NCBI GenBank assembly: GCA_017458005.1
Contig: JAFTGH010000017.1
Coordinates: 62,001 to 126,000 of the forward strand
Length of the DNA: 64,000 nucleotides
From: Prevotella sp.
GTDB taxonomy: Bacteria; Bacteroidota; Bacteroidia; Bacteroidales; Bacteroidaceae
Direction of reading: 5' to 3'
Of the stretch, positions 1 to 64,000 are shown piece after piece. The position numbers were made by a program, and so were the translations under genes. Every line of letters begins with the position of its first letter. Position 1 is the stretch's first letter. The notes under the pieces were generated by a model. That model did not search any database and had not been told where the DNA came from. It worked only from the letters and a program-made list of their open reading frames with translations.

Positions 1-780
1 CGAGGGGTGGTGACCATCCACGACCTCATCTTCCTGCGCCATCCAGAGTATTACCATTGGCTGGATACGAGAATCTACGAGTGGAAGTTCCGCCAGACAC
101 TCAAGGAGGCAGACCAGATCATCGCCATCAGCGAGTGTACCAAGCGTGACATCATGGAGTTAGGAGGAGTCAACGAGGACCATATCAAGGTCGTCTACCA
201 GAGTTATGGCCCCCGTTTCTCCGCAACCGTCACCCCTGCCCAGCGACAAGAGGTACGCCAGCGTTACCACCTCCCCGAGCGTTACATCCTCCATGTCGGC
301 ACCATCGAGCGTCGTAAGAACCTCCGCCTTGCCGTCGACGCACTGCCGTTGCTGCCCTCCGACCTCCATCTGGTGGCGGTAGGGCGACAGACCCCCTATG
401 TCAAGGAGATACCCCAGAGCGACAGGCTCCATCTGCTCAGTGGAGTCCCCGACAGCGACCTTGCCGCCATCTATGCGATGGCAGAGGCTTTCGTCTATCC
501 CTCCCGCTACGAGGGCTTTGGCATTCCCATCCTTGAGGCGATAGCCGCAGGACTCCCTGTCGTCGCCTGCACGGGCTCCTGCCTGGAGGAGGCGGGAGGT
601 CCCTCCTGCCTGTATGTTGCCCCCGATGACGTCGAGGGAATGGCTGCTGCCGTCCTCTCTGTCTTACGAGGCTCCCCAGACCGTGACCTCCGTATTCGCC
701 AGAGTCAAGAGTACATCCAACGCTTCCGTGGCACAGATGTCGCAGGTCAAGTCCTAGAGGTCTATCGACAGTTCCTTTAG
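1..780 (+). CDS. GT4-family glycosyltransferase, 3' part only
   Basis: This is the C-terminal two thirds of a glycosyltransferase that transfers a sugar from a nucleotide-sugar donor, probably in surface polysaccharide synthesis. The frame is already open at base 1, reading RGVVTIHDLIF, so the true start lies upstream of the window. The N-terminal acceptor domain is partly missing. The Rossmann-like donor domain is complete: it starts near YILHVGTIERRKN and holds the EGFGIPILEA motif, whose E-x7-E pair is typical of GT4 retaining enzymes. Substrate cannot be told from sequence. The stop codon overlaps the 3' end of the convergent gene by 4 nt. Confidence 0.85.
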   Translation, partial: RGVVTIHDLIFLRHPEYYHWLDTRIYEWKFRQTLKEADQIIAISECTKRDIMELGGVNEDHIKVVYQSYGPRFSATVTPAQRQEVRQRYHLPERYILHVGTIERRKNLRLAVDALPLLPSDLHLVAVGRQTPYVKEIPQSDRLHLLSGVPDSDLAAIYAMAEAFVYPSRYEGFGIPILEAIAAGLPVVACTGSCLEEAGGPSCLYVAPDDVEGMAAAVLSVLRGSPDRDLRIRQSQEYIQRFRGTDVAGQVLEVYRQFL

Positions 781-2780
781 AATTTCCATTTAATCTGTAC
801 ATCTATATCCGCCATGGAGGAGCCGTTAATCTCCTGATAACTGCTGGATATCTTTGAGCGGTCGAAATAGTTAGTGACTCCTATCTTTGCCGTGACCATC
901 AGGCGCTTCCCGATGTCGGCACGAGACATCAGCACATAACGGATGCCCTTCCCATAAAGCATCAACGAGGAGTATTCATAGAGCATGGGACGCTCATAGA
1001 GGTAAAGGCGACTCTCATAACTGTCAGTTTGGAAATAGGCAAAACTGGCAGTACATTGAAGCCATTGTCGCTGGTAGACAACCTGTTGAGACAGCAGCCA
1101 TCCCTTGTCGTATTGATGATAGTTGACAAAGATGCCGTCGACCTGTGTCTGCAAGGAGAGCCCGAAACGGGTCTCATGGCTGAGACGGAGCCTTGCCCTG
1201 TGCTCTATGCGGTTGATGAGCCATGTCTTATCGTCATTATCCTTCTGACGGATATGCAGTCGGTAGCGTCCCTCCAACTTCCATCCTTTACATAATAAGG
1301 TGCGCAAAAGTACCATGGTATCAAACGCATCACTCGGCAGACTGACTTGATAGCGCATATAGGGGAAATGGGCATAGTCCGCATACCAGTTCAGCGAGAA
1401 TGTAGAGGAGGGTTGCCAGGTCACCCCGACATAGGCGCCATGCTCATTCTGAATGGCAGAGCCCTCGCAGAAACTCTGTGCATGATGGGCTGTATACCTC
1501 TTGTCATAATAACGATGCAGCAATAGCGCATTCAGATAGCGGCTGGCACGATAGTTGAACTGATGGATGGCGGCAAAGGCACCCGTCCTATTGACTGCCG
1601 TCTCGCCAGAGAACGAGAGGCGAGCATTGGTATAGCCATAGTCAATACTCATATTCATGAAATCGTTACCTTCAGCGGCATACAGGCGATAGGGCATGCT
1701 CTCCTTTTGAGGGACCAGCGTCCTGTCGAAATGGGTATAGAGGATATTAGCGTGCGCATAAAGCATTCCCTTGCGCCACCCGATACTACCTCCCAGGTCT
1801 GTCTCATGGGTGTTGTGCTTCTTTCCCATCTCCGTCTTGGTGCGATGATAACTGCTGGTGAGCAATGTGCGAGCCGTGCTGTCCTTGTTCAATGTCGCAT
1901 CCAAAGGGCGATAGGAGGCGAAGGCTGTCAACTGCCAGTTCCGATGGAGTCGGAATGTGGCCGCTGCCCCTTGCAGATACCCTTGTGCCGAACGAGAGGA
2001 GTGAGGACGGAGCGTCACCCCAGAGCGTCCCATCGATTGCAGGATGGCAAGTTTGCCAAGATAGAAACCTCCATTCATCAGGAGTCCCATCCCCATCTGT
2101 ACCCGATACATTCCCAGACAGAGGTTCTCTGCCATGCCAAGTCCTCTCAGTTGCAGATAATAGGAGTAGTGGTCATAGCCTGTCTTGTTTCGCCCGGAGA
2201 GAAAAGGCTCACCAGCGTCATTGGCACCTGTCACTCCCCACCTCACCCTGTCGTGATAGTTCAGTTGGTAACGCATGCTGTGGCGATAGCGACTGCCCAG
2301 ATAACCGTCATGAAAACCTCTCCGCTCATAAAGAGGAATCTTTCCTGTCAGCATCAACTGGTGGTCGCCATGCAAAAAGACAGAGTCTATTCTGAGCCTG
2401 CTGCCCTGGGGCCTCGCCTCTCCAACATAAGTGAAATACCGCAGGAGTTGGCGACGCTCCGCATCCAGAGCCGTCAGCATCTGCAACTCGCCCGTGGAGC
2501 GCATAGGGCCATAGCGGTCGACATACGCCAACAACTGCTCCACCTGCTGTGGCGTGAGGAAAGGCAACTGCTCCAATTCCTCACGGGTAGCCTGATTCAA
2601 GTTTATCGGATTGTCGGCATAGGCGGATAAGATGTCATAGACCTCCTCTATCGAGGTGGTCTCTATGTCCTCTTCATCCATCCATTGCCGAAAAGCATTC
2701 TCCCACCCTCCCGCATTTTGTGAGAAAAGAGTTAGGGAGAACAACAAAGCGATAAATAAATGGATAACTCTTAATAACAT
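777..2780 (-). CDS. Helix-hairpin-helix domain outer-membrane protein
   Basis: This 667-residue protein has an N-terminal signal peptide (MLLRVIHLFIALLFSLTLFS). Helix-hairpin-helix segments follow at about residues 55-110, with the typical phrase INLNQATREELEQLPFL. The long C-terminal part is rich in alternating Tyr, Arg and hydrophobic residues, as in beta-barrel proteins. Proteins of this layout are common in Bacteroidota and their function is unknown; the HhH part resembles ComEA-type DNA-binding repeats, but a DNA role is not shown. A TAnnTTTG box (TAGTTTTG) ends only 4 nt before the ATG, so the mRNA may be leaderless. The family call is fairly sure, the function is not. Confidence 0.75.
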   Translation of the reverse strand: MLLRVIHLFIALLFSLTLFSQNAGGWENAFRQWMDEEDIETTSIEEVYDILSAYADNPINLNQATREELEQLPFLTPQQVEQLLAYVDRYGPMRSTGELQMLTALDAERRQLLRYFTYVGEARPQGSRLRIDSVFLHGDHQLMLTGKIPLYERRGFHDGYLGSRYRHSMRYQLNYHDRVRWGVTGANDAGEPFLSGRNKTGYDHYSYYLQLRGLGMAENLCLGMYRVQMGMGLLMNGGFYLGKLAILQSMGRSGVTLRPHSSRSAQGYLQGAAATFRLHRNWQLTAFASYRPLDATLNKDSTARTLLTSSYHRTKTEMGKKHNTHETDLGGSIGWRKGMLYAHANILYTHFDRTLVPQKESMPYRLYAAEGNDFMNMSIDYGYTNARLSFSGETAVNRTGAFAAIHQFNYRASRYLNALLLHRYYDKRYTAHHAQSFCEGSAIQNEHGAYVGVTWQPSSTFSLNWYADYAHFPYMRYQVSLPSDAFDTMVLLRTLLCKGWKLEGRYRLHIRQKDNDDKTWLINRIEHRARLRLSHETRFGLSLQTQVDGIFVNYHQYDKGWLLSQQVVYQRQWLQCTASFAYFQTDSYESRLYLYERPMLYEYSSLMLYGKGIRYVLMSRADIGKRLMVTAKIGVTNYFDRSKISSSYQEINGSSMADIDVQIKWKF

Positions 2781-2784
2781 TCTA

Positions 2785-2792
2785 CAAAACTA
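2785..2792 (-). promoter_or_regulatory. Candidate -7 box TAGTTTTG of the HhH protein gene
   Basis: On the minus strand TAGTTTTG is followed by TAGA and then the ATG at 2780. It fits the Bacteroidota TAnnTTTG element. A transcript from it would start at or within a base or two of the start codon. Confidence 0.45.
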
Positions 2793-2804
2793 CAATGTTT
2801 TATT

Positions 2805-2843
2805 CAAAAAACTCAGGCGGCGCATCACTACGCCCCCCGAGTT
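2805..2843 (-). terminator. Rho-independent terminator of the susCD transcript
   Basis: On the minus strand AACTC and GGCG pair with CGCC and GAGTT across a short loop, followed by a run of six T. It lies about 30 nt after the susD stop codon. Confidence 0.7.
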
Positions 2844-2872
2844 CCCAAATGAACAAAAAATAGATGACAAAA

Positions 2873-4807
2873 TCAGCGATAAGCGGGATTTTGATAGTCG
2901 TCTTTCTCCGCCTCCGTCATCTCCAGACCGTCGATCTGCCCCTGTGGGATGGGACGCAGGTAATGCTCTGGCTTGATGGTGCGGGTGTAGGTCTGTAACT
3001 CACGGTCGGTGGCACCGCTGCCTGCGATGCGGTAGGTGCCTGCCTTCTGCGCCCATGTCTGGGTGCGCACGAGGTCGAACCAACGATAGCCCTCGCCCCA
3101 GAACTCACGCATGCGCTCATCGAGGATGTAGTCGATGGTGATGGTGGAGGGGGTGGCTGCCGTCATGGCGGCACTATTGTCGACAGCGACCGTGGTATTG
3201 TCGTTCTGCGAGAAGGTCTGCCGTCCTGCACGGGCACGGAGCACGTTGACCAGCGCGCGGGCATCGCTGTTCTTGCCTAACTTCACGGCAGCCTCAGCGC
3301 CAATTAGGTAGAGTTCGGAGAACTTGGCGATGACAAAGGGACGGGGACTGCCGCCATTGGGCGTTCCCAGCGTTCCGTTGTTGTCGGTGCGGTACATGCC
3401 TATCTTCCAGTTGATGGGATATTTCTTACGGCTGATATGGTTGACACCGACCACGAAGTCGGCACGACCTGGCAACTCACCACCGCCAAGGGCTCCACCG
3501 TTGGCGGAGTAGTCGATGGCAGCGTCGTCACGCTCTGGTACCCAACTGAAGAACACCTCGTCGGGACCTACCTGCATGCCGTTGGCACCGATGACATAGG
3601 GCTCGGCGCTGCCTGCCTTATGGAAATTGGTGTGGTAGCGCAGGGTGAAGGTGGCATCGTAACGGGAGTCGATGTCCTTGACAGCATCCTCCCAGGCACC
3701 TCCTGCGATGAAGTTGTCGGCGATAGGCGCCATACGGGTCCAAGGACGACCGAGTGCCTGCACCGCCTCACGCTGTACGGGGTTGATGTCGCCGCCTGAG
3801 GCTGATGTCGTCTTCAACTCGGTATAGTTCCATGTCTCCATCCAGTAGGCGAAGTTCTCGGGGGAGTTGCCATTACCCCAGCCATAGCCATTGCCTCCGT
3901 TACCGTATTTCTCGTTCTCGTCATGGTCGGCATAGAGCATGATCTCGCTGTTACGGTCGTTGGTGGCGACATTGACGAGATAGAAGGTCTCCTGCAAGGC
4001 GTAGGGTCCTGGGTTGTTGATAGCCTGCTGGGCGGTGTCGTAAGCCTTCTGGAAGTAACTGTTTGCCTCACCGCTGTTGCGGGCGCACTCAGGATAGGTG
4101 GGGATATTGTTGGGGTTCTCCAGCCACCAGCCGTAGGTGAGGTATGCCTTGGCGAGGTAGAGACGTGCCACATTCTTGGTGACGGTACCTGTGAGACGGG
4201 GAGTCTCGGGCAGGTCGGCGACGGCTTTCTCCAAGTCGCTGAAGATGGCGGCATAGACCTCAGGAACGGTGTTACGGACGGAGGTGCGGACGGGCGAGGT
4301 GTTGAACTTCATCTCACCGGCACCCAGATCCAGAGGAACACCGCCAAAAGTCTGTACCAGCAGGAAATAATCGAAAGCACGAAAGAAATACGCCTCGGCA
4401 AGGAGGGCGTCGTTGATGCCTGCCGCCTCGCCGTTCTCGATGATACCACTGGCGGTATTGATATTGGTGAACGCCTGTCCCCACAGGACATCGGAGCGAC
4501 TGGTGGAGGCGTCGAGTTTGCCAGCGTCGGTGAAATCGGCATCCTTGAAGTTGCCGTCAGCCGACTGGGCGTAGGTGTACTCGTCGGTACCTGTCTCGCA
4601 GATGTTCAGATAGTAACCGTTGCCATAGATGTAACGCAGGTGTGCGTATAGGGCGGTAAGTCCGCCTTCAATACCCGTCTCCTCCGTGAAGAAGGTCGGG
4701 TCGAACTGGGAGCGTGGCTGCTCGTCGAGGACACTGCCACAGGCACTCAGCATCAGTGCTGACACTAACGCACCGATAGTAATGATTTTATTGATTGATG
4801 TTTTCAT
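2873..4807 (-). CDS. RagB/SusD family glycan-binding lipoprotein
   Basis: SusD-like proteins are surface lipoproteins that bind oligosaccharides and form a lid over the SusC channel. This 644-residue protein starts with a lipoprotein signal whose lipobox is LSACG (Cys about residue 22). It has the helical TPR-like frame of SusD with phrases such as ARLYLAKAYLTYGWW and the C-terminal RMREFWGEGYRWFDLVR, a strong hallmark of the family. It lies 12 nt downstream of susC and is surely co-transcribed. The neighbouring GH67, GH35 and GH3 enzymes suggest a xylan-type ligand; this is inference from context. A terminator follows the gene. Confidence 0.95.
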   Translation of the reverse strand: MKTSINKIITIGALVSALMLSACGSVLDEQPRSQFDPTFFTEETGIEGGLTALYAHLRYIYGNGYYLNICETGTDEYTYAQSADGNFKDADFTDAGKLDASTSRSDVLWGQAFTNINTASGIIENGEAAGINDALLAEAYFFRAFDYFLLVQTFGGVPLDLGAGEMKFNTSPVRTSVRNTVPEVYAAIFSDLEKAVADLPETPRLTGTVTKNVARLYLAKAYLTYGWWLENPNNIPTYPECARNSGEANSYFQKAYDTAQQAINNPGPYALQETFYLVNVATNDRNSEIMLYADHDENEKYGNGGNGYGWGNGNSPENFAYWMETWNYTELKTTSASGGDINPVQREAVQALGRPWTRMAPIADNFIAGGAWEDAVKDIDSRYDATFTLRYHTNFHKAGSAEPYVIGANGMQVGPDEVFFSWVPERDDAAIDYSANGGALGGGELPGRADFVVGVNHISRKKYPINWKIGMYRTDNNGTLGTPNGGSPRPFVIAKFSELYLIGAEAAVKLGKNSDARALVNVLRARAGRQTFSQNDNTTVAVDNSAAMTAATPSTITIDYILDERMREFWGEGYRWFDLVRTQTWAQKAGTYRIAGSGATDRELQTYTRTIKPEHYLRPIPQGQIDGLEMTEAEKDDYQNPAYR

Positions 4808-4819
4808 AATGTCCTGTCT

Positions 4820-7800
4820 TTAGAATGTTACGTTGATGCCAAACAAGAAATTGCGGGTGGTCGGCGTGTTGTAGCCGATGACGGGCAGACTGTGCTTGCC
4901 CGTATAGCCGTCCATCTTCACTGCCATCGTGCTGCCATTGTCGGCAAGGGTGTTGGTCTCCGGGTCAAGACCGCACTCGTTATGATAGGGTGAGAAGAGC
5001 ACGAAGGGGTTCTGGATGGTGGCATACAGGCGCAGTCGGCTGATACCCAGATCCTTGATGCACTTCAGGTGCTCGAAGTTATAACCCAGGGTGATGGCAC
5101 GGATCTTCAGATAGCCCGCATTGAAATAGCCGAGCGTAGAGCCGTACTTCGGGTTGTCGTTGGTGGTCGCGCCACCTGGTTTCGGATATTTCGCACCTGT
5201 GTTCTCCTCCGTCCAGTAGTCGACATCGAGGTTGTTGCGGCGACCCGTGAGCATGTTCAGATAGCCGTTGGAGGAGTGGATGGCGCTGATGAGTTTTCCG
5301 CCAATCTGGAAGGAGCCGATCACGTTCAGGTCGAAGTGCTTGTAGGCGACGGTGGTGTTGAAGCCTCCCATCAGGTCGGGCTCCATATCTATCTTCTGAC
5401 GGTCGTCGGCATTGATGGCGCGTTTCGGGGTGCCGTCGTCGTTGTACTCACCCGTGTACTCCACCTTGATCATTCCCACGTTGCCGCCTGGCTCGAGGAT
5501 GTCGAGATAGGGGTCGTCAGCCTGCCACAAGCCGATCTTCTTGTAGTCGTAGATGACATCGATAGGATAGCCCACGAACCAGCGGTTTGCCACGTCCTCC
5601 TCCTGTCCTGAGGCGAGTTCGACGAGTTTGTTGCGGTTGGCATAGAGGTTGATGCCCGCCTCCCAGTTCCATCCGTTATGGTTGTCGAGGATGATACCGT
5701 TGAGGGTGAACTCGAATCCCTTGTTCTGCGTCTTACCGATATTGCCGGTGAAACTGCTGACTCCTGCGGTAGCGGGAAGGGACACGTCAAGCAATATATT
5801 GTCAGTCTTTTGTGTGTAGTACTCGAAAGTTCCCCACAGGCGACCGTTGAGGAGCGAGAAGTCAAGACCGAAGTTCCAGGTCTTGCTATACTCCCATCCC
5901 AACTCCGTGTTAGGCAGGGCGTTGACATAATAGCCAGTGAGGTAGGTGGAGCCGAAGTTATAGTCACGGGTACCCAGTCCACCGAGCGTGGAGTATGGGC
6001 TGATACTCTGGTTGGAGGTCTCACCATAGCCGATGCGCAACTTCAGGTTGTCGATCCACTTGAGGTCGCTCATGAAGTTCTCACGGGCGATGTTCCATCC
6101 CACAGAGACAGCGGGATAGGTGTGCCACTGGTGACCCTTGGCGAGGCGTGACGACGCGTCGGAGCGGAGGGCTGCCGAGATCATGTACTTGTTGTCGTAG
6201 GAGTACATCACACGTCCCATCCACGAGATGAGTCCGCTCTGCCAGTAGTCATAGTTGTTGAGGTTCTTCTCTCCTAATGCTGAAGCGAGGTTGTAGTATT
6301 GGAAATACTCGGCGGGGATCTCCGTGACGGAGGCGCCTGTCTGCTCGAAGGTCGTCTCCTCGGCGGAGTACATGGCGACCACGTTGAGGTGGTGCTTCTC
6401 CGCAAAGGTACGGTCGTAGGTCAGCACGTTCTCCACCGCCCAGTTGCGGGTGCTGTTCTCGATGACGGAGCCAGAGTTACGATAGTCGGGGTTGGTATTG
6501 TTGATACCCACTCCCGTGAAGGCTCCCGTCTTGGACGAGCGGTAGTTCAGACCCAGGTTGATGCGATAACTCAGTCCCTCGACCCAAGGACATTTCACCT
6601 CGGCAAAGAGGGTGTTATAGGAACCGATACCCTTGTTCTGGCTCAACCAGTTGTCCTCGTTCTGCTCCACCACATCCTTGGTGAGCACCCATGTCTCGTC
6701 GGCAGGCATGTGAACGGTACGCTTGAGGTTGCCGTCCTCATCGTATGGACTTGCCAACGGACTCATGCTCAGCACGTTATATAGTCCGATATTGGAGCCC
6801 TTGGTGATACGGTAACTGTTGTTGGTGGTCAGTCCGAAACGGAACCACTTACCCACCATCTGGTCGAAGTTACCACGGACGGACACACGGTCGTAGCCCT
6901 GTGAGGGAACTACCGCCTCATCGTGGTAGTAGCCTGCGCCAAAACTGTAACTGCCACCCTGTGTGCCACCCGTCACGCTGATGTCGTGGTTATGGCTGAT
7001 ACCCGTCTGATAGAAATCATCCTGCCAGTCGGTATCCGTGCCGTCGCTCTCCTCCAGGGAGTTGTCATAGAGTCCCGCGTATTTGCGCATCTTGGCAAAC
7101 TGCGCGCCACTCATCATCGGATATTTCTTGAAGAGGGTCTTGAAACTGACATAACCGTTGTAACTGACCTTCGCGGGAGTGCCCTGACTACCCTTCACGG
7201 TGGTGATCATGATGACACCATTGGCACCACGGCTACCATAGATAGCGGTAGCGGAGGCATCCTTCAGGATATCCATCGACTTGATGTCGGTGGGGTTGAT
7301 GTCGGAGAGTTGTCCCATGAAGGGGATTCCGTCAAGCACGATCAGCGGGTCGTTGGACGCGCTCAGCGAACGCTGACCACGGATACGGATCTGCATCTCG
7401 GCACCAGGCTGTGAGGAGGTCTGCGTCATCAAGACACCTGCCACACGTCCTTGCAGCGCCTGAGCGGCATTGGTAGCGGCTATCTGGTTGAGTTTCTCAC
7501 CATTGATATTGGCAACAGAGCCAGTCACTGCCTCACGACGCTGGGTACCGTAACCGATGACGACCACCTCGTTGAGGCTTCGCCCCTCCTGCTCCAATAT
7601 AATATTAATATGGTCGCGCGCGGGAACCTCTTTCGTGACATAGCCCACATAAGAGACGACGAGGGTGGCACCCGCATCCGCATGAAGAATAAAATTACCG
7701 TTGATATCGGTAATAACACCTGTACTGCTGCCTTTCACCATGACAGTAGCACCAATCAGAGGTCCCTCGGAGTCGCTGACATTACCAGTGATCTCCTTAG

Positions 7801-7912
7801 ATTGCTGTACAGCCGCGCCCTTGAGGGCATTGGCGGCTTGCACCTGTGGGGAACACGTCAGCCCTACCAGAGCCAACAGTCCCATTGCTAGGATAGTTTT
7901 ACTTTTTCGCAT
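4820..7912 (-). CDS. SusC/RagA TonB-linked outer-membrane transporter
   Basis: This is the TonB-dependent channel that imports oligosaccharides together with its SusD partner. After a signal peptide comes a carboxypeptidase-like beta domain (from about residue 38, EITGNVSDSEGPLIGATV), then a TonB-box-like stretch, a plug domain with IRIRGQRSL and the family signature DGIPFMG...ILKDASATAIYGSRGANGVI, and a barrel ending in an aromatic NFLFGINVTF. The ATG at 7912 (MRKSKTILAMG) is chosen over an upstream TTG. The length of 1030 residues is normal for the family. A TAACTTTG promoter lies 40 nt upstream, so susCD may be transcribed apart from the enzyme genes before it. Confidence 0.96.
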   Translation of the reverse strand: MRKSKTILAMGLLALVGLTCSPQVQAANALKGAAVQQSKEITGNVSDSEGPLIGATVMVKGSSTGVITDINGNFILHADAGATLVVSYVGYVTKEVPARDHINIILEQEGRSLNEVVVIGYGTQRREAVTGSVANINGEKLNQIAATNAAQALQGRVAGVLMTQTSSQPGAEMQIRIRGQRSLSASNDPLIVLDGIPFMGQLSDINPTDIKSMDILKDASATAIYGSRGANGVIMITTVKGSQGTPAKVSYNGYVSFKTLFKKYPMMSGAQFAKMRKYAGLYDNSLEESDGTDTDWQDDFYQTGISHNHDISVTGGTQGGSYSFGAGYYHDEAVVPSQGYDRVSVRGNFDQMVGKWFRFGLTTNNSYRITKGSNIGLYNVLSMSPLASPYDEDGNLKRTVHMPADETWVLTKDVVEQNEDNWLSQNKGIGSYNTLFAEVKCPWVEGLSYRINLGLNYRSSKTGAFTGVGINNTNPDYRNSGSVIENSTRNWAVENVLTYDRTFAEKHHLNVVAMYSAEETTFEQTGASVTEIPAEYFQYYNLASALGEKNLNNYDYWQSGLISWMGRVMYSYDNKYMISAALRSDASSRLAKGHQWHTYPAVSVGWNIARENFMSDLKWIDNLKLRIGYGETSNQSISPYSTLGGLGTRDYNFGSTYLTGYYVNALPNTELGWEYSKTWNFGLDFSLLNGRLWGTFEYYTQKTDNILLDVSLPATAGVSSFTGNIGKTQNKGFEFTLNGIILDNHNGWNWEAGINLYANRNKLVELASGQEEDVANRWFVGYPIDVIYDYKKIGLWQADDPYLDILEPGGNVGMIKVEYTGEYNDDGTPKRAINADDRQKIDMEPDLMGGFNTTVAYKHFDLNVIGSFQIGGKLISAIHSSNGYLNMLTGRRNNLDVDYWTEENTGAKYPKPGGATTNDNPKYGSTLGYFNAGYLKIRAITLGYNFEHLKCIKDLGISRLRLYATIQNPFVLFSPYHNECGLDPETNTLADNGSTMAVKMDGYTGKHSLPVIGYNTPTTRNFLFGINVTF

Positions 7913-7952
7913 AGTCAACTTAAGTAAAGTTAAAGTTATTGAAACTATGCGG

Positions 7953-7960
7953 CAAAGTTA
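7953..7960 (-). promoter_or_regulatory. Candidate -7 box TAACTTTG of susC
   Basis: The minus strand reads TAACTTTG 40 nt before the susC ATG, matching TAnnTTTG. No convincing -33 element was seen at the usual 19-21 nt distance, which would fit an activated promoter under the neighbouring regulator. Confidence 0.45.
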
Positions 7961-8022
7961 GTGACAAATCAAAAAACGGTCGTTTTATTTCGTCTCAAAA
8001 ACATATCGTGATGTCTACAACC

Positions 8023-9678
8023 TTAAAAAAAGTACAGTTTTACGTGCAAAATCTTCCATTCTCCGACTGAGATACGGGCATGACGACCTTGGTGGTCCTG
8101 GTCGCCATTATGCCGTCGGACATATATAATATGTCCGTTTTCGTCAATCGTCACCTCATCGACAAAGCCAATTCCGACCCGTTTCCCGTTGAAATGGGCA
8201 TTTTTTGAATTTTCAGCCTTTTTTGTAGCACCTTCTGCCACAAATCCGTCCTCGCCAAGCACTTTCTCTTCCTCACGCTCCTTCTCATAGGCGGAGGCGA
8301 AATTGACCACGACACCACTGCCTGCGACAAGATACTCGTCGTCGGCAAGTCTCTGGATGATGGCACCACCCTCCTGCCAGACGGAGCCGTCGGTGGCACG
8401 AGGATCCCATGGCAACGTGAAGTAATGGCGACAAGTCAGGACGAGATCACCCTCACGGATGACCCGCTCCTTGTCTTGCTGGTCGAAGAGAAGACCGTAG
8501 GATGGTTGACGGCTGAGGGATGAGGGGAGATGGGAGAGTTGGCGGATGAGGTCGTAAGCCTTTGTGACACTCTCCGTCTCCCGAGGAGAAGCCTGGTCGA
8601 TGGCGAAGGGGGAGAAGCCCAGGGCGTGGTGCTCACCAAAAGCATAGAGCGCACGGACACCACTGTTCTCACAGCAACGGCTCTCGGGGATAAACAGGCG
8701 GTTGTTGGACAGCGCATACTGGTCAGCCCATCCCTTGAAACCCGTGTCATAGATGTCGGGTGCCAGCATGGCAAGTTGGGGGGCTCCCGCATGCCAGAGG
8801 TCGATGAGATGGGCTAAAGGTCCTGCGGAGGGATATTGTCCTGGCTGCCTCCCCCTACTGTTCATCGCCGCATTGACATACAAGGGTATCTGCGTGTGTT
8901 TGCGTGCCGTCTCGCAGAACCTGCCCACATATCTCGCATAATAGTATGCCATGAAAATCTCATCGGTGTAGATGTCATCCCCGAAGAGGGAAGTCCAGGA
9001 TTGGTTGGCGGTGAGCGATGAGCGATGAGCGTCCATCCGTTGTTTGAGCCAAGGATGCAGTTCCCGCTGATGTTTCTTCAGGTAGTTGGTCAGTTCCTGT
9101 GGAACGCCTTTTTTGTAGATTTCATCGGCAAGTTTCGAGTGGTCACGGGCAGACTCCAGCATTCCGATCTCGTTCTCCACCTGTATCATGCTGACCACGT
9201 CCTGCCCTACTGCTACGATATGCTTCACCAATGTCTCAAAGGCACGGTTGTCTGCCTGGAACACATTCTCCGAGAACGCACTGGCTATCTCCAAGGGCTT
9301 GCCCTCTGCGGTACAGGCACGGGGGAAACGCTTTGTGTCTTTCTTAAACCATAGCGGGGCGTAGCACGACATGGAGTTTTTCCATGCGCCAAACCACAGG
9401 AACACGATCTTCAAGTCGTTCTCCCTTGCCCGCTGGATAGTACGGTCGATGAGGGTAAAGTCAAACTTCCCCTCCTCGGGCTCCAGAAACTCCCAATAGG
9501 CAGGTACCAAGACGGTGTTCAGCCCTAAGGTCCTCATACGGGGTATCACCTCGTCGACATCCGCCACAGAGGTAACAGCCGAGTTGCTTAACTCCCCACC
9601 AAGGATGATGGGAGTGTCCTGTGCTTGCAGTCCCAAGGCTGCAAACCATGCTATGATTAATATTTTTATCCGTTTCAT
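8023..9678 (-). CDS. GH35-like beta-galactosidase (DUF5597 type)
   Basis: This is a secreted glycoside hydrolase of 551 residues with a signal peptide ending near LGLQAQ. The TIM-barrel opens with GLNTVLVPAYWEFLEPEEG, as in GH35. The likely acid/base is Glu170 in QVENEIG and the likely nucleophile Glu332 in FIPESR. GH35 enzymes remove terminal beta-galactose. In xylan loci such enzymes probably remove galactose from side chains; that role is inferred from the adjacent GH67. The gene begins 28 nt after GH67 ends, so the two are probably one transcript. The last residues (HVKLYFF) are reached through a region of low similarity to known domains. Confidence 0.85.
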   Translation of the reverse strand: MKRIKILIIAWFAALGLQAQDTPIILGGELSNSAVTSVADVDEVIPRMRTLGLNTVLVPAYWEFLEPEEGKFDFTLIDRTIQRARENDLKIVFLWFGAWKNSMSCYAPLWFKKDTKRFPRACTAEGKPLEIASAFSENVFQADNRAFETLVKHIVAVGQDVVSMIQVENEIGMLESARDHSKLADEIYKKGVPQELTNYLKKHQRELHPWLKQRMDAHRSSLTANQSWTSLFGDDIYTDEIFMAYYYARYVGRFCETARKHTQIPLYVNAAMNSRGRQPGQYPSAGPLAHLIDLWHAGAPQLAMLAPDIYDTGFKGWADQYALSNNRLFIPESRCCENSGVRALYAFGEHHALGFSPFAIDQASPRETESVTKAYDLIRQLSHLPSSLSRQPSYGLLFDQQDKERVIREGDLVLTCRHYFTLPWDPRATDGSVWQEGGAIIQRLADDEYLVAGSGVVVNFASAYEKEREEEKVLGEDGFVAEGATKKAENSKNAHFNGKRVGIGFVDEVTIDENGHIIYVRRHNGDQDHQGRHARISVGEWKILHVKLYFF

Positions 9679-9706
9679 CAGGTTTTAGTATTTTTTTTTG
9701 TGAACG

Positions 9707-11584
9707 CTATTTTCTTGCGAATTTTCCGAAATAATCGAGGCAGACATCACGCCATTCCTTGGCATTCTCTACCTGTATCCGCAGACGCTCGTCGACCTCA
9801 CGCCAACGCTGGCCGTCGACATACGCCCGCATCTTGTTGTGCCACAGGTTCTCATAAGTCTCGGTCATGATGACACCTTGGTTGTAGTGGTATTGTAATG
9901 ACTCCCACAGGGTAGAGCCGTCTTTCATCCGATAGTCCCAAGGCAAATGATGGAACCAGAGCAACAGGTTCTCGGGACAGGTCTCTACCTTGTCATACAT
10001 AGAGGCATAGGGCTCCCGATACTGGCTGACGGCATCGGTACCCGCAGAGGAACGATCGAAGCCAACACCGTCCTTGTCTGCCTTGTGGTAATAGACGGGA
10101 CACCACTCCAACGGATACTCTGCCTTGAAGCCGTCGGGCTCGGGACCGTAGTGGTGGTCGAACTTAAAGATATGATGCAAGCCCAAAGGCATCATGTAAC
10201 TGACACACGCCTCACGGCTCTCCTCCATGACCGTCGACATCAGGAACACAAAATTCTCGTCGGTCGTGAAGGTCTGCTCCAGCCATTCCTTGGCAATCTG
10301 CTCGGACGACAGGGACGGGTTCCAGGCAAGTCGTCCGAAGGCATACCAGTTGGCCTGTGAGAAATGATGCCCACACCAGTTGGCATCCTTTCCGATGTTT
10401 GCCACCCCTGCGATACCCGCCAACCAATCGGGCTCCACATACTGGAAGAACTCCTTCCACATCGGAGCGAGATAGACCAGATGTTTTGACTGTCCCAGAT
10501 ACTCCTGGGTGATCTGTAACTCCACCATGTTAGGAGTCTCCCTGATCTGGTCGAACACAGGACTGTATGGCTCACGGGGCTGGAAGTCGAGGGGACCGTT
10601 TTTCGTCTGGAGGATGACATTCTTACGGAACTTGCCATCGAGGGGCTTAAACTCCGAGACGGCTTGTTTCACGCGATCCTCACCCTTATGGTTGGCACCA
10701 TAGACGAAGCAGCGCCACATGACGATGCCGTTATAGGGTGCCAATGCGTCGGCAAGCATATTCGCGCCGTCGGCATGGGTGCGATGGTAGTCGCCAGGTC
10801 CCGGCTGTCCCTCACTGTTCGCTTTCACCAGAAAACCACCGAAGTCGGGAATCAGCCGATAGATCTCACGAGCCTTGTTCCGCCACCAGCGGCTCACCTT
10901 CCCGTCTTTGGGGTCGGCTGTCTTGGTCTGTCCGAGTGCCATCGGGGTGGCGAAATTGATGGAGAGGAAGACACGGATGCCGTAAGGTCGCAGGATATCC
11001 GCAATCTTCTTCACCTCCTGCAGATAGGGCTTCGTCAGTATCTTGGGCGACGCGTTGACATTGTTCAGGACGGAGCCGTTAATCCCGATAGAGGCATTGG
11101 CACGGGCATAGTCACGGATGAGTTGCTCGTCGAGATGGAACCACTCGAAAATACTCTCCCCCGCATAGCCACGCTCGATGGAACCGTCCAAATTGTCCCA
11201 ATGGTTGAGCAGTCGCAACTTGAATTTTGGCTGCTGCGTCTCGTCAGCAATCGGCATATCGGTCGCCTGCAAGCGTAACACCTCATACGCCCCATAGAGC
11301 AGTCCGATGTCATGACGTGCCGTAATGGTCAACTGGTCGTCATCACCCTTGATGGTGTAGCCGTCGTCATCAGGCAGGGAGGGATCGAGCCTCAACATGA
11401 CATGTGAGCCTTGGTAATAGTTCTCCAACTCACCCTTGGCAATACTGATAGTCGGTGAGCCTGCGGGTGCCTCCACCTGTGCCGTCTTGGCGAGGTCGTA
11501 CCTCATCCAAAGACGATGACCGTCCTCTGCCTGCGTGGCAGACAGGGTGAGGACGGCTGCTAAAGTCAATAATAATTTTCTCAT
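9707..11584 (-). CDS. GH67 alpha-glucuronidase
   Basis: GH67 enzymes release (4-O-methyl-)glucuronic acid from the non-reducing terminal xylose of xylo-oligosaccharides. The 625-residue protein has a signal peptide (MRKLLLTLAAVLTLSATQAE). The presumed catalytic acids are Glu258 in KANSEGQPGP, Asp333 in PLDFQPREP and Glu361 in TQEYLGQ. The spacing of 75 and 28 residues is close to that of the known catalytic triad of the Cellvibrio enzyme. Further GH67 phrases are DWLAGIAGVANIG and NWYAFGRLAWNP. The start codon overlaps the stop of the regulator gene (ATGA), so regulator and enzyme are translationally coupled. Confidence 0.95.
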   Translation of the reverse strand: MRKLLLTLAAVLTLSATQAEDGHRLWMRYDLAKTAQVEAPAGSPTISIAKGELENYYQGSHVMLRLDPSLPDDDGYTIKGDDDQLTITARHDIGLLYGAYEVLRLQATDMPIADETQQPKFKLRLLNHWDNLDGSIERGYAGESIFEWFHLDEQLIRDYARANASIGINGSVLNNVNASPKILTKPYLQEVKKIADILRPYGIRVFLSINFATPMALGQTKTADPKDGKVSRWWRNKAREIYRLIPDFGGFLVKANSEGQPGPGDYHRTHADGANMLADALAPYNGIVMWRCFVYGANHKGEDRVKQAVSEFKPLDGKFRKNVILQTKNGPLDFQPREPYSPVFDQIRETPNMVELQITQEYLGQSKHLVYLAPMWKEFFQYVEPDWLAGIAGVANIGKDANWCGHHFSQANWYAFGRLAWNPSLSSEQIAKEWLEQTFTTDENFVFLMSTVMEESREACVSYMMPLGLHHIFKFDHHYGPEPDGFKAEYPLEWCPVYYHKADKDGVGFDRSSAGTDAVSQYREPYASMYDKVETCPENLLLWFHHLPWDYRMKDGSTLWESLQYHYNQGVIMTETYENLWHNKMRAYVDGQRWREVDERLRIQVENAKEWRDVCLDYFGKFARK

Positions 11585-14500
11585 TCTTCTATTGTTTTTT
11601 CGTTATAATCTTCTGTGATGGTCTCATCCTCTACCTTCAGACCGTCTACGACCTCCTTAGGGGAGATACCATATTGTCGCTTAAAGATGATAGAGAATGA
11701 TGACTGAGTTGCGAAACCAACTGAATAGGCTACCTGTGAGATATTCACCTTATTCTCCTTGAGAAGACGGTAAGCCTTTTCCAGTCGGATATTCCGCAAG
11801 AAATCGCTTGGAGGAATTCCTGTGAGCCTTTTCATTTGGCGATGCAGATGAGTGCGGCTGACTCCCACCATTTGCGCCAATTCCTCCGTACTGAACTCCG
11901 AGTCGCTATAGTGCTCATTGACACATTTAGCGACACGCTCCATGAACAACTCGTCGTTACCGTCCACCTGAGCATCCTCCACATGATCCTCCTGCATCTG
12001 AGCCCCAGTGAACTTGCCCTTGAGGCGGCGCACATTATCCACCAGATTATCGATGACAATATGCAGTTCCTCCATGGAGAACGGTTTGGCAAGGAAAGCG
12101 TCAGCACCCCGCTTCAGTCCCTCCAGACGGGTAGACACCTCCGCCTTGGAGGTCAGCAGGACAACAGGGATATCACTGATGGTATAGTTCCTCTTTATCT
12201 CATGCAGCAACTCAATACCATCCATCACAGGCATCATGACATCAGTGATCACGATATCGTACTTCTTAACCAGCATCATCTTATACGCCTCTCTACCGTT
12301 GGGCGCATAATCAAAGTGATACCATTTCCCCAGTTCTCGCTTGACATAGGTGCATATCTCCGGGTCGTCGTCCACGAAGAGGATACTGATGTTCCTGTTG
12401 CCATAAGCCTTTTGATTCCTTTCTCCCTTGATCCTGACAGGTTGTAACGAATCCTCTATCTCCTCTGGTTTCAGGTGCTTCTTGCCCAAAGGCAGTTGGA
12501 CGGTGAGGGCAGCCCCCTTCACACCATCCGTGCGATTGGCGGCTTTGACGGTGCCTCCATGCATCTCTGTCAAGGCACGGCACAGGTTCAGCCCGATACC
12601 CGTTCCGTTAATATGCAAGTCGCGGGAACGCTTGCCCTGATAGAAACGCTCGAAGTAACGCTCTGTCCTGTCGTCGTCGAAACCTATCCCATTGTCGATG
12701 ACCTCGATAGTGGCTGCCTGCTGATCCTCCGACTGCCGTAAGCGGATGATTACCTCACCACCGTCGTAAGTAAACTTAAAGGCATTCGACAAAAGGTTGG
12801 TGATGACCTTATCGAACTGGGTGCGGTCAATCCACACATAGACGGGCTCGTCGGGGTATTCGAACAGGAAGGTGATGTTACGCTGCTTGGCGTTATAGTC
12901 GTATAGTTTATAGACGCCCTGTATGAACTCCACCAGATTGGTCTTTGAGCATGACAGTTTCATCTGGTGCTTGTCTATCTTCCGCTCATCGAGGATCTGG
13001 TCTACCAGATGCATCAACCGCTTGGCATTCTTGTCGATGGTCTCCAAGTCAGACTGGTCAGCCTTGTCGGTCAGCCGCTGCTTGAGTTTCTCCAGAGGTC
13101 CCATGATTAGGGAAAGCGGTGAGCGGATATCATGTGTGGCATTGATGAGGAAACGCATCTTCGTCTCCTCCAAGTCACGACGGCGTTGGCGCTCGAAGTT
13201 AAAGAGGATCAACCCCAAGAAACCCGCTGCCACTAAGAAATAGAAAAGATAAGCCCACCACGACTTATACCAGGGTTTTAAGATGATGATATGCAGGACC
13301 TTTGACTCCTTGCTGAAGATGCCGTTGCTAAAGGCTCTGACCTCGATGGTATATTGCCCAGGAGGCAACTGGGTAAAGGTAATCTGGTTGACACCCTCAT
13401 TGGTCTGCATCCAATTCTCGTTGCCATTAATCCTATATTGGAAAGCAATATTCTCCACATTCTGATAGTCGAGCAGCGAGAACTCAAGGGAGAAAGTATT
13501 GTCAGCATAGCGAAGTTGATAATCGTCTTGCAAGGGATTAAGGGTATGCCCGTTGGAGAAGAAGCGTGTCAGATAGACCATTCCCAGTTGGTTACCCCGC
13601 TTGTTGATGTCCTGTGGCAGGAAAGTGGTGATGCCATCGGCTGTCCCGAAGAAAATCTGGTCGGTAGGAAGATGCAGGACTGCTCCCAGGATATACTCCT
13701 TCGACAGCAACCCGTCGCCTCCGATATGTCCTATCATCTCTTTGCGCTTGTCGGAATACTGCCAGATGCCATTCGTGGTAGAGACCCATATCTCTCCCTT
13801 GTTGTCCTTGACCATACTGCAGATCATCCTGTCGGTGAGCATCTTCGCCTTAGGATCCTCCTTCACCTCGTTTCTCCTCCAATAGTAACGATAGAGTCCC
13901 GTCTCTGTGCCAATGAGCATATCGCCATTCTGCGTCTCACAGATGCTATAGCATTGCAGTCCCTCCAGCAGGGCATTCCATCCCTTTTGGTTGAAGACAA
14001 GTCCTTCGGGGTTCAACATCGCCGTACCATTGGTCGTGGTTATCCACAACATCCCCCGTGAGTCGAACATCATCGACTTGATCCAGTCATTACACAGATA
14101 GCCGCCTCTGCGATGCGTCTGCTGCATACTGATCATCTGGCTCTCGTGGGTCTGGGTGTCATAGACACATAATCCTGAGCCAAAGACACTAATATAGAGG
14201 TGTCCTTGCCCGTCGTCCGCCATACAGTTCAGTCCACGACCTCCAAAAGCCTTCTCTATCGTCGCCTTCCCTGTATAGGGGTTATAGCGGTACAGGGAAT
14301 TCTCCGTCGTCAACCAATACTGTCCTTTCCTGTCCCGATAGATGATACGGGTTCCCGCGGGTGAGGCAGGGTGCTCCACGATGTGCCCTGTCTCGCTGAT
14401 CCGATAGATTCCATTGTTCTGTACGGAGCACCAGATATCGTTATGGTCTCCTGCGACGATAGACGCCACATTGCCTCCCGTCACAACATGCTGATTCGAG

Positions 14501-15519
14501 AAACTCCAGGAGTTGAAGGAGGATTTCTGTTTGGAGATAAGGATCAATCCCTTGTTATAGCAGGCAGCCCATAGGTTCTGGTCTTTATCCTCCATGACAT
14601 CCACCACGTTGGCTGACGACAAGTCGATCCTGGCACTGACATTCTCTATCCGTTGCAGGCTCCTTTCCCCTTTGGGAATCACCATCAGCCCTGAACCTGC
14701 TGTCGCTATATAGATATTACCCTGACTATCCTGTTTCGCCTCTTTGATACCCACATTCCGATCAAGCAGTGACAAGTCAAAGTCCGCTATTCGCATCTCC
14801 TCCGTCAGATAGTTGTAACTCATGATGCCGTACATACAGACGATGAGCATCTCGTCTTTGGAGTATTCTATGAAATTCCTGGGTAAGCCACACTCCGACT
14901 GGTAGTCACGTAAGGTGACGGGCTGCTTTTTCTTGACGACATACCGTGTGATGGTAGGCAGATGGCTGCTCCGCCAGAAGTTTCCCCGCTGGTCTATGTG
15001 GATACGGCTAAAGAAATCGTCGATATTCCGTCGGATAAAAGCACTCTCATAATGGATGGTCTGGTCGTCCTTATGAAGCGAGAAGAGTCCATAGCCCGCT
15101 GTTCCTATCAACAGGTCGCCCTCTGGCGACTGCGCCATAGAGTTGACACGTGGCATACGGTTGTCAGGGAAAGGATAGCGACGGAAGTTGTCCTGCTCAT
15201 AATCATAACGAGCCAGCCCCTTCGAGCCTCCCACCCATAATTGTCCACTCTGGTCTACGAACAAGGAGGCTATCTCATTGTCTGATATCGTCGTTGAGTC
15301 TTGCCGGCTATGGTGATAGGTGGTGTAACGATAACCGTCAAACTTGTTCAGACCGTATTCCGTGCCTATCCATATATAGCCATAGACATCTTGGCATATA
15401 CAGGTTATCAAGCCACTCGACAACTTATCAGGTGTGTAGAGGTGGCCTGAGTCTGCCCTGCAACATATCGCTATAAGCAAACAGGCGGTTACTAATAGTT
15501 GACGGAAATGCTCTCTCAT
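11581..15519 (-). CDS. Hybrid two-component system regulator (HTCS)
   Basis: This single polypeptide senses a glycan in the periplasm and activates PUL transcription. In order it has a signal peptide (MREHFRQLLVTACLLIAICC), many two-component propeller repeats (such as GYIWIGTEYGLNKFDGYRY), a Y_Y_Y domain, a membrane segment near WAYLFYFLVAAGFLGLILF, a histidine kinase with NATHDIRSP (His about 796), an N-box NLLSNAFKF and GTGIGL, a receiver with VITDVMMP (Asp about 1093), and a C-terminal AraC-type HTH. The ATG at 15519 is preferred over 15537 because it gives a clean signal peptide. Its overlap with GH67 ties it to xylan-derived ligands. Confidence 0.96.
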   Translation of the reverse strand: MREHFRQLLVTACLLIAICCRADSGHLYTPDKLSSGLITCICQDVYGYIWIGTEYGLNKFDGYRYTTYHHSRQDSTTISDNEIASLFVDQSGQLWVGGSKGLARYDYEQDNFRRYPFPDNRMPRVNSMAQSPEGDLLIGTAGYGLFSLHKDDQTIHYESAFIRRNIDDFFSRIHIDQRGNFWRSSHLPTITRYVVKKKQPVTLRDYQSECGLPRNFIEYSKDEMLIVCMYGIMSYNYLTEEMRIADFDLSLLDRNVGIKEAKQDSQGNIYIATAGSGLMVIPKGERSLQRIENVSARIDLSSANVVDVMEDKDQNLWAACYNKGLILISKQKSSFNSWSFSNQHVVTGGNVASIVAGDHNDIWCSVQNNGIYRISETGHIVEHPASPAGTRIIYRDRKGQYWLTTENSLYRYNPYTGKATIEKAFGGRGLNCMADDGQGHLYISVFGSGLCVYDTQTHESQMISMQQTHRRGGYLCNDWIKSMMFDSRGMLWITTTNGTAMLNPEGLVFNQKGWNALLEGLQCYSICETQNGDMLIGTETGLYRYYWRRNEVKEDPKAKMLTDRMICSMVKDNKGEIWVSTTNGIWQYSDKRKEMIGHIGGDGLLSKEYILGAVLHLPTDQIFFGTADGITTFLPQDINKRGNQLGMVYLTRFFSNGHTLNPLQDDYQLRYADNTFSLEFSLLDYQNVENIAFQYRINGNENWMQTNEGVNQITFTQLPPGQYTIEVRAFSNGIFSKESKVLHIIILKPWYKSWWAYLFYFLVAAGFLGLILFNFERQRRRDLEETKMRFLINATHDIRSPLSLIMGPLEKLKQRLTDKADQSDLETIDKNAKRLMHLVDQILDERKIDKHQMKLSCSKTNLVEFIQGVYKLYDYNAKQRNITFLFEYPDEPVYVWIDRTQFDKVITNLLSNAFKFTYDGGEVIIRLRQSEDQQAATIEVIDNGIGFDDDRTERYFERFYQGKRSRDLHINGTGIGLNLCRALTEMHGGTVKAANRTDGVKGAALTVQLPLGKKHLKPEEIEDSLQPVRIKGERNQKAYGNRNISILFVDDDPEICTYVKRELGKWYHFDYAPNGREAYKMMLVKKYDIVITDVMMPVMDGIELLHEIKRNYTISDIPVVLLTSKAEVSTRLEGLKRGADAFLAKPFSMEELHIVIDNLVDNVRRLKGKFTGAQMQEDHVEDAQVDGNDELFMERVAKCVNEHYSDSEFSTEELAQMVGVSRTHLHRQMKRLTGIPPSDFLRNIRLEKAYRLLKENKVNISQVAYSVGFATQSSFSIIFKRQYGISPKEVVDGLKVEDETITEDYNEKTIEE

Positions 15520-15530
15520 AGATGGTTTAT

Positions 15531-15563
15531 GCAGCACCCTCGCCCATCGGACAAGAGTGCTGC
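15531..15563. repeat. Inverted repeat between GH3 and HTCS genes
   Basis: GCAGCAC and GTGCTGC form a 7-bp stem around a 19-nt loop just downstream of the GH3 stop. It may attenuate read-through from GH3 or act as an operator for the regulator gene. There is no T run, so a classic terminator is unlikely. Confidence 0.35.
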
Positions 15564-15574
15564 CTAGTCATGAT

Positions 15575-17929
15575 TTAGTTTCTTTTCAGTATATTCAACT
15601 TCTGCTGGGGAGCCAGTACATTGCTCACAGGCTCCGTATATGCTGTCAGGTTAGCCGTTACGCAACCTCTGATATCACGGCTGGAAGCACCAATCTCGAA
15701 GGAGTACTGTCCTGCCTCCGTGACCCACTGGCTGCCAGCCTCATCGAAAGAGGCAAGGTCACGCTTTGCCATCTGAATAGACAGCGTCTGACTCTCTCCT
15801 GGTTTCAACTCACGGGTCTTGGCGAATCCCTTCAACTCATGGTCTGGTTTCTCGATTTGCCCCTTTGGTGCTGCCACATAGACCTGGGCAATCTCCTTGC
15901 CAGCCATCTTACCTGTATTCTTGACGGTTACGCTGACCGTGATCTGGTCGCCATTGACTTTCACCGTAGGCTTGCTATACTCGAAAGTGGTATAACTGAG
16001 TCCGAAGCCAAAAGGATAGGCAACGTCCCTGTTGAAAGAGTCAAAGTAGCGATAGCCCACATAGATATCCTCCTCGTGGTTAGTATAGGTATATCCTGAA
16101 ATCGCTATTTTCTGAGTAGCCTGATCCTTAAAGGAGTAGAAATCAATATTGCCAGGGTAATTCTTGGTAGAAGGATGATCGGTAACGGCAATAGGCCATG
16201 TCATGGTCAGTTTACCAGAAGGATTCACCTTACCCGTCAACAGGTCGGCAATAGAGTTGCCACCCTCCATTCCTGGTTGCCATGCGCACAGGATGGCATC
16301 AGGATAGTTGCTCCATGAGGCGGTCTCTATCACAGAGCCAGAGTTGATGATCACGACGACAGGCTTTCCTGCTGCGTGGAAGGCTTGACACACGTCGAAG
16401 ATGAGTTGGCGCTCCTCATTGACAAGATTAAACTCCGTGTCGATATCACGGTCAACACCCTCACCAGCCTGACGACCTATCGTGATAATAGCGGCATCTG
16501 CGACTTTCACCTCATTATTCACACAGATAGGACTGATGCTGATCTCAGGATATTTCTGCTGTCCGAAGTACTCCAACTGATACCATTTGGCAGGATGACG
16601 CTCTGCCTGGAACTTCACTTTGGCATATTCAATATACTTGCGATAGATATTGGTCAGCGTCTCTGAGGAACTGATGCCCGCATTCCTCAAGCCTTCCAAC
16701 ATATCGACCACATAAGGCGGATGCACACAGCCAGAGCCCGTGCCACCGGAGAAGAATTCGTAAGAGTTCTCACCAAACAGGGCAACGGTCTTAATGGCAT
16801 GATCCTTCCAAGGAAGAGCGCCATTGTTCTTCAGCAGGACAATACCCTCTGCCGCACTCTGACGGGTGATGGCAGCATGAGCCTTGAAATCTGGTTTGTT
16901 AGAGGCGGGATACTTATGGAAACTCGGTGTCTTGACAATATACTCCAGCATACGACGGACATTACGGTCGACATCTGCGATATCCAAAGTGCCATTCCTC
17001 ACTCCCTCAATAATCTCGTCAATCTGCTTCTGCTGTCCTGGCTCCATCAGGTCATTGCCCGCATGTACCTCGCTGATGGTGGGCAGTCCCTCACGAATAC
17101 CATGCCAGTCGGTCATCACCATACCCTTATATCCCCAGTCATTACGCAGAATACTGGTCAGGAGGTCATGGTTACCCATGGAATAGGTTCCATTTACCTT
17201 GTTATAACTGGACATGATAGTCCAAGGATTACTCTCACGGACGGCTATCTCAAACCCACGCAGGTAGAGTTCACGGGCGGCACGCTGACTGACACGCTCA
17301 TCCACACTGGTGCGGGCAGTCTCTTGGGAGTTGACCGCAAAGTGCTTGGCACTGACACCAGCACCCTGACTCTGAACACCATTGATATAGGCGGCTGCTA
17401 TCTTACCCGTCAACAGAGGGTCCTCACTGTAATACTCGAAGTTTCGTCCACAAAGAGGATTACGGTGTAGGTTCATGCCTGGTCCAAGGATGACATCGCA
17501 ACGGTACTCCTTCGTCTCATTGCCAATGGCTGCTCCTACCTGATTTACCAGTTCCGTATTCCATGTAGAGGCGAGACAAGAACCGATGGGGAAGGCAGTA
17601 GCATAGAATGTCTCGCTGGAGCCCTCACGAGTGGGGTCGATACGCACACCAGCAGGACCGTCTGTCAACACGGTAGCGGGAATTCCCAATCGGGCTATCT
17701 CCGCAGTATTACCTGCGGCACCAGCCACTAGGTCCGCCTCGCCACCTACTACAGCGCCCTCGCTGAAGAAGTTATTGGCTCCGCCTACTAATAGTTTCGC
17801 TTTCTCCTCCAAAGTCATGGCTGCCAATACCTCATCAATATTGTCTGCTCTCAGTTTTGGTTGTGCATTCATTGTTGTGGTTGTTAGACTGGCTATCAAG
17901 CCAAGTAATAATAGTTTTTTTGTTATCAT
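15575..17929 (-). CDS. GH3 beta-xylosidase / beta-glucosidase
   Basis: GH3 enzymes remove terminal beta-linked xylose or glucose from oligosaccharides. The start at 17929 ([15 protein letters not shown]) gives a signal peptide; the longer reading frame begins upstream of the likely transcript start. The N-terminal GH3 barrel carries the presumed nucleophile Asp274 in GMVMTDWHG. The alpha/beta sandwich domain follows ([19 protein letters not shown]), then a fibronectin-III-like C-terminal domain with [14 protein letters not shown]. At 784 residues the length is typical. The PUL context favours beta-xylosidase, but sequence alone does not separate the two activities. A minus-strand TATCTTTG lies 29 nt upstream. 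Confidence 0.93.
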
Positions 17930-17957
17930 GATAATTATTCCGTTATTAGTTATGTTG

Positions 17958-17965
17958 CAAAGATA
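17958..17965 (-). promoter_or_regulatory. Candidate -7 box TATCTTTG of the GH3 gene
   Basis: A perfect TAnnTTTG on the minus strand, about 28 nt before the chosen ATG. It excludes the longer GH3 reading frame that starts further upstream. Confidence 0.55.
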
Positions 17966-18039
17966 ATGCTTTTTGTCCAAGTAGCCAAATTTCGTTTTAT
18001 ATTTTTACGCTCATTGGCTGTTGTTTGGGAAAAAAAGTG

Positions 18040-18047
18040 TACCTTTG
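18040..18047 (+). promoter_or_regulatory. Candidate -7 box TACCTTTG of gpmI
   Basis: TACCTTTG lies 41 nt before the gpmI ATG. TTGG at 18014-18017 is about 22 nt further upstream and may serve as a weak -33 element. Confidence 0.55.
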
Positions 18048-18088
18048 CACCCGATATTATTAATAAGGATTATAAACAACATAAGATT

Positions 18089-19615
18089 ATGGCAAAGAAA
18101 GCATTACTCATGATTCTCGATGGATGGGGAATCGGTAAGCATGGAAAGGGTGACGTGATTTTCAACACGCCGACTCCGTATTTGGACTATCTGACAGCCG
18201 TATCGGCTCACTCTCAGTTGCAGGCTTCTGGCGAGGACGTTGGTCTGCCCGACGGTCAGATGGGTAACTCTGAGGTGGGTCACTTGAATATTGGCGCTGG
18301 TCGTATCGTTTATCAGGATCTGGTGAAGATCAATCGCGCCTGCAAAGACGGCTCTATCGTAGAGAACGCCCAAGTGAAGGCTGCCTATACCTATGCCAAG
18401 GAGAACAATAAGAAACTGCACCTGATGGGACTGACCAGTGATGGTGGTGTGCACTCAAGCCTCGATCATCTGTTCAAACTCATCGAGGTGGGTAAGCATT
18501 ACGGACTGAAGAACCAGACTTTCGTACATTGTTTCATGGACGGTCGTGATACCGACCCCAAGAGCGGTAAGGGCTTTATCGAGCAGGTCAGCAAGGTCTG
18601 CGCTGACAATGACGCCGCCATCGCCTCCATCGTGGGTCGTTTCTATGCCATGGACCGTGACAAGCGTTGGGAGCGTGTAAAAGAGGCTTACGACCTGCTC
18701 GTCAAGGGTGAGGGTAAGCAGTCTGCCGATATGGTTGCCGCTATGCAGGAGAGTTATGATGAGGGCGTGACCGATGAGTTTATCAAGCCTATCCATAACA
18801 GCAGTGTCAATGGTCTAATCGAAGAGGGTGATGTCATCATCTTCATCAACTTCCGTAACGACCGTGCCAAGGAACTGACTATCGTACTGACTCAGCAGGA
18901 TATGCCAGAGCAGGGTATGAAGACGATTCCTGGCTTGCAGTACTATTGCATGACTCCATACGACGCATCCTTTACAGGTGTTCATATCCTCTTCCCGAAA
19001 GAGAACGTGGAGGACACCTTAGGAGAATACCTCTCTCGCCAGGGCAAGAAACAACTGCATACGGCAGAGACGGAGAAATACGCCCATGTCACCTTCTTCT
19101 TCAACGGTGGTCGTGAGGCTCCCTTCGAGGGTGAGGACCGTATCCTGGTGCCTTCTCCAAAGGTAGCCACCTACGACCTGAAGCCTGAGATGAGTGCCTA
19201 TGAGGTAAAGGATAAGTTGGTAGCCGCTATCAATGAGAACAAGTACGACTTTATCGTCGTCAATTTCGCCAATGGTGATATGGTGGGACATACAGGTGTC
19301 TATAACGCCATCGCCAAGGCTGTATGGGCTGTTGACCATTGTGTGCATGATGTCATCGAAGCTGCCAAGGCTAATGACTATGAGGCTATCATCATCGCCG
19401 ACCATGGTAATGCCGATAACGCCATCAACCCTGACGGCTCACCTAACACGGCACACTCGCTGAACCCCGTTCCCTTCATCTATGTGACCAATAATAACTC
19501 GGCTACTGTGAAGGACGGTCGCCTTGCCGATGTGGCTCCCTCTATCCTCCATATCATGGGACTGGAGCAGCCTGCTGACATGACTGGTGAGAACCTGATT
19601 AGCGATAATAAATAA
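18089..19615 (+). CDS. gpmI: 2,3-bisphosphoglycerate-independent phosphoglycerate mutase
   Basis: This enzyme interconverts 3- and 2-phosphoglycerate in glycolysis using a phosphoserine intermediate and two metal ions. The 508-residue protein opens with the conserved [14 protein letters not shown], and the nucleophile is Ser61 in [16 protein letters not shown]. The metal-binding DHGNAD is near the C-terminus. The ATG at 18089 is chosen because the 41 upstream codons cross the promoter and show no conservation. The stop codon overlaps the ung start (TAATG), so gpmI, ung and the DUF3109 gene form one operon. Confidence 0.98.
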
Positions 19616-20280
19616 TGAACGTCCAGATAGAGGATAGTTGGAAACAGTATCTATGCAGTGAGTTCGACAAGCCCTATTTTGTCGAACTCACTCGTTTTGT
19701 TCGTCAGGAGTATACACAATACCAGTGCTATCCTCCTGGTAAGCAGATCTTCAATGCTTTCAACCTGTGTCCTTTCGACAAGGTGAAGGTGGTGATTATC
19801 GGACAGGATCCGTACCATGAGCCAGGACAGGCACATGGACTGAGTTTCTCCGTACAGGACGGGGTGCAGTTTCCTCCCTCCCTTCAAAACATCTTCAAGG
19901 AGATACAGAACGACTTGGGTACTCCTGTCCCACCAACTGGTAATCTGACACGTTGGGCAGAACAGGGTGTATTGTTGCTCAACGCCACGCTGACCGTCCG
20001 TGCCCATCAGGCTAACAGCCACTCCATGCTGGGCTGGCAGAAGTTCACCGATGCCGCCATCCAGGCACTTGCCGCCCATCGGGACCATCTGGTCTATATG
20101 CTGTGGGGCGGTTATGCCCGTGGTAAGGCGTATATGATTAACCGCCAGACAAACCTCGTCTTAGAATCGGTGCATCCCTCTCCACTGTCGGCTAACCGTG
20201 GCGGCTGGTTCGGACAGCATCAGTTCTCACGCTGCAATACCTATCTCGAACAAAACGGTATGACTCCCATCCAATGGTAG
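19615..20280 (+). CDS. ung: Uracil-DNA glycosylase
   Basis: Ung removes uracil from DNA to begin base-excision repair. The 221-residue protein carries the water-activating Asp65 in GQDPYHEPGQAHGLSF and His187 in HPSPLSANRGG, matching the classical family 1 residues in type and nearly in number. The start overlaps the gpmI stop by one base, and the 3' end overlaps the next gene by 7 nt, showing tight coupling. Confidence 0.98.
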   Translation: MNVQIEDSWKQYLCSEFDKPYFVELTRFVRQEYTQYQCYPPGKQIFNAFNLCPFDKVKVVIIGQDPYHEPGQAHGLSFSVQDGVQFPPSLQNIFKEIQNDLGTPVPPTGNLTRWAEQGVLLLNATLTVRAHQANSHSMLGWQKFTDAAIQALAAHRDHLVYMLWGGYARGKAYMINRQTNLVLESVHPSPLSANRGGWFGQHQFSRCNTYLEQNGMTPIQW

Positions 20281-20858
20281 ACAAGATTCCCCCCATCTTA
20301 GAAGTAGGAGGTGTCTTGATCTCCTCTGATATCCTGACGGAGTGCTTCTGTTGTGACTATGAGAAGTGCAAGGGCATCTGTTGCGTGGAGGGAGATGCTG
20401 GCGCACCTGTCAAGATAGAGGAGGTCGCAGGTATCGAGGAGGCGTTAGATACCGTATGGGGCGACCTCTCTGCGTCGGCACAATCGGTTATCGACCAGCA
20501 AGGTGTTGTGTACAACGATAGCGATGGTGACCTTGTGACAAGTATCGTACGAGGGAAGGATTGTGTGTTTACGTGCTATGATGGTGACAACTGCCTTTGC
20601 GCCTTGGAAAAAGCCTATCGTAATGGCAAGACACAGTTCTGCAAACCCATCAGTTGTGCGCTGTATCCCATTCGTGAGAAGAATTTCGGCAACGGACTCA
20701 TTGGCTTGAACTATAACCGTTGGGCTGTCTGCAAGGATGCCGTAGAGAAAGGGAAGGCATTACACCTTCCCGTCTATCAATTCCTGAAAGAGCCTCTTAT
20801 CCGCCGTTTCGGTCAGGAGTGGTACGACGAACTCTGTGAAGTCGCCCGACTCTTCTAA
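20274..20858 (+). CDS. DUF3109 family cysteine-rich protein
   Basis: This 194-residue cytoplasmic protein belongs to an uncharacterised family common in Bacteroidota. It is rich in Cys, with an N-terminal cluster CFCCDYEKCKGICC and further groups near DCVFTCYDGDNCLCA and FCKPISCALYPIR. Such spacing suggests a bound iron-sulfur cluster or zinc, as in the related YkgJ-type proteins, but this is inference. It overlaps ung by 7 nt and ends 17 nt before the convergent GH95 gene. Confidence 0.85.
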   Translation: MVDKIPPILEVGGVLISSDILTECFCCDYEKCKGICCVEGDAGAPVKIEEVAGIEEALDTVWGDLSASAQSVIDQQGVVYNDSDGDLVTSIVRGKDCVFTCYDGDNCLCALEKAYRNGKTQFCKPISCALYPIREKNFGNGLIGLNYNRWAVCKDAVEKGKALHLPVYQFLKEPLIRRFGQEWYDELCEVARLF

Positions 20859-20875
20859 TGTATTCTACATCCTCT

Positions 20876-23227
20876 TTACCATGTCTTTACAGGCAACGTC
20901 TGCCCTGCCTTTAAACGAAGAGTCTTCTGCTGGCTATTATATAACAAGGTAACAGGACCTGCCTTCTTTGCTTTAATCGTCGCACTACGTACCTTACCGT
21001 CTTTCCATTCGAAACTGATCTCGAAACCGCCACGGGCACAGAGTCCGCTGACCTTTCCGTCTTTCCACTCTTTGGGCAGGGCGGGGAGGAGTTCGATGAG
21101 GGTTATGGGCTGTTTGCCTTTAGCGGTTAGCAGTCGGCTTTGCATCAGCATCTCACAGACACCTGCTGTTCCCCCGAAGTTACCATCAATCTGGAAAGGC
21201 GGATGAGCGTCCATCAGGTTGGCATAGGTACCACCTGCATGACGGGTTCCTTCCCGCTGGTCGTCTTGAGCATCCGTAAAAGTCAGCAACTTACGATAGA
21301 TCTGGTAGGCTTTTTCTCCGTTCTTCAACCTTGCCCACAGGTTGATGCGCCAACCTGTACTCCAGCCCGTTGTCTCGTCACCTTTCTGGATGAGTGTCTG
21401 CTTAGCCGCCTCTTGTAATTCTGGGGCTTCCAGATGACTTCCTGGATAGAGTCCGATAAGATGACTCTGGTGGCGATGTTTAGGGTCCCAGTCCTGCCAG
21501 TCATAATACCATTCGTTCAAGTCTCCGTCCTTGCCAATGGTATAGGGATGGAGCCGCCCAAGTGTCTTTCTATATGTAGCGACTTGATCGCCACAAAGGG
21601 GACCCGCTGCGACTACCGCTCCTAACAGTTCACGGATGATGGCGAGGTCGGCAGTTCCTCCATAGCAGGTCATGCCGTGATAGCCCTTGTCTGTGACATA
21701 CTCATTCTCTGGTGAGGTACTAGGAGCAGTTATCAGTTCTCCATTATACGCTACCAGCCAGTTCTGGCAGAAATCTGCGGCACCTTTCATCAAAGGATAG
21801 GCTACCGTGCGCAAATACGCTTTGTCTTGTGTGAACAAATAACGCTCCCATAGTGTATTGACGAGCCAGGCACCACCTAAGTTCCAGTTAGCCCATTCTG
21901 GCCACTCCCTCTTCTCGCCCACTGGGTTCGTCATCGCCCAGATGTCACTGTTATGACTGGAGCACCAGCCTCTGTCAACGCCATAATAGTTCTTTGCCGT
22001 ATACTTGCCGTTCTCTGCCAATGCCTTGATGAAGTCGTCCAAAGGTTGTGCCATCTCCGCCAGGTTAGCGACAAAGGCAGGCCAGTAGTTCTCCTCTAAG
22101 TTGATATTAACGGTATAGTTGCCACGCCAAGGCGACCATAGGTAAGGGGTCCATAGTCCTTGCAGGTTGGCAGGAACACCAGGAGTACGGCTACAAGAGA
22201 TGAGCAGATAGCGTCCGTATTGGAAATAGAGGGTTTCCAAATAGCGGGAGTTTTGCTGCTTCAGCAACTGGTCGGTAGGAATGGTTGGCAATGTGCCACC
22301 TAAATCCAGTTTCACCCTGTTATAATATTTCTGATAATCCTTGATATGTCGATCTACGAACTGCTCGTAGGTGTAGTTCTTGGTATGCCAGATATCATCG
22401 GCGGCATTCTCCAAATAAGGGGCAGCCTCCTTCACGGGATGTTTGCCGAAGCCGTTGAAACTCGTCTCGTTGACGATATAGATCGTTGCTTCTTTTCCAT
22501 GGCGAATGGTAAGGGTGGAGTCGCTACTGATGACCTCTCCGTCTGTTTGCACTTGGAGAATGGTACAGAAATGGATTGTCTCCTGCGGGTCGCCTGTGGC
22601 ATGACCTGTCTGTGTCAATTGGTTGCCGCTTGCCTTGACGGAATGGGGCACCTGTGCTGTCATCACCAGTTTGCAGTTGATATCACCCTCTCCCTTCAGA
22701 CGGATAGCGATGAGTTTGTCGGGATAGGAGGCGAAATAGTCTCTGGTGAAACCCTTCCCTCCTCGGGTAAAACGGTCATTCACCAGCGCATCGTCGAGAT
22801 TCAGTGTCCTACGGTATTCACTGACCGCCCCTTCGTTCTCATCAATAATATATAATGTTCCCAAAGGTTGATAGAACTGTGAGTTCGGACCCTGCACATG
22901 CAACTGTAGGGAGTCTGCGAGTTGGTAGTCCTCGTTGAAGAGTGCCTTGCGAATCTCTGGAATCCACTGGTGTGCCTCCGCATCCATATTCTTGTCTACA
23001 GGCTTACCCGTCCAGAGCGTGATATCGTTCAGTTGGATGAGGCAGGTGTCTGTTCCGCCATATACCAATGCCCCTAGTTTACCATTGCCGATAGGCAGCG
23101 ACTCCTCGAAATACTGTGCTGGCTTATCGTACCATAGACGCATCGGCTGTTGCTGAGCCGCTGCGGTAAGAGCCCCAGTGAAAAGTAGTAGGGCTATCGC
23201 TTTCTGTGCTTTGTATCTGATACTCAT
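20876..23227 (-). CDS. GH95 alpha-L-fucosidase/alpha-L-galactosidase
   Basis: This secreted 783-residue enzyme removes terminal alpha-L-sugars. The start at 23227 (MSIRYKAQ) gives a signal peptide ending near LTAAAQ; the longer frame crosses the promoter. GH95 motifs present are SLPIGNGKLGALVYGG, TVNINLEENYWP, APSTSPENEY (general acid region) and IDGNFGGTAGVCEML. The residue two before the first Asn of NIN is Thr372. In characterised alpha-L-fucosidases I recall His here, with Thr in a Bacteroides ovatus alpha-L-galactosidase from a xylan locus, so alpha-L-galactosidase activity is the better guess. Specificity remains unproved. Confidence 0.93.
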   Translation of the reverse strand: MSIRYKAQKAIALLLFTGALTAAAQQQPMRLWYDKPAQYFEESLPIGNGKLGALVYGGTDTCLIQLNDITLWTGKPVDKNMDAEAHQWIPEIRKALFNEDYQLADSLQLHVQGPNSQFYQPLGTLYIIDENEGAVSEYRRTLNLDDALVNDRFTRGGKGFTRDYFASYPDKLIAIRLKGEGDINCKLVMTAQVPHSVKASGNQLTQTGHATGDPQETIHFCTILQVQTDGEVISSDSTLTIRHGKEATIYIVNETSFNGFGKHPVKEAAPYLENAADDIWHTKNYTYEQFVDRHIKDYQKYYNRVKLDLGGTLPTIPTDQLLKQQNSRYLETLYFQYGRYLLISCSRTPGVPANLQGLWTPYLWSPWRGNYTVNINLEENYWPAFVANLAEMAQPLDDFIKALAENGKYTAKNYYGVDRGWCSSHNSDIWAMTNPVGEKREWPEWANWNLGGAWLVNTLWERYLFTQDKAYLRTVAYPLMKGAADFCQNWLVAYNGELITAPSTSPENEYVTDKGYHGMTCYGGTADLAIIRELLGAVVAAGPLCGDQVATYRKTLGRLHPYTIGKDGDLNEWYYDWQDWDPKHRHQSHLIGLYPGSHLEAPELQEAAKQTLIQKGDETTGWSTGWRINLWARLKNGEKAYQIYRKLLTFTDAQDDQREGTRHAGGTYANLMDAHPPFQIDGNFGGTAGVCEMLMQSRLLTAKGKQPITLIELLPALPKEWKDGKVSGLCARGGFEISFEWKDGKVRSATIKAKKAGPVTLLYNSQQKTLRLKAGQTLPVKTW

Positions 23228-23252
23228 AGTCTTTCTATTCGTTTTTCCTTGG

Positions 23253-23260
23253 CAAAGATA
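23253..23260 (-). promoter_or_regulatory. Candidate -7 box TATCTTTG of the GH95 gene
   Basis: A perfect TAnnTTTG on the minus strand, 25 nt before the GH95 ATG. It sits back to back with the plus-strand promoter at 23282. Confidence 0.55.
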
Positions 23261-23281
23261 CAAAATAAAAAGAAAAAAGCG

Positions 23282-23289
23282 TATCTTTG
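23282..23289 (+). promoter_or_regulatory. Candidate -7 box TATCTTTG of the alkyltransferase gene
   Basis: A perfect TAnnTTTG about 26-29 nt before the alkyltransferase start. The two divergent -7 boxes are only 21 nt apart, so the promoters overlap and may compete. Confidence 0.5.
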
Positions 23290-23318
23290 CAGCAAATAAG
23301 TTGAATGCGTGTGTCATG

Positions 23319-23666
23319 ATGAGTTACACAAAAGACTTTCCAGACAAGATGACCGTTGAGCAAGCCCGTGATTTCAACACGGACGTACTGAATATAGTCA
23401 GTCAGATACCTTTTGGACGTGTAACCACCTATGGCACTATCGCCTCCTTGGCAGGGTGGCCCAGCCACTCTCGGATGGTAGGGCGCACCCTCCGCTATTC
23501 CCCAGAAGCCACCACACTGCCCTGTCATCGGGTGGTGAACGCTGAGGGTCGCACAGCACCAGGCTGGAGCCGCCAGCGTACCCTCTTGGAGGAAGAGGGT
23601 GTTATCTTCCTCCCCAATGGTCACGTAGACATGAAACGATTCCTTTGGGAGCCGGAAATACTGTGA
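23319..23666 (+). CDS. O6-alkylguanine-DNA alkyltransferase, catalytic domain only
   Basis: This 115-residue protein is the DNA-binding and catalytic domain of the MGMT/Ogt family, which repairs O6-alkylguanine by transferring the alkyl group to its own Cys. The reactive Cys69 lies in PCHRVV, so this is not a Cys-lacking alkyltransferase-like protein. The helix-turn-helix phrase IPFGRVTTYGTIASLAG is clear. There is no N-terminal domain, unlike Ogt of about 170 residues. ATGs at 23316 and 23319 are both possible. It ends 5 nt before the convergent hydrolase gene. Confidence 0.88.
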   Translation: MSYTKDFPDKMTVEQARDFNTDVLNIVSQIPFGRVTTYGTIASLAGWPSHSRMVGRTLRYSPEATTLPCHRVVNAEGRTAPGWSRQRTLLEEEGVIFLPNGHVDMKRFLWEPEIL

Positions 23667-23671
23667 TATGG

Positions 23672-25144
23672 TTATTGCCGATACAGACGACCGTTTCTGA
23701 TGATAAGTCCTTTGTGGGTGGAACTGACTCGTCGACCTAATAAGTCGTAGGTTGGTGCATCCGCATCGTTTTCTGACTGCTTTCGGATGACGCTGATACC
23801 AGAGGTCATCGTAACATGACTGATCATAAAATTATACATCTGCAGCAACTCCGTTTCAGACTGCGGTACCGCATGCCCCGAACTATAGCCTGTAAGTGTT
23901 GCCGTGGCTGTCCCTACAGCATCGAGCCTCTCCTTCATGAGTTGCGCTTGGGTAGCATATAGTCCCTGAGGGTCTTTGTTCTGATCGGCAAAGTAATCGT
24001 CGGTATTATGGAAAAAGAACGTAGGTGCCGAGGCATTGTTTTCAATCGTTGCCAAAGCACCTTGCTGCTCCCATGAAGCACCTGTCTTCGTCACGAAAGC
24101 ACTCATGCGGGTATATTCATTGGAGGAGGCTAAAGCATGCTGGTAGTCGAACATGCCAGGTCCCAAGATGGCACACTGCACCTTACTACTCTCCTCGGCA
24201 AAGCGCCCTCGTGACGCATCCTCATAGGATGCTATGTAGCCATCGCCAACAGCAAGAGCGGCTGCGGTGGAGCCACGTGAGAAACCCGTCACGACCACCT
24301 CACCATTGAGTCCCATCGTATTGCCGACACCACGGATGGTCCGGATGGCGGACTTCACCTTGCACGCCGCATCGGGATTGACCTCAATGGCACCAAGACT
24401 CTTGTTGCCGCCACCTGTATACTTACCCTGTCCCCACTCACAATACTTGGGGTGGTCGCATACAGCCCAGGCAAAGCCGACGGCAGAGGCTCCTTCCACG
24501 AAACTGTCTTTGAAGGCTCCCCAGAAATAGGGCAAGTACATGCGTTGATGCTTATTGTTGGCATAACTGTTGCTGTAGGAGAAAGTGACCACTACAGGAA
24601 CAGGATGGGAGGGGTTGGCAGGATAGACAAGGTCGAGAAAGAGGGAGTCGCCCTGACTATTCTTATAGGCATCAGGATAGTTGTACACGCTGGGGTCGTC
24701 CTTATAATAAGAGATGTCACGACAGAGGCGATAGCCCTCCATCAGGATATAGGAGCGTGAGGGCGAGCAGTTCACTCCACAGAACTTACCGTTCTGCAGA
24801 CTGCTGTTGATGTCGATGATGTCTTTGTTCAGTGCAGGAGATACCGCTTTCCCATTTTTAGCATAGTCCAACTCTATCACCTGATAGCCCTGCTGGCGCA
24901 GCCAAGCCACATCATCGGCATTGCTGTTCTGCCCTATTTTCTGGAAACCGAGGTTCTCCAGATAGACCACCGTCATGAGTTTTCCGCTGGCATCTTTGGC
25001 GGCAGAGCCAGTAGCGGCAGAGGTGGTGTAGTCGATAGCCGTCCCTGTCGCAGAACTATTCCATTTTCCTGTTCCTGCCATTAACCCGTTGGTCAACAAT
25101 AGGAACAAAACAGTAAAATATGAACGCGCCTCTTTTCTCATCAC
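23672..25144 (-). CDS. Secreted alpha/beta hydrolase with C-terminal tail motif
   Basis: This 490-residue exported protein has a signal peptide and an alpha/beta-hydrolase core. The likely nucleophile is the Ser of VTGFSRGST (G-x-S-x-G). A late Asp (HNTDDYFADQ) and His (SSGHAVPQ) could complete a triad. An esterase or peptidase role is likely; the GH neighbours suggest a carbohydrate esterase, but no specific family was recognised. The last 30 residues (YDLLGRRV, then GLIIRNGRLYRQ) resemble the short tail seen on many Prevotella surface proteins, also present on the CotH protein in this window. That tail may be an export or sorting signal. Confidence 0.75.
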   Translation of the reverse strand: MMRKEARSYFTVLFLLLTNGLMAGTGKWNSSATGTAIDYTTSAATGSAAKDASGKLMTVVYLENLGFQKIGQNSNADDVAWLRQQGYQVIELDYAKNGKAVSPALNKDIIDINSSLQNGKFCGVNCSPSRSYILMEGYRLCRDISYYKDDPSVYNYPDAYKNSQGDSLFLDLVYPANPSHPVPVVVTFSYSNSYANNKHQRMYLPYFWGAFKDSFVEGASAVGFAWAVCDHPKYCEWGQGKYTGGGNKSLGAIEVNPDAACKVKSAIRTIRGVGNTMGLNGEVVVTGFSRGSTAAALAVGDGYIASYEDASRGRFAEESSKVQCAILGPGMFDYQHALASSNEYTRMSAFVTKTGASWEQQGALATIENNASAPTFFFHNTDDYFADQNKDPQGLYATQAQLMKERLDAVGTATATLTGYSSGHAVPQSETELLQMYNFMISHVTMTSGISVIRKQSENDADAPTYDLLGRRVSSTHKGLIIRNGRLYRQ

Positions 25145-25167
25145 TAGTTATGTTTTTATTGACGGTG

Positions 25168-25175
25168 CAAAGATA
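25168..25175 (-). promoter_or_regulatory. Candidate -7 box TATCTTTG of the hydrolase gene
   Basis: A perfect TAnnTTTG on the minus strand, 23 nt before the hydrolase ATG. Confidence 0.5.
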
Positions 25176-25224
25176 CGAATTTTTCCCATACAACCTCCTT
25201 GATCACTAAATTTTCCTATTAGTT

Positions 25225-25256
25225 TTTGGTTGTTTTGCCAATAATGTATATCTTTG
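25225..25256 (+). promoter_or_regulatory. Bacteroidota promoter of bcp (TTTG and TATCTTTG)
   Basis: TTTG at 25225-25228 and TATCTTTG at 25249-25256 are 20 nt apart, the ideal spacing of the -33/-7 promoter. The bcp ATG follows 20 nt after the -7 box. Confidence 0.65.
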
Positions 25257-25276
25257 CCTCATAAAATCATAAGACT

Positions 25277-25729
25277 ATGAATATTGGAGACAAAGCCCCT
25301 GAGATATTAGGGAAGGACGAGCAGGGACGGGAGATCCGTCTGAGTGACTATAAGGATAGGAAACTCGTGTTGTATTTCTATCCGAAAGACAATACCAGTG
25401 GATGTACTGCTGAGGCTTGCAGCCTGCGTGACCATTATGAGCAGTTGCAGGGTGCCGGCTATGAGGTAGTTGGTGTGAGCAAGGACTCTGCCGCCTCTCA
25501 TCAGAAATTCAAGGAGAAGCACTCACTGCCCTTCCCCCTGATAGCCGATATCGACCATTCCCTGTTGGAGGCAATGGGTGCCTGGGGTGAGAAAAACATG
25601 TACGGCAAAAAGACGATGGGTACCATCCGCACTACCTTTATTATTAATGAGGAGGGAATCATCGAGCAGATTATCGCTGGCAAGCAAGTCAAGACAAAGG
25701 AGCATGCCGAGCAGATTCTGAAGGATTGA
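25277..25729 (+). CDS. bcp: Thioredoxin-dependent thiol peroxidase (Bcp/PrxQ)
   Basis: Bcp reduces hydrogen peroxide and organic peroxides using thioredoxin. The 150-residue protein carries the peroxidatic Cys43 and resolving Cys48 in TSGCTAEACSLRD, the close spacing of the PrxQ subgroup. The conserved VVGVSKDS and FPLIADIDHSLLEAMGAWGEK follow. It is monocistronic by layout, with its own promoter; the following gene has a separate one. Confidence 0.96.
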   Translation: MNIGDKAPEILGKDEQGREIRLSDYKDRKLVLYFYPKDNTSGCTAEACSLRDHYEQLQGAGYEVVGVSKDSAASHQKFKEKHSLPFPLIADIDHSLLEAMGAWGEKNMYGKKTMGTIRTTFIINEEGIIEQIIAGKQVKTKEHAEQILKD

Positions 25730-25772
25730 CTATCTTCCAATTTCCGATAGCATCTTATTGCTTTATTCTGTG

Positions 25773-25780
25773 TATCTTTG
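25773..25780 (+). promoter_or_regulatory. Candidate -7 box TATCTTTG of the membrane HTH gene
   Basis: TATCTTTG ends 6 nt before the ATG at 25787, so the transcript should start at or just before the start codon. Confidence 0.5.
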
Positions 25781-25786
25781 CAATCG

Positions 25787-26641
25787 ATGAGAAATTTGTT
25801 TGCCATCATCGTTACTGCCACCTGCCTATTAGGCGCTTGCCACACAGCAGAGGGCACTTCACCCTTAGCGACATCAGGTGAGGAGCAGGATAGCGCTATC
25901 ATATACCAAGAGAAAGCATATCAGGAAATGTTCGCTGACTCTCTTGGCAAAGCAGAAACATATGCCTACAGAGCCTTTATGCTAAGCAATGATTCTACGG
26001 TGGAACGTGGGACACTCGCATTGCTCTGCTATATCTACTATCGGGAAGGGAAACAGGAGCAACTGCAACTGCTGACGCAAACCGTCTCGTCCGAAACCTA
26101 TATAAACATGATGGATGTACAATGGCAAGTGGAGCAAAGAAAAGCGAACCACGACCGCTATCTATATGCTATTACCATTATACTGTTACTACTGGTTTCT
26201 GGTATCGTCTGTTACTGGTACATCCATCGGATGCGGACTTTTGCTACCCTGTATCGACAGCGCACAGAGAGTGTCCGATATGAATTACTCCACAGAGAGG
26301 CAACCCTTACCAAATCTGCTGTGCTCCCCATCGATGAGGCAAAACAAGGTATTGACGTGCTCTTTGCCATTATCAACGACCAGAACATCAGTCAAATGGG
26401 TAAACAGGAGGAGCAGGCTGCACTCAAAACCCTTCCACTGGTCGACGAAACACTGTCTTCCCTTTTGACAAAAGTGTCCTCACCCCTCACACCCAAGGAA
26501 ACCTTCTTCTGCATCATGGAATACTACGGCAAGAACGACAAGCAAAAGGCGCGTTCTTTCTGCTGCTCTGAACAGGCAATCCGCAGTACCAAGAGCAGAC
26601 TCGCCAAGAAGATAGACATTGCTATCCTGCGCTCGGAGTGA
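25787..26641 (+). CDS. Membrane-anchored HTH protein
   Basis: This 284-residue protein resembles the Bacteroidota regulators that join a periplasmic repeat domain to a cytoplasmic DNA-binding domain through one membrane helix. It begins with a signal-like segment ending in LLGACHT, which could be a lipobox. The short N-terminal part (about residues 30-110) has helix pairs like a TPR. A membrane helix (YLYAITIILLLLVSGIVCYWYIH) follows at about 125-147, then a coiled-coil-like stretch. The C-terminal HTH has the phrase CSEQAIRSTKSRLAKKI, like sigma or LuxR HTH. It is shorter than usual members. A longer frame starting with TTG at 25778 overlaps the promoter and is rejected. Target genes are unknown. 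Confidence 0.65.
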   Translation: MRNLFAIIVTATCLLGACHTAEGTSPLATSGEEQDSAIIYQEKAYQEMFADSLGKAETYAYRAFMLSNDSTVERGTLALLCYIYYREGKQEQLQLLTQTVSSETYINMMDVQWQVEQRKANHDRYLYAITIILLLLVSGIVCYWYIHRMRTFATLYRQRTESVRYELLHREATLTKSAVLPIDEAKQGIDVLFAIINDQNISQMGKQEEQAALKTLPLVDETLSSLLTKVSSPLTPKETFFCIMEYYGKNDKQKARSFCCSEQAIRSTKSRLAKKIDIAILRSE

Positions 26642-26667
26642 GCCAAATGCCCGTCAGCCGAAGCGCT

Positions 26668-27309
26668 TCATTTTAGACGGAAATTTACGGGAATGACATA
26701 TTTCACACTGATAGGCTCTCCCATTCGCTTGCCGGGAATCCATCGGGGCATGGCGCTGACAACACGCAGTGCCTCGGCGTCTAATGCAGGACAAAGACCT
26801 TTTATTACTTTTGCCCCTGTGATACTGCCGTCTTTCTCCACAATACAGGTGACTATCACCCTACCCTGTACGCATGTTTCATCCAATTCCTTCGGATATT
26901 GAACGTTTTCTTCCAGATATTTCAACAGGGCTTTCCCTCCTCCAGGGAAAGAGGGCATTTGCTCATCTAGGTCGCACCATAATATCTTACCTTTATTTAC
27001 AGGCTGTTTATCAAGACGGAAAGTTACGGGAATCGTGTAATTCACCCTCAGCACATAGTCATGTTCCCTGCCTGGAATCCAATGAGGCATCTGCTCTACC
27101 ACATCATATATTTTTTGATCGTCATCTGGAACTATCCCTGGTCTATAGGGAAGAGAAAAAAGACCTGGTTCAGTATCATCCTCGATGCAATCTGTCTTGC
27201 TGGAACAACTACCAGGGATATTATCTGATACCCCTTGTGTTTCCTTTTGCGTTTTTGCTGCACAAGACAACACTAAACATAAACCCATCATCACCCACAT
27301 TTTCTTCAT
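26668..27309 (-). CDS. TonB C-terminal domain lipoprotein with a partial duplication
   Basis: This 213-residue protein has a lipobox (LVLSCAAK) instead of the usual TonB membrane anchor. Its C-terminal half is a typical Bacteroidota TonB domain: FPGGGKALLKYLEENVQYP, then GRVIVTCIVEKDGSI and DAEALRVVSAMPRWIPGK. The N-terminal half holds a second, partial copy of the end of that domain: PHWIPGREHDYVLRVNYTIP compares with PRWIPGKRMGEPISVKYVIP. A lipid-anchored TonB domain cannot transmit inner-membrane energy in the usual way, so another role is likely. The ATG at 27309 is chosen because the longer frame starts inside the promoter. Confidence 0.8.
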   Translation of the reverse strand: MKKMWVMMGLCLVLSCAAKTQKETQGVSDNIPGSCSSKTDCIEDDTEPGLFSLPYRPGIVPDDDQKIYDVVEQMPHWIPGREHDYVLRVNYTIPVTFRLDKQPVNKGKILWCDLDEQMPSFPGGGKALLKYLEENVQYPKELDETCVQGRVIVTCIVEKDGSITGAKVIKGLCPALDAEALRVVSAMPRWIPGKRMGEPISVKYVIPVNFRLK

Positions 27310-27327
27310 ATCTTTTCGTTTTTGTTG

Positions 27328-27335
27328 CAAAGATA
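27328..27335 (-). promoter_or_regulatory. Candidate -7 box TATCTTTG of the TonB-domain gene
   Basis: A perfect TAnnTTTG on the minus strand, 18 nt before the chosen ATG. Confidence 0.5.
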
Positions 27336-27498
27336 TAACAAAAAAGAACTTGTGTCAAGAGACATCTGACGATTGACACAAAACAAATTAATATGGCAAT
27401 GATTATCAAATATTTAGAGTTTGGTAAAACCAAGAATTGACACATCAAAAGTAAACCTATATCGGAGTAAAATCGAAACTTTTTTGTCTATTTCGAAA

Positions 27499-27568
27499 AA
27501 CACCTAACCTCCTACCCCAATAGCCTTCAAACGACCTTGTACAAAGGGATTGAAGTGGGGTAGGTGTT
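27499..27568. repeat. Long interrupted inverted repeat
   Basis: The right arm TGGGGTAGGTGTT (27556-27568) pairs with AACACCTA and CCCCA on the left, where an 8-nt segment is bulged. Inside, CTTCAA (27525-27530) pairs with TTGAAG (27550-27555) around a 19-nt loop. It could be a terminator-like or attachment-site structure; the function is unknown. Confidence 0.45.
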
Positions 27569-27751
27569 GCCAAACACCTAACATACATCTAACTTTTTTC
27601 GACCTCCCCAGTCGACGCCTTGTTTTTTGACGCCGCCTACGCTAAACGCTGGTCGGCGATGGAGGGAATGCAAGGAGACTTTAGGCTTTTGTTGAAAAAT
27701 ATTTCACCTATCATGGTAGATGTCATTATTTCTCCAACCAAATGAAGCGTT

Positions 27752-27788
27752 CAAACGGGTCGAATGTAAGCCACAAACGACCCGTTTG
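27752..27788. repeat. Perfect 11-bp inverted repeat with 15-nt spacer
   Basis: CAAACGGGTCG at 27752-27762 and CGACCCGTTTG at 27778-27788. It lies about 110 bases after the 3' end of the nuclease gene on the minus strand and could act as a terminator stem or a protein-binding site. Confidence 0.5.
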
Positions 27789-27901
27789 TAAGTCACTTCC
27801 ATCAAGATTCTATTTCAGACCCTACACCCTAATTAAAATGGTTTAATATTAAAAATATCTTTTGTTACCTTATAATCTTTAAGTATTATTTTATCATCTC
27901 C

Positions 27902-29054
27902 TTATATTTTATAATAAGTTCTTAATTCATTCTTAAATAAAATAGTCTCTTCATCATTTTCCATTATATTCAAAAATGACGAAATATTACCAAAGGCATG
28001 TTCTATTTGATGTGACTTTAGTAATGATTCTCCATTATAACAAACTTTTTCTAATTTACGAATACTATTAGGAAAATCAACACCCTTGATATTAAATAAT
28101 TCTGTCAACAACAAATAAGCAACTATAATGTCATCTTTAGTTAAAGATTGTCTTATGAGATGTTCAGCATTAATACGAGGATTTTTATAAAACTTCGTTA
28201 AACTCCCAAAAACTCTAATATATAAAAAACTTTTATGCTTACCGTACTTATCTATCTCACTTCCATTGGGTTTATGTCCTAATTTCTTTTCTAATTCCAA
28301 ATATTCTTCTACCAGTTCCTCTTTTGTGTAACTCCTATCGCAATTGGGAATATCACCACATTCTTTTTGTAATTTGCTTAAAGGATATACATGAAAAATT
28401 ATATGGCAATATTGTGTTCTTTTTAATATCTTCCGATGTTGGAGTTTTCTTCACCAATTTCCTGATACGTATATATTCTGATTTGATTTGCAATTCTGTC
28501 GGCTTACTATTTTTAAACCGTTCACCTATTGATTTTAAAAAAGTTGTATAGTTCTTATATTGATTCCTTATCTTATATCGTAAAGTTTTTCCTAATTCAT
28601 CAAGAGTAGGAGTATGTCCTAGTTGATTTTTTAACTGCTCAAATTCTGAAATAATATTATAGTCATGATTTACAAGGATATGATTTGAAGTAGAAGCCAT
28701 ATTCTCATTAAATAGATCACTCAGACTTACAGCATTAAAAAAGTCATTTCCAGTAATTAAAAGTATAAAATTTGGTTTGGCAAGTCTATACGCTTGCTCC
28801 GTAAAACCTGTATTTGAGATAACAGCGCATCTATCTGCTTTAAACAATTGTTTTGCTGCTAATATTTCTCTTACTGCTACCTCTCCTGGCTTTTTCTTCC
28901 AATCTTTACATTGAAATATATATTTAAGATTATTATGGTATGCAATGATGTCAACCCCATAATCTGTTGATGTTGGCGTTGAAGAAATATTATCAAATCC
29001 AAGTTCCGTTAACTTGCTTATACATTTTTGTTCAAATTCTATACCTTTATTCAT
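27902..29054 (-). pseudogene. Mrr-like restriction endonuclease split by a frameshift
   Basis: Two adjoining frames read as one gene. The 5' part (28353-29054, 233 residues) has a PD-(D/E)XK nuclease fold of the Mrr/type IV kind with Asp35 in YGVDIIA and Q48-x-K50 in FQCKDW. It is followed by repeats like those associated with homing endonucleases (LGHTPTLDELGK, KKTPTSEDIKK). The 3' part (27902 to about 28368) continues in another frame with ECGDIPNCDRSYTKEELVEE and another repeat, LGHKPNGSEIDK. The switch is at a run of five T (28364-28368); four would restore one frame of about 383 residues. The gene is AT-rich, suggesting transfer. It may be a broken gene, a sequencing error or a slippery site. 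Confidence 0.7.
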
Positions 29055-29087
29055 CGATTACAGTATTTTATCTTAATTATCCGCTAA

Positions 29088-29119
29088 TAGTTTTCATTGC
29101 CTTTGCAAAATGAAAACTA
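29088..29119. repeat. Perfect 11-bp inverted repeat between Fic and nuclease genes
   Basis: TAGTTTTCATT (29088-29098) and AATGAAAACTA (29109-29119) enclose a 10-nt loop. It lies 34 nt upstream of the nuclease start and after the fic stop, so it may be a terminator or an operator controlling the nuclease. Confidence 0.5.
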
Positions 29120-29161
29120 CCACAAATCCATATCACAATGTGTCTGACCCCGAATATGACA

Positions 29162-30280
29162 TTAATAAGTAGCAACTTTTTCGCTAGGCGAGTTCGGTTG
29201 TTCTGTATGGAAAGCATTCATCAATAGTTCAAAGAGTTGAACGTTCAGATAGAAATTATCGCGTCCCATTTTCATTTTGGAAAGAATGCCTGCTTCTACT
29301 AACTGATTCAGATAAGATACCGCCGTGGGACGAGTTACACTCAGGTCTTGACAGACGAAATCAATTTTGGTGTATGGGTGCTTGAAGAGATTATTCAATA
29401 AGTCTTGTGAATAGATTTTGTTCAATTCTCCTCGTATCCTCTGTTTGTGCGCCATCATCAGTTCCTTGATAGACTTAATGAGGGCGATTGTTTCTATGGA
29501 GGTTTCTTCGATACCTTTCAGCATAAACAATATCCAGTCTGTCCATTGATCAGCATTCTCTCTGACACCTTGCAGCAGACGGTAGTACTCGCCTTTGTTT
29601 TTGATGATATAACGACTTAGATACAGCACAGGAAGGTCAAGAAGGTCCTGAAGCACTAAGTATAGGATATTGATAACACGCCCTGTTCTTCCATTTCCAT
29701 CGGAAAAGGGATGAATACTCTCAAACTGATGGTGAATGACACACATCTTGACTAACGGATCCCAATCGCACATATCAACATCGTTGATAAACCGCTCAAG
29801 ATTGTCCATGTAAGCGACAATCTCTTCTGTTGTCTGAGGAGGCTGATAGACAATTTCACCTGTTGCATCATTTTTCAAGGTCGTACCAGGTGTTACCCTA
29901 AATCCTGCTTTATTTAACTTGATGCGCTGGTATATCTCTATCATGTCATTACACGTCAGCAGCAAATGACTCTTCACTCTATTAAATCCATGCAACAAAG
30001 CATCGGCATAATTCCTCACTTCCTTTGTTGCAGGAGTCATACTACCAGTAAAGGAAAGTTCGGCTTTGTAAAGTTCATCATGAGTAGTGATAATACTCTC
30101 CACAGCCGAACTGTCTTTTGCTTCCTGAAGTGAAAGCGTGTTGATTAGAATAGCCGTATTAGGAATAGACTGTACGGCACCTTTCAACTCTGCCAAACGA
30201 CGATGCGCTTGAGCCACTTGTTTTAGCACGGCTTTTGTTTCTACTTCTTGCCGCAAAGGTAATGATGGTATCTGATACAT
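29162..30280 (-). CDS. Fic family protein (probable AMPylase)
   Basis: Fic proteins attach AMP or other nucleotides to target proteins. The 372-residue protein has the full catalytic motif HPFSDGNGRTGR (His190). An N-terminal Fic_N-type region (about residues 25-75) holds SSAVES, which resembles the inhibitory (S/T)xxxE(G/N) helix of class II Fic proteins, with Ser in the last place. The C-terminal part (KIDFVCQDLSVTRPTAVSYL) looks like a winged helix, so it may bind DNA. The ATG at 30280 follows a TATATTTG promoter. It may be housekeeping or part of a defence or toxin module with the neighbouring nuclease. Confidence 0.92.
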   Translation of the reverse strand: MYQIPSLPLRQEVETKAVLKQVAQAHRRLAELKGAVQSIPNTAILINTLSLQEAKDSSAVESIITTHDELYKAELSFTGSMTPATKEVRNYADALLHGFNRVKSHLLLTCNDMIEIYQRIKLNKAGFRVTPGTTLKNDATGEIVYQPPQTTEEIVAYMDNLERFINDVDMCDWDPLVKMCVIHHQFESIHPFSDGNGRTGRVINILYLVLQDLLDLPVLYLSRYIIKNKGEYYRLLQGVRENADQWTDWILFMLKGIEETSIETIALIKSIKELMMAHKQRIRGELNKIYSQDLLNNLFKHPYTKIDFVCQDLSVTRPTAVSYLNQLVEAGILSKMKMGRDNFYLNVQLFELLMNAFHTEQPNSPSEKVATY

Positions 30281-30298
30281 AATAATGCTTTTTGCCTG

Positions 30299-30306
30299 CA
30301 AATATA
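30299..30306 (-). promoter_or_regulatory. Candidate -7 box TATATTTG of the fic gene
   Basis: The minus strand reads TATATTTG 18 nt before the fic ATG. The same sequence recurs at 31373-31380. Confidence 0.5.
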
Positions 30307-30644
30307 CAAAAAATATTTGATCTTCTTTCTATATCGAAGAGAATATATTAAAAAAAAGCGATTTTCTTTCTATATCCATCACAACATAACAAATTTCTTT
30401 CTATGTCTTTATAGTAGATAAGTTGTTTCTATGTTTGCGTCCCATAATACTATTCGTTTAAGTTTAACGATGTAAAGGTAAGCAAGAACTATGAAACAGC
30501 AAAGGAATCTGGGCAAAAACTTGCGAGGCACCAATCAAAAAAGGGAAGCCATAAGCCTCCCTTCAACCTCAATGTGTCAGACTTTGTGAGCATCGCTAAC
30601 AGAAGAATGAAGTGAACCCCTGTTAGAGTAATTGACGCTCCCCC
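30307..30644. other. Gene-free stretch between fic and the small lipoprotein gene
   Basis: About 340 bases without a gene. It holds repeated TTTCTTTCTAT phrases upstream of fic, the lipoprotein terminator at 30535-30563, and an inverted repeat CTAACAG/CTGTTAG at 30596-30626 with a 17-nt loop. Nothing else was recognised. Confidence 0.5.
30535..30563 (-). terminator. Rho-independent terminator of the small lipoprotein gene
   Basis: On the minus strand AAGGGAGGC pairs with GCTTCCCTT (one mismatch) around a short loop, followed by a run of T (30537-30542). It lies about 80 nt after the lipoprotein stop. Confidence 0.6.
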
Positions 30645-30995
30645 TTATTGTTTGATATAGGTTATCTCTCCAATAATTATACGGTTGCCATTTCTTTTAT
30701 AAGAAGTTGTTTCTGTTCCATATTTTGAAGATACCATCGTAATAATATTCCCTTTTATTGTATACGTATAGTCAATAACAGATTCTACTTTTCCATAAAC
30801 GGTACAAGTCCAACGCACATTATTACCATTAACTAATAAAGAAAACAACTCTGCTTCATCACCATTCTCTTCGATATAAGTTCCCGAGGGAATAATATCA
30901 CTACTTTCATCGTCATCACTACTACACGAAGTGAAGCCTAAACACACTAATGCCATAATCATCATGGCAAACACACTAAATTGAAATTTCTTCAT
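30645..30995 (-). CDS. Small lipoprotein of unknown function
   Basis: This 116-residue protein has a typical Bacteroidota lipoprotein signal (lipobox GFTSCSSDDDE; the acidic residues after Cys favour surface export). The mature part is short and beta-rich, with DYTYTIKGNIITMVSSKYGT and a C-terminal NGNRIIIGEITYIKQ, as in lipocalin-like or DUF-type small Bacteroidota proteins. No specific family was recognised. A strongly structured region lies directly upstream (31023-31165), and a possible promoter lies near 31373, which would give a leader of about 370 nt. Confidence 0.75.
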   Translation of the reverse strand: MKKFQFSVFAMMIMALVCLGFTSCSSDDDESSDIIPSGTYIEENGDEAELFSLLVNGNNVRWTCTVYGKVESVIDYTYTIKGNIITMVSSKYGTETTSYKRNGNRIIIGEITYIKQ

Positions 30996-31022
30996 AATCG
31001 TTTAGAATTATAATTGAAAATA

Positions 31023-31165
31023 GGCGGAACCATTCGATACTTATCAAGTGTCTGGTTACCGCCAAGTGACCAATCGCAAACAAGCACGAATAGTCCACGC
31101 CTTATTAAGCGTGAACCTTTATCTGCTTGTTCTTTGCGATGAATGTTTGGCGGTATTCGACACTT
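31023..31165. repeat. Structured element with mutually exclusive hairpins
   Basis: GGCGG-AACC-GATACTT (31023-31042) pairs with AAGTGTC-GGTT-CCGCC (31046-31063) around a 3-nt loop. The same segment can instead pair with TTGGCGGT and GACACTT at 31147-31165, closing a larger hairpin. Inside it ATCGCAA/TTGCGAT, CAAGCA/TGCTTG and CACGC/GCGTG stack in register. The element lies 28 nt upstream of the lipoprotein ATG on the minus strand. It looks like an attenuator, a structured RNA or a small palindromic mobile element. Confidence 0.55.
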
Positions 31166-31435
31166 AAGAACAAGAGCAAAAGCCCAAAATCTTATATAAT
31201 AAGTACGAACAGAAACGCTATTCTGTAAGTTAATAATTAATTGTTTATTAATCTCTCTGTGACCTTGTGAGGCTGAGCCTCAGCGATGGGGTCGGTTAGC
31301 GTTTTCTTCGTTTCTATGTCATCGGCATCTTTTTTAAGGGTTTAACTTTGTGTTAACTATGATTTCTGTCTGCAAATATACAAAATAATTTAAATTAACA
31401 GGCAAAGTATCAGGAAAAGTTGTAATTTTGCAGCG
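31166..31435. other. Gene-free stretch upstream of the structured element
   Basis: No gene was seen. It holds short palindromes (ACAGAA/TTCTGT near 31210-31230 and GAGGCT/AGCCTC near 31269-31281), a minus-strand TATATTTG at 31373-31380 that could drive the lipoprotein leader, and a plus-strand TAATTTTG at 31423-31430 that once may have served the transposase remnant. Confidence 0.45.
31373..31380 (-). promoter_or_regulatory. Candidate -7 box TATATTTG for the lipoprotein leader
   Basis: It is identical to the -7 box of fic, including the flanking TTTTG before and CAG after. Transcription from here would run through the structured element into the lipoprotein gene. Confidence 0.35.
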
Positions 31436-31594
31436 TTAAACATTAAACAATAAGTCAACTATGAGATGATGCCTGATCATCTGCATGCTATTCTCTTTGT
31501 GAAGGAAAGGTTGGAGAAGCCGTTGGGGAAGGTGCTGCTGGGGGTGAAGCAGGCTTGTAACCAGGTGTTTAGGGAGGTGATGCCAGAGGCTTTT

Positions 31595-31613
31595 GTTGCT
31601 GTGGCACAGCAAC
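31595..31613. repeat. 19-bp REP-like palindrome, copy 1
   Basis: GTTGCTGTGGCACAGCAAC is a perfect 9+1+9 palindrome within the transposase remnant. Copies 3 and 4 in mnmG are identical apart from the central base, and copy 2 has a compensated pair change. Confidence 0.75.
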
Positions 31614-31684
31614 ATGCTGAACAACGAGGGCGGCGGCATGCTGAACAACGAGGGCGGAGGCATGCTAGACAACGAGGGCGGCGG
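31613..31684 (+). repeat. Three 24-bp tandem repeats
   Basis: Three units of 24 bp start at 31613, 31637 and 31661 with CATGCT and end in GAGGGCGG(C/A)GG. They differ at only a few bases. In the transposase frame each encodes HAEQRGRR or HARQRGRR. The copies begin at the last base of the palindrome. Confidence 0.8.
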
Positions 31685-31697
31685 CGATTGGGACAAA

Positions 31698-31735
31698 TAA
31701 AAAATAGCGCCACAGGAAAGACCTGCGGCGCTATT
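31698..31735 (-). terminator. Rho-independent terminator of the sdh operon
   Basis: AATAGCGCC and CAGG pair with CCTG and GGCGCTATT around a 5-nt loop (one mismatch). On the minus strand a T-rich run follows. It lies about 20 nt after the sdhB stop. Confidence 0.8.
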
Positions 31736-31756
31736 ATTATAGATAAGGTGTAGTCC

Positions 31757-32515
31757 TTAGTCGGCAAGTTTTGCCTTGATCATCTCACGGTTGAGGCGAG
31801 CGATATTGCTGATGGTCTCGTTCTTCGGACATACTGCCTCACAAGCACGGGTGTTGGTGCAGTTACCAAAGCCGAGTTCATCCATCTTGGCAATCATGTT
31901 CTTCACACGACGGGCAGCCTCTACACGACCCTGAGGAAGCAGGGCGAGTTGAGAAACCTTAGATGATACGAAGAGCATGGCAGAGCCGTTCTTACAAGCG
32001 GCAACGCAAGCGCCACAGCCAATGCAAGAAGCGCAGTCCATCGCCTCGTCGGCATCCTCCTTAGGAATCAGGATAGCGTTGGCATCCTGAGCCTGACCTG
32101 TGCGGATGGTGGTATAGCCACCAGCCTGGATGATCTTATCGAAAGCGTTGCGGTCTACCATACAGTCCTTGATAACAGGGAATGCGGCAGAGCGCCAAGG
32201 CTCCACAGTGATCACGTCGCCATCGTTGAAGCGGCGCATGTAGAGTTGACAGGTAGTAGCACCACGCTCTGTCTTACCATGAGGTGTACCGTTGATATAC
32301 AGAGAGCACATACCGCAGATACCCTCGCGGCAGTCATGGTCGAATACGAAAGGCTCCTTGCCCTCGTTGATGAGTTCCTCGTTGAGGATATCCAGCATCT
32401 CGAGGAATGAGGTGTCATCGGGGATATCATGCATTTCGTGCGTATCGAAATGACCCTGGTCCTTGGGGCCGTTCTGGCGCCAGAACTTTATTGTAAAACT
32501 TATATTTTTAGCCAT
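31757..32515 (-). CDS. sdhB: Succinate dehydrogenase/fumarate reductase iron-sulfur subunit
   Basis: This subunit passes electrons between the flavoprotein and the quinone site at the inner membrane. The 252-residue protein has the [2Fe-2S] motif [12 protein letters not shown], the [4Fe-4S] motif [14 protein letters not shown] and the later cluster ligands in [13 protein letters not shown]. In Prevotella the complex usually works as fumarate reductase, making succinate, but it is often annotated sdh; direction cannot be told here. It is the last gene of the sdhCAB operon and is followed by a strong terminator. Confidence 0.97.
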
Positions 32516-32531
32516 AATTCAACTTATTAGG

Positions 32532-32550
32532 GGTGCTGTGACACAGCACC
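32532..32550. repeat. 19-bp REP-like palindrome, copy 2 (compensated variant)
   Basis: GGTGCTGTGACACAGCACC lies between sdhA and sdhB. Compared with the other copies the second base pair is G-C instead of T-A, so both arms changed together and the palindrome is kept. Confidence 0.7.
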
Positions 32551-32560
32551 ATACTTCACA

Positions 32561-34540
32561 TTAGTTCTTATAATTACGGGTTTGTACTTTAATTGCCTCA
32601 TACTCCAGTGGCTCCTTGATCAACTCAGGCTCGTTACCCTTGCCTTTGTACTCCCAGCAGCCTACATAGAAGTAGTTCTCGTCGTCGCGCTTAGCCTCGC
32701 CTTCCTCTGTCTGGTACTCCTCGCGGAAGTGACCACCACAGGACTCGTTACGAGAGAGAGCGTCGAAAGCAACGAGTTGACCCATCGTGAAGAAGTCACG
32801 GAGGTGGATTGCCTTGTCGAGTTCGATATTCAGACCCTCCTTCGTTCCAGGAACGAACAGGTTGGTGTCGAACTCCTTCTCCAGTTCGTGCATCTTCTTC
32901 AGACCAGTCTTCAAGCCCTCGGCGGTGCGACCCATACCAACATACTCCCACATGATATGTCCGAGTTCCTTATGGATAGAGTCAACAGAACGCTTACCCT
33001 TGATATTCATGAGACGGTCCATCTCAGCATCCACTGCCTTCTCTGCCTCAGCGAACTCGGGCAGGTCGGTGCTTACCTTAGGCCATACAGCCTGGTCGGC
33101 AAGGTAGTTCTGGATAGTGTAAGGCAGCACGAAGTAACCATCGGCAAGACCCTGCATCAACGCAGAGGCACCCAGACGGTTAGCACCATGGTCAGAGAAG
33201 TTACACTCACCAATAGCGAACAGTCCAGGAATCGTGGTCTGCAACTCATAGTCTACCCAGATACCACCCATTGTATAGTGGATAGCAGGATAGATCATCA
33301 TGGGCTTATAATACTTCACGCCATTGATCTCGTTAGCAACATCGCCGGGGAATACGTCAGTAATCTCCTCGTACATCTCAAAGAGGTTGCCATAACGCTG
33401 CATGATGACATCGATACCCAGACGGTTGATAGACTCCGAGAAGTCGAGGAATACGGCAAGACCTGTGTTGTTCACACCAAAACCCTTGTCGCAACGCTCC
33501 TTGGCAGCACGAGAGGCGACATCACGAGGAACGAGGTTACCGAATGCGGGATAGCGACGCTCCAGATAGTAGTCGCGATCCTCCTCAGGAATCTCCCAGC
33601 CCTGCTTGGTGCCCTGCTGCAATGCCTTGGCATCCTCAATCTTCTTAGGAACCCAGATACGGCCATCGTTACGCAGCGACTCAGACATCAGCGTCAGCTT
33701 AGACTGCTTGTCGCCATGAACGGGGATACAGGTGGGGTGAATCTGCACGTAAGAGGGGTTGGCAAAATAAGCACCCTTACGATAGCACTGAACGGCTGCG
33801 GTGCAGTTACATCCCATCGCATTGGTAGAGAGGAAGTAAGTGTTTCCATAACCACCAGTAGCGATAACGACTGCATTGGCAGAGAAACGCTCCAACTTAC
33901 CTGTAGTCAGGTCCTTGGCGATGATACCACGGGCACGACCGTCAACGATGACTACATCCTCCATCTCATAACGAGTGTAGAGTTTCACCTTACCAGCCTT
34001 CACCTGCGCACTCAGAGAAGAGTAGGCACCCAGCAGCAACTGCTGACCCGTCTGACCCTTAGCATAGAACGTACGGCTTACCTGTGCGCCACCGAATGAG
34101 CGGTTGGCAAGCATACCACCATACTCACGAGCAAAGGGAACACCCTGAGCCACACACTGGTCGATGATATTATTACTTACCTCGGCAAGACGATAAACGT
34201 TCGCCTCACGAGCACGATAGTCACCACCCTTCACGGTGTCGTAGAACAGACGGTAGATAGAGTCACCATCATTCTGATAACACTTGGCGGCGTTGATACC
34301 ACCCTGAGCGGCGATAGAGTGAGCACGACGTGGAGAGTCCTGAATACACAGGTTAATCACGTTGAAGCCCATCTCACCCAGAGAGGCAGCGGCAGAAGCA
34401 CCAGCAAGACCAGTACCTACCACGATGACATCGAGTTTCAGTTTGTTCTTTGGGTTAACCAAACGCTGATGAGCCTTATATTCCTTCCATTTCTCAGGTA
34501 CTGGACCTGCGGGAATCTTTGAATCTAATACTTTAGCCAT
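32561..34540 (-). CDS. sdhA: Succinate dehydrogenase/fumarate reductase flavoprotein subunit
   Basis: This subunit holds covalent FAD and the dicarboxylate site. The 659-residue protein has the dinucleotide fold [21 protein letters not shown], the flavinylation region [13 protein letters not shown], and the substrate-site segments HPTCIPVHG and the late [12 protein letters not shown]. The length fits the group that pairs with a one-piece cytochrome b subunit. The stop of sdhA and the start of sdhB are 45 nt apart, and that gap is partly filled by a REP-like palindrome. The Ala-rich start [13 protein letters not shown] is normal for Bacteroidota members. Confidence 0.97.
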
Positions 34541-34571
34541 AACTTTTCAAAGTAATTTTAAGGTTAAACAA

Positions 34572-35261
34572 TTATCCCGCAAAGTTACAAAGGCTTGGAG
34601 CGCACTTGAAAGCGAAAGCCAATACAACAACGAGGAAACCAAGCATCAGCAACGTCACATAGATGAAGCCGATAACACGCCAGCGATTGAACCAGATCTT
34701 ACCACTCACACCCAGTGTCTGCATGGCAGACCAGAAACCGTGGGTCAGGTGGAACCAGATAGCAACAATCCAAATCACGTACAGCACCACATAGACAGGA
34801 TTGCCGAAGGTATCGATGATGAAGGCAAAACCATCAGAGGGCAGATGTCCTGAGGTGAAGCCCATAATCTCGGCAAACATCATGTTGTACCAGAAATTGA
34901 ACAAGTGCAGCAACAAGCCCAGCAGGATGATGATACCCAGCACGAGCATGTTCTGAGAAGCCCACTCAACCTTGGCAGGCTTGTCTGTCACTTGATAACG
35001 CTCCTGACCACGAGCCTTGCGGTTCTGTGCCGTCAGGATAAATGCAAATACGATGTGAATCACTGCCAAGGCAGCAAGACCCATGGTAGCCACTACAGCA
35101 TACCAGTTAGCGCCAAGCAGTTCACAAATCATGTTGTAAGCCTTACCAGAGAACAGCGCGACAATGTTCATGCAACAGTGGAATGTCAAGAACAGAATCA
35201 GCGCAATACCCGTAACGGACATTACAACCTTACGACCAATTGATGAATTGATTAACCACAT
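34572..35261 (-). CDS. sdhC: Succinate dehydrogenase/fumarate reductase cytochrome b subunit
   Basis: This 229-residue membrane anchor binds heme b and quinone. Five membrane segments are visible, starting with SVTGIALILFLTFHCCMNIVA, and His residues lie in the expected helices (FHCC, LTHGFW). It belongs to the single-subunit diheme cytochrome b class found in Bacteroidota. It is the first gene of the operon. A minus-strand TAATTTTG lies at 35325 and a 14-bp palindrome between it and the start may bind a regulator. Confidence 0.95.
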   Translation of the reverse strand: MWLINSSIGRKVVMSVTGIALILFLTFHCCMNIVALFSGKAYNMICELLGANWYAVVATMGLAALAVIHIVFAFILTAQNRKARGQERYQVTDKPAKVEWASQNMLVLGIIILLGLLLHLFNFWYNMMFAEIMGFTSGHLPSDGFAFIIDTFGNPVYVVLYVIWIVAIWFHLTHGFWSAMQTLGVSGKIWFNRWRVIGFIYVTLLMLGFLVVVLAFAFKCAPSLCNFAG

Positions 35262-35300
35262 AAAATATAGTATTAAATTAGTAAAAATACTTGAAAATAG

Positions 35301-35314
35301 GTACGTACACGTAC
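35301..35314. promoter_or_regulatory. Palindrome in the sdh leader, possible operator
   Basis: GTACGT-AC-ACGTAC is a perfect inverted repeat lying directly downstream of the sdh -7 box, at about +6 to +20 of the predicted transcript. Such a place suits a repressor. No known factor was matched. Confidence 0.4.
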
Positions 35315-35324
35315 GTTTAGGCTA

Positions 35325-35332
35325 CAAAATTA
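35325..35332 (-). promoter_or_regulatory. Candidate -7 box TAATTTTG of the sdh operon
   Basis: It matches TAnnTTTG on the minus strand, 63 nt before the sdhC ATG. Confidence 0.5.
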
Positions 35333-35376
35333 CTATAAAATTATGAAATACGCAAACGTTTTCGTGAGAATTTTGT

Positions 35377-35384
35377 TATTTTTG
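35377..35384 (+). promoter_or_regulatory. Candidate -7 box TATTTTTG of sodB
   Basis: It matches TAnnTTTG, 30 nt before the sodB ATG at 35415 and divergent from the sdh promoter. Confidence 0.5.
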
Positions 35385-35414
35385 CAGCAGAGTTACTTAA
35401 AATACAAAAGCAAT

Positions 35415-35999
35415 ATGACAACATTTGAACTGATTCAACTGCCTTATGCTCCAAACGCATTGGAGCCTGTGATTAGTGCCGAGACAATTGGTTTCCATTA
35501 CGGAAAACACTTGCAGGCATACGTTAATAATCTGAACGGGTTGCTCCCTGGAAGTGGTTTTGAGGAGGCGACACTGGAGGATATTGTCCGCAAGAGTGAA
35601 GGCGGCATCTTCAACAACGCAGGACAGATCCTGAACCACAACCTCTATTTCACCCAGTTCCGTACTCCCCAAGAGGACAACAAGCCGACAGGTCGTATCG
35701 CTGAGGCTATCATCCAGCAGTTCGGCTCGTTCGACACTTTCAAGGAGGAGTTTCAGAAGAAAGGGGCTACCCTCTTTGGCAGTGGCTGGGTGTGGCTGTC
35801 TGCCGATAAGGACGGAAAACTCGTTATCACTCAAGAGCCCAATGCTAGCAACCCATTGACCAAAGGACTCACTCCCCTGCTCACTTTCGATGTGTGGGAA
35901 CATGCCTATTACATCGACTATCGGAATCGCCGTCCTGACCATCTTGCCGCTCTGTGGCAGATCGTCAACTGGGATGAGATTAACAGAAGATTAGGGTAA
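35415..35999 (+). CDS. sodB: Iron/manganese superoxide dismutase
   Basis: This enzyme converts superoxide to oxygen and hydrogen peroxide in the cytoplasm. The 194-residue protein has metal ligands His28 in GFHYGKHLQAY, a second His in LNHNLYF, and Asp and His in DVWEHAYYIDY. The helix phrase FGSGWVWLS is typical. The Gly-rich and Gln content resembles the iron or cambialistic type of anaerobes, but metal choice is not certain. The ATG at 35415 is chosen as the 24 upstream codons contain the promoter. Confidence 0.97.
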   Translation: MTTFELIQLPYAPNALEPVISAETIGFHYGKHLQAYVNNLNGLLPGSGFEEATLEDIVRKSEGGIFNNAGQILNHNLYFTQFRTPQEDNKPTGRIAEAIIQQFGSFDTFKEEFQKKGATLFGSGWVWLSADKDGKLVITQEPNASNPLTKGLTPLLTFDVWEHAYYIDYRNRRPDHLAALWQIVNWDEINRRLG

Positions 36000-36035
36000 A
36001 TCCTCAAATAAATTGGGGATTTCACTCGATTTGCA

Positions 36036-36060
36036 CTACCTCTGACTTCGTCGAAGGTAG
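36036..36060. repeat. Hairpin between sodB and mnmG
   Basis: CTACCT and GAC pair with GTC and AGGTAG around a TTC loop, with a 2-nt internal mismatch. It lies between the two copies of the duplicated mnmG promoter-like sequence. There is no T run after it. Confidence 0.45.
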
Positions 36061-36087
36061 GCTCCATCTCAGAAAATTGCAAATTTA

Positions 36088-36119
36088 TTTGCATTTTCGT
36101 TCAATTTGCACTACCTTTG
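36088..36119 (+). promoter_or_regulatory. Promoter of mnmG (TTTG and TACCTTTG)
   Basis: TTTG at 36088-36091 and TACCTTTG at 36112-36119 are 20 nt apart, the ideal spacing. The ATG at 36125 is only 5 nt after the -7 box, predicting a leaderless mRNA. A near copy of the downstream half (TTTGCACTACCTCTG) lies 76 nt upstream. Confidence 0.6.
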
Positions 36120-36124
36120 TCATC

Positions 36125-38044
36125 ATGATTCTGAAATACGACGTATTAGTCATTGGAGGAGGTCATGCTGGTTGTGAGGCTGCTTGTGCCTCTGCCAACA
36201 TGGGAGCGAAGACCTGTCTGGTGACAATGGACATGAACAAGATTGCACAAATGTCGTGCAATCCTGCCGTGGGTGGCATTGCCAAAGGACAGATTGTGCG
36301 AGAGATAGATGCCCTGGGAGGACAGATGGGACTGGTAACAGATGCCACGGCAATCCAGTTCCGTATGCTGAACCGCAGCAAAGGTCCTGCTATGTGGAGC
36401 CCTCGTGCCCAGTGTGATCGTGGGAAGTTTATCTGGCAATGGCGTACCACTCTCGACCATACAGATAACTTGGATATTTGGCAGGACCAAGCAGACGAAC
36501 TACTAGTAGAGGATGTTGCTGTGCCACAGCAACACACCAAGCAGGTGGTGGGTGTGAAGACCATCTGGGGGGTAGAACTCAGGGCAAAGGCGGTGATCAT
36601 CACAGCAGGAACTTTCCTCAACGGACTGATGCATATCGGACGAAAGATGATTCCTGGAGGACGTATCGCAGAACCTGCCGTCCCACATTTCACAGAGAGT
36701 ATCACCCGCCATGGCATCCGCTCCGAGCGAATGAAGACAGGCACCCCTGTCCGCATCGACAAACGCTCTGTCCATTTCGAGGATTTAGAGATACAAGAGG
36801 GAGAGCATGATTTCCATCAGTTCTCCTATATGGGTAAGCATCGCATCTTACCCCAACTGACCTGTTGGACCTGTAATACCAATGCCGCTGTCCATGAGAC
36901 ATTACGCTCTGGACTGAAAGACTCCCCACTCTACAATGGACAGATACAGTCGATTGGACCACGCTATTGTCCTTCGATAGAAACGAAACTTGTCACTTTC
37001 CCAGACAGGGAGCAACACCCCCTTTTCTTGGAGCCAGAGGGAACGGACACCAATGAGATGTACCTGAATGGTTTCTCGTCCTCACTCCCTATGGAGGTAC
37101 AGATAGCCGCCTTAAAGCATATCCCTGCCTTCAGAGACCTTAAAGTATATCGACCTGGCTATGCCATCGAATATGATTTCTTCGATCCTACCCAACTGAA
37201 ACATACGTTGGAATCGAAAATTATCTCTGGTTTGTTTATGGCTGGACAGGTAAATGGTACCACTGGCTATGAGGAGGCTGGAGGACAAGGGACTTTGGCA
37301 GGTATTAATGCGGCATTATTTGCTGGGGCGGGTGGTTGCTGTGGCACAGCAACACACAAAACCTTTATCCTTCATCGGGATGAGGCATACATTGGCGTGC
37401 TGATTGATGACCTTGTGACAAAGGGGGTAGATGAGCCCTACCGTATGTTCACCTCCCGAGCCGAGTATCGCATCCTTCTAAGACAAGACGACGCGGATGC
37501 CCGACTGACTGAGAAAGCATACCAACTGGGTGTTGCCAAAAAAGACCGTTACGACTGGTGGATGGAGAAGAAACAATTTATCGAAGAAATCGAGAACTTC
37601 TGCAAGACTTTCCCCATTAAGCCTAAAGTCATTAATGGTGCTTTGGAAGCCTTAGGCTCTACCCCACTCGTCTATGGCTGTAAACTGGAGGACCTGGTGG
37701 CACGCCCAGAGTTGAATTTCGAGAAACTGCAAGATGTCATTCCAGAACTTAAGGAAATCCTAAACTGCCCTTCTCAGCGAAAAGAAGAAATCGCAGAGGC
37801 GGCAGAGCTACATATCAAATACAAGGGATATATAGAACGTGAACGCATCGTTGCTGACAAGATGCACCGTCTGGAGAATATCAGAATCAAAGGGCACTTC
37901 AACTACAACGAGATGCAACAACTCAGTACGGAGGCACGACAGAAATTGACAGCAATTGATCCCGAAACACTCGCTCAAGCAAGCAGAATACCTGGCGTAT
38001 CACCAAGTGATATCAACGTGATGCTAGTGCTGATGGGGAGGTGA
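36125..38044 (+). CDS. mnmG: tRNA uridine-34 carboxymethylaminomethyl modification enzyme MnmG
   Basis: MnmG with MnmE modifies the wobble uridine of several tRNAs using FAD. The 639-residue protein has the FAD motif VLVIGGGHAGCEAA, the conserved NPAVGGIAKGQIVREIDALGG, and DEPYRMFTSRAEYRILLRQDDAD. Two 19-bp palindromes sit inside the coding sequence. They encode VAVPQQH (residues 131-137) and GCCGTATH (404-411), where the E. coli protein, as I recall it, is about 8 residues shorter in each place. Both fall in loops between conserved blocks and keep the frame, so the protein is probably active. Confidence 0.97.
   Translation: MILKYDVLVIGGGHAGCEAACASANMGAKTCLVTMDMNKIAQMSCNPAVGGIAKGQIVREIDALGGQMGLVTDATAIQFRMLNRSKGPAMWSPRAQCDRGKFIWQWRTTLDHTDNLDIWQDQADELLVEDVAVPQQHTKQVVGVKTIWGVELRAKAVIITAGTFLNGLMHIGRKMIPGGRIAEPAVPHFTESITRHGIRSERMKTGTPVRIDKRSVHFEDLEIQEGEHDFHQFSYMGKHRILPQLTCWTCNTNAAVHETLRSGLKDSPLYNGQIQSIGPRYCPSIETKLVTFPDREQHPLFLEPEGTDTNEMYLNGFSSSLPMEVQIAALKHIPAFRDLKVYRPGYAIEYDFFDPTQLKHTLESKIISGLFMAGQVNGTTGYEEAGGQGTLAGINAALFAGAGGCCGTATHKTFILHRDEAYIGVLIDDLVTKGVDEPYRMFTSRAEYRILLRQDDADARLTEKAYQLGVAKKDRYDWWMEKKQFIEEIENFCKTFPIKPKVINGALEALGSTPLVYGCKLEDLVARPELNFEKLQDVIPELKEILNCPSQRKEEIAEAAELHIKYKGYIERERIVADKMHRLENIRIKGHFNYNEMQQLSTEARQKLTAIDPETLAQASRIPGVSPSDINVMLVLMGR
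36515..36533. repeat. 19-bp REP-like palindrome, copy 3, inside mnmG
   Basis: GTTGCTGTGCCACAGCAAC, followed by ACACC. It is in frame as V-A-V-P-Q-Q-H between LLVED and VVGVKT. Confidence 0.8.
37335..37353. repeat. 19-bp REP-like palindrome, copy 4, inside mnmG
   Basis: GTTGCTGTGGCACAGCAAC, followed by ACACA. It is read in a different phase from copy 3, giving G-C-C-G-T-A-T-H between NAALFAGAG and the conserved RDEAYIGVL. Confidence 0.8.
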
Positions 38045-38076
38045 TTACTGCGACACGGTCACAGCATGGAAAACGG

Positions 38077-38092
38077 CGTTTCACGTGGAACA
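38077..38092. promoter_or_regulatory. parS: parS-like site 1
   Basis: CGTTTCACGTGGAACA matches the widely conserved ParB-binding parS consensus TGTTNCACGTGNAACA at 15 of 16 positions. It lies between mnmG and apt. ParB recognition is inferred. Confidence 0.65.
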
Positions 38093-38136
38093 TAAATCAT
38101 GAAACAATAGTAATAATAACGAATAAACCAATAATT

Positions 38137-38667
38137 ATGAACAACAAAACTTTAATGGAACATCTGCGCTGCATACCAGATTTCCCCAGAAAAGGCATCA
38201 ACTTCAGGGATGTCACAACCCTTTACAAAGACGCAGAGTGCATGAAAATCATGTTGGACGAGATGTACGAACTCTACAAAGATAAAGGAATCACCAAGAT
38301 TGTTGGTGTTGAAAGTAGAGGTTTTGTGATGGCTTCCGCATTAGCCGCAAGGTTAGGTACGGGTGTGGTCTTGGCAAGAAAACCAGGAAAACTACCCGCA
38401 ACAGTCATCAAGGAATCGTTCTCCAAAGAATACGGTGTTGACACTGTTGAGATGCACATCGACTCTATCGACGAGAATGACGTAGTGCTCATCCACGACG
38501 ATTTGCTTGCCACAGGAGGAACCGCTTTGGCAACTTACAAACTGGTGAAGCATTTCAATCCTAAGAACATTTATATGAACTTCATCATCGAGATAACAGA
38601 TGAAGGGCTACATGGCAGGGATGTCTTCAAAGACTTGGTAGAGGTGACAACGCTCATGGTCGTTTAA
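38137..38667 (+). CDS. apt: Adenine phosphoribosyltransferase
   Basis: Apt salvages adenine to AMP using PRPP. The 176-residue protein starts at 38137 (MNNKTLMEHLRCIPDFPRKGINFRDVTTL); the longer frame crosses a parS-like site and is not conserved. The PRPP-binding motif is VVLIHDDLLATGGTALA, and the substrate region VVGVESRGFVMASALAARLG is typical. The gene is bracketed by two parS-like palindromes 591 bp apart. Confidence 0.97.
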   Translation: MNNKTLMEHLRCIPDFPRKGINFRDVTTLYKDAECMKIMLDEMYELYKDKGITKIVGVESRGFVMASALAARLGTGVVLARKPGKLPATVIKESFSKEYGVDTVEMHIDSIDENDVVLIHDDLLATGGTALATYKLVKHFNPKNIYMNFIIEITDEGLHGRDVFKDLVEVTTLMVV

Positions 38668-38683
38668 CGTTTCACGTGAAACA
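38668..38683. promoter_or_regulatory. parS: parS-like site 2
   Basis: CGTTTCACGTGAAACA contains the perfect 14-bp palindrome GTTTCACGTGAAAC and matches the parS consensus at 15 of 16 positions. It fills the gap between apt and uvrC. Confidence 0.7.
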
Positions 38684-38688
38684 CCAAC

Positions 38689-40518
38689 ATGACTAAAGAG
38701 GAGAACGAGGCTCGTCTTAAAAGGTTGAAGGGTATTGTGAGCGCTTTACCCGAAAAGCCGGGTAGTTATCAGTATTACGATGCTGATGGCACTATTATCT
38801 ATGTGGGCAAGGCAAAGAACCTGAAGGCTCGTGTCTCCTCCTACTTCCATACAGAAGTTGACCGTTTCAAGACGAAGGTACTGGTATCAAAGATACATGA
38901 TATCAGTTACACCGTGGTGAATACAGAGGAGGACGCATTACTCTTAGAGAACTCCCTTATCAAGAAGTATAATCCTAGGTATAACGTACTGTTGAAAGAC
39001 GGCAAGACCTACCCCAGCATTTGTGTCACCAAGGAATACCTGCCTCGCATCTTCCCCACCCGTACCATCAACAAGAAATGGGGTACGTATTATGGTCCCT
39101 ATTCGCATGTAGGGAGCATGAATGCCGTCCTCGATTTGATCAAGAAACTCTATCATCCCAGAACCTGCAAGTTTCCCATCACAAAAGAAGGTATTGAGCA
39201 GAAGAAATACCAGGTTTGTCTTGAATACCATATCAAAAACTGTGGTGCACCCTGCGTCGGGAAACAATCGTGGGAAGACTATCAGAGGAATATTGAGCAG
39301 GCTCGTGAGATCTTGAAAGGTAATACCCGCGAGGTGTTGAGAGCACTCAAAGACGAGATGCTACAACTCTCTGAGGAACTCCGTTTTGAGGAGGCAGAAG
39401 AGGTCAAGCGGCGCTATCTGTTGATCGACCAATTTGTCACCAAGAGTGAGGTCGTCAGTCATACGATTAACAACGTCGATGTGCTCACAATCACCAACGA
39501 CGAGAAGGTCGCTTTCATCAATTATATCCATGTCTCGAACGGTTCCATCAACCAGAGTTTCACCTTTGAGTATAAGAAAAAACTCGATGAGACTGACGAA
39601 GAACTCTTGCAGTTAGGTATTGTGGAGATGCGAGAGCGTTTCAAGAGCCATGCCAAGGAGATTATCCTGCCTCAGGAGATTGATCTGGACCTTGAGGGAG
39701 TGACGATTACCGTACCTCAGCGAGGGGATAAAAAGACCCTTCTCGACCTCTCTCTCATGAATGGAAAACAGTATAAGTTCGACCGTTTGAAACAAGCCGA
39801 GAAACTGAATCCAGAGCAAAAGTCCGTACGTCTGATGAAGGAGTTGCAAGACCTGCTGCACTTGCCCAAGATGCCCTATCAGATAGAGTGTTTCGACAAC
39901 TCGAATATCTCTGGATCCGATGCTGTGGCAGCATGTGTTGTCTTCAAGAAGATGAAACCATCAAAACAAGACTATCGCAAGTATAATATCAAGACGGTGG
40001 TTGGTCCTGACGATTACGCCTCGATGAAAGAGGTAGTATGGAGACGATACCATCGGCTGATAGAAGAGGAGCAGCCCCTACCCGACCTGATAGTAGCAGA
40101 TGGTGGAAAGGGACAGATGGAGGTCATCCGCCAGGCTGTGCAGGACGAACTGAACCTGGATATTCCCATTGCCGGACTTGCCAAGGACGACCGTCACCGC
40201 ACGAATGAACTGCTCTATGGTTTTCCTCCAAGAGTGATTGGTATGAAGACAGACTCCGAACTGTTTCGTGTCTTGACGCATCTACAGGATGAGGTCCACC
40301 GTTTCGCCATCACTTTCCATCGTGACAAGCGTTCTAAGCACGCCTTACACTCGGAGTTGGACGACATCAAGGGACTCGGTCCAAAGGGCAAGGAAGCCCT
40401 TTTAAAGGCGTTTAAGAGCGTCAAACGCATTAAGAAGGCAGAACTACCAGCCCTCACAGAAACGCTTGGCAGAGCGAAGGGAAAAGTGGTTTACGACTAC
40501 TTCCACCCTGCTGAGTAA
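38689..40518 (+). CDS. uvrC: Excinuclease ABC subunit C
   Basis: UvrC makes both incisions in nucleotide-excision repair. The 609-residue protein has an N-terminal GIY-YIG nuclease (KPGSYQYYDADGTIIYVGKAKNLKARVSSYF spread over about residues 22-55), a UVR domain that binds UvrB (about 200-235), an RNase H-like nuclease with IECFDNSNISGSDAVAACVVF and DLIVADGGKGQ, and C-terminal helix-hairpin-helix motifs (DDIKGLGPKGKEALLKAFKS). Length and order are normal. It begins 5 nt after the second parS-like site. Confidence 0.97.
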   Translation: MTKEENEARLKRLKGIVSALPEKPGSYQYYDADGTIIYVGKAKNLKARVSSYFHTEVDRFKTKVLVSKIHDISYTVVNTEEDALLLENSLIKKYNPRYNVLLKDGKTYPSICVTKEYLPRIFPTRTINKKWGTYYGPYSHVGSMNAVLDLIKKLYHPRTCKFPITKEGIEQKKYQVCLEYHIKNCGAPCVGKQSWEDYQRNIEQAREILKGNTREVLRALKDEMLQLSEELRFEEAEEVKRRYLLIDQFVTKSEVVSHTINNVDVLTITNDEKVAFINYIHVSNGSINQSFTFEYKKKLDETDEELLQLGIVEMRERFKSHAKEIILPQEIDLDLEGVTITVPQRGDKKTLLDLSLMNGKQYKFDRLKQAEKLNPEQKSVRLMKELQDLLHLPKMPYQIECFDNSNISGSDAVAACVVFKKMKPSKQDYRKYNIKTVVGPDDYASMKEVVWRRYHRLIEEEQPLPDLIVADGGKGQMEVIRQAVQDELNLDIPIAGLAKDDRHRTNELLYGFPPRVIGMKTDSELFRVLTHLQDEVHRFAITFHRDKRSKHALHSELDDIKGLGPKGKEALLKAFKSVKRIKKAELPALTETLGRAKGKVVYDYFHPAE

Positions 40519-40542
40519 TTGTTATCTGCCATCTTTATCAAT

Positions 40543-40696
40543 GTAAATCAATTTGATTTATCGTGTAAATCAATTTAAATTACTCAGTAAATCAATTTGA
40601 TTTGCTTTGCAATTTAATTTAAATTGCAGAGTAATCTAATCTAAATTGCTTTGCAATCCTTATTAAATTGCAATGCAATCTAATCTAAATTGCAAT
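40543..40696. repeat. Array of seven 22-bp palindromic units
   Basis: Units start at 40543, 40565, 40587, 40609, 40631, 40653 and 40675, exactly 22 bp apart. Each is a 19-nt imperfect palindrome plus a 3-nt linker. Examples of the 19-mers are GTAAATCAATTTGATTTAT (unit 1), the perfect palindrome GCAATTTAATTTAAATTGC (unit 4) and GCAATCTAATCTAAATTGC (unit 7). The array fills the uvrC-dtd gap and is very AT-rich. The exact helical phasing resembles iterons, but binding is unknown. Confidence 0.85.
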
Positions 40697-40802
40697 AAGA
40701 GGGATGCTGTTTGACATCCAAAGAACTCGTTGATAACATCATAAATAGCGTTAAATAACGGGCTTTCTCATTGCTTTTCTTCTCACTTACTCAAAATTTT
40801 CG

Positions 40803-40810
40803 TACCTTTG
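40803..40810 (+). promoter_or_regulatory. Candidate -7 box TACCTTTG of dtd
   Basis: TACCTTTG ends 5 nt before the dtd ATG (40816), predicting a leaderless mRNA. No clear -33 element at 19-21 nt was seen. Confidence 0.5.
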
Positions 40811-40815
40811 CCACC

Positions 40816-41268
40816 ATGAGAATAGTGATACAACGAGTACAGCATGCCAGTGTGACGATAGAGGGAGTCGTAAAATCCGCTATCGGACAAGGTTTTCTGA
40901 TCTTGTTAGGCATCTGCGATGAAGACTCTGCTGAGGATGTTGACTGGCTAGTGAAAAAGGTGGCAAACCTACGTGTTTTCGACGATGAGAACCATGTCAT
41001 GAACCGCTCCATCTTGGACATTCAAGGTGAGGCTTTGGTGGTAAGCCAGTTTACCCTCTTTGCCAGTTACAAAAAAGGAAATCGCCCAAGTTGGTTTAAG
41101 GCAGGAAGCCATGAGCATTCCATTCCCCTTTACGAGGAGTTTTGCTCGAAACTAAGCACTGCTATAGGCAAGCCCGTAGGTACTGGAGAGTTTGGTGCTG
41201 ATATGAAAGTCGACCTCCTGAACGATGGTCCCGTCACCATTTGTATGGATACTAAAAACAAAGAATAA
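40816..41268 (+). CDS. dtd: D-aminoacyl-tRNA deacylase
   Basis: Dtd hydrolyses D-amino acids and glycine mischarged on tRNA. The 150-residue protein opens with MRIVIQRVQHASVTIEG and has the two active-site signatures, SQFTLFASYKKGNRPSW (SQFTL motif) and the C-terminal NDGPVTI. The ATG at 40816 is fixed by this conserved N-terminus. It heads an operon with a small membrane protein, a MazG-like pyrophosphohydrolase and deoC. Confidence 0.97.
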   Translation: MRIVIQRVQHASVTIEGVVKSAIGQGFLILLGICDEDSAEDVDWLVKKVANLRVFDDENHVMNRSILDIQGEALVVSQFTLFASYKKGNRPSWFKAGSHEHSIPLYEEFCSKLSTAIGKPVGTGEFGADMKVDLLNDGPVTICMDTKNKE

Positions 41269-41269
41269 T

Positions 41270-41521
41270 ATGATTAAGAAATACCTTAGGGAAATAGAAG
41301 TGGCAGGATGCCTGTTGGTCATCATCGGTGTGGTTATCAATCTCTTTTTAGGAGTACCTTATGCTGTGGGACCATGTGCTATTGGTCTCTTGCTATGGTT
41401 GGTTTGCTTTGTTTACAGGGCTTTCCATTGGAAAGAGTATGAGCGTGAGAATAAACAAGGGATTATGATTATCCTCATCGCTATCTTTATATTAATTATA
41501 CAAATGCTCATGAGACGATGA
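41270..41521 (+). CDS. Small two-helix membrane protein
   Basis: This 83-residue protein has two to three hydrophobic segments (AGCLLVIIGVVINLFLGV, GPCAIGLLLWLVCFVY and IMIILIAIFILIIQMLM). It starts one base after the dtd stop, and its own stop overlaps the next start (ATGA). The conserved position between dtd and mazG suggests a real gene. No function was recognised. Confidence 0.75.
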   Translation: MIKKYLREIEVAGCLLVIIGVVINLFLGVPYAVGPCAIGLLLWLVCFVYRAFHWKEYERENKQGIMIILIAIFILIIQMLMRR

Positions 41522-41841
41522 CAATACGAGAAGCGCAAGATACTGTAGACCAGTGGATTAAAACCTATGGGGTTCGTTATTTCTCTGAACTGACGAACAT
41601 GGCGGTACTGACGGAGGAGGTCGGAGAACTGGCTCGTGTGATCGCCAGAAAATATGGTGACCAGAGTTTCAAGGAAGGTGAGAATGATAACCTTGGTGAC
41701 GAGATGGCGGATGTGCTGTGGGTACTGCTCTGTCTTGCCAACCAAACGGGTGTCGACCTCACAGAGGAACTGAAAAAGAACATAGAGAAAAAGACTCAAC
41801 GAGATAAGACACGACATCAAAACAACGAAAAACTCAAATAA
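41518..41841 (+). CDS. MazG-type nucleotide pyrophosphohydrolase
   Basis: These small enzymes hydrolyse non-canonical or excess nucleoside triphosphates to monophosphates. The 107-residue protein has the metal-binding helices EEVGELARVIARKYGD and DEMADVLWVLLCLAN, the E-x-x-E and E-x-x-D pattern of the all-alpha NTP pyrophosphatases. It overlaps the membrane-protein gene by 4 nt and is directly followed by deoC. Confidence 0.9.
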   Translation: MTIREAQDTVDQWIKTYGVRYFSELTNMAVLTEEVGELARVIARKYGDQSFKEGENDNLGDEMADVLWVLLCLANQTGVDLTEELKKNIEKKTQRDKTRHQNNEKLK

Positions 41842-42735
41842 ATGAAAGAACAAGAGAACAAGTACGAAAAGACTTTAGGTCTTTACAATACCACTATCAG
41901 CGACGAGGAAGTGCGCGACGCTGTCAGAAAGATTATCGCTGAGAAAGTGCATGAGAACGATACCCTAGAGGTAAAGAAATTCCTGATGGGCAGTGTGGAA
42001 CTGACGACGCTGAAGACTACGGACTCTGAGGAAAGTGTCCTTGCCTTCACAGAGAAAGTCAACCTGTTTGACGACTCCTATCCTGACCTACCCCATGTCG
42101 CCACCATCTGCGTCTATCCTTGTTTTGCCAAGACAGTAGCAGACACCTTAGAGGTCGACGGTGTTGAAATTGCTTGTGTATCAGGTAGTTTTCCATCCTC
42201 ACAGGCATTGATAGAAGTAAAGGTCGCAGAGACGGCACTTGCCATCAAGGATGGTGCCACAGAGATAGATATCGTCTTGCCAGTAGGTAAGTTCCTGAGT
42301 GGCAACTACGAGGATGTCGCAGACGAGATTGCAGAGTTGAAGGCAGTGTGTGGTGAGCATAAGATGAAGGTGATTTTAGAGACAGGTTGCTTGAAAACGG
42401 CAAGCAATATCAAGAAAGCCGCCATCCTCGCCATGTACGCAGGAGCCGACTATATCAAGACTTCCACTGGCAAGTTAGAGCCCGCTGCTACTCCAGAGGC
42501 AGCCTATGTGATGTGTCAAGCCATCAAGGAATATTACGAGAAGACTGGCATACAGATTGGTTTTAAGCCTGCTGGAGGCTTGAATAGTGTGATGGACGCA
42601 CTGATCTACTTCACCATCGTCAAGGAGGTATTAGGAGAGCAATGGCTCACCAACGAGTGGTTCCGCATGGGCACCTCTCGTCTTGCCAATCTGCTATTGA
42701 GTGAAATCTTAGGAGAAGAGACGAAGTTCTTTTAA
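41842..42735 (+). CDS. deoC: Deoxyribose-phosphate aldolase
   Basis: DeoC splits 2-deoxyribose-5-phosphate into glyceraldehyde-3-phosphate and acetaldehyde in nucleoside breakdown. The 297-residue protein has the Schiff-base Lys in ADYIKTSTGK and the second conserved region GFKPAGGLNSV. It is longer at the N-terminus than the E. coli enzyme, as usual in this phylum. The start codon abuts the mazG stop. The 3' end overlaps the convergent prenyl synthase gene by 4 nt. Confidence 0.96.
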   Translation: MKEQENKYEKTLGLYNTTISDEEVRDAVRKIIAEKVHENDTLEVKKFLMGSVELTTLKTTDSEESVLAFTEKVNLFDDSYPDLPHVATICVYPCFAKTVADTLEVDGVEIACVSGSFPSSQALIEVKVAETALAIKDGATEIDIVLPVGKFLSGNYEDVADEIAELKAVCGEHKMKVILETGCLKTASNIKKAAILAMYAGADYIKTSTGKLEPAATPEAAYVMCQAIKEYYEKTGIQIGFKPAGGLNSVMDALIYFTIVKEVLGEQWLTNEWFRMGTSRLANLLLSEILGEETKFF

Positions 42736-43709
42736 TACCTACGCTCTATCACATAATCCACATAGGCAGTCAAGGCATCCTTGATTGCCTTTTCTTTGAC
42801 ACTACTGTTGATATAGTCCATGCAGATCTTGCTGAACTCTTGCATCCGTTGCTCAGCATACTCGATGCCACCCTGTTGCTTGGTAAACTCCACCAAGACG
42901 GCGATCTCATCTTGATTGATAGTACCTTCTTTCACCTTGCGTGCAAGGGTGTGCATCGACTCAAAATCAGTATTATTCAGGGCATAGATGACAGGCAGTG
43001 TCAACTTGCCTTCTGTCATATCATTACCAGTAGGCTTACCTATCTCCTTTGAGTCGTAATAGTCGAAAATATCATCACGGATCTGGAACATCAGACCTAG
43101 TGTCTGTCCGAACTTGGCAGCCTTCTTGATCTCCTCGTCAGAAGCACCTGCAGAGATAGCACCAATGGCAGCACAAGCCTCGAACAACGCCGCTGTCTTC
43201 TGGTTGATAACCTGGTAGTAAACCTCCTCACTGATCTCCTGATTCTGGATGTTCGAGAGTTGCAGAATCTCACCTGCGGCAAGGGTACGTCCCAATTCCG
43301 CCAGATACTCCACGATGCGCTGATTACCTGTCTTTGCCACACTCAGCAAAGCCGTAGACAGGATATAGTCACCTACCAATACCGCCACCTTATTATTATA
43401 GGTGGCATTGACAGAGGCCTGACCACGACGCTCTCCACTCTCATCCACCACATCATCATGCACCAATGATGCCGTATGCAGCAACTCCAGACCTACTGCG
43501 GCATGCTGCGTCACATGAGAGACACCACCATAGTTCTTTGCTGTGAGTAAGATCAGGATAGGACGCATGCGTTTTCCCCCTCGCTGACGGATGTGTGTCA
43601 ACACTTGCGAGAGGAGTCCGTCATCATGCGTCAGACTGTTGTTGAACAACGTTATAAAGTCATTCAACTCCTTGTCGATAGGCTGCTTGATAAGTGACAA
43701 ATAATCCAT
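42732..43709 (-). CDS. Polyprenyl diphosphate synthase
   Basis: This trans-prenyl synthase builds the side chain of menaquinone by adding isopentenyl units to an allylic diphosphate. The 325-residue protein has the first Asp-rich motif in LVHDDVVDESGERRG and the second in IRDDIFDYYDS, with GGKRMRPIL near the N-terminus. Product length (for example octa- or longer) cannot be read with confidence. A TATTTTTG promoter is 18 nt upstream, divergent from polA. Confidence 0.95.
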   Translation of the reverse strand: MDYLSLIKQPIDKELNDFITLFNNSLTHDDGLLSQVLTHIRQRGGKRMRPILILLTAKNYGGVSHVTQHAAVGLELLHTASLVHDDVVDESGERRGQASVNATYNNKVAVLVGDYILSTALLSVAKTGNQRIVEYLAELGRTLAAGEILQLSNIQNQEISEEVYYQVINQKTAALFEACAAIGAISAGASDEEIKKAAKFGQTLGLMFQIRDDIFDYYDSKEIGKPTGNDMTEGKLTLPVIYALNNTDFESMHTLARKVKEGTINQDEIAVLVEFTKQQGGIEYAEQRMQEFSKICMDYINSSVKEKAIKDALTAYVDYVIERRY

Positions 43710-43726
43710 TCTAAAGAAATTTGTTA

Positions 43727-43734
43727 CAAAAATA
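43727..43734 (-). promoter_or_regulatory. Candidate -7 box TATTTTTG of the prenyl synthase gene
   Basis: It matches TAnnTTTG on the minus strand. A weaker plus-strand TAATTTTA for polA lies at 43768-43775. Confidence 0.5.
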
Positions 43735-43796
43735 GTGAAAATATCGGGATATTGGAAAATATTTTAGTAATTTTACGCAGAAAAAATAAAAATGTT

Positions 43797-46562
43797 ATGG
43801 ATAAACTGTTTCTTTTAGACGCTTATGCGCTCATATACCGCTCGTATTACGCCTTCATCAAGAATCCGCGTATCAACTCAAAAGGCTTGAACACATCGGC
43901 AATTATGGGCTTTGTCAATACCCTGCAAGAGGTGCTCACCAAAGAGCAACCCACCCACTTAGGTGTTGCCTTTGACCCTCATGGTCCTACCTTCCGCAGT
44001 GAGGCATATCCTGCCTATAAGGCACAGCGTGAGGCTACCCCAGAGGATATCAAAAAGTCAGTACCTATCATCAAGGATTTACTAAAGGCATGGAACATCC
44101 CTATATTGCAAGTCGATGGCTTCGAGGCTGATGATGTCATCGGCACCCTTGCCACAAAGGCTGGAGCACAGGGAGTGACCACTTATATGCTGACTCCTGA
44201 TAAGGACTATGGACAGTTAGTCAAGGAGAATGTCTTTATCTTTCGTCCTCGTCATGGAGGTGGCTATGAGACTATGGGTATTGAAGAGGTGAAGGCAAAA
44301 TATGGTATCCCATCGACAGCGGCTGTCATTGATCTCCTTGCCTTGATGGGTGACTCGGCAGACAATTTCCCAGGCTGTCCTGGTGTGGGAGAGAAAACGG
44401 CAGTGAAACTCATCAACCAGTTTGGCACTATTGAAAACATGCTCGACCATACCGATGAGATCAAAGGAGCCCTCAAGACAAAAGTGGAGGAACATGTGGA
44501 TGATATCAAGATGTCGAAATTCTTGGCGACCATCAAAACGGATGTACCCATCGAACTCAATCTTGATGAACTGAAAATCTCAGAGCCGAATGAAGAGGAG
44601 TTAGGAAAACTCTTAGAGGATTTAGAGTTTAAGACCCTCAAAAGCAAGATTCTTAAAAAGTCTGAAAATATACAAAAACCTGTAAACGGACAACTCGATT
44701 TGTTTGCAGAATTTACGCCCGAGGGGACGAGTGAGCCAGAATTTTCGAAATTTGAGACGTTAAAATCAGTATCTCATGATTACCAACTAATTGAAAATGA
44801 GGAAGATTTAAAGAAATTATGTGACTTTTTTATTACAAAAGAAATTCTCAGTCTAGATACGGAGACCACTTCTACGAATCCGATAGACGCTGAATTGGTG
44901 GGATTGAGTTTCTCTGTGGAGGAACATCAAGCCTTTTATGTCCCTATCCCACCCCAACGAGAGGAGGCTCAGAAAATCGTTGAGATTTTCCGACCCGTCT
45001 ATGAGCATGAGCAAATTCTCAAGGTAGGTCAGAATCTGAAATACGATTTGGAGGTGTTGCGAAACTATGACATTGAACTGAAAGGTAAGATGTGGGACAC
45101 GATGATCGCCCACTATCTCATCCAACCAGAACTTCGTCATAACATGGACTATATGGCAGAGATCTATCTGCACTACCAGACCATCCATATCGATGAGTTG
45201 ATAGGACCTAAGGGAAAGAACCAACGTTCCATGCGAGAACTTGATCCAAAAGATGTGTACGAGTATGCCGCTGAAGATGCGGATATCACCCTTCAGTTAA
45301 AAAACAAGTTAGAGCCAGAACTGAAAAAGCATGGTGCTGAGAAACTGTTCTATGAGATAGAGATGCCTTTGATGCCTGTCCTTGCTGAGATGGAGATGAA
45401 TGGTGTGCGTATCGATACCAACTCACTGGCTGAGACCTCATCGCAACTCACACAGCGCATGCTGGATATTGAGAAACGCATCTATGAACTTGCTGGAGAG
45501 CAGTTTAATATCGCCTCACCTAAACAGGTAGGTGATATCCTCTTTGGCAAGATGAAGATCATTGAGAAACCCAAGAAGACAAAGACAGGACAGTTTGTTA
45601 CCAGTGAGGAGGTATTGCAACAGTTGCGCCATAAACATGAGATTGTAGGATTAATCCTTGACCATCGTGGACTGAAGAAACTCCTGGGCACCTATATTGA
45701 GGCACTGCCCAAACTAATCAATCCCCATACAGGGCATATCCATACCTCTTTTAATCAGACGATTACAGCAACCGGCAGACTGTCATCTTCTGATCCTAAC
45801 CTGCAAAACATACCTATCCGTGGAGAGGATGGAAAAGAGATTCGTAAGGCGTTCATCCCAGAGCCTGGTTGTCTGTTCTTCTCTGCCGACTATAGTCAGA
45901 TAGAACTACGAGTGATGGCACACTTGTCTGGTGATGAGAATATGATCACTGTGTTCAAAGAAGGAAAAGACCTGCATGCAGCCACTGCGGCAAACATCTA
46001 TCATAAAGACATCACAGAGGTGACACGTGATGAGCGTACCAAGTCAAAACGTGCGAACTTTGGTATCATCTATGGCATCACCGTCTTTGGTCTTGCGGAG
46101 CGATTGGATATTGATCGCTCAGAGGCAAAACAACTGATTGACGGCTATTTCGAGACTTTCCCACAGGTACATGACTATATGGAGAAATCCAAGGAGGTGG
46201 CACGCCAACAAGGTTATGTCACTACCCTCTTCGGACGTCGCCGCTATCTGCCTGATATCAATAGTGCCAATGCGGTAGTACGTGGCTTTGCGGAAAGAAA
46301 TGCCATCAATGCGCCTATTCAGGGTACTGCCGCTGATATTATTAAAGTGGCTATGATTCGCATCTTCCAGCGTTTCAAGGCAGAAGGTATCAAGAGTAAG
46401 ATGATTCTTCAAGTACATGACGAACTAAACTTCTCTGTCCTTCCAGAAGAGAAAGAGAAAGTGGAGCGAATCGTATTAGAGGAGATGCAGGGAGCCTTTG
46501 ATATGAAAGTCCCCTTGGTAGCAGATTGTGGTTTTGGAACTAACTGGTTGGAGGCACACTAA
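43797..46562 (+). CDS. polA: DNA polymerase I
   Basis: Pol I fills gaps and removes RNA primers. The 921-residue protein has a 5'-3' exonuclease domain (LFLLDAYALIYRSYYAF, DSADNFPGCPGVGEKTA), a 3'-5' exonuclease domain with SLDTETTSTNPIDAELVGL so proofreading is likely, and a complete polymerase domain (FFSADYSQIELRVMAHLSGD, KRANFGIIYGI, LQVHDEL). The ATG at 43797 gives the conserved MDKLFLLDAYAL; the longer frame is not conserved. It ends just before an octamer repeat that leads into trmH. Confidence 0.98.
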   Translation: MDKLFLLDAYALIYRSYYAFIKNPRINSKGLNTSAIMGFVNTLQEVLTKEQPTHLGVAFDPHGPTFRSEAYPAYKAQREATPEDIKKSVPIIKDLLKAWNIPILQVDGFEADDVIGTLATKAGAQGVTTYMLTPDKDYGQLVKENVFIFRPRHGGGYETMGIEEVKAKYGIPSTAAVIDLLALMGDSADNFPGCPGVGEKTAVKLINQFGTIENMLDHTDEIKGALKTKVEEHVDDIKMSKFLATIKTDVPIELNLDELKISEPNEEELGKLLEDLEFKTLKSKILKKSENIQKPVNGQLDLFAEFTPEGTSEPEFSKFETLKSVSHDYQLIENEEDLKKLCDFFITKEILSLDTETTSTNPIDAELVGLSFSVEEHQAFYVPIPPQREEAQKIVEIFRPVYEHEQILKVGQNLKYDLEVLRNYDIELKGKMWDTMIAHYLIQPELRHNMDYMAEIYLHYQTIHIDELIGPKGKNQRSMRELDPKDVYEYAAEDADITLQLKNKLEPELKKHGAEKLFYEIEMPLMPVLAEMEMNGVRIDTNSLAETSSQLTQRMLDIEKRIYELAGEQFNIASPKQVGDILFGKMKIIEKPKKTKTGQFVTSEEVLQQLRHKHEIVGLILDHRGLKKLLGTYIEALPKLINPHTGHIHTSFNQTITATGRLSSSDPNLQNIPIRGEDGKEIRKAFIPEPGCLFFSADYSQIELRVMAHLSGDENMITVFKEGKDLHAATAANIYHKDITEVTRDERTKSKRANFGIIYGITVFGLAERLDIDRSEAKQLIDGYFETFPQVHDYMEKSKEVARQQGYVTTLFGRRRYLPDINSANAVVRGFAERNAINAPIQGTAADIIKVAMIRIFQRFKAEGIKSKMILQVHDELNFSVLPEEKEKVERIVLEEMQGAFDMKVPLVADCGFGTNWLEAH

Positions 46563-46592
46563 AAAGTAAAAAAGTAAAAAGGTAAAAAAGTG
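46561..46592. repeat. Octamer microsatellite between polA and trmH
   Basis: Units such as AAAAAAGT, AAAAAGGT, AAAAAAGT repeat every 8 bp from the polA stop codon to the GTG start of trmH. Related octamers occur at 51757-51788 and 51845-51880. Confidence 0.7.
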
Positions 46593-47120
46593 AGAAAGAT
46601 ACGTACCATAGAAATGCAACGACTCTCAGTAGAGGAGTTTCGCAATGCTGACAAACTCCCTCTTATAGTCGTATTAGACGATGTACGCTCCATGTATAAT
46701 ATAGGTAGCGTATTTCGTACCTGTGATGCTTTTCGTGTAGAGGCATTATACCTTTGTGGCATTTGTCAGACACCTCCTTCTACAGAGATACACAAGACAG
46801 CCCTTGGAGCAGAGGACTCCGTTAACTGGAAATATTTCAAGACAGCCTTAGAGGCTATTGATGACTTAAAGAAAGACGGCTATCATGTATTATCAGTAGA
46901 GCAAGTAAAACACTCCACCAAGTTACAGACATTTACTCCAGAACAAAAAAGATATGCAGTGATATTAGGTAATGAGGTAAAAGGAGTCCATCAAGAGGTA
47001 GTCGATGCTTCAGATGGTTGTCTGGAAATCCCTCAATTAGGTACTAAACACTCTATGAATGTAAGTGTGACAGCAGGTATTATCATTTACAAATTCGCAG
47101 AAGAATTAATGCTAAAATAA
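46590..47120 (+). CDS. TrmH/SpoU family RNA methyltransferase
   Basis: SPOUT methyltransferases 2'-O-methylate tRNA or rRNA. The 176-residue protein has motif 1 in DDVRSMYNIGSVFRTCDAF, motif 2 in ILGNEVKGVHQEVVD and motif 3 in SMNVSVTAGIIIYKF. The GTG at 46590 is preferred because the residues after it (RKIRTIEMQRLSVEEF) match the usual N-terminus of Bacteroidota members. The GTG lies inside the octamer repeat, so slippage there could move the start context. Target RNA is unknown. Confidence 0.88.
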   Translation: MRKIRTIEMQRLSVEEFRNADKLPLIVVLDDVRSMYNIGSVFRTCDAFRVEALYLCGICQTPPSTEIHKTALGAEDSVNWKYFKTALEAIDDLKKDGYHVLSVEQVKHSTKLQTFTPEQKRYAVILGNEVKGVHQEVVDASDGCLEIPQLGTKHSMNVSVTAGIIIYKFAEELMLK

Positions 47121-47487
47121 ATGTGGATAAGTATGTGGATAAACTGGTTTATAAATAGTGAATTATCAAACGACATACTAGAGTCCCTTACTCTATGGTC
47201 GGATAAAAAGAATAAATCACTATCTTATACGTAACTTTTCCACTAAAATTGACTTAAAAAAGATTTAAACTTATTATATTTGCACCAAAATTGAAATGTG
47301 TGGATAAACTACTTATCTGATTTATAATCAATGAGAAAGTATCAACAAAGGATGAGAATAACTGAAAATAATAAGTGAATAAATAATCTAGCAAGAAATA
47401 ACCTAGAAAGTTTTGCACTTATCAACAGCATATCATTCTATCCATTTCATTTTTAAAAGAAAAAATAAAAAGAAATATAAATATTAT
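47121..47487. other. Candidate replication origin or DnaA-binding region
   Basis: This gap of 367 bases has no gene. It holds three perfect DnaA boxes in one orientation, TGTGGATAA at 47121-47129, 47133-47141 and 47299-47307, plus TTATCAACA at 47419-47427 and GTATCAACA at 47339-47347 in the other. Two of the boxes share the longer TGTGGATAAACT. The stretches between boxes are strongly AT-rich, as in unwinding elements. Two parS-like sites lie 9 kb away. It may be oriC, a DnaA-titrating locus or DnaA control of nadA. Confidence 0.5.
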
Positions 47488-48480
47488 ATGAAGTTGAAAA
47501 CTGAATGGATCAAACAGGGATTTATTGACGAACCTGTAGTTGAGGGAACAGACTTAAAGGCTGAGATTCGTCGTATGGCTAAAGAAAAGGATGCTATCAT
47601 CCTAGCCCACTATTACACAATTGGTGATATTCAAGATGTCGCTGATTTTGTAGGTGACTCTCTTGCATTGGCTCGCAAGGCTGCAGAGACAGATGCTAAA
47701 ATGATGGTGATGTGTGGTGTCCATTTCATGGCAGAGACTTGTAAATTGCTTTCTCCTGATAAGACAGTATTATGTCCTGACTTAAATGCTGGCTGCTCTC
47801 TTGCAGATAGTTGCAAGGCTGAGGATTTGAAGAAATATAAGGAAGAGCATCCAGGTTATCAGGTAATCAGTTATGTGAACACTACTGCCGCAGTCAAGGC
47901 ATTGACTGATGTAGTAGTCACTAGTGGTAATGCGAAGAAAGTAGTTGATCAATTACCTAAGGATGCTAAGTTGATTTTTGGTCCGGATTACAATTTAGGT
48001 AATTATATCAATGAGGTGACTGGTCGTAAGATGTTGCTTTGGAATGGTGGCTGTCATGTGCATGAGCGTTTCTCAGTGGCAAAGATATTAGAGTTGAAAC
48101 AGCAGTATCCTGATGCTGTAGTGATGGCTCATTTAGAGTGTAAAGGACCTGTTCTTGCCTTAGCAGATGTTAAAGGAAGTACCGCTACCATGCTTCAATA
48201 TGCTCAGCAGAGTGATAAAAAGCAATTTATCGTGGCTACAGAGGCTGGTATTCTTCATGAGATGCAACGAACTTGCCCAGACAAGGAATTTATCCCTGTG
48301 CCTCCAGAAATCAGCGAGAGCGGCTTAGAATGCAGTTGTAATGAGTGTCAATATATGAAGATGAATTCTCTTCTAAAGATATATAATACTCTTAAATATG
48401 AATGGCCCTCTGTTGAGATAGATCCAAAGATAGCCAAGGAGGCTGTGAAACCTATAGAAAGAATGCTGGAGTTGAGTTAA
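47488..48480 (+). CDS. nadA: Quinolinate synthase A
   Basis: NadA condenses iminoaspartate with dihydroxyacetone phosphate to quinolinate for NAD synthesis and needs a [4Fe-4S] cluster. The 330-residue protein has ILAHYYTIGDIQDVADFVGDS, Cys ligands in VMCGVHFMAETCK, in HLECKGP and in the C-terminal CSCNECQYMKMN. The ATG at 47488 (MKLKTEWI) is chosen by conserved start. Codon use is richer in G and T than in polA, for example 19 G to 6 C in 48001-48060. Confidence 0.97.
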   Translation: MKLKTEWIKQGFIDEPVVEGTDLKAEIRRMAKEKDAIILAHYYTIGDIQDVADFVGDSLALARKAAETDAKMMVMCGVHFMAETCKLLSPDKTVLCPDLNAGCSLADSCKAEDLKKYKEEHPGYQVISYVNTTAAVKALTDVVVTSGNAKKVVDQLPKDAKLIFGPDYNLGNYINEVTGRKMLLWNGGCHVHERFSVAKILELKQQYPDAVVMAHLECKGPVLALADVKGSTATMLQYAQQSDKKQFIVATEAGILHEMQRTCPDKEFIPVPPEISESGLECSCNECQYMKMNSLLKIYNTLKYEWPSVEIDPKIAKEAVKPIERMLELS

Positions 48481-48490
48481 TCTCCAGCAT

Positions 48491-49927
48491 TTATTTTATC
48501 ATGACTTTCTTTCCATCAACAATATTGATACCTCTTTTAGTAGAATAAAGACGCTTACCTTGTAGATCATATATAGGCATTGAATAAAGATTATCATATT
48601 TGATTGTCTCTATATCATTTGCTTCTTCTGATATATTCTCAATAGCAGTGTTTAAAAGAGGTATATGATAAGTAAACCAATCAATCATAGCATTTACATC
48701 TTCTTCTACTGTATTTAATTGTTTATTCCATCGTTTTGTATAGTATTCTCTTGATATTTGTAACGCTATTCCTTCTTCGCTATTTGCAAAATCTGTAATA
48801 AATTGAATGATTTGTTGTGGAATAATATTTTTTACCTCTTCCCATTTTTCCTTGTAAGTATGTAAGAATGTTTTGTTTTTGTTATTTAATAGGGAAGGAA
48901 AATAGAAATCAAATTGACCAGTATGGTATCTTGAGAAACTTCCCTTATCCATCCAAAATATTGTATCAAAATCCCACATATTAGCCATTTGTAGTAGAGT
49001 AGATGTGGTATTGTCATATTTCATCAAAAATAAATTAGAGCCTCCAGAATCCCATGTTCCCATCATGTCGTGGGCTAACAGCCATGATACAAAAGAATTA
49101 ACATCAATATATTGGTTATAATTTTCTTCTTCTATACTTTTTTCAACTTGATTGATATATGTCTGAGCATATAGTGTTTGCTCCTCTGTGACATCATCTT
49201 CATCTGGATATTTCCAAGTATATCGATAGTGTAATTTTGAACTGAAATAATCAGTAGCGAAATAAACATCCTCATTCCACCAATAGGCATCACGTTCCAC
49301 TATGAATCCTGTGTTTTCGTCAACATCAAGTCTGCAATCTGAATTGCGTTTTACAGATTCAATAAGTAAATAGCATCCTCTATAGTCATTATTAATAAAC
49401 ACATTGCAGGGCATATAGGATGGTGTCCAAGGCAATCCGATTAATTCATTCATTTTTAGCCCTATCATGGTATTAAGTGTTCTGGCATCTTTTAATAGTC
49501 GCCATTCTTTGTCTTTATATTTTTTATTTCCACGTGATAGCAAGTCTTCTTTAACCTGTAATTTGATTTTATATGGCTTATTATCGTGATATGCACTACT
49601 ATTACCATTTATTTTAATAGTGGCTCCACTTATATTTTTCTCATATTCACCACTATCATATATTACATTCTTATCTTTATTGGTTATAATAATTCGACAA
49701 GGTACTTTTGTAGCATTTGTAATACCTTGTCCCATAGATCCTTCTGGATGGTCTACATATTCACAAGTAGGCTCTTCATTATTGACAGTAGTAATACTCA
49801 CTACAGGCAAACCAATTTGACTAATATTCTCAAAACTGAAATCAGTTTGAGCATAAGCATAATTAATAAAAATAGAAAAAAGTAATATAAGATAATATAT
49901 ACTTATTTTACGACGGCTATTTTGCAT
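48491..49927 (-). CDS. CotH kinase family surface protein
   Basis: CotH-like proteins are atypical protein kinases; the role of the secreted Bacteroidota members is unknown. The 478-residue protein has a signal peptide (IYYLILLFSIFINYAYAQ), conserved CotH phrases KPYKIKLQVKEDLL, DKEWRLLKDARTLN, NDYRGCYLLIESVKR and MWDFDTIF. Its C-terminus carries the tail YDLQGKRLYSTKRGINIVDG, as in the hydrolase at 23672. The gene is AT-rich relative to its neighbours. It overlaps the 3' end of porZ by 25 nt. Confidence 0.85.
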   Translation of the reverse strand: MQNSRRKISIYYLILLFSIFINYAYAQTDFSFENISQIGLPVVSITTVNNEEPTCEYVDHPEGSMGQGITNATKVPCRIIITNKDKNVIYDSGEYEKNISGATIKINGNSSAYHDNKPYKIKLQVKEDLLSRGNKKYKDKEWRLLKDARTLNTMIGLKMNELIGLPWTPSYMPCNVFINNDYRGCYLLIESVKRNSDCRLDVDENTGFIVERDAYWWNEDVYFATDYFSSKLHYRYTWKYPDEDDVTEEQTLYAQTYINQVEKSIEEENYNQYIDVNSFVSWLLAHDMMGTWDSGGSNLFLMKYDNTTSTLLQMANMWDFDTIFWMDKGSFSRYHTGQFDFYFPSLLNNKNKTFLHTYKEKWEEVKNIIPQQIIQFITDFANSEEGIALQISREYYTKRWNKQLNTVEEDVNAMIDWFTYHIPLLNTAIENISEEANDIETIKYDNLYSMPIYDLQGKRLYSTKRGINIVDGKKVMIK

Positions 49928-51828
49928 ACTGTTCCTTTCTTTCCATCTTGCGTAGCAGTAATGACGCTATAGACACCACTTGCCACACGATTACCTTTTT
50001 TGTCTTTACCATCCCATGTGAATAAACCACCGTTACTACGTCCCTCAGCAATTAGGAAACCAGCAGCATTGGTAATTTTCACATCAGCGTTATAGGTAAG
50101 ACCAGTTACTGTTATAAGACCATTATAGTTATTGAAGTCAACAGGATTAGGATAAGCATATACGTTATCACTATCCATACTCTCTGCAGGCTCTACGGCA
50201 TCACTCATATATGAACACAGACCCTTATCAGTTCCAATAAATACCTCACCAGTCTGATAATTAATCGCTATTGACTCTATGACATCACTTAACAATTGGC
50301 TGTTTGATATATTGAAATGATGAATCTGCTCATTATTATCATTACTAATAAGGTATACCCCATCTCCATTGGTACCAAACCATTTTCTTCCTGCCCCATC
50401 AACAGCCATACTTGTTATCTTTACACCAGATAATAAGTAGTCTGCATAATTTGTTCCGTCATTTCTTGGCACTTTATATTGTATGATACCTAATGTAGGA
50501 TCAGCCATCTCAGCAGTTGTAATATAAAAAGGTCCTTTGTCAGTTCCTATCCATATATTCCCCTCTTTATCCTCACAAATACATTCTACATAAATAACAT
50601 TTATTTTTATACCATCCTGATTGGTAAAATTATCGTATTTGACAATTTTTTTATTCTGGTAGTCATAGCAAAAATAAGCAGGATTATCACTATGTGCGTT
50701 GACAAACCACATCAGTCCTCGGCTATCAATATAAGAGCCTTTCATGACACGCATGGCATGGTCTGGCTTGTCAATAAGTTCACTAGACATAAACCCACTC
50801 CATTTACCATCATAACTATATTTAATAATACCTGTTGTAGAACCACTATTCAAGCAATATATATTACCTTCTTTATCATAGATGATTCCATTTGTTCGAA
50901 CATAATCAGGACTATTATTACTTGCTGCTGACATAAAATAATCAGTATTACCTGCCGTGTAGTTATTTTGGAATTTTCCATCCATAAACTCATAGAGTCC
51001 AGAGCAAGAGGCAACCATGACATGACTCTCGTTACGTGGGTCAACAGCAATAGAGTTGACATCTCTATATGCTGATGCGAAAGCAGGTTTTATATCATCT
51101 TGATAGATAATCCATTCTTTATTTTCGTCCAAAACCTGAACAGTACCAGGTCTTTGAAAATTAGCCATCTGATACCATCCTCCTCCTACAGTATAGAGTT
51201 TTCCATGATGTACCAGCATATTGAAGAAATAATTATACTTCGGACCTCCAGGATTCAATGTTTTGACAGTTTCAATATAGGTATCATAGTCACTATTGTC
51301 CTCATCTGAAAGTTTAGTGGGATATTCCGGATGATTAGGGGTATAACTATCTGTGATCTCTGCCCGCTCTAAGTTAACTTTGACGATTCCAAAGCCACAG
51401 ATCAGATAGGCATAGACATCATCAATACGAATACTGCTGACAGATTTATCACCTGTTATCGCTTTCAGGTAAAGGTCACTGACATTGATGACATTACCAT
51501 TCGTCTCTACCAGGTCAATATTAGAGTCTTGATAGACAACGATCAACCGTTGGGCTTTCGAACACCATTTGATATGTGTGATATAAGTATCACTCAAACC
51601 ATTGGTCTTGTCATAAGTATAGATGCTTTGGTCATTGAGGTTATACTGATACAGACTATTACTCGCCATTACAAAGAGATCGTCACCAGCCTTCTGTATC
51701 TGTTGCACATCATGATATGCCATATAGGCTTTCCATGTACCAATCTGAGCATGTAAAGGTAAAAAAGTAAAAAAGTAAAGAGGTAAAACACTCATTATCA
51801 TCCTTCTAAACCGCAAATATTTCATCAT
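49903..51828 (-). CDS. porZ: PorZ-type beta-propeller protein of the type IX secretion system
   Basis: PorZ is part of the cell-surface attachment complex of the T9SS. The 641-residue protein has a signal peptide and the characteristic N-terminus IGTWKAYMAYHDVQQIQKAGDDLFVM. Two beta-propeller-like domains follow, with two-component propeller repeats (GNIWIGTDKGPFYI, GRKWFGTNGDGVYLI). The C-terminal Ig-like sorting domain starts near VYAYPNPVDF and ends GVYSVITATQDGKKGTVCKIAVVK. Part of the signal peptide (SVLPLYFFTFLPL) is encoded by an octamer repeat. Start codons at 51828, 51825 and 51801 are possible. Confidence 0.9.
   Translation of the reverse strand: MMKYLRFRRMIMSVLPLYFFTFLPLHAQIGTWKAYMAYHDVQQIQKAGDDLFVMASNSLYQYNLNDQSIYTYDKTNGLSDTYITHIKWCSKAQRLIVVYQDSNIDLVETNGNVINVSDLYLKAITGDKSVSSIRIDDVYAYLICGFGIVKVNLERAEITDSYTPNHPEYPTKLSDEDNSDYDTYIETVKTLNPGGPKYNYFFNMLVHHGKLYTVGGGWYQMANFQRPGTVQVLDENKEWIIYQDDIKPAFASAYRDVNSIAVDPRNESHVMVASCSGLYEFMDGKFQNNYTAGNTDYFMSAASNNSPDYVRTNGIIYDKEGNIYCLNSGSTTGIIKYSYDGKWSGFMSSELIDKPDHAMRVMKGSYIDSRGLMWFVNAHSDNPAYFCYDYQNKKIVKYDNFTNQDGIKINVIYVECICEDKEGNIWIGTDKGPFYITTAEMADPTLGIIQYKVPRNDGTNYADYLLSGVKITSMAVDGAGRKWFGTNGDGVYLISNDNNEQIHHFNISNSQLLSDVIESIAINYQTGEVFIGTDKGLCSYMSDAVEPAESMDSDNVYAYPNPVDFNNYNGLITVTGLTYNADVKITNAAGFLIAEGRSNGGLFTWDGKDKKGNRVASGVYSVITATQDGKKGTVCKIAVVK
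51757..51788. repeat. Octamer microsatellite in the porZ signal-peptide region
   Basis: On the plus strand units GTAAAAAA, GTAAAAAA, GTAAAGAG and GTAAAACA repeat every 8 bp. In the porZ frame they encode LPLYFFTFLPL. A change in copy number would shift the frame of porZ. Confidence 0.65.
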
Positions 51829-51844
51829 TCTTATATTTTTAAAC

Positions 51845-51880
51845 TTTACCTTTTTACTTTTTTACCCTTTTACCTTTAGC
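51845..51880. repeat. Octamer microsatellite at the rdgB 3' end
   Basis: On the minus strand GTAAAAGG, GTAAAAAA, GTAAAAAG and GTAAAGTT follow each other. The first unit encodes the last residues of RdgB (KVKG) and its stop codon; the rest leads toward porZ. Confidence 0.65.
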
Positions 51881-52497
51881 AGATATTCTGCCAATTTTTG
51901 TGTTGCCTTAGCGCGATGACTGATGCTGTTTTTGATATCAGTCCCTAGTTCGGCAAAAGTCTTGTCATAGCCCTCTGGTTGGAAAATAGGATCATAGCCG
52001 AAGCCCTCCCCTCCCCTTTTCTCTCGGATAATCTCACCCTCGACGATACCTTCAAACTGACTGACTTTCTTGATACTAGTGCACCCACATGGACACACAT
52101 TTCTCTTCTCTATTAACGCAATAACAGTGCGAAATCGTGCCTTACGGTTGTTATTATTTCCTAATTCTCGCAACAGACGAGCCATATTCGCCTCAGAGTC
52201 ATGACTAAGTCCTGTTTGCTGCGAACCTGCCGCAGCGTATCTCGCTGAATATACTCCAGGTGCTCCATCGAGCGCGTCTACTTCTAGTCCCGTATCATCA
52301 GCAAAGCAATCGACATGATAGTGATCATAGACATACTGGGCTTTCATCAGCGCATTCTCCTCTAGGGTCTTCCCTGTCTCTGGAATATCCTCATGGCAAC
52401 CGATATCACTGAGAGAGACCACTTCAAAGGAATCTCCTAAGATATTTCTGATCTCCTCAAGTTTGTGCTGGTTGTTCGTCGCGAATACTATCTTCAT
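51862..52497 (-). CDS. rdgB: Non-canonical purine NTP pyrophosphatase (RdgB/HAM1)
   Basis: RdgB hydrolyses dITP and XTP to keep them out of DNA. The 211-residue protein has [12 protein letters not shown] at the start, the active-site region [22 protein letters not shown] and the later GFGYDPIF and SHRAKA. Its reading frame starts directly after an octamer repeat with several AAGGAG motifs. It is part of the leuS-yitT-rdgB-porZ-cotH series. Confidence 0.97.
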
Positions 52498-52537
52498 AAC
52501 TCCTTAACTCCTTGACTCCTTAACTCCTTTCTCCTTG
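52498..52537 (-). repeat. Octamer repeat with tandem AAGGAG before rdgB
   Basis: On the minus strand GTTAAGGA and GTCAAGGA units alternate every 8 bp, giving about five AAGGAG motifs directly before the rdgB ATG. The first units overlap the 3' end of yitT. Strong Shine-Dalgarno sites are unusual in this phylum. Confidence 0.65.
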
Positions 52538-53467
52538 ACTTTTCTCTCGCTTAATCGAAACTTTCATCTCGTCAAATCCTTCACCATATACACCAATGAC
52601 ACTGGACTGGCTGACAAAGGCATTAGGGTCTATCATCTTGATGAGACGGAACATATTGACACTCTCATTCTTCTTAGCAAGAATACAAAGCACCTTACTC
52701 TTCTTTCCTGTATACCAGCCATGACCGTCGAGAATCGTTACGCCATGGTTCATCTCAGTACCAATGGCATTGGCTATCTCCTGCCATTTACTGGAGAAAA
52801 TAAAGAATTGTACAGATTGTCTTCTGGCATTCATGACATAGTCGAGCACATAGTTCTCCATTGCCATCACACAGAAGCCGAACATCACCTTATGGGCACG
52901 TTCCAGATAGGTTCCAAACTGCGGGAAGAACATACAGGAGCCAATGATGCAGAAGTCAGCGGCAATAAGTACAGAGCCCAACGATACGTTATGGTATTTA
53001 TTGACTGAGGCAGCGATGATATCAGTACCGCCAGTTGATCCATTATGTAGGAATACAGTAGCAAGGGCGATACCCGTCATCACACAGCCGATAATCATTG
53101 ACATGAAGTCCTGCCCCTCCCCCATCAACTTAAAAGGTAGTCCATTGGGTTGTTTGGGTATCAGTTCTTGAGCAAACACCAGCATAAAGTAAAGGGTAAA
53201 GATGGCGAAGATAGTCTTCATCAGGAATCTCACACCCAGTATTTTCAATGCTACCAACAAGAGGATTCCATTGATGATGATGTAGGTGTTCTCCAAATGG
53301 AACCCTGTGGCATAGTAGATGATAGCGGAAAGACCCGTCACACCACCAGCCACAATCTGATAGGGCATCAGAAATACCGTGAAAGCAACTGTATAAATGG
53401 CGAGACCAAGGGCTATGAAAAGATAGTCCTTCGTCTCGTTCCAAATCATTCGATGTCTCTCTGTCAT
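52520..53467 (-). CDS. YitT family membrane protein
   Basis: YitT proteins (DUF161/DUF2179) are membrane proteins of uncertain transport function. The 315-residue protein has about five or six hydrophobic segments from FIALGLAIYTVAFTVFLMPY onward, the typical GGVTGLSAIIYYATG and GSTGGTDIIA, and a C-terminal DUF2179 domain (SKVLCILAKKNESVNMFRLIKMIDPNAFVSQSSVIGVYGEGFD across about 250-300). Its ATG directly abuts the leuS stop. Confidence 0.92.
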   Translation of the reverse strand: MTERHRMIWNETKDYLFIALGLAIYTVAFTVFLMPYQIVAGGVTGLSAIIYYATGFHLENTYIIINGILLLVALKILGVRFLMKTIFAIFTLYFMLVFAQELIPKQPNGLPFKLMGEGQDFMSMIIGCVMTGIALATVFLHNGSTGGTDIIAASVNKYHNVSLGSVLIAADFCIIGSCMFFPQFGTYLERAHKVMFGFCVMAMENYVLDYVMNARRQSVQFFIFSSKWQEIANAIGTEMNHGVTILDGHGWYTGKKSKVLCILAKKNESVNMFRLIKMIDPNAFVSQSSVIGVYGEGFDEMKVSIKREKSQGERS

Positions 53468-56311
53468 TTACTTCTTAAAAACGATGTTCACCATACGCTT
53501 CGGGACGATGATAACCTTCATAATATCTCCCTCAATATATTTCTTCGAACGCTCATCAGCGAGAACGGTTTTCTCGATGGTCGCATTGTCAGCATCAGCG
53601 GCAAACTCCATATCGAAGCGGGTCTTACCATTGAAGGCAACACCCAGTTTCACTGAGTTCTCCACCAGATACTCCTCGTTCCATGCAGGCCATTTAGAGT
53701 CGCAGACGCTACCCTGCTCTCCCAAAGCCTCCCATAGTTCCTCTGCGATATGCGGAGCGAAAGGAGCGATAAGGATGACAAGGGTCTTCAGCATCTCACG
53801 GTTGTGAGATTTCTGTTGGGCAAGTTCATTCACGCAAATCATGAAGGCAGAGATACTGGTGTTGTAAGAGAATACCTCAATATCCTGTGATACCTTCTTA
53901 ATGAGTTTATGAACGCTCTTCAAAGCCTCCTTCGTAGGCTCTGCGTCATCCACGAGAAGTTTTCCTTCTTCATTATCGCGAGCATTGCCATAGAACAATG
54001 CCCAGAACTTCTTCAGGAAGCGATGGCAGCCATCGATACCATTGGTGTCCCAAGGCTTTGACTGCTCTACAGGACCTAAGAACATCTCGTAGAGGCGCAG
54101 CGTGTCGGCACCGTATTTCTCGACAATCATATCTGGATTGACCACATTGAACATCGACTTCGACATCTTTTCGATAGCCCATCCGCAGATATATTTACCA
54201 TCCTCTAGGATAAACTCAGCGTTCTCGTATTCTGGACGCCATGCCTTGAAGGCATCAAGATCAAGGATATCATTAGAGACGATATTCACGTCGACATGGA
54301 TAGGAGTGACCTGATACTTGTCTTTCAGTCCGCAACTGACGAACTTTCCCTTGTCTTGTCCCTCCTCTACTCGGTATACGAAATTAGAGCGTCCTTGTAT
54401 CATACCCTGATTGACAAGTTTCTTGAAAGGCTCATCCTCGCAAGAGTAGCCAGAGTCGTAGAGGAACTTATTCCAGAAACGGGAGTAGATCAAGTGACCT
54501 GTGGCGTGCTCAGTGCCACCTACATAGAGGTCGACATTACGCCAGTACTCATCGATATCACGGTTTACTAATGCCTTCTCGTTCTTCGGATCCATATAGC
54601 GGAGGTAATAGGCACTCGAACCAGCAAAGCCAGGCATGGTGTTCAACTCCAATGGGAAGACGGTCTTATTGTCAATCTCGTCCTTGGAGACAACCTTGTC
54701 GAACTTCGTATCCCACGCCCAGTTCTTGGCACGTCCCAAGGGAGGCTCACCAGTCTCAGTGGGCTTATACTCGTCAATCTCTGGCAACTCCAAAGGCAGG
54801 CATTCCTTCGGGATCATATAAGGCATGTCATCCTTGTAGTAGACAGGGAAAGGCTCACCCCAATAACGCTGGCGGGAGAAGATGGCATCACGCAGACGGT
54901 AGTTTACCTTCACACGTCCCAGACCTTGCTCTGTCACATACTTCTTCGTAGCGGCAATAGCCTCCTTGACAGTCAGACCGTTGAGGCTGAACTTACTGCT
55001 TGCAGAGTTGCACATGATACCCTCTTTGGCATCATAACTCTCTTCGCTGACATCAGCGCCCTCAATCAGTGGAATGATAGGCAAGTTGAAGTGCTTGGCG
55101 AAAGCATAGTCGCGGGAGTCATGGGCAGGAACAGCCATGATGGCCCCCGTGCCATAGCCTGCAAGCACATATTCTGAGATCCAGATAGGAATCTTCTCGT
55201 CAGTGAATGGGTTGATGGCATAACTTCCAGAGAAGACTCCCGTCACCTTATGGTCGGCGATACGGTCACGCTCCGTGCGTTTCTTCACATAGTCGATATA
55301 CTCATCCACTGCTTTCTGCTGTTCTGGAGTGGTCAGTTCTGCCACCAGTTCTGACTCAGGAGCCAGTACCATGAAGGTCACACCAAACATCGTATCGGCA
55401 CGAGTGGTGAAGATGGTAAAATGCTTGTTAGAGTCAGCGACCTTAAACTCTACCTCCGTACCCTCAGACCGTCCAATCCAGTTGCGTTGAGTCTCTTTCA
55501 GGGAGTCTGTCCAGTCGATTTCCTCCAGACCGTCCAATAGTCGCTGGGCATAGGCAGAGACACGCAGACACCACTGGCGCATTTTCTTTTGTACCACAGG
55601 ATAGCCGCCACGTACGCTGACACCATCTACGACCTCATCGTTGGCAAGTACGGTACCCAGTTTCGGACACCAGTTCACCATCGTATCTGCAAGATAGGCG
55701 ATACGATAGTTCATCAGCACTTCCTGCTTCTTTTTCTCAGAGAAACCTGCCCACTCAGAGGCGGTGAAGTGCAACTCCTCTGTACCTAAGGCGTTACAGT
55801 TCTCTGTACCCATCAACTCAAAATGCTCTATCAGTTTGATGGTTGGCTGTGCTTTATTGGACGAGAGACTGAAATAACTCTTGAACATGCGCTGGAAAGC
55901 CCATTGTGTCCACTTATAATATATAGGATCGCAGGTGCGTACCTCACGCTCCCAGTCGAACGAGAAACCAATCTTATCCAACTGACTGCGGTAGCGGTTG
56001 ATATTCTCAAAGGTGGTCTTCTCAGGATGCTGACCTGTCTGGATGGCATACTGCTCCGCGGGCAGTCCATAGGCATCATAGCCCATGGGGTTCAGTACGT
56101 TATAACCCTGCTGACGCTTATAGCGTGCATAGATGTCTGAGGCGATATATCCAAGGGGATGACCCACATGTAATCCCGCACCACTGGGGTAGGGGAACAT
56201 ATTTAATACATAGAATTTCTTCTTGGTTGGGTCTTCCGTCACACGATAGGTCTTCATTTCCACCCATCGCTTCTGCCATTTCTGTTCAATGTCTCTAAAG
56301 TTGTATTCCAT
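53468..56311 (-). CDS. leuS: Leucyl-tRNA synthetase
   Basis: LeuS charges tRNA-Leu. The 947-residue class I synthetase has the HIGH-type motif in [12 protein letters not shown] and the KMSKS loop in KMSKSMFNV. The editing (CP1) domain is present, with [18 protein letters not shown] and [12 protein letters not shown]. The C-terminal anticodon-binding part ends in [15 protein letters not shown]. It is the first gene of a minus-strand operon; a TATCTTTG lies 64 nt upstream. Confidence 0.98.
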
Positions 56312-56375
56312 TGTATTCTTGTTTTTTATTTATGATTTCCATGTACCGGCACATCAAAGATGTGGGGCTAAAGTG

Positions 56376-56383
56376 CAAAGATA
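56376..56383 (-). promoter_or_regulatory. Candidate -7 box TATCTTTG of leuS
   Basis: A perfect TAnnTTTG on the minus strand, 64 nt before the leuS ATG. Confidence 0.55.
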
Positions 56384-56474
56384 AACAAAAGAAATGAATT
56401 AAGCAAAAATATGCCTGATAATTTTTATAAAGTAAAAAAATGTCATTATCTTTTGTGTAATTCAGAAAAATCAT

Positions 56475-56482
56475 TATCTTTG
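56475..56482 (+). promoter_or_regulatory. Candidate -7 box TATCTTTG of the fimbrial operon
   Basis: A perfect TAnnTTTG, 71 nt before the first fimbrillin ATG. A partial copy (TCATTATCTTT) lies 28 nt upstream. No flanking inverted repeats suggesting promoter inversion were seen. Confidence 0.55.
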
Positions 56483-56553
56483 CAAATACTTATTACAAAA
56501 AAACCAAGAAAAAACTACTAAATCTATTATTAATAACTAAAATTTTTTAAAGT

Positions 56554-58385
56554 ATGAAAAAACTGTTTTTATTAGTAGCCGCTTTCGCAGCAGGATTTGC
56601 TGTGACTTCGTGCTCCAGTGACAAGGACGTAGCAGTTGATCCTACTCCTATTGAGAATGGGGGGGTAATAATTATCTTGCTATTAGTATTAACTTGCCAG
56701 CAACAACTGGCACTATGCGTTCTGGAACTGATGACAATGCCAACAACGTGACCTACAACGACGGACTTGCTACGGAGTATACTGTGAAGGATGCTACCCT
56801 CATTATCTTTAATAATGCCACCAACGAGGATGATGCCACCTTCGTGGGTGCCTATTCTATCAACACCTCACCTTGGGCTTCTGGTACTTCCCATAATGTA
56901 ACGGAGTATTCGACGAAGGTCATTCGACTGGTGGCGAATGAGGTCGTTGCAGGCTATAGAGTCATGGTGGTATTGAACAAAAACGATATCTTGGAAGTGA
57001 CTGCCAGTGACGATGGACTGAAAGTAAATGGTACGGCTTTGGAGGCAGGAACGACTACCTATGGTACATTCCGTAAGAAACTAACCACGGCTATCACCTC
57101 CCTCGATGCCTCGCCAATGACCACTACAGGTTTCTTCATGTCAAACGCACCATTGTCGAGTAGCCAAGGTTCTACTACGACCTTGGTTTCTGGTACAACC
57201 CAGACGCTTGTTCCTATTACTGCTGGTGCTATTTATAAGACAGAAGCCGCTGCTGAGGCTGGTACCACTTACGACCAAGTTTATGTGGAGCGTGGCGTTG
57301 CTAAGGTGACAATGCAATCTAATAGTGGAACGATGACAAGTGCAAAGGTGGAATCCACACCATTGACTTGGGAAGTGACTGGTTGGATGCTCGACAATAC
57401 CGCACCCACTACCTATCTAATTCGTTCTACAGATAATGATGCAGCGTTCCGCAACTTGCATAGCAATATCTCTGGTGGTGTGTATCGTTATGCAGGTAAT
57501 ACACAGATTAATGATGGCGAGAATCATCCCAGTGGCAAATACCGCACCTACTTCGCCCAGAGTGTTGGTTACGACACTTGGGCAGCCAGTGGCACCTATG
57601 CGTTGAACACCTACTCGTCAGGCGACTTCTCCACGGATTTCGGTACAAACAATCCTAAGTATTGTTTTGAGAACACCTTCGATGTTGACCACCAGAACGT
57701 GAAGAACACTACGCTGGTACAGATAGCCATTACGGCAAAGAATGGCGGTAGTGCTGTAGATCTCTATACCCTTGGGGGACACAAATCAGTAGTATATACC
57801 GAAGACTTGCTAAAAGCAAAAATACAGGAAATGGCATATGCAGTCATGAAAGGTGACGGTGTAACAGGAACCTACGGTACATCCGATATCACAGTCACCA
57901 TGCCTGCAACATCCGTGGCAGGAAAGGTCGAGGTAAGCAGCACCAACTTGAAGGTAGTACCCGATGTCACTAAGATTACCAGTGGCTTTAACGAGACCTC
58001 ATTCTATACCAACCTGAATGCAGCCTTAGGTGAGTTGACCTGCTACAAAAATGGTCTGACTTACTATAGTGTCCGCATTAAGCACTTTGGTGACGATTTG
58101 ACCCCATGGAACACTACGGAGTTTGGTTCTGGCACGGCACCCAGTTCGTCTAACATCTATCCAGATAATTCTTCCAACCGCAATGGCGACTACTTGGGTC
58201 GTTACGGTGTGCTTCGCAACAACTGGTATGACATTAATGTAAATAGCGTACGTTCTCTGGGTGATGCCGAGCCACACGAAGGTACTTGGCCTGATACACC
58301 CGACGATGAATTGGACAACTATCTGTCGTTCCGTATCAACGTTCTGTCTTGGGCTAAGCATAAGACACAGGACGCTGATCTCTAA
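56554..58385 (+). CDS. Mfa1-like fimbrillin lipoprotein, out of frame at a G7 tract
   Basis: Fimbrillins are lipoprotein precursors of surface fimbriae. The first frame (56554-56751) gives a lipoprotein signal, MKKLFLLVAAFAAGFAVTSC, then SDKDVAVDPTPIENGG and soon a stop. The rest of the protein is in another frame, from NNYLAISINLPATTGTMRSG to DADL at 58385. The switch is at seven G (56659-56665); eight or five would give one protein of about 610 residues. The C-terminal part has LGRYGVLRNNWYDINVNSV, typical of Mfa1-type subunits. It may be a phase-variable gene now off, or a sequencing error. Confidence 0.8.
56659..56665 (+). repeat. G7 homopolymer tract in a fimbrillin gene
   Basis: Seven G lie 35 codons into the fimbrillin frame, directly after the lipoprotein signal. 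Gain of one G restores the frame to the 3' part of the gene. Confidence 0.85.
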
Positions 58386-58410
58386 TCCTCTCATATATAA
58401 TATTATATAA

Positions 58411-60216
58411 ATGTTTAGAGGATATCTTCGGGCATTAAGCCTTGCTTTGCTGGCAGTATGGATGCTGGCAGGGTGTTCTCATGGGGTAGATGGTGAGAGC
58501 CAGGAGCCTGCCGTGGACATCCTGTCACGCTTCAACGCTGACGGCAAGGCATGGCTGTGCCTGCAGATTCCTTTAGGCAATACTGGAGCAACGAATCGTG
58601 CCATGTCCCTCGACGGCTTCAAGGACGGGGATGGCGATGAGTATGCGGTAAACGATGTCTATGTCCTGATCTTCTCTGGGGCTAATGAGACGGCTGCCAC
58701 ACTCGCAGGAGTATACAAAGTGACACCAACCTTTGAAACCTCTGCCTACGAGCAGATTACGTATAAGGCAATGGTGCTCATCGATGACCAGAACATCAAC
58801 ACGGGCGATAACCTCTATACGTTCGTGCTGCTGAATAACAACAGCAGTGCGATCTCTGGTTATACCTCATCGACTGTGACTTTCGCCAACGGTGGCTCTC
58901 CCAAGACACTTAATAACGAATCGACACTTGATGACCTACAGGCAATCACTATCGCTAACCATAAGGACGAAAGTGGTTATTTCCTGATGACCAACGCCCG
59001 CCTTGCTGATGCCGCTACTACCAGTGCTAACTTATCGACACTGGTGGAGATGCCTGCCACCTATTTCTTCTCTACACAAGCAGAGGCGGAGGCTAACCCT
59101 GCCGCCCATGTCAATGTGGAGCGGTTGGCAGCCAAGACGACGGTGACGAGCGGACTTGTTAATATGTATGTCTTAGGTAATGAATACGCTACTTTTGAGA
59201 ATAGTGACTTGACATTTGCCCTTGACAATTACAACACCAAGAGTTATGTCTGTTGCCATCTGTCAGGAGTAACTTACCCTCGCTTTGTGGAGAGCGAGGT
59301 CATCGAACCGTATTATCCGTACAGATACCGCACCTACTGGAGCGAGGATTTCAATTATAGTGGCAAGGATGGGCTTTCCTTTAAGACTGATCCTTCTGCA
59401 ATCAGTTGGAATGCCTTGGATCAAGTTACCTATTGTGCTGAGAACACCTTTGACGTAGCCCATCAGCAAGACGACTGCACGACCTCAGTGCTGGTACGTC
59501 TGCAGTTGAATAACGGTACTGATTTCTATACGACGAGTGTGACAGGACAGGATGTTATCTTCCAATCTCCCTCCTCTACTATCACAGAGGAAGGCACTAG
59601 TGGTGATGAGGCTTTTGCCCGTCGCTCTGTTCTCGTGCCCTACGATGGTACGAGCACAGCCACCATCGACGACTACCTGCGTACTTGGCTCATGCAGAAC
59701 CATAGCGGTTTCCGCTCTTGGGTGAATACCTATGCCGCTGGGGAGCCTCGCCATGTACAGATCAGTGTGACAGGTAATGCCACGACAGGAGTTGCCATTG
59801 TCAGTAGTGTGACACAGACGGCAAGAGGAGAGGGAACTACAGGTGCCACCGCATTTGCTGCTCTTCACCTAGAAGACTATCTCGCCAGTCATATCTCGCT
59901 GAAGTACTATGCCAACGGCTATTGTTACTACCGAGTGCATATCCGCCATTTCACGGATGAGGAAACACCATGGAGTTCGGTGTCGTCAATGACAGCCAAT
60001 ACCACAGCGCAGGTCTATGGCAGCGATGCTGAACATTATTTGGGACGCTATGGCATGTTGCGTAATCATTGGTATACTGTCAATATCAAGAGTGTCACCC
60101 ATGTCGGCTCGCCCATCATCCCGGCACTCACCACGAATGCCGATGATGCCATAGAGCAATTACTGAATGCCACCCTGACTATCAGTGGTTGGGAAAGTCA
60201 TAGTCAAGACTTGTAA
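58411..60216 (+). CDS. Mfa1-like fimbrillin lipoprotein, second copy
   Basis: This 601-residue protein has a lipobox (MLAGCSHG). It shares many phrases with the first fimbrillin: YRYRTYWSEDFNYSGK, YCAENTFDVAHQ, YYRVHIRHFTDEETPW and YLGRYGMLRNHWYTVNIKSV. The two are paralogous subunits or alternative major pilins. It follows the first gene by 25 nt and precedes the third by 5 nt, so all are one operon. The shared C-terminal block is where donor-strand exchange is thought to occur in this pilus type. Confidence 0.88.
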   Translation: MFRGYLRALSLALLAVWMLAGCSHGVDGESQEPAVDILSRFNADGKAWLCLQIPLGNTGATNRAMSLDGFKDGDGDEYAVNDVYVLIFSGANETAATLAGVYKVTPTFETSAYEQITYKAMVLIDDQNINTGDNLYTFVLLNNNSSAISGYTSSTVTFANGGSPKTLNNESTLDDLQAITIANHKDESGYFLMTNARLADAATTSANLSTLVEMPATYFFSTQAEAEANPAAHVNVERLAAKTTVTSGLVNMYVLGNEYATFENSDLTFALDNYNTKSYVCCHLSGVTYPRFVESEVIEPYYPYRYRTYWSEDFNYSGKDGLSFKTDPSAISWNALDQVTYCAENTFDVAHQQDDCTTSVLVRLQLNNGTDFYTTSVTGQDVIFQSPSSTITEEGTSGDEAFARRSVLVPYDGTSTATIDDYLRTWLMQNHSGFRSWVNTYAAGEPRHVQISVTGNATTGVAIVSSVTQTARGEGTTGATAFAALHLEDYLASHISLKYYANGYCYYRVHIRHFTDEETPWSSVSSMTANTTAQVYGSDAEHYLGRYGMLRNHWYTVNIKSVTHVGSPIIPALTTNADDAIEQLLNATLTISGWESHSQDL

Positions 60217-60221
60217 AAGTA

Positions 60222-61670
60222 ATGATGAGATCAGTTAAAGTGAACATACATATCCTCTGTCTGTTGTTAGCAGTCGTTTTACTGCTGACAAGTTGCAGCG
60301 ATGGCAGCCAGTTCGACGAGAGTCCTGTGCTGCCGCCTTTGCCTGCAAGCCAGCAGAGCAATGCCGACTCACTTTATCTTCATCTGCAGATAGTCAATAG
60401 CACCCAACCTGTTATGCGTGCTGCTGTGGCTGCTACCAAGGAAGAGAATGCGGTATATGATGGTATCCTTGCCATCTTCGAAGGTACCAGTGAGTCAACG
60501 GCAACTTTGAGGAGTGCTGTTGTCATCGACCAACTAATCAATAACCCAGGTAGTACGGACCATCCCGAGACAGTCAGCGTCATCCAACGGTTACCCATCC
60601 AGAACTACCCCTATACCAATACACTCTATGCCCTTGTATTGCTCAATACCACAGCGTCTGGATTTACAATAAGCAATGGAATGCTATTCTTCGATGGTGT
60701 CTCACAGAGTGGGAAGACACGGAGTCAGATCCAGGCACTTAACATCAAAGGCATTGGCAGCACAGATATGCATAAGGGACTCTTTATGTCGAATGCGCCC
60801 ACCAGTACAGATGGGACGACATTGGTCGCTATCTCTGCTCTCTACGATACTGATGCGGCAGCCCGTAGTGGTACGGCACATACCATAACCGTGGAGCGGG
60901 CAGCAGCCAAAGTCAGTGTAGCCAGTGGCTACTCCGCAGGTAGCAATATCACGGCTATCACCCTTAACGGCAGTGCGTCTTATGCTCACTACCATACCAT
61001 GACGTGGGCAGTTAATAAATACAACACCACCAGTTATGCCCTTCGTAATCCTAACGGTACCAGCAACTGGGCGCAGGATATCAATTACTCAGGGGCTCCA
61101 GAACATACCTTTACAGCCAACGATTTCACAGTCTATCCGCAGCAGTCGCACAGCAATGATGTGGTATACATAGCGGAGAACACCACTAACGACGGCTCTT
61201 CCTCGGACGTAAATGTCACGGAGGTCATCGTGGAGGTGCAGGTGAAGGATGCCTCTAACATGCTGATCCATGAGGGATTCAAGTTTACGGCATACGACAA
61301 TAATGTGTTCTATACCAGTGCCGAGCAGTATATCGCCTTCCTAAAGAGCGGTCTGACTGATGGGCAGAAAGCACTTTATGGTCTCTCTACCCGTACTGCC
61401 GATGAGGTATATAAGTACCCGACTATCGTGGTGAATGCTGATGGCAGTGTCACGGTGACGCTCTCCAACGAGAGTTTCACCGCAGAGGAGAAGACTGGTC
61501 TTGCCAACCTCGCCGCCTTCCTCAGCAATAACACCAAGGGTTATCGGGACGGCAAGATGTACTATACCTATAAGATACAGCATGATACAGGCAAATACGC
61601 TGTTGTCCGCAATAATGTCTATAGCCTGACACTCTCCAATATCACTGCCATTGGCAGTCCAACTCCGTAA
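60222..61670 (+). CDS. Fimbrillin-like lipoprotein, third copy
   Basis: This 482-residue protein has a lipoprotein signal (LLTSCSDG) and the fimbrillin pattern of an early NAVYDGILAIFEGTSES strand, a central LFMSNAP and VERAAAKVSV, and VVYIAENTTN. The C-terminal end (DTGKYAVVRNNVYSLTLSNITAIG) keeps the VVRNNVY core of the family. It is more distant than the first two and could be an anchor, a minor subunit or a tip adaptor. ATGs at 60222 and 60225 are both possible. Confidence 0.82.
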   Translation: MMRSVKVNIHILCLLLAVVLLLTSCSDGSQFDESPVLPPLPASQQSNADSLYLHLQIVNSTQPVMRAAVAATKEENAVYDGILAIFEGTSESTATLRSAVVIDQLINNPGSTDHPETVSVIQRLPIQNYPYTNTLYALVLLNTTASGFTISNGMLFFDGVSQSGKTRSQIQALNIKGIGSTDMHKGLFMSNAPTSTDGTTLVAISALYDTDAAARSGTAHTITVERAAAKVSVASGYSAGSNITAITLNGSASYAHYHTMTWAVNKYNTTSYALRNPNGTSNWAQDINYSGAPEHTFTANDFTVYPQQSHSNDVVYIAENTTNDGSSSDVNVTEVIVEVQVKDASNMLIHEGFKFTAYDNNVFYTSAEQYIAFLKSGLTDGQKALYGLSTRTADEVYKYPTIVVNADGSVTVTLSNESFTAEEKTGLANLAAFLSNNTKGYRDGKMYYTYKIQHDTGKYAVVRNNVYSLTLSNITAIGSPTP

Positions 61671-61721
61671 GGCATACGCCAATAACGACAATATATATCA
61701 TTAAAAGATACGATCAAAAAG

Positions 61722-64000
61722 ATGAGGCACTTGCTGACTACATACCAAAAAGCCATTAGTTCCCCCAAAGTTTCCTTGGAGGAACTGACAGTTTCCACGG
61801 CAGAAACTGTTAGTTCCCACGCTAGAAACTGTCAGTTTCCACGGCAGAAACTGTCAGTTCCCCTTAAGGGAACTCTCCTGATACTCCTATTGTTTGTGGT
61901 AGGAGGTAGCACCATGTGGGGCATGAGCAGGGCTGTCAGTTTTGCCAATCAGAATAGAATATCGAATAATGGAGCAGGTGTTTTTACGTCGGCAAACAAT
62001 GCAGGTAACGAATATGCTCTTGCCTTGGCAGACTTGAGCACTATTTCTGGTATTGAGTCGGCTGGTAGTGTCCAGATAGAGTTTGATAGTAATATTCCTT
62101 CTGGTAGTCGTTGGCTTATAGGAGTTGGCGACAAAGATGTGAGAGGAACGAATGCAAATGGATCAAATAAGTCTAACTATCAAACAGATGGACTCATCAT
62201 GCGTTTTGGTACAAGCGATGGTACTTCCTATAGGGTGAATGGTGGCGCAAGCAATACAGGTGCATTTGGGGTGGTAGTCCATGCAACGATTACGTTTGAC
62301 AGGATAGCAGGAACCTATTCTTATACACTTGCAAATGGAGGAACAACGCTTTTCTCTGAAACAGGTGTCGCAACGAGTGTTGCCAACTTAACACTTATAG
62401 AGGCGTATACATGGGCAAACAATACTTCTGTCACTCTCAGCAACGTTACTGTACAATATGAGGACTTGTATTTTACGAATGCAGAGGATGTGGTCTATAT
62501 AGAGGATCTTGTCTATGAGGGATTGACAAACGGGACAGGCAGCGCAGCCAATGCATCCTATAGTACCACAGGTTATTTCCGCCTTGACAGCAACAAACTT
62601 TACCCCATCACAACTACAGGGAGCGATGCCGTTGACGTGGCAGAGGGCGACCCCATTACCGTCACAATTACGGCAGGGACAGCCTCAGCCATTGCTAAGT
62701 TACGCATCAAGACACGTGCGGAAATAGAAGTGGACAACTTTAAGGTAGGCGACATCTTTACGGTTGGCAATATGGTGGGTAAGGTGACCAATGGCAATAG
62801 TGTCACTGTGAATGGCGTCACCATCACTCTGGGCAACCCCAGCCATACCCCAGTAGTGCGTAGTATAGGCGGTGGCTATGGCATCACAGTCATTGATAAC
62901 AATGGATTTACCTTTGGAAACTATGCTGATAGCCAGATTTGGGGAACGGTCTATAAACTGCAGAACACCACCTCTTACAATAAAACCATCTATGTGAGTG
63001 GTTACTTTAATAGTACAACGGCAGCAGCAGCCACACTTTATGATAGTAGTTTCAGTTCGACAGGGCAAACACTTGCTAATCCGGGAAACGGCGCACTGGC
63101 AGAAGGGTCTTTTACATTGGCAGCGAACTCAACCTATTACTTATATTCACAATGGAATGACTTCTGTCTCAGTTTGTTCTCTGGTCCCCGTTTTACGAAT
63201 AGTTATGCTGTCACGTCTATTGGCTCAACCTACACGCAAGCAGTGTCGTATATGACCAGTCCCACGTACAGCATCGTAGATAAGAAAGGCGATATAGCCA
63301 GTTCCAGCGTCACAGTATCCAGCACAGGTGTAGTGAGCGGACTGACAGCAGGTGGCGCAGTGAGGATACAAGCCACTAATGGTGTTGAGACTGTCAGTTA
63401 CGTCCTTACGGTAGCCTATGAGGCGACACCATACCCAGGGCATCTTTGGGATTTCTATACTGATGGGACGACGACAACAGATGGACTGAAGACGGTACCT
63501 GACCCAAAGGCTGTCCCTAACACCACCACAGGTTTGCAGGGAGAGACATGGAGGGCTGAGTACAAGAACTCCAATGAGGGAAAGGAACGTGGTCCTCAGT
63601 GGTATATGCAGACGGTGGTGGCAGGCGACAATGCTTTCTACATTCCAGAGACGGCAGGCTTGGTATTCCACACTGCCAACCGCAACTTCTATCTGCGTAA
63701 TGATGCCTCTGAGTTTAAGCATATCGGCATCCGTGGTGTCTACGACACACCCTCGTTTACCATTCCGAGATTGAAGGCTGGTGACATCGTGGAAATCAAC
63801 TGGAAGCATGATGCCGATGACTCTGGTGCCACTTTCAGCGCCACCAACCTGAAAGACCTAAGAGACAAGGTGATTCCCGATGACGATACGTTTCTGATTA
63901 CCAAGAGCCAAGACAAATCTCATAGAGGATGGTACTCTTTCGTTGTGCGCCAAGACGGGGATGTCACCTTTACTTTACACGACAATGGAAATACGGATAT
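61722..64000 (+). CDS. Large Ig-like surface protein, 3' end outside the window
   Basis: The frame is open from ATG 61722 to the end of the window (at least 759 residues). The N-terminus is unusual: about 45 residues encoded by a hairpin array precede the hydrophobic export segment GTLLILLLFVVGG. The rest is beta-rich with many Thr, Ser and Asn. A bacterial Ig-like (BIG2-type) segment is suggested by SIVDKKGDIASSSVTVSS, then GVVSGLTAGG. It follows the fimbrillins in the same direction (51 nt gap), so a fimbrial tip adhesin or a co-regulated surface protein is likely. This is inference from context. Confidence 0.7.
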   Translation, partial: MRHLLTTYQKAISSPKVSLEELTVSTAETVSSHARNCQFPRQKLSVPLKGTLLILLLFVVGGSTMWGMSRAVSFANQNRISNNGAGVFTSANNAGNEYALALADLSTISGIESAGSVQIEFDSNIPSGSRWLIGVGDKDVRGTNANGSNKSNYQTDGLIMRFGTSDGTSYRVNGGASNTGAFGVVVHATITFDRIAGTYSYTLANGGTTLFSETGVATSVANLTLIEAYTWANNTSVTLSNVTVQYEDLYFTNAEDVVYIEDLVYEGLTNGTGSAANASYSTTGYFRLDSNKLYPITTTGSDAVDVAEGDPITVTITAGTASAIAKLRIKTRAEIEVDNFKVGDIFTVGNMVGKVTNGNSVTVNGVTITLGNPSHTPVVRSIGGGYGITVIDNNGFTFGNYADSQIWGTVYKLQNTTSYNKTIYVSGYFNSTTAAAATLYDSSFSSTGQTLANPGNGALAEGSFTLAANSTYYLYSQWNDFCLSLFSGPRFTNSYAVTSIGSTYTQAVSYMTSPTYSIVDKKGDIASSSVTVSSTGVVSGLTAGGAVRIQATNGVETVSYVLTVAYEATPYPGHLWDFYTDGTTTTDGLKTVPDPKAVPNTTTGLQGETWRAEYKNSNEGKERGPQWYMQTVVAGDNAFYIPETAGLVFHTANRNFYLRNDASEFKHIGIRGVYDTPSFTIPRLKAGDIVEINWKHDADDSGATFSATNLKDLRDKVIPDDDTFLITKSQDKSHRGWYSFVVRQDGDVTFTLHDNGNTD
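61769..61877. repeat. Array of five 21-22-bp hairpin units inside a coding region
   Basis: Units start at 61769, 61790, 61812, 61834 and 61856. Four are exactly 22 bp: a 19-nt palindrome such as AGTTTCCACGGCAGAAACT plus a 3-nt linker (GTT, GTC or CTC). Units 2 and 4 are identical in the 19-mer; unit 5 has longer arms (AGTTCCC/GGGAACT). The array is transcribed within the first 52 codons of the last gene. Confidence 0.85.

Follow-up and report, generated by a model that had tools for sequence, protein, structure and literature searches.

REP-like palindromes in frame within mnmG and other genes of a Prevotella genome, probably spread by a RAYT-type transposase family

Why does a core tRNA-modification gene carry the same palindrome twice, in frame and read as two different peptides? 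The question arises in a 64,000-nucleotide stretch of a Prevotella genome (the window), where mnmG (gidA), an open frame of 639 codons on the forward strand (36125..38044) that solved MnmG chains match over nearly its full length, contains the 19-nt core GTTGCTGTG-N-CACAGCAAC at 36515-36533 (centre C) and at 37335-37353 (centre G). A preliminary description of the window had reported both copies, and we confirm their positions. The first is read VAVPQQ (phase A) and the second GCCGTAT (phase B), so that, as that description argued, shared protein sequence is not the cause. Its statement that E. coli MnmG is about eight residues shorter at each place also holds: in phmmer alignments eight query residues are unmatched at each site against two solved MnmG chains, one of which (3cp2) we take to be the E. 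coli protein.

The window contains four places with at most three mismatches to the core, compared with none expected from 100 dinucleotide shuffles. Across the whole genome (3.05 Mb in 66 contigs, 92% complete) the search that the preliminary description had proposed gave 9 exact copies and 19 places within two mismatches, whereas the reversed pattern used as a control gave 0 and 1; with the shuffles, this rejects chance as the origin of the copies. An alignment of 49 copies from this genome and its relatives, including near-matching copies and copies inside transposase genes, is conserved outwards to positions -9 and +9 and little beyond (G at -9 in 75 of 98 half-sites, T at -8 in 77, G at -4 in 87 and T at -1 in 78), so that the unit is about 37 nt and not 19. 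Its consensus, GTTCWGTNT-GTTGCTGTG-N-CACAGCAAC-ANACWGAAC, is an imperfect palindrome with a GT...AC foot, dispersed and within the 20-40 nt expected of a REP; the outer arm starts with GT at the frequencies just given, followed by the strong G at -4, and the strict GTAG is absent. In mnmG the 37-nt elements occupy 36506..36542 and 37326..37362. All four window copies fold as hairpins when treated as single strands (z -2.5 to -4.9; -3.4 and -2.5 for the first and second mnmG copies). Among the near matches in the genome, GTGGCTGTG, GCTGCTGTG, GTTGATGTG and GGTGCTGTG show paired changes in the two arms and others are altered in one arm only; the last of the four belongs to the window copy GGTGCTGTG-A-CACAGCACC at 32532-32550, which has two paired changes and is intergenic, between open frames 31757-32515 and 32561-34540, both on the reverse strand. 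Two further perfect inverted repeats in the window, at 8117-8137 and 40608-40628, are outside this palindrome family.

REPs are expected to be mostly extragenic, yet 16 of the 19 places fall within recognisable genes with long open frames, one in a transposase remnant and two in what we take to be intergenic DNA. The host genes are mnmG and purL (twice each), purM, ileS, thrC, proC, gltD and ugd, together with genes for a two-domain ABC ATPase, a TolC-type outer membrane protein, GH43 and GH31 proteins, an alpha-galacturonidase-like protein and a TonB-type barrel; several of these frames end at the edge of the fetched stretch. The insert lies between the two ATPase domains of the ABC protein (residue about 244) and between the two domains of the GH43 protein (residue about 354). 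Ten of the gene copies in this genome are read in phase A (VAVxQQ), six in phase B (xCCxTAT) and none in phase C. Thirty copies in frames of at least 200 codons in relatives give 16, 14 and 0, making 26, 20 and 0 in the pooled 46 gene copies, which are partly non-independent (some represent one site in two species) and include a few frames of relatives (L112, L122) that may be spurious. A shared protein motif as the cause is ruled out by the two reading phases. The count used the longest frame, which at L013 is an antisense frame with thrC on the opposite strand (the phase stays B), and it leaves out the copies inside transposase genes (all A), those just 3′ of such genes in frames of 69, 72 and 94 codons (two C and one A, the last two having been fetched twice) and one just 3′ of such a gene in a frame of 205 codons (B). 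By eye, phase B is read as CCC beside a hydrophobic stretch and further Cys/Ser residues in four relatives (L127, L134, L297 and L298), in L298 close after a start codon; these readings may be lipoprotein signals.

The preliminary description had proposed two 24-nt in-frame insertions. Over all 80 fetched MnmG relatives, site 1 measures 63 nt in 54 (87 in the window) and site 2 measures 48 nt in 57 (72 in the window), in each case exactly 24 nt less; the window's length is shared by seven relatives at site 1 and six at site 2, and the others have lengths between or beyond these, up to 255 and 144 nt. The segment is thus absent from most relatives, as proposed, but the loops are longer than the common form in 26 of 80 relatives at site 1 and 23 of 80 at site 2, which speaks in part against insertions peculiar to this genome. 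A first alignment, of 48 of the 80 relatives, gave biased counts because those beyond L062 are mainly of unusual length, and is superseded by the count over all 80. The inserts lie between conserved blocks, and relatives carry unrelated residues in the same places, which, judged from the alignment gaps, are probably loops. The nearest relatives in the MnmG search are rumen Prevotella-type metagenome assemblies (best 85% identity), and the host itself is presumably also of this type. G301, a close relative (98% MnmG identity), has kept the site 1 palindrome with another centre, and its site 2 palindrome is decayed, with paired arm changes (GTCGC...GCGAC); in G353 the site 1 insert is absent and the site 2 palindrome present, and in G119 site 1 is present and the site 2 palindrome absent.

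Other genes provide further empty sites. The best case is a pair of ugd paralogues on contig C45 (L293 and L294, at about 24 kb and 36 kb), one empty and one with the palindrome, which share 96.8% identity across the 931 nt preceding the site and 88.7% across the 336 nt following it; the occupied copy has a net gain of 39 nt, with some twenty surrounding bases replaced. The two purL sites are 24 and 21 nt longer than in a 94%-identical relative (G035), purM has eight residues more than a solved relative, ileS gains 3 nt over the common 84, and gltD and proC show about no net change against solved relatives in what are distant alignments. The empty sites and varying net sizes indicate that insertion is real, that its size is not fixed and that the target is often partly replaced; the events in ileS, gltD and proC look like replacement. 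No target duplication was identified at the insertion sites. A fixed 24-nt unit is accordingly dropped: the preliminary description's figure stands as the exact excess over the commonest mnmG form, and not as the size of the element (about 37 nt) or of the gain elsewhere.

What could have spread the palindrome is suggested by a second locus in the window. An exact copy at 31595-31613 lies inside a remnant on the forward strand (31454..31750) that is 72% identical over 58 residues (E 3e-28) to P0002, an intact transposase of the RAYT kind; the remnant has kept its HUH segment and lost its start and C-terminal half. G301 and G349 have an intact RAYT gene at the same place. The flanks of the G301 gene match the window at 31019-31463 (92%) and 31703-32401 (96%), the middle of the gene matches 31464-31630 (92%), and its 3′ palindrome additionally matches 31594-31638 (91%), the surroundings of the window copy thus matching both the internal and the 3′ palindromes of the intact gene. 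On the simplest reading of these alignments, a pair of deletions would have produced the remnant, one running from the internal to the 3′ palindrome. The protein encoded at 31757-32515, presumably the iron-sulfur subunit of succinate dehydrogenase or fumarate reductase, is identical at 248 of 251 residues to the neighbour of the intact G349 gene, and a neighbour of this type is present at at least 15 of 30 RAYT loci (a lower bound from short motifs). The remnant at the site of an intact gene, together with the shared neighbour, makes the RAYT look like an old resident of a fixed place that is broken in this genome. A protein query gave two RAYT matches in the genome, of which the other, at C27, has 50% identity and a different internal palindrome; no intact cognate RAYT was found in the 92% complete assembly. 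A Pfam search for Y1 transposases in this genome gave none, Pfam hardly detecting the family. Directly after the remnant's palindrome, at about 31613-31690, tandem GC-rich units of about 24 nt (such as atgctgaacaacgagggcggcggc) are visible by eye.

The frame that surrounds the palindrome in several relatives has about 340 codons and contains the motifs DHLH and YLKDNP; 230 of the 398 genomes of the genus have matches to its protein. A DxH pair and Y-L-x-D-N-P are invariant in alignments of 5 and 11 members, as expected of an HUH/tyrosine transposase. All of 11 RAYTs match NCBIfam NF047646 (REP-associated tyrosine transposase; best E 3.9e-11), although the one score shown, 39.5 bits, is below the curated cut-off of 80, and five proteins score 12.0-15.1 bits against PF01797 (Y1_Tnp; E 0.025-0.23), for which the cut-off is 23. 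The frames of the best 30 loci have 332-389 codons. An in-frame palindrome occupies one position between the HUH and Tyr motifs in 28 of these 30, and 16 of them have a second palindrome within 60 nt of the stop, so that the gene is flanked by its own REP on the 3′ side; at L162, the RAYT of G316, the palindrome inside is of the GTTGCTGTG type and that after the stop is TTTCGTCGTG-G-CACGACGAAA. The apex varies between RAYT groups (TGTG-N-CACA, TGTA.., GAC-NNN-GTC) and the base GTTGC...GCAAC is mostly constant. A conserved domain with the pattern GAVLVSPAISxGE follows the Tyr motif in L135, L140, L159 and others, a pattern that we find reminiscent of DprA-like folds. For this C-terminal part of about 125 residues, a Pfam scan of 15 members that admitted hits up to E 10 gave just two, at E 0.11 and 0.21, each in a single member, and searches of solved structures gave nothing below E 0.28 with this part and nothing significant with the RAYT profile.

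The exact palindrome is associated with the transposase. The exact 19-mer occurs in 61 of the 398 genomes (the control gave none among the matches listed): in 21 of the 24 with a full-length RAYT of at least 79% identity and in 40 of the 374 others, which include genomes with a partial close RAYT. When only copies away from the RAYT gene are counted, the first figure becomes 15 of 24, to be set against the 40 of 374 left uncorrected. The three exceptions among the 24 (G050, G277 and G117) have an altered palindrome in their RAYT. We also built a tree of 31 RAYTs without the palindrome residues, including the distant one of this genome; 29 of the 31 have an internal palindrome. On this tree the TGTG.CACA type requires 3 changes, compared with 8.0 for shuffled labels (0 of 500 shuffles as low), and all apex groups together require 7 compared with 8.8 (4 of 200 as low). 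Types other than TGTG.CACA are not clustered, so that the proposal that apex type follows the tree for every type holds for the main type alone.

A one-to-one match between type and transposase, with each RAYT's palindrome dispersed in its own genome, likewise failed for the rarer types. GTCGCTGTG is found only in or beside the RAYT gene in G117 and G277, and as single copies in G067, G195, G295, G051, G241 and G181, which have a standard RAYT, and three times in G248 (9 of 40 panel genomes overall); GTTGCTGTA is found only in or beside the RAYT gene in G001, G248 and G329, and in 5 of 40 panel genomes in all, including G051 and G195. The GAC-NNN-GTC type is present in 19 of 40 panel genomes, with up to 17 copies, and twice in this genome; one of the nine panel genomes without a RAYT match (G044) has it, in four copies with one control hit.

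Taken together, the palindromes are very probably REP elements (37-nt hairpins, each side ending in the GT...AC foot) that belong to a family dispersed by a RAYT-kind HUH/tyrosine transposase. TnpA-REP proteins cut single-stranded DNA at REPs, and from this activity and the linkage between palindrome and RAYT we infer that the hairpin is moved by a RAYT. By analogy, the transposase would nick the single-stranded hairpin at its foot and re-join it at a new site, the target probably being single-stranded at that moment, during replication. In-frame insertions would survive where a loop or linker tolerates them, and the third reading phase would be filtered out. Afterwards the hairpin might be kept symmetrical, be overwritten by another REP type or decay to an ordinary loop; upkeep by paired arm changes could come either from template switching at the hairpin or from renewed insertion. 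Because the cognate RAYT is broken in this genome, its copies are probably fossils. The mobile REP-like palindrome of the preliminary description is thus upheld as far as dispersal and carriage by a transposase family go, its movement being a deduction by analogy.

The palindromes could instead be fixed binding sites for a regulator or chromosome organiser, or an uptake-like signal, which are under selection as DNA and merely overlap genes. Consistent with this, the 18 arm positions equal those of the window at site 2 of L130 and L302 and at site 1 of L131, whereas in the rest of mnmG codons for the same residue agree at 47-53% of their third positions, a comparison biased for three of the five mnmG loci, since L120, L130 and L131 were picked for the exact 19-mer and L302 and L031 were not. 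Site 1 of L031 is, moreover, symmetrical through a paired change, and this variant has a single copy in its genome, beside three standard copies, so that it was probably altered in place. However, presence and absence vary between relatives at the same site (L130 lacks the site 1 insert and L131 the site 2 palindrome), an exact match is found in just those 61 of 398 genomes, and the palindrome is embedded in transposase genes with a varying apex; we consider binding sites unlikely. Alternatively, palindromes that never moved may have been created locally, as template switching acted on imperfect inverted repeats. This would account for the paired arm changes at L031 site 1 and G301 site 2, and the replacement-like events in ileS, gltD and proC fit local correction; it leaves unexplained the same 19-mer in unrelated genes and in a transposase gene, and the ugd paralogues look like a recent gain without an imperfect precursor. 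Template switching may well explain upkeep after insertion, but as the origin it is very improbable. The least credible reading is that the inserts are functional peptides selected as protein, for although phases A and B and never C are used in the 46 gene copies and the inserts lie between conserved blocks, one DNA gives two unrelated peptides in unrelated proteins, two copies are intergenic and relatives have unrelated residues in the same loops.

The REP reading places the family beside known systems. The RAYT/TnpA-REP subclass 2.4 is described as abundant in Cyanobacteria and Bacteroidetes (PMC6006769, 2018), and that paper reports double-foot REPs which TnpA-REP genes carry as in-frame insertions, usually located after HuH and before Y. 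The present family resembles subclass 2.4 in having a REP whose two ends are a GT foot and the complement of that foot, and an in-frame REP between HuH and Y (here at the 28 of 30 loci); it differs in its HUH motif (DHLH, not NH[IFV]H), its tyrosine motif (YLKDNP, not YIxNNP), its length (332-389 codons against a table value of 194, which we take to be length), its C-terminal residues, about 125 without a significant match to Pfam or a solved family, its outer arm (GTTCWG, not GT[AG]G) and the position of most copies inside genes. In-frame REPs have been described in many genes, most REPs being intergenic, in PMC3733652 (2013), where recB of two Xanthomonas species has REPs at roughly matching positions. 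Those GTAG/CGTC REPs likewise lie in frame in open reading frames, sometimes twice per gene, with hosts that include tRNA synthetase and tRNA-modification genes; they are mostly intergenic, unlike the 16 of 19 in genes here, and in several of the genes here a given loop is used by more than one kind of palindrome. Rickettsia palindromic elements (RPE), as described in that paper, are a further parallel, being palindromes in frame in likely functional proteins; the short intragenic R. conorii repeats RPE-4 and RPE-6 are equated there with CGTC repeats, whose table entry shows no link to transposase genes, and RPE-1 is longer.

The two papers together already cover the principle, and the preliminary description's view that a palindrome kept in a core gene is unusual stands with the qualification that in-frame REPs have been published (PMC3733652, PMC6006769). 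What is new here is that copies are mostly intragenic, that the same loops are reused and that the RAYT has other motifs and a longer, unassigned C-terminal domain. No title among the matches listed in a literature search that left preprints outside its scope concerned in-frame palindromes in Prevotella or other Bacteroidales, and the accessible part of a Porphyromonas repeat paper (PMC5771137) uses 'palindromic' for CRISPR alone. The case adds a lineage that is not one of obligate parasites and where selfish palindromes seem to supply new protein loops, and its empty sites, empty paralogue, recognisable transposase family and repeated loop use make the spread and symmetry upkeep of coding palindromes directly testable.

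The same loops contain different palindromes in different relatives. In mnmG, site 2 of L053 has the window's palindrome and that of L032 has GCGGTTGTG-G-CACAACCGC, and site 1 has TGTTGTTGTG-A-CACAACAACA in L031, TGTTGCCGT...ACGGCAACA in L041, GCCTGCGAT...ATCGCAGGC in L070 and, less surely (p 0.02), CCTGACGG...CCGTCAGG in L032. A palindrome test that demanded arms of at least 6 and a p value no higher than 0.01 relative to the gene's other segments is passed by 5 of 81 sequences at each site: at site 1 by the window, L031, L041, L070 and the insert-free L102, and at site 2 by the window, L032, L033, L053 and L093. An earlier run on 49 sequences had given 4 and 5. Most inserts are thus without an intact palindrome. 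With 26 and 23 of 80 relatives longer, some with other or decayed palindromes, the mnmG sites look old and reused. Elsewhere, ileS of the 92%-identical G035 has GCTGCGAC-CCT-GTCCCAGC, with one mispair and the same outer arm GTTCCGTCT, and purL site 2 of G022 has GTCGCGAT-AAA-ATCGCGAC followed by AAACTCAAC. One could tentatively suppose, although we hold it to be rather doubtful, that certain loops (two in mnmG, one in purL and one in ileS) serve as enduring docking sites into which REP types are repeatedly inserted, overwritten via the common foot and re-symmetrised; if so, these loops of core enzymes would be under continual rewriting by a selfish hairpin in many species. Site 1 of mnmG also shows other contents: L056, L070 and L101 have in-frame inserts of 210-255 nt (63 in the common form) rich in QTT, QQE or PSSAT-like repeats, and L102 has TGTTTCACGTGAAACA, which we take to be the canonical ParB binding site parS, at the insertion place without any insert.
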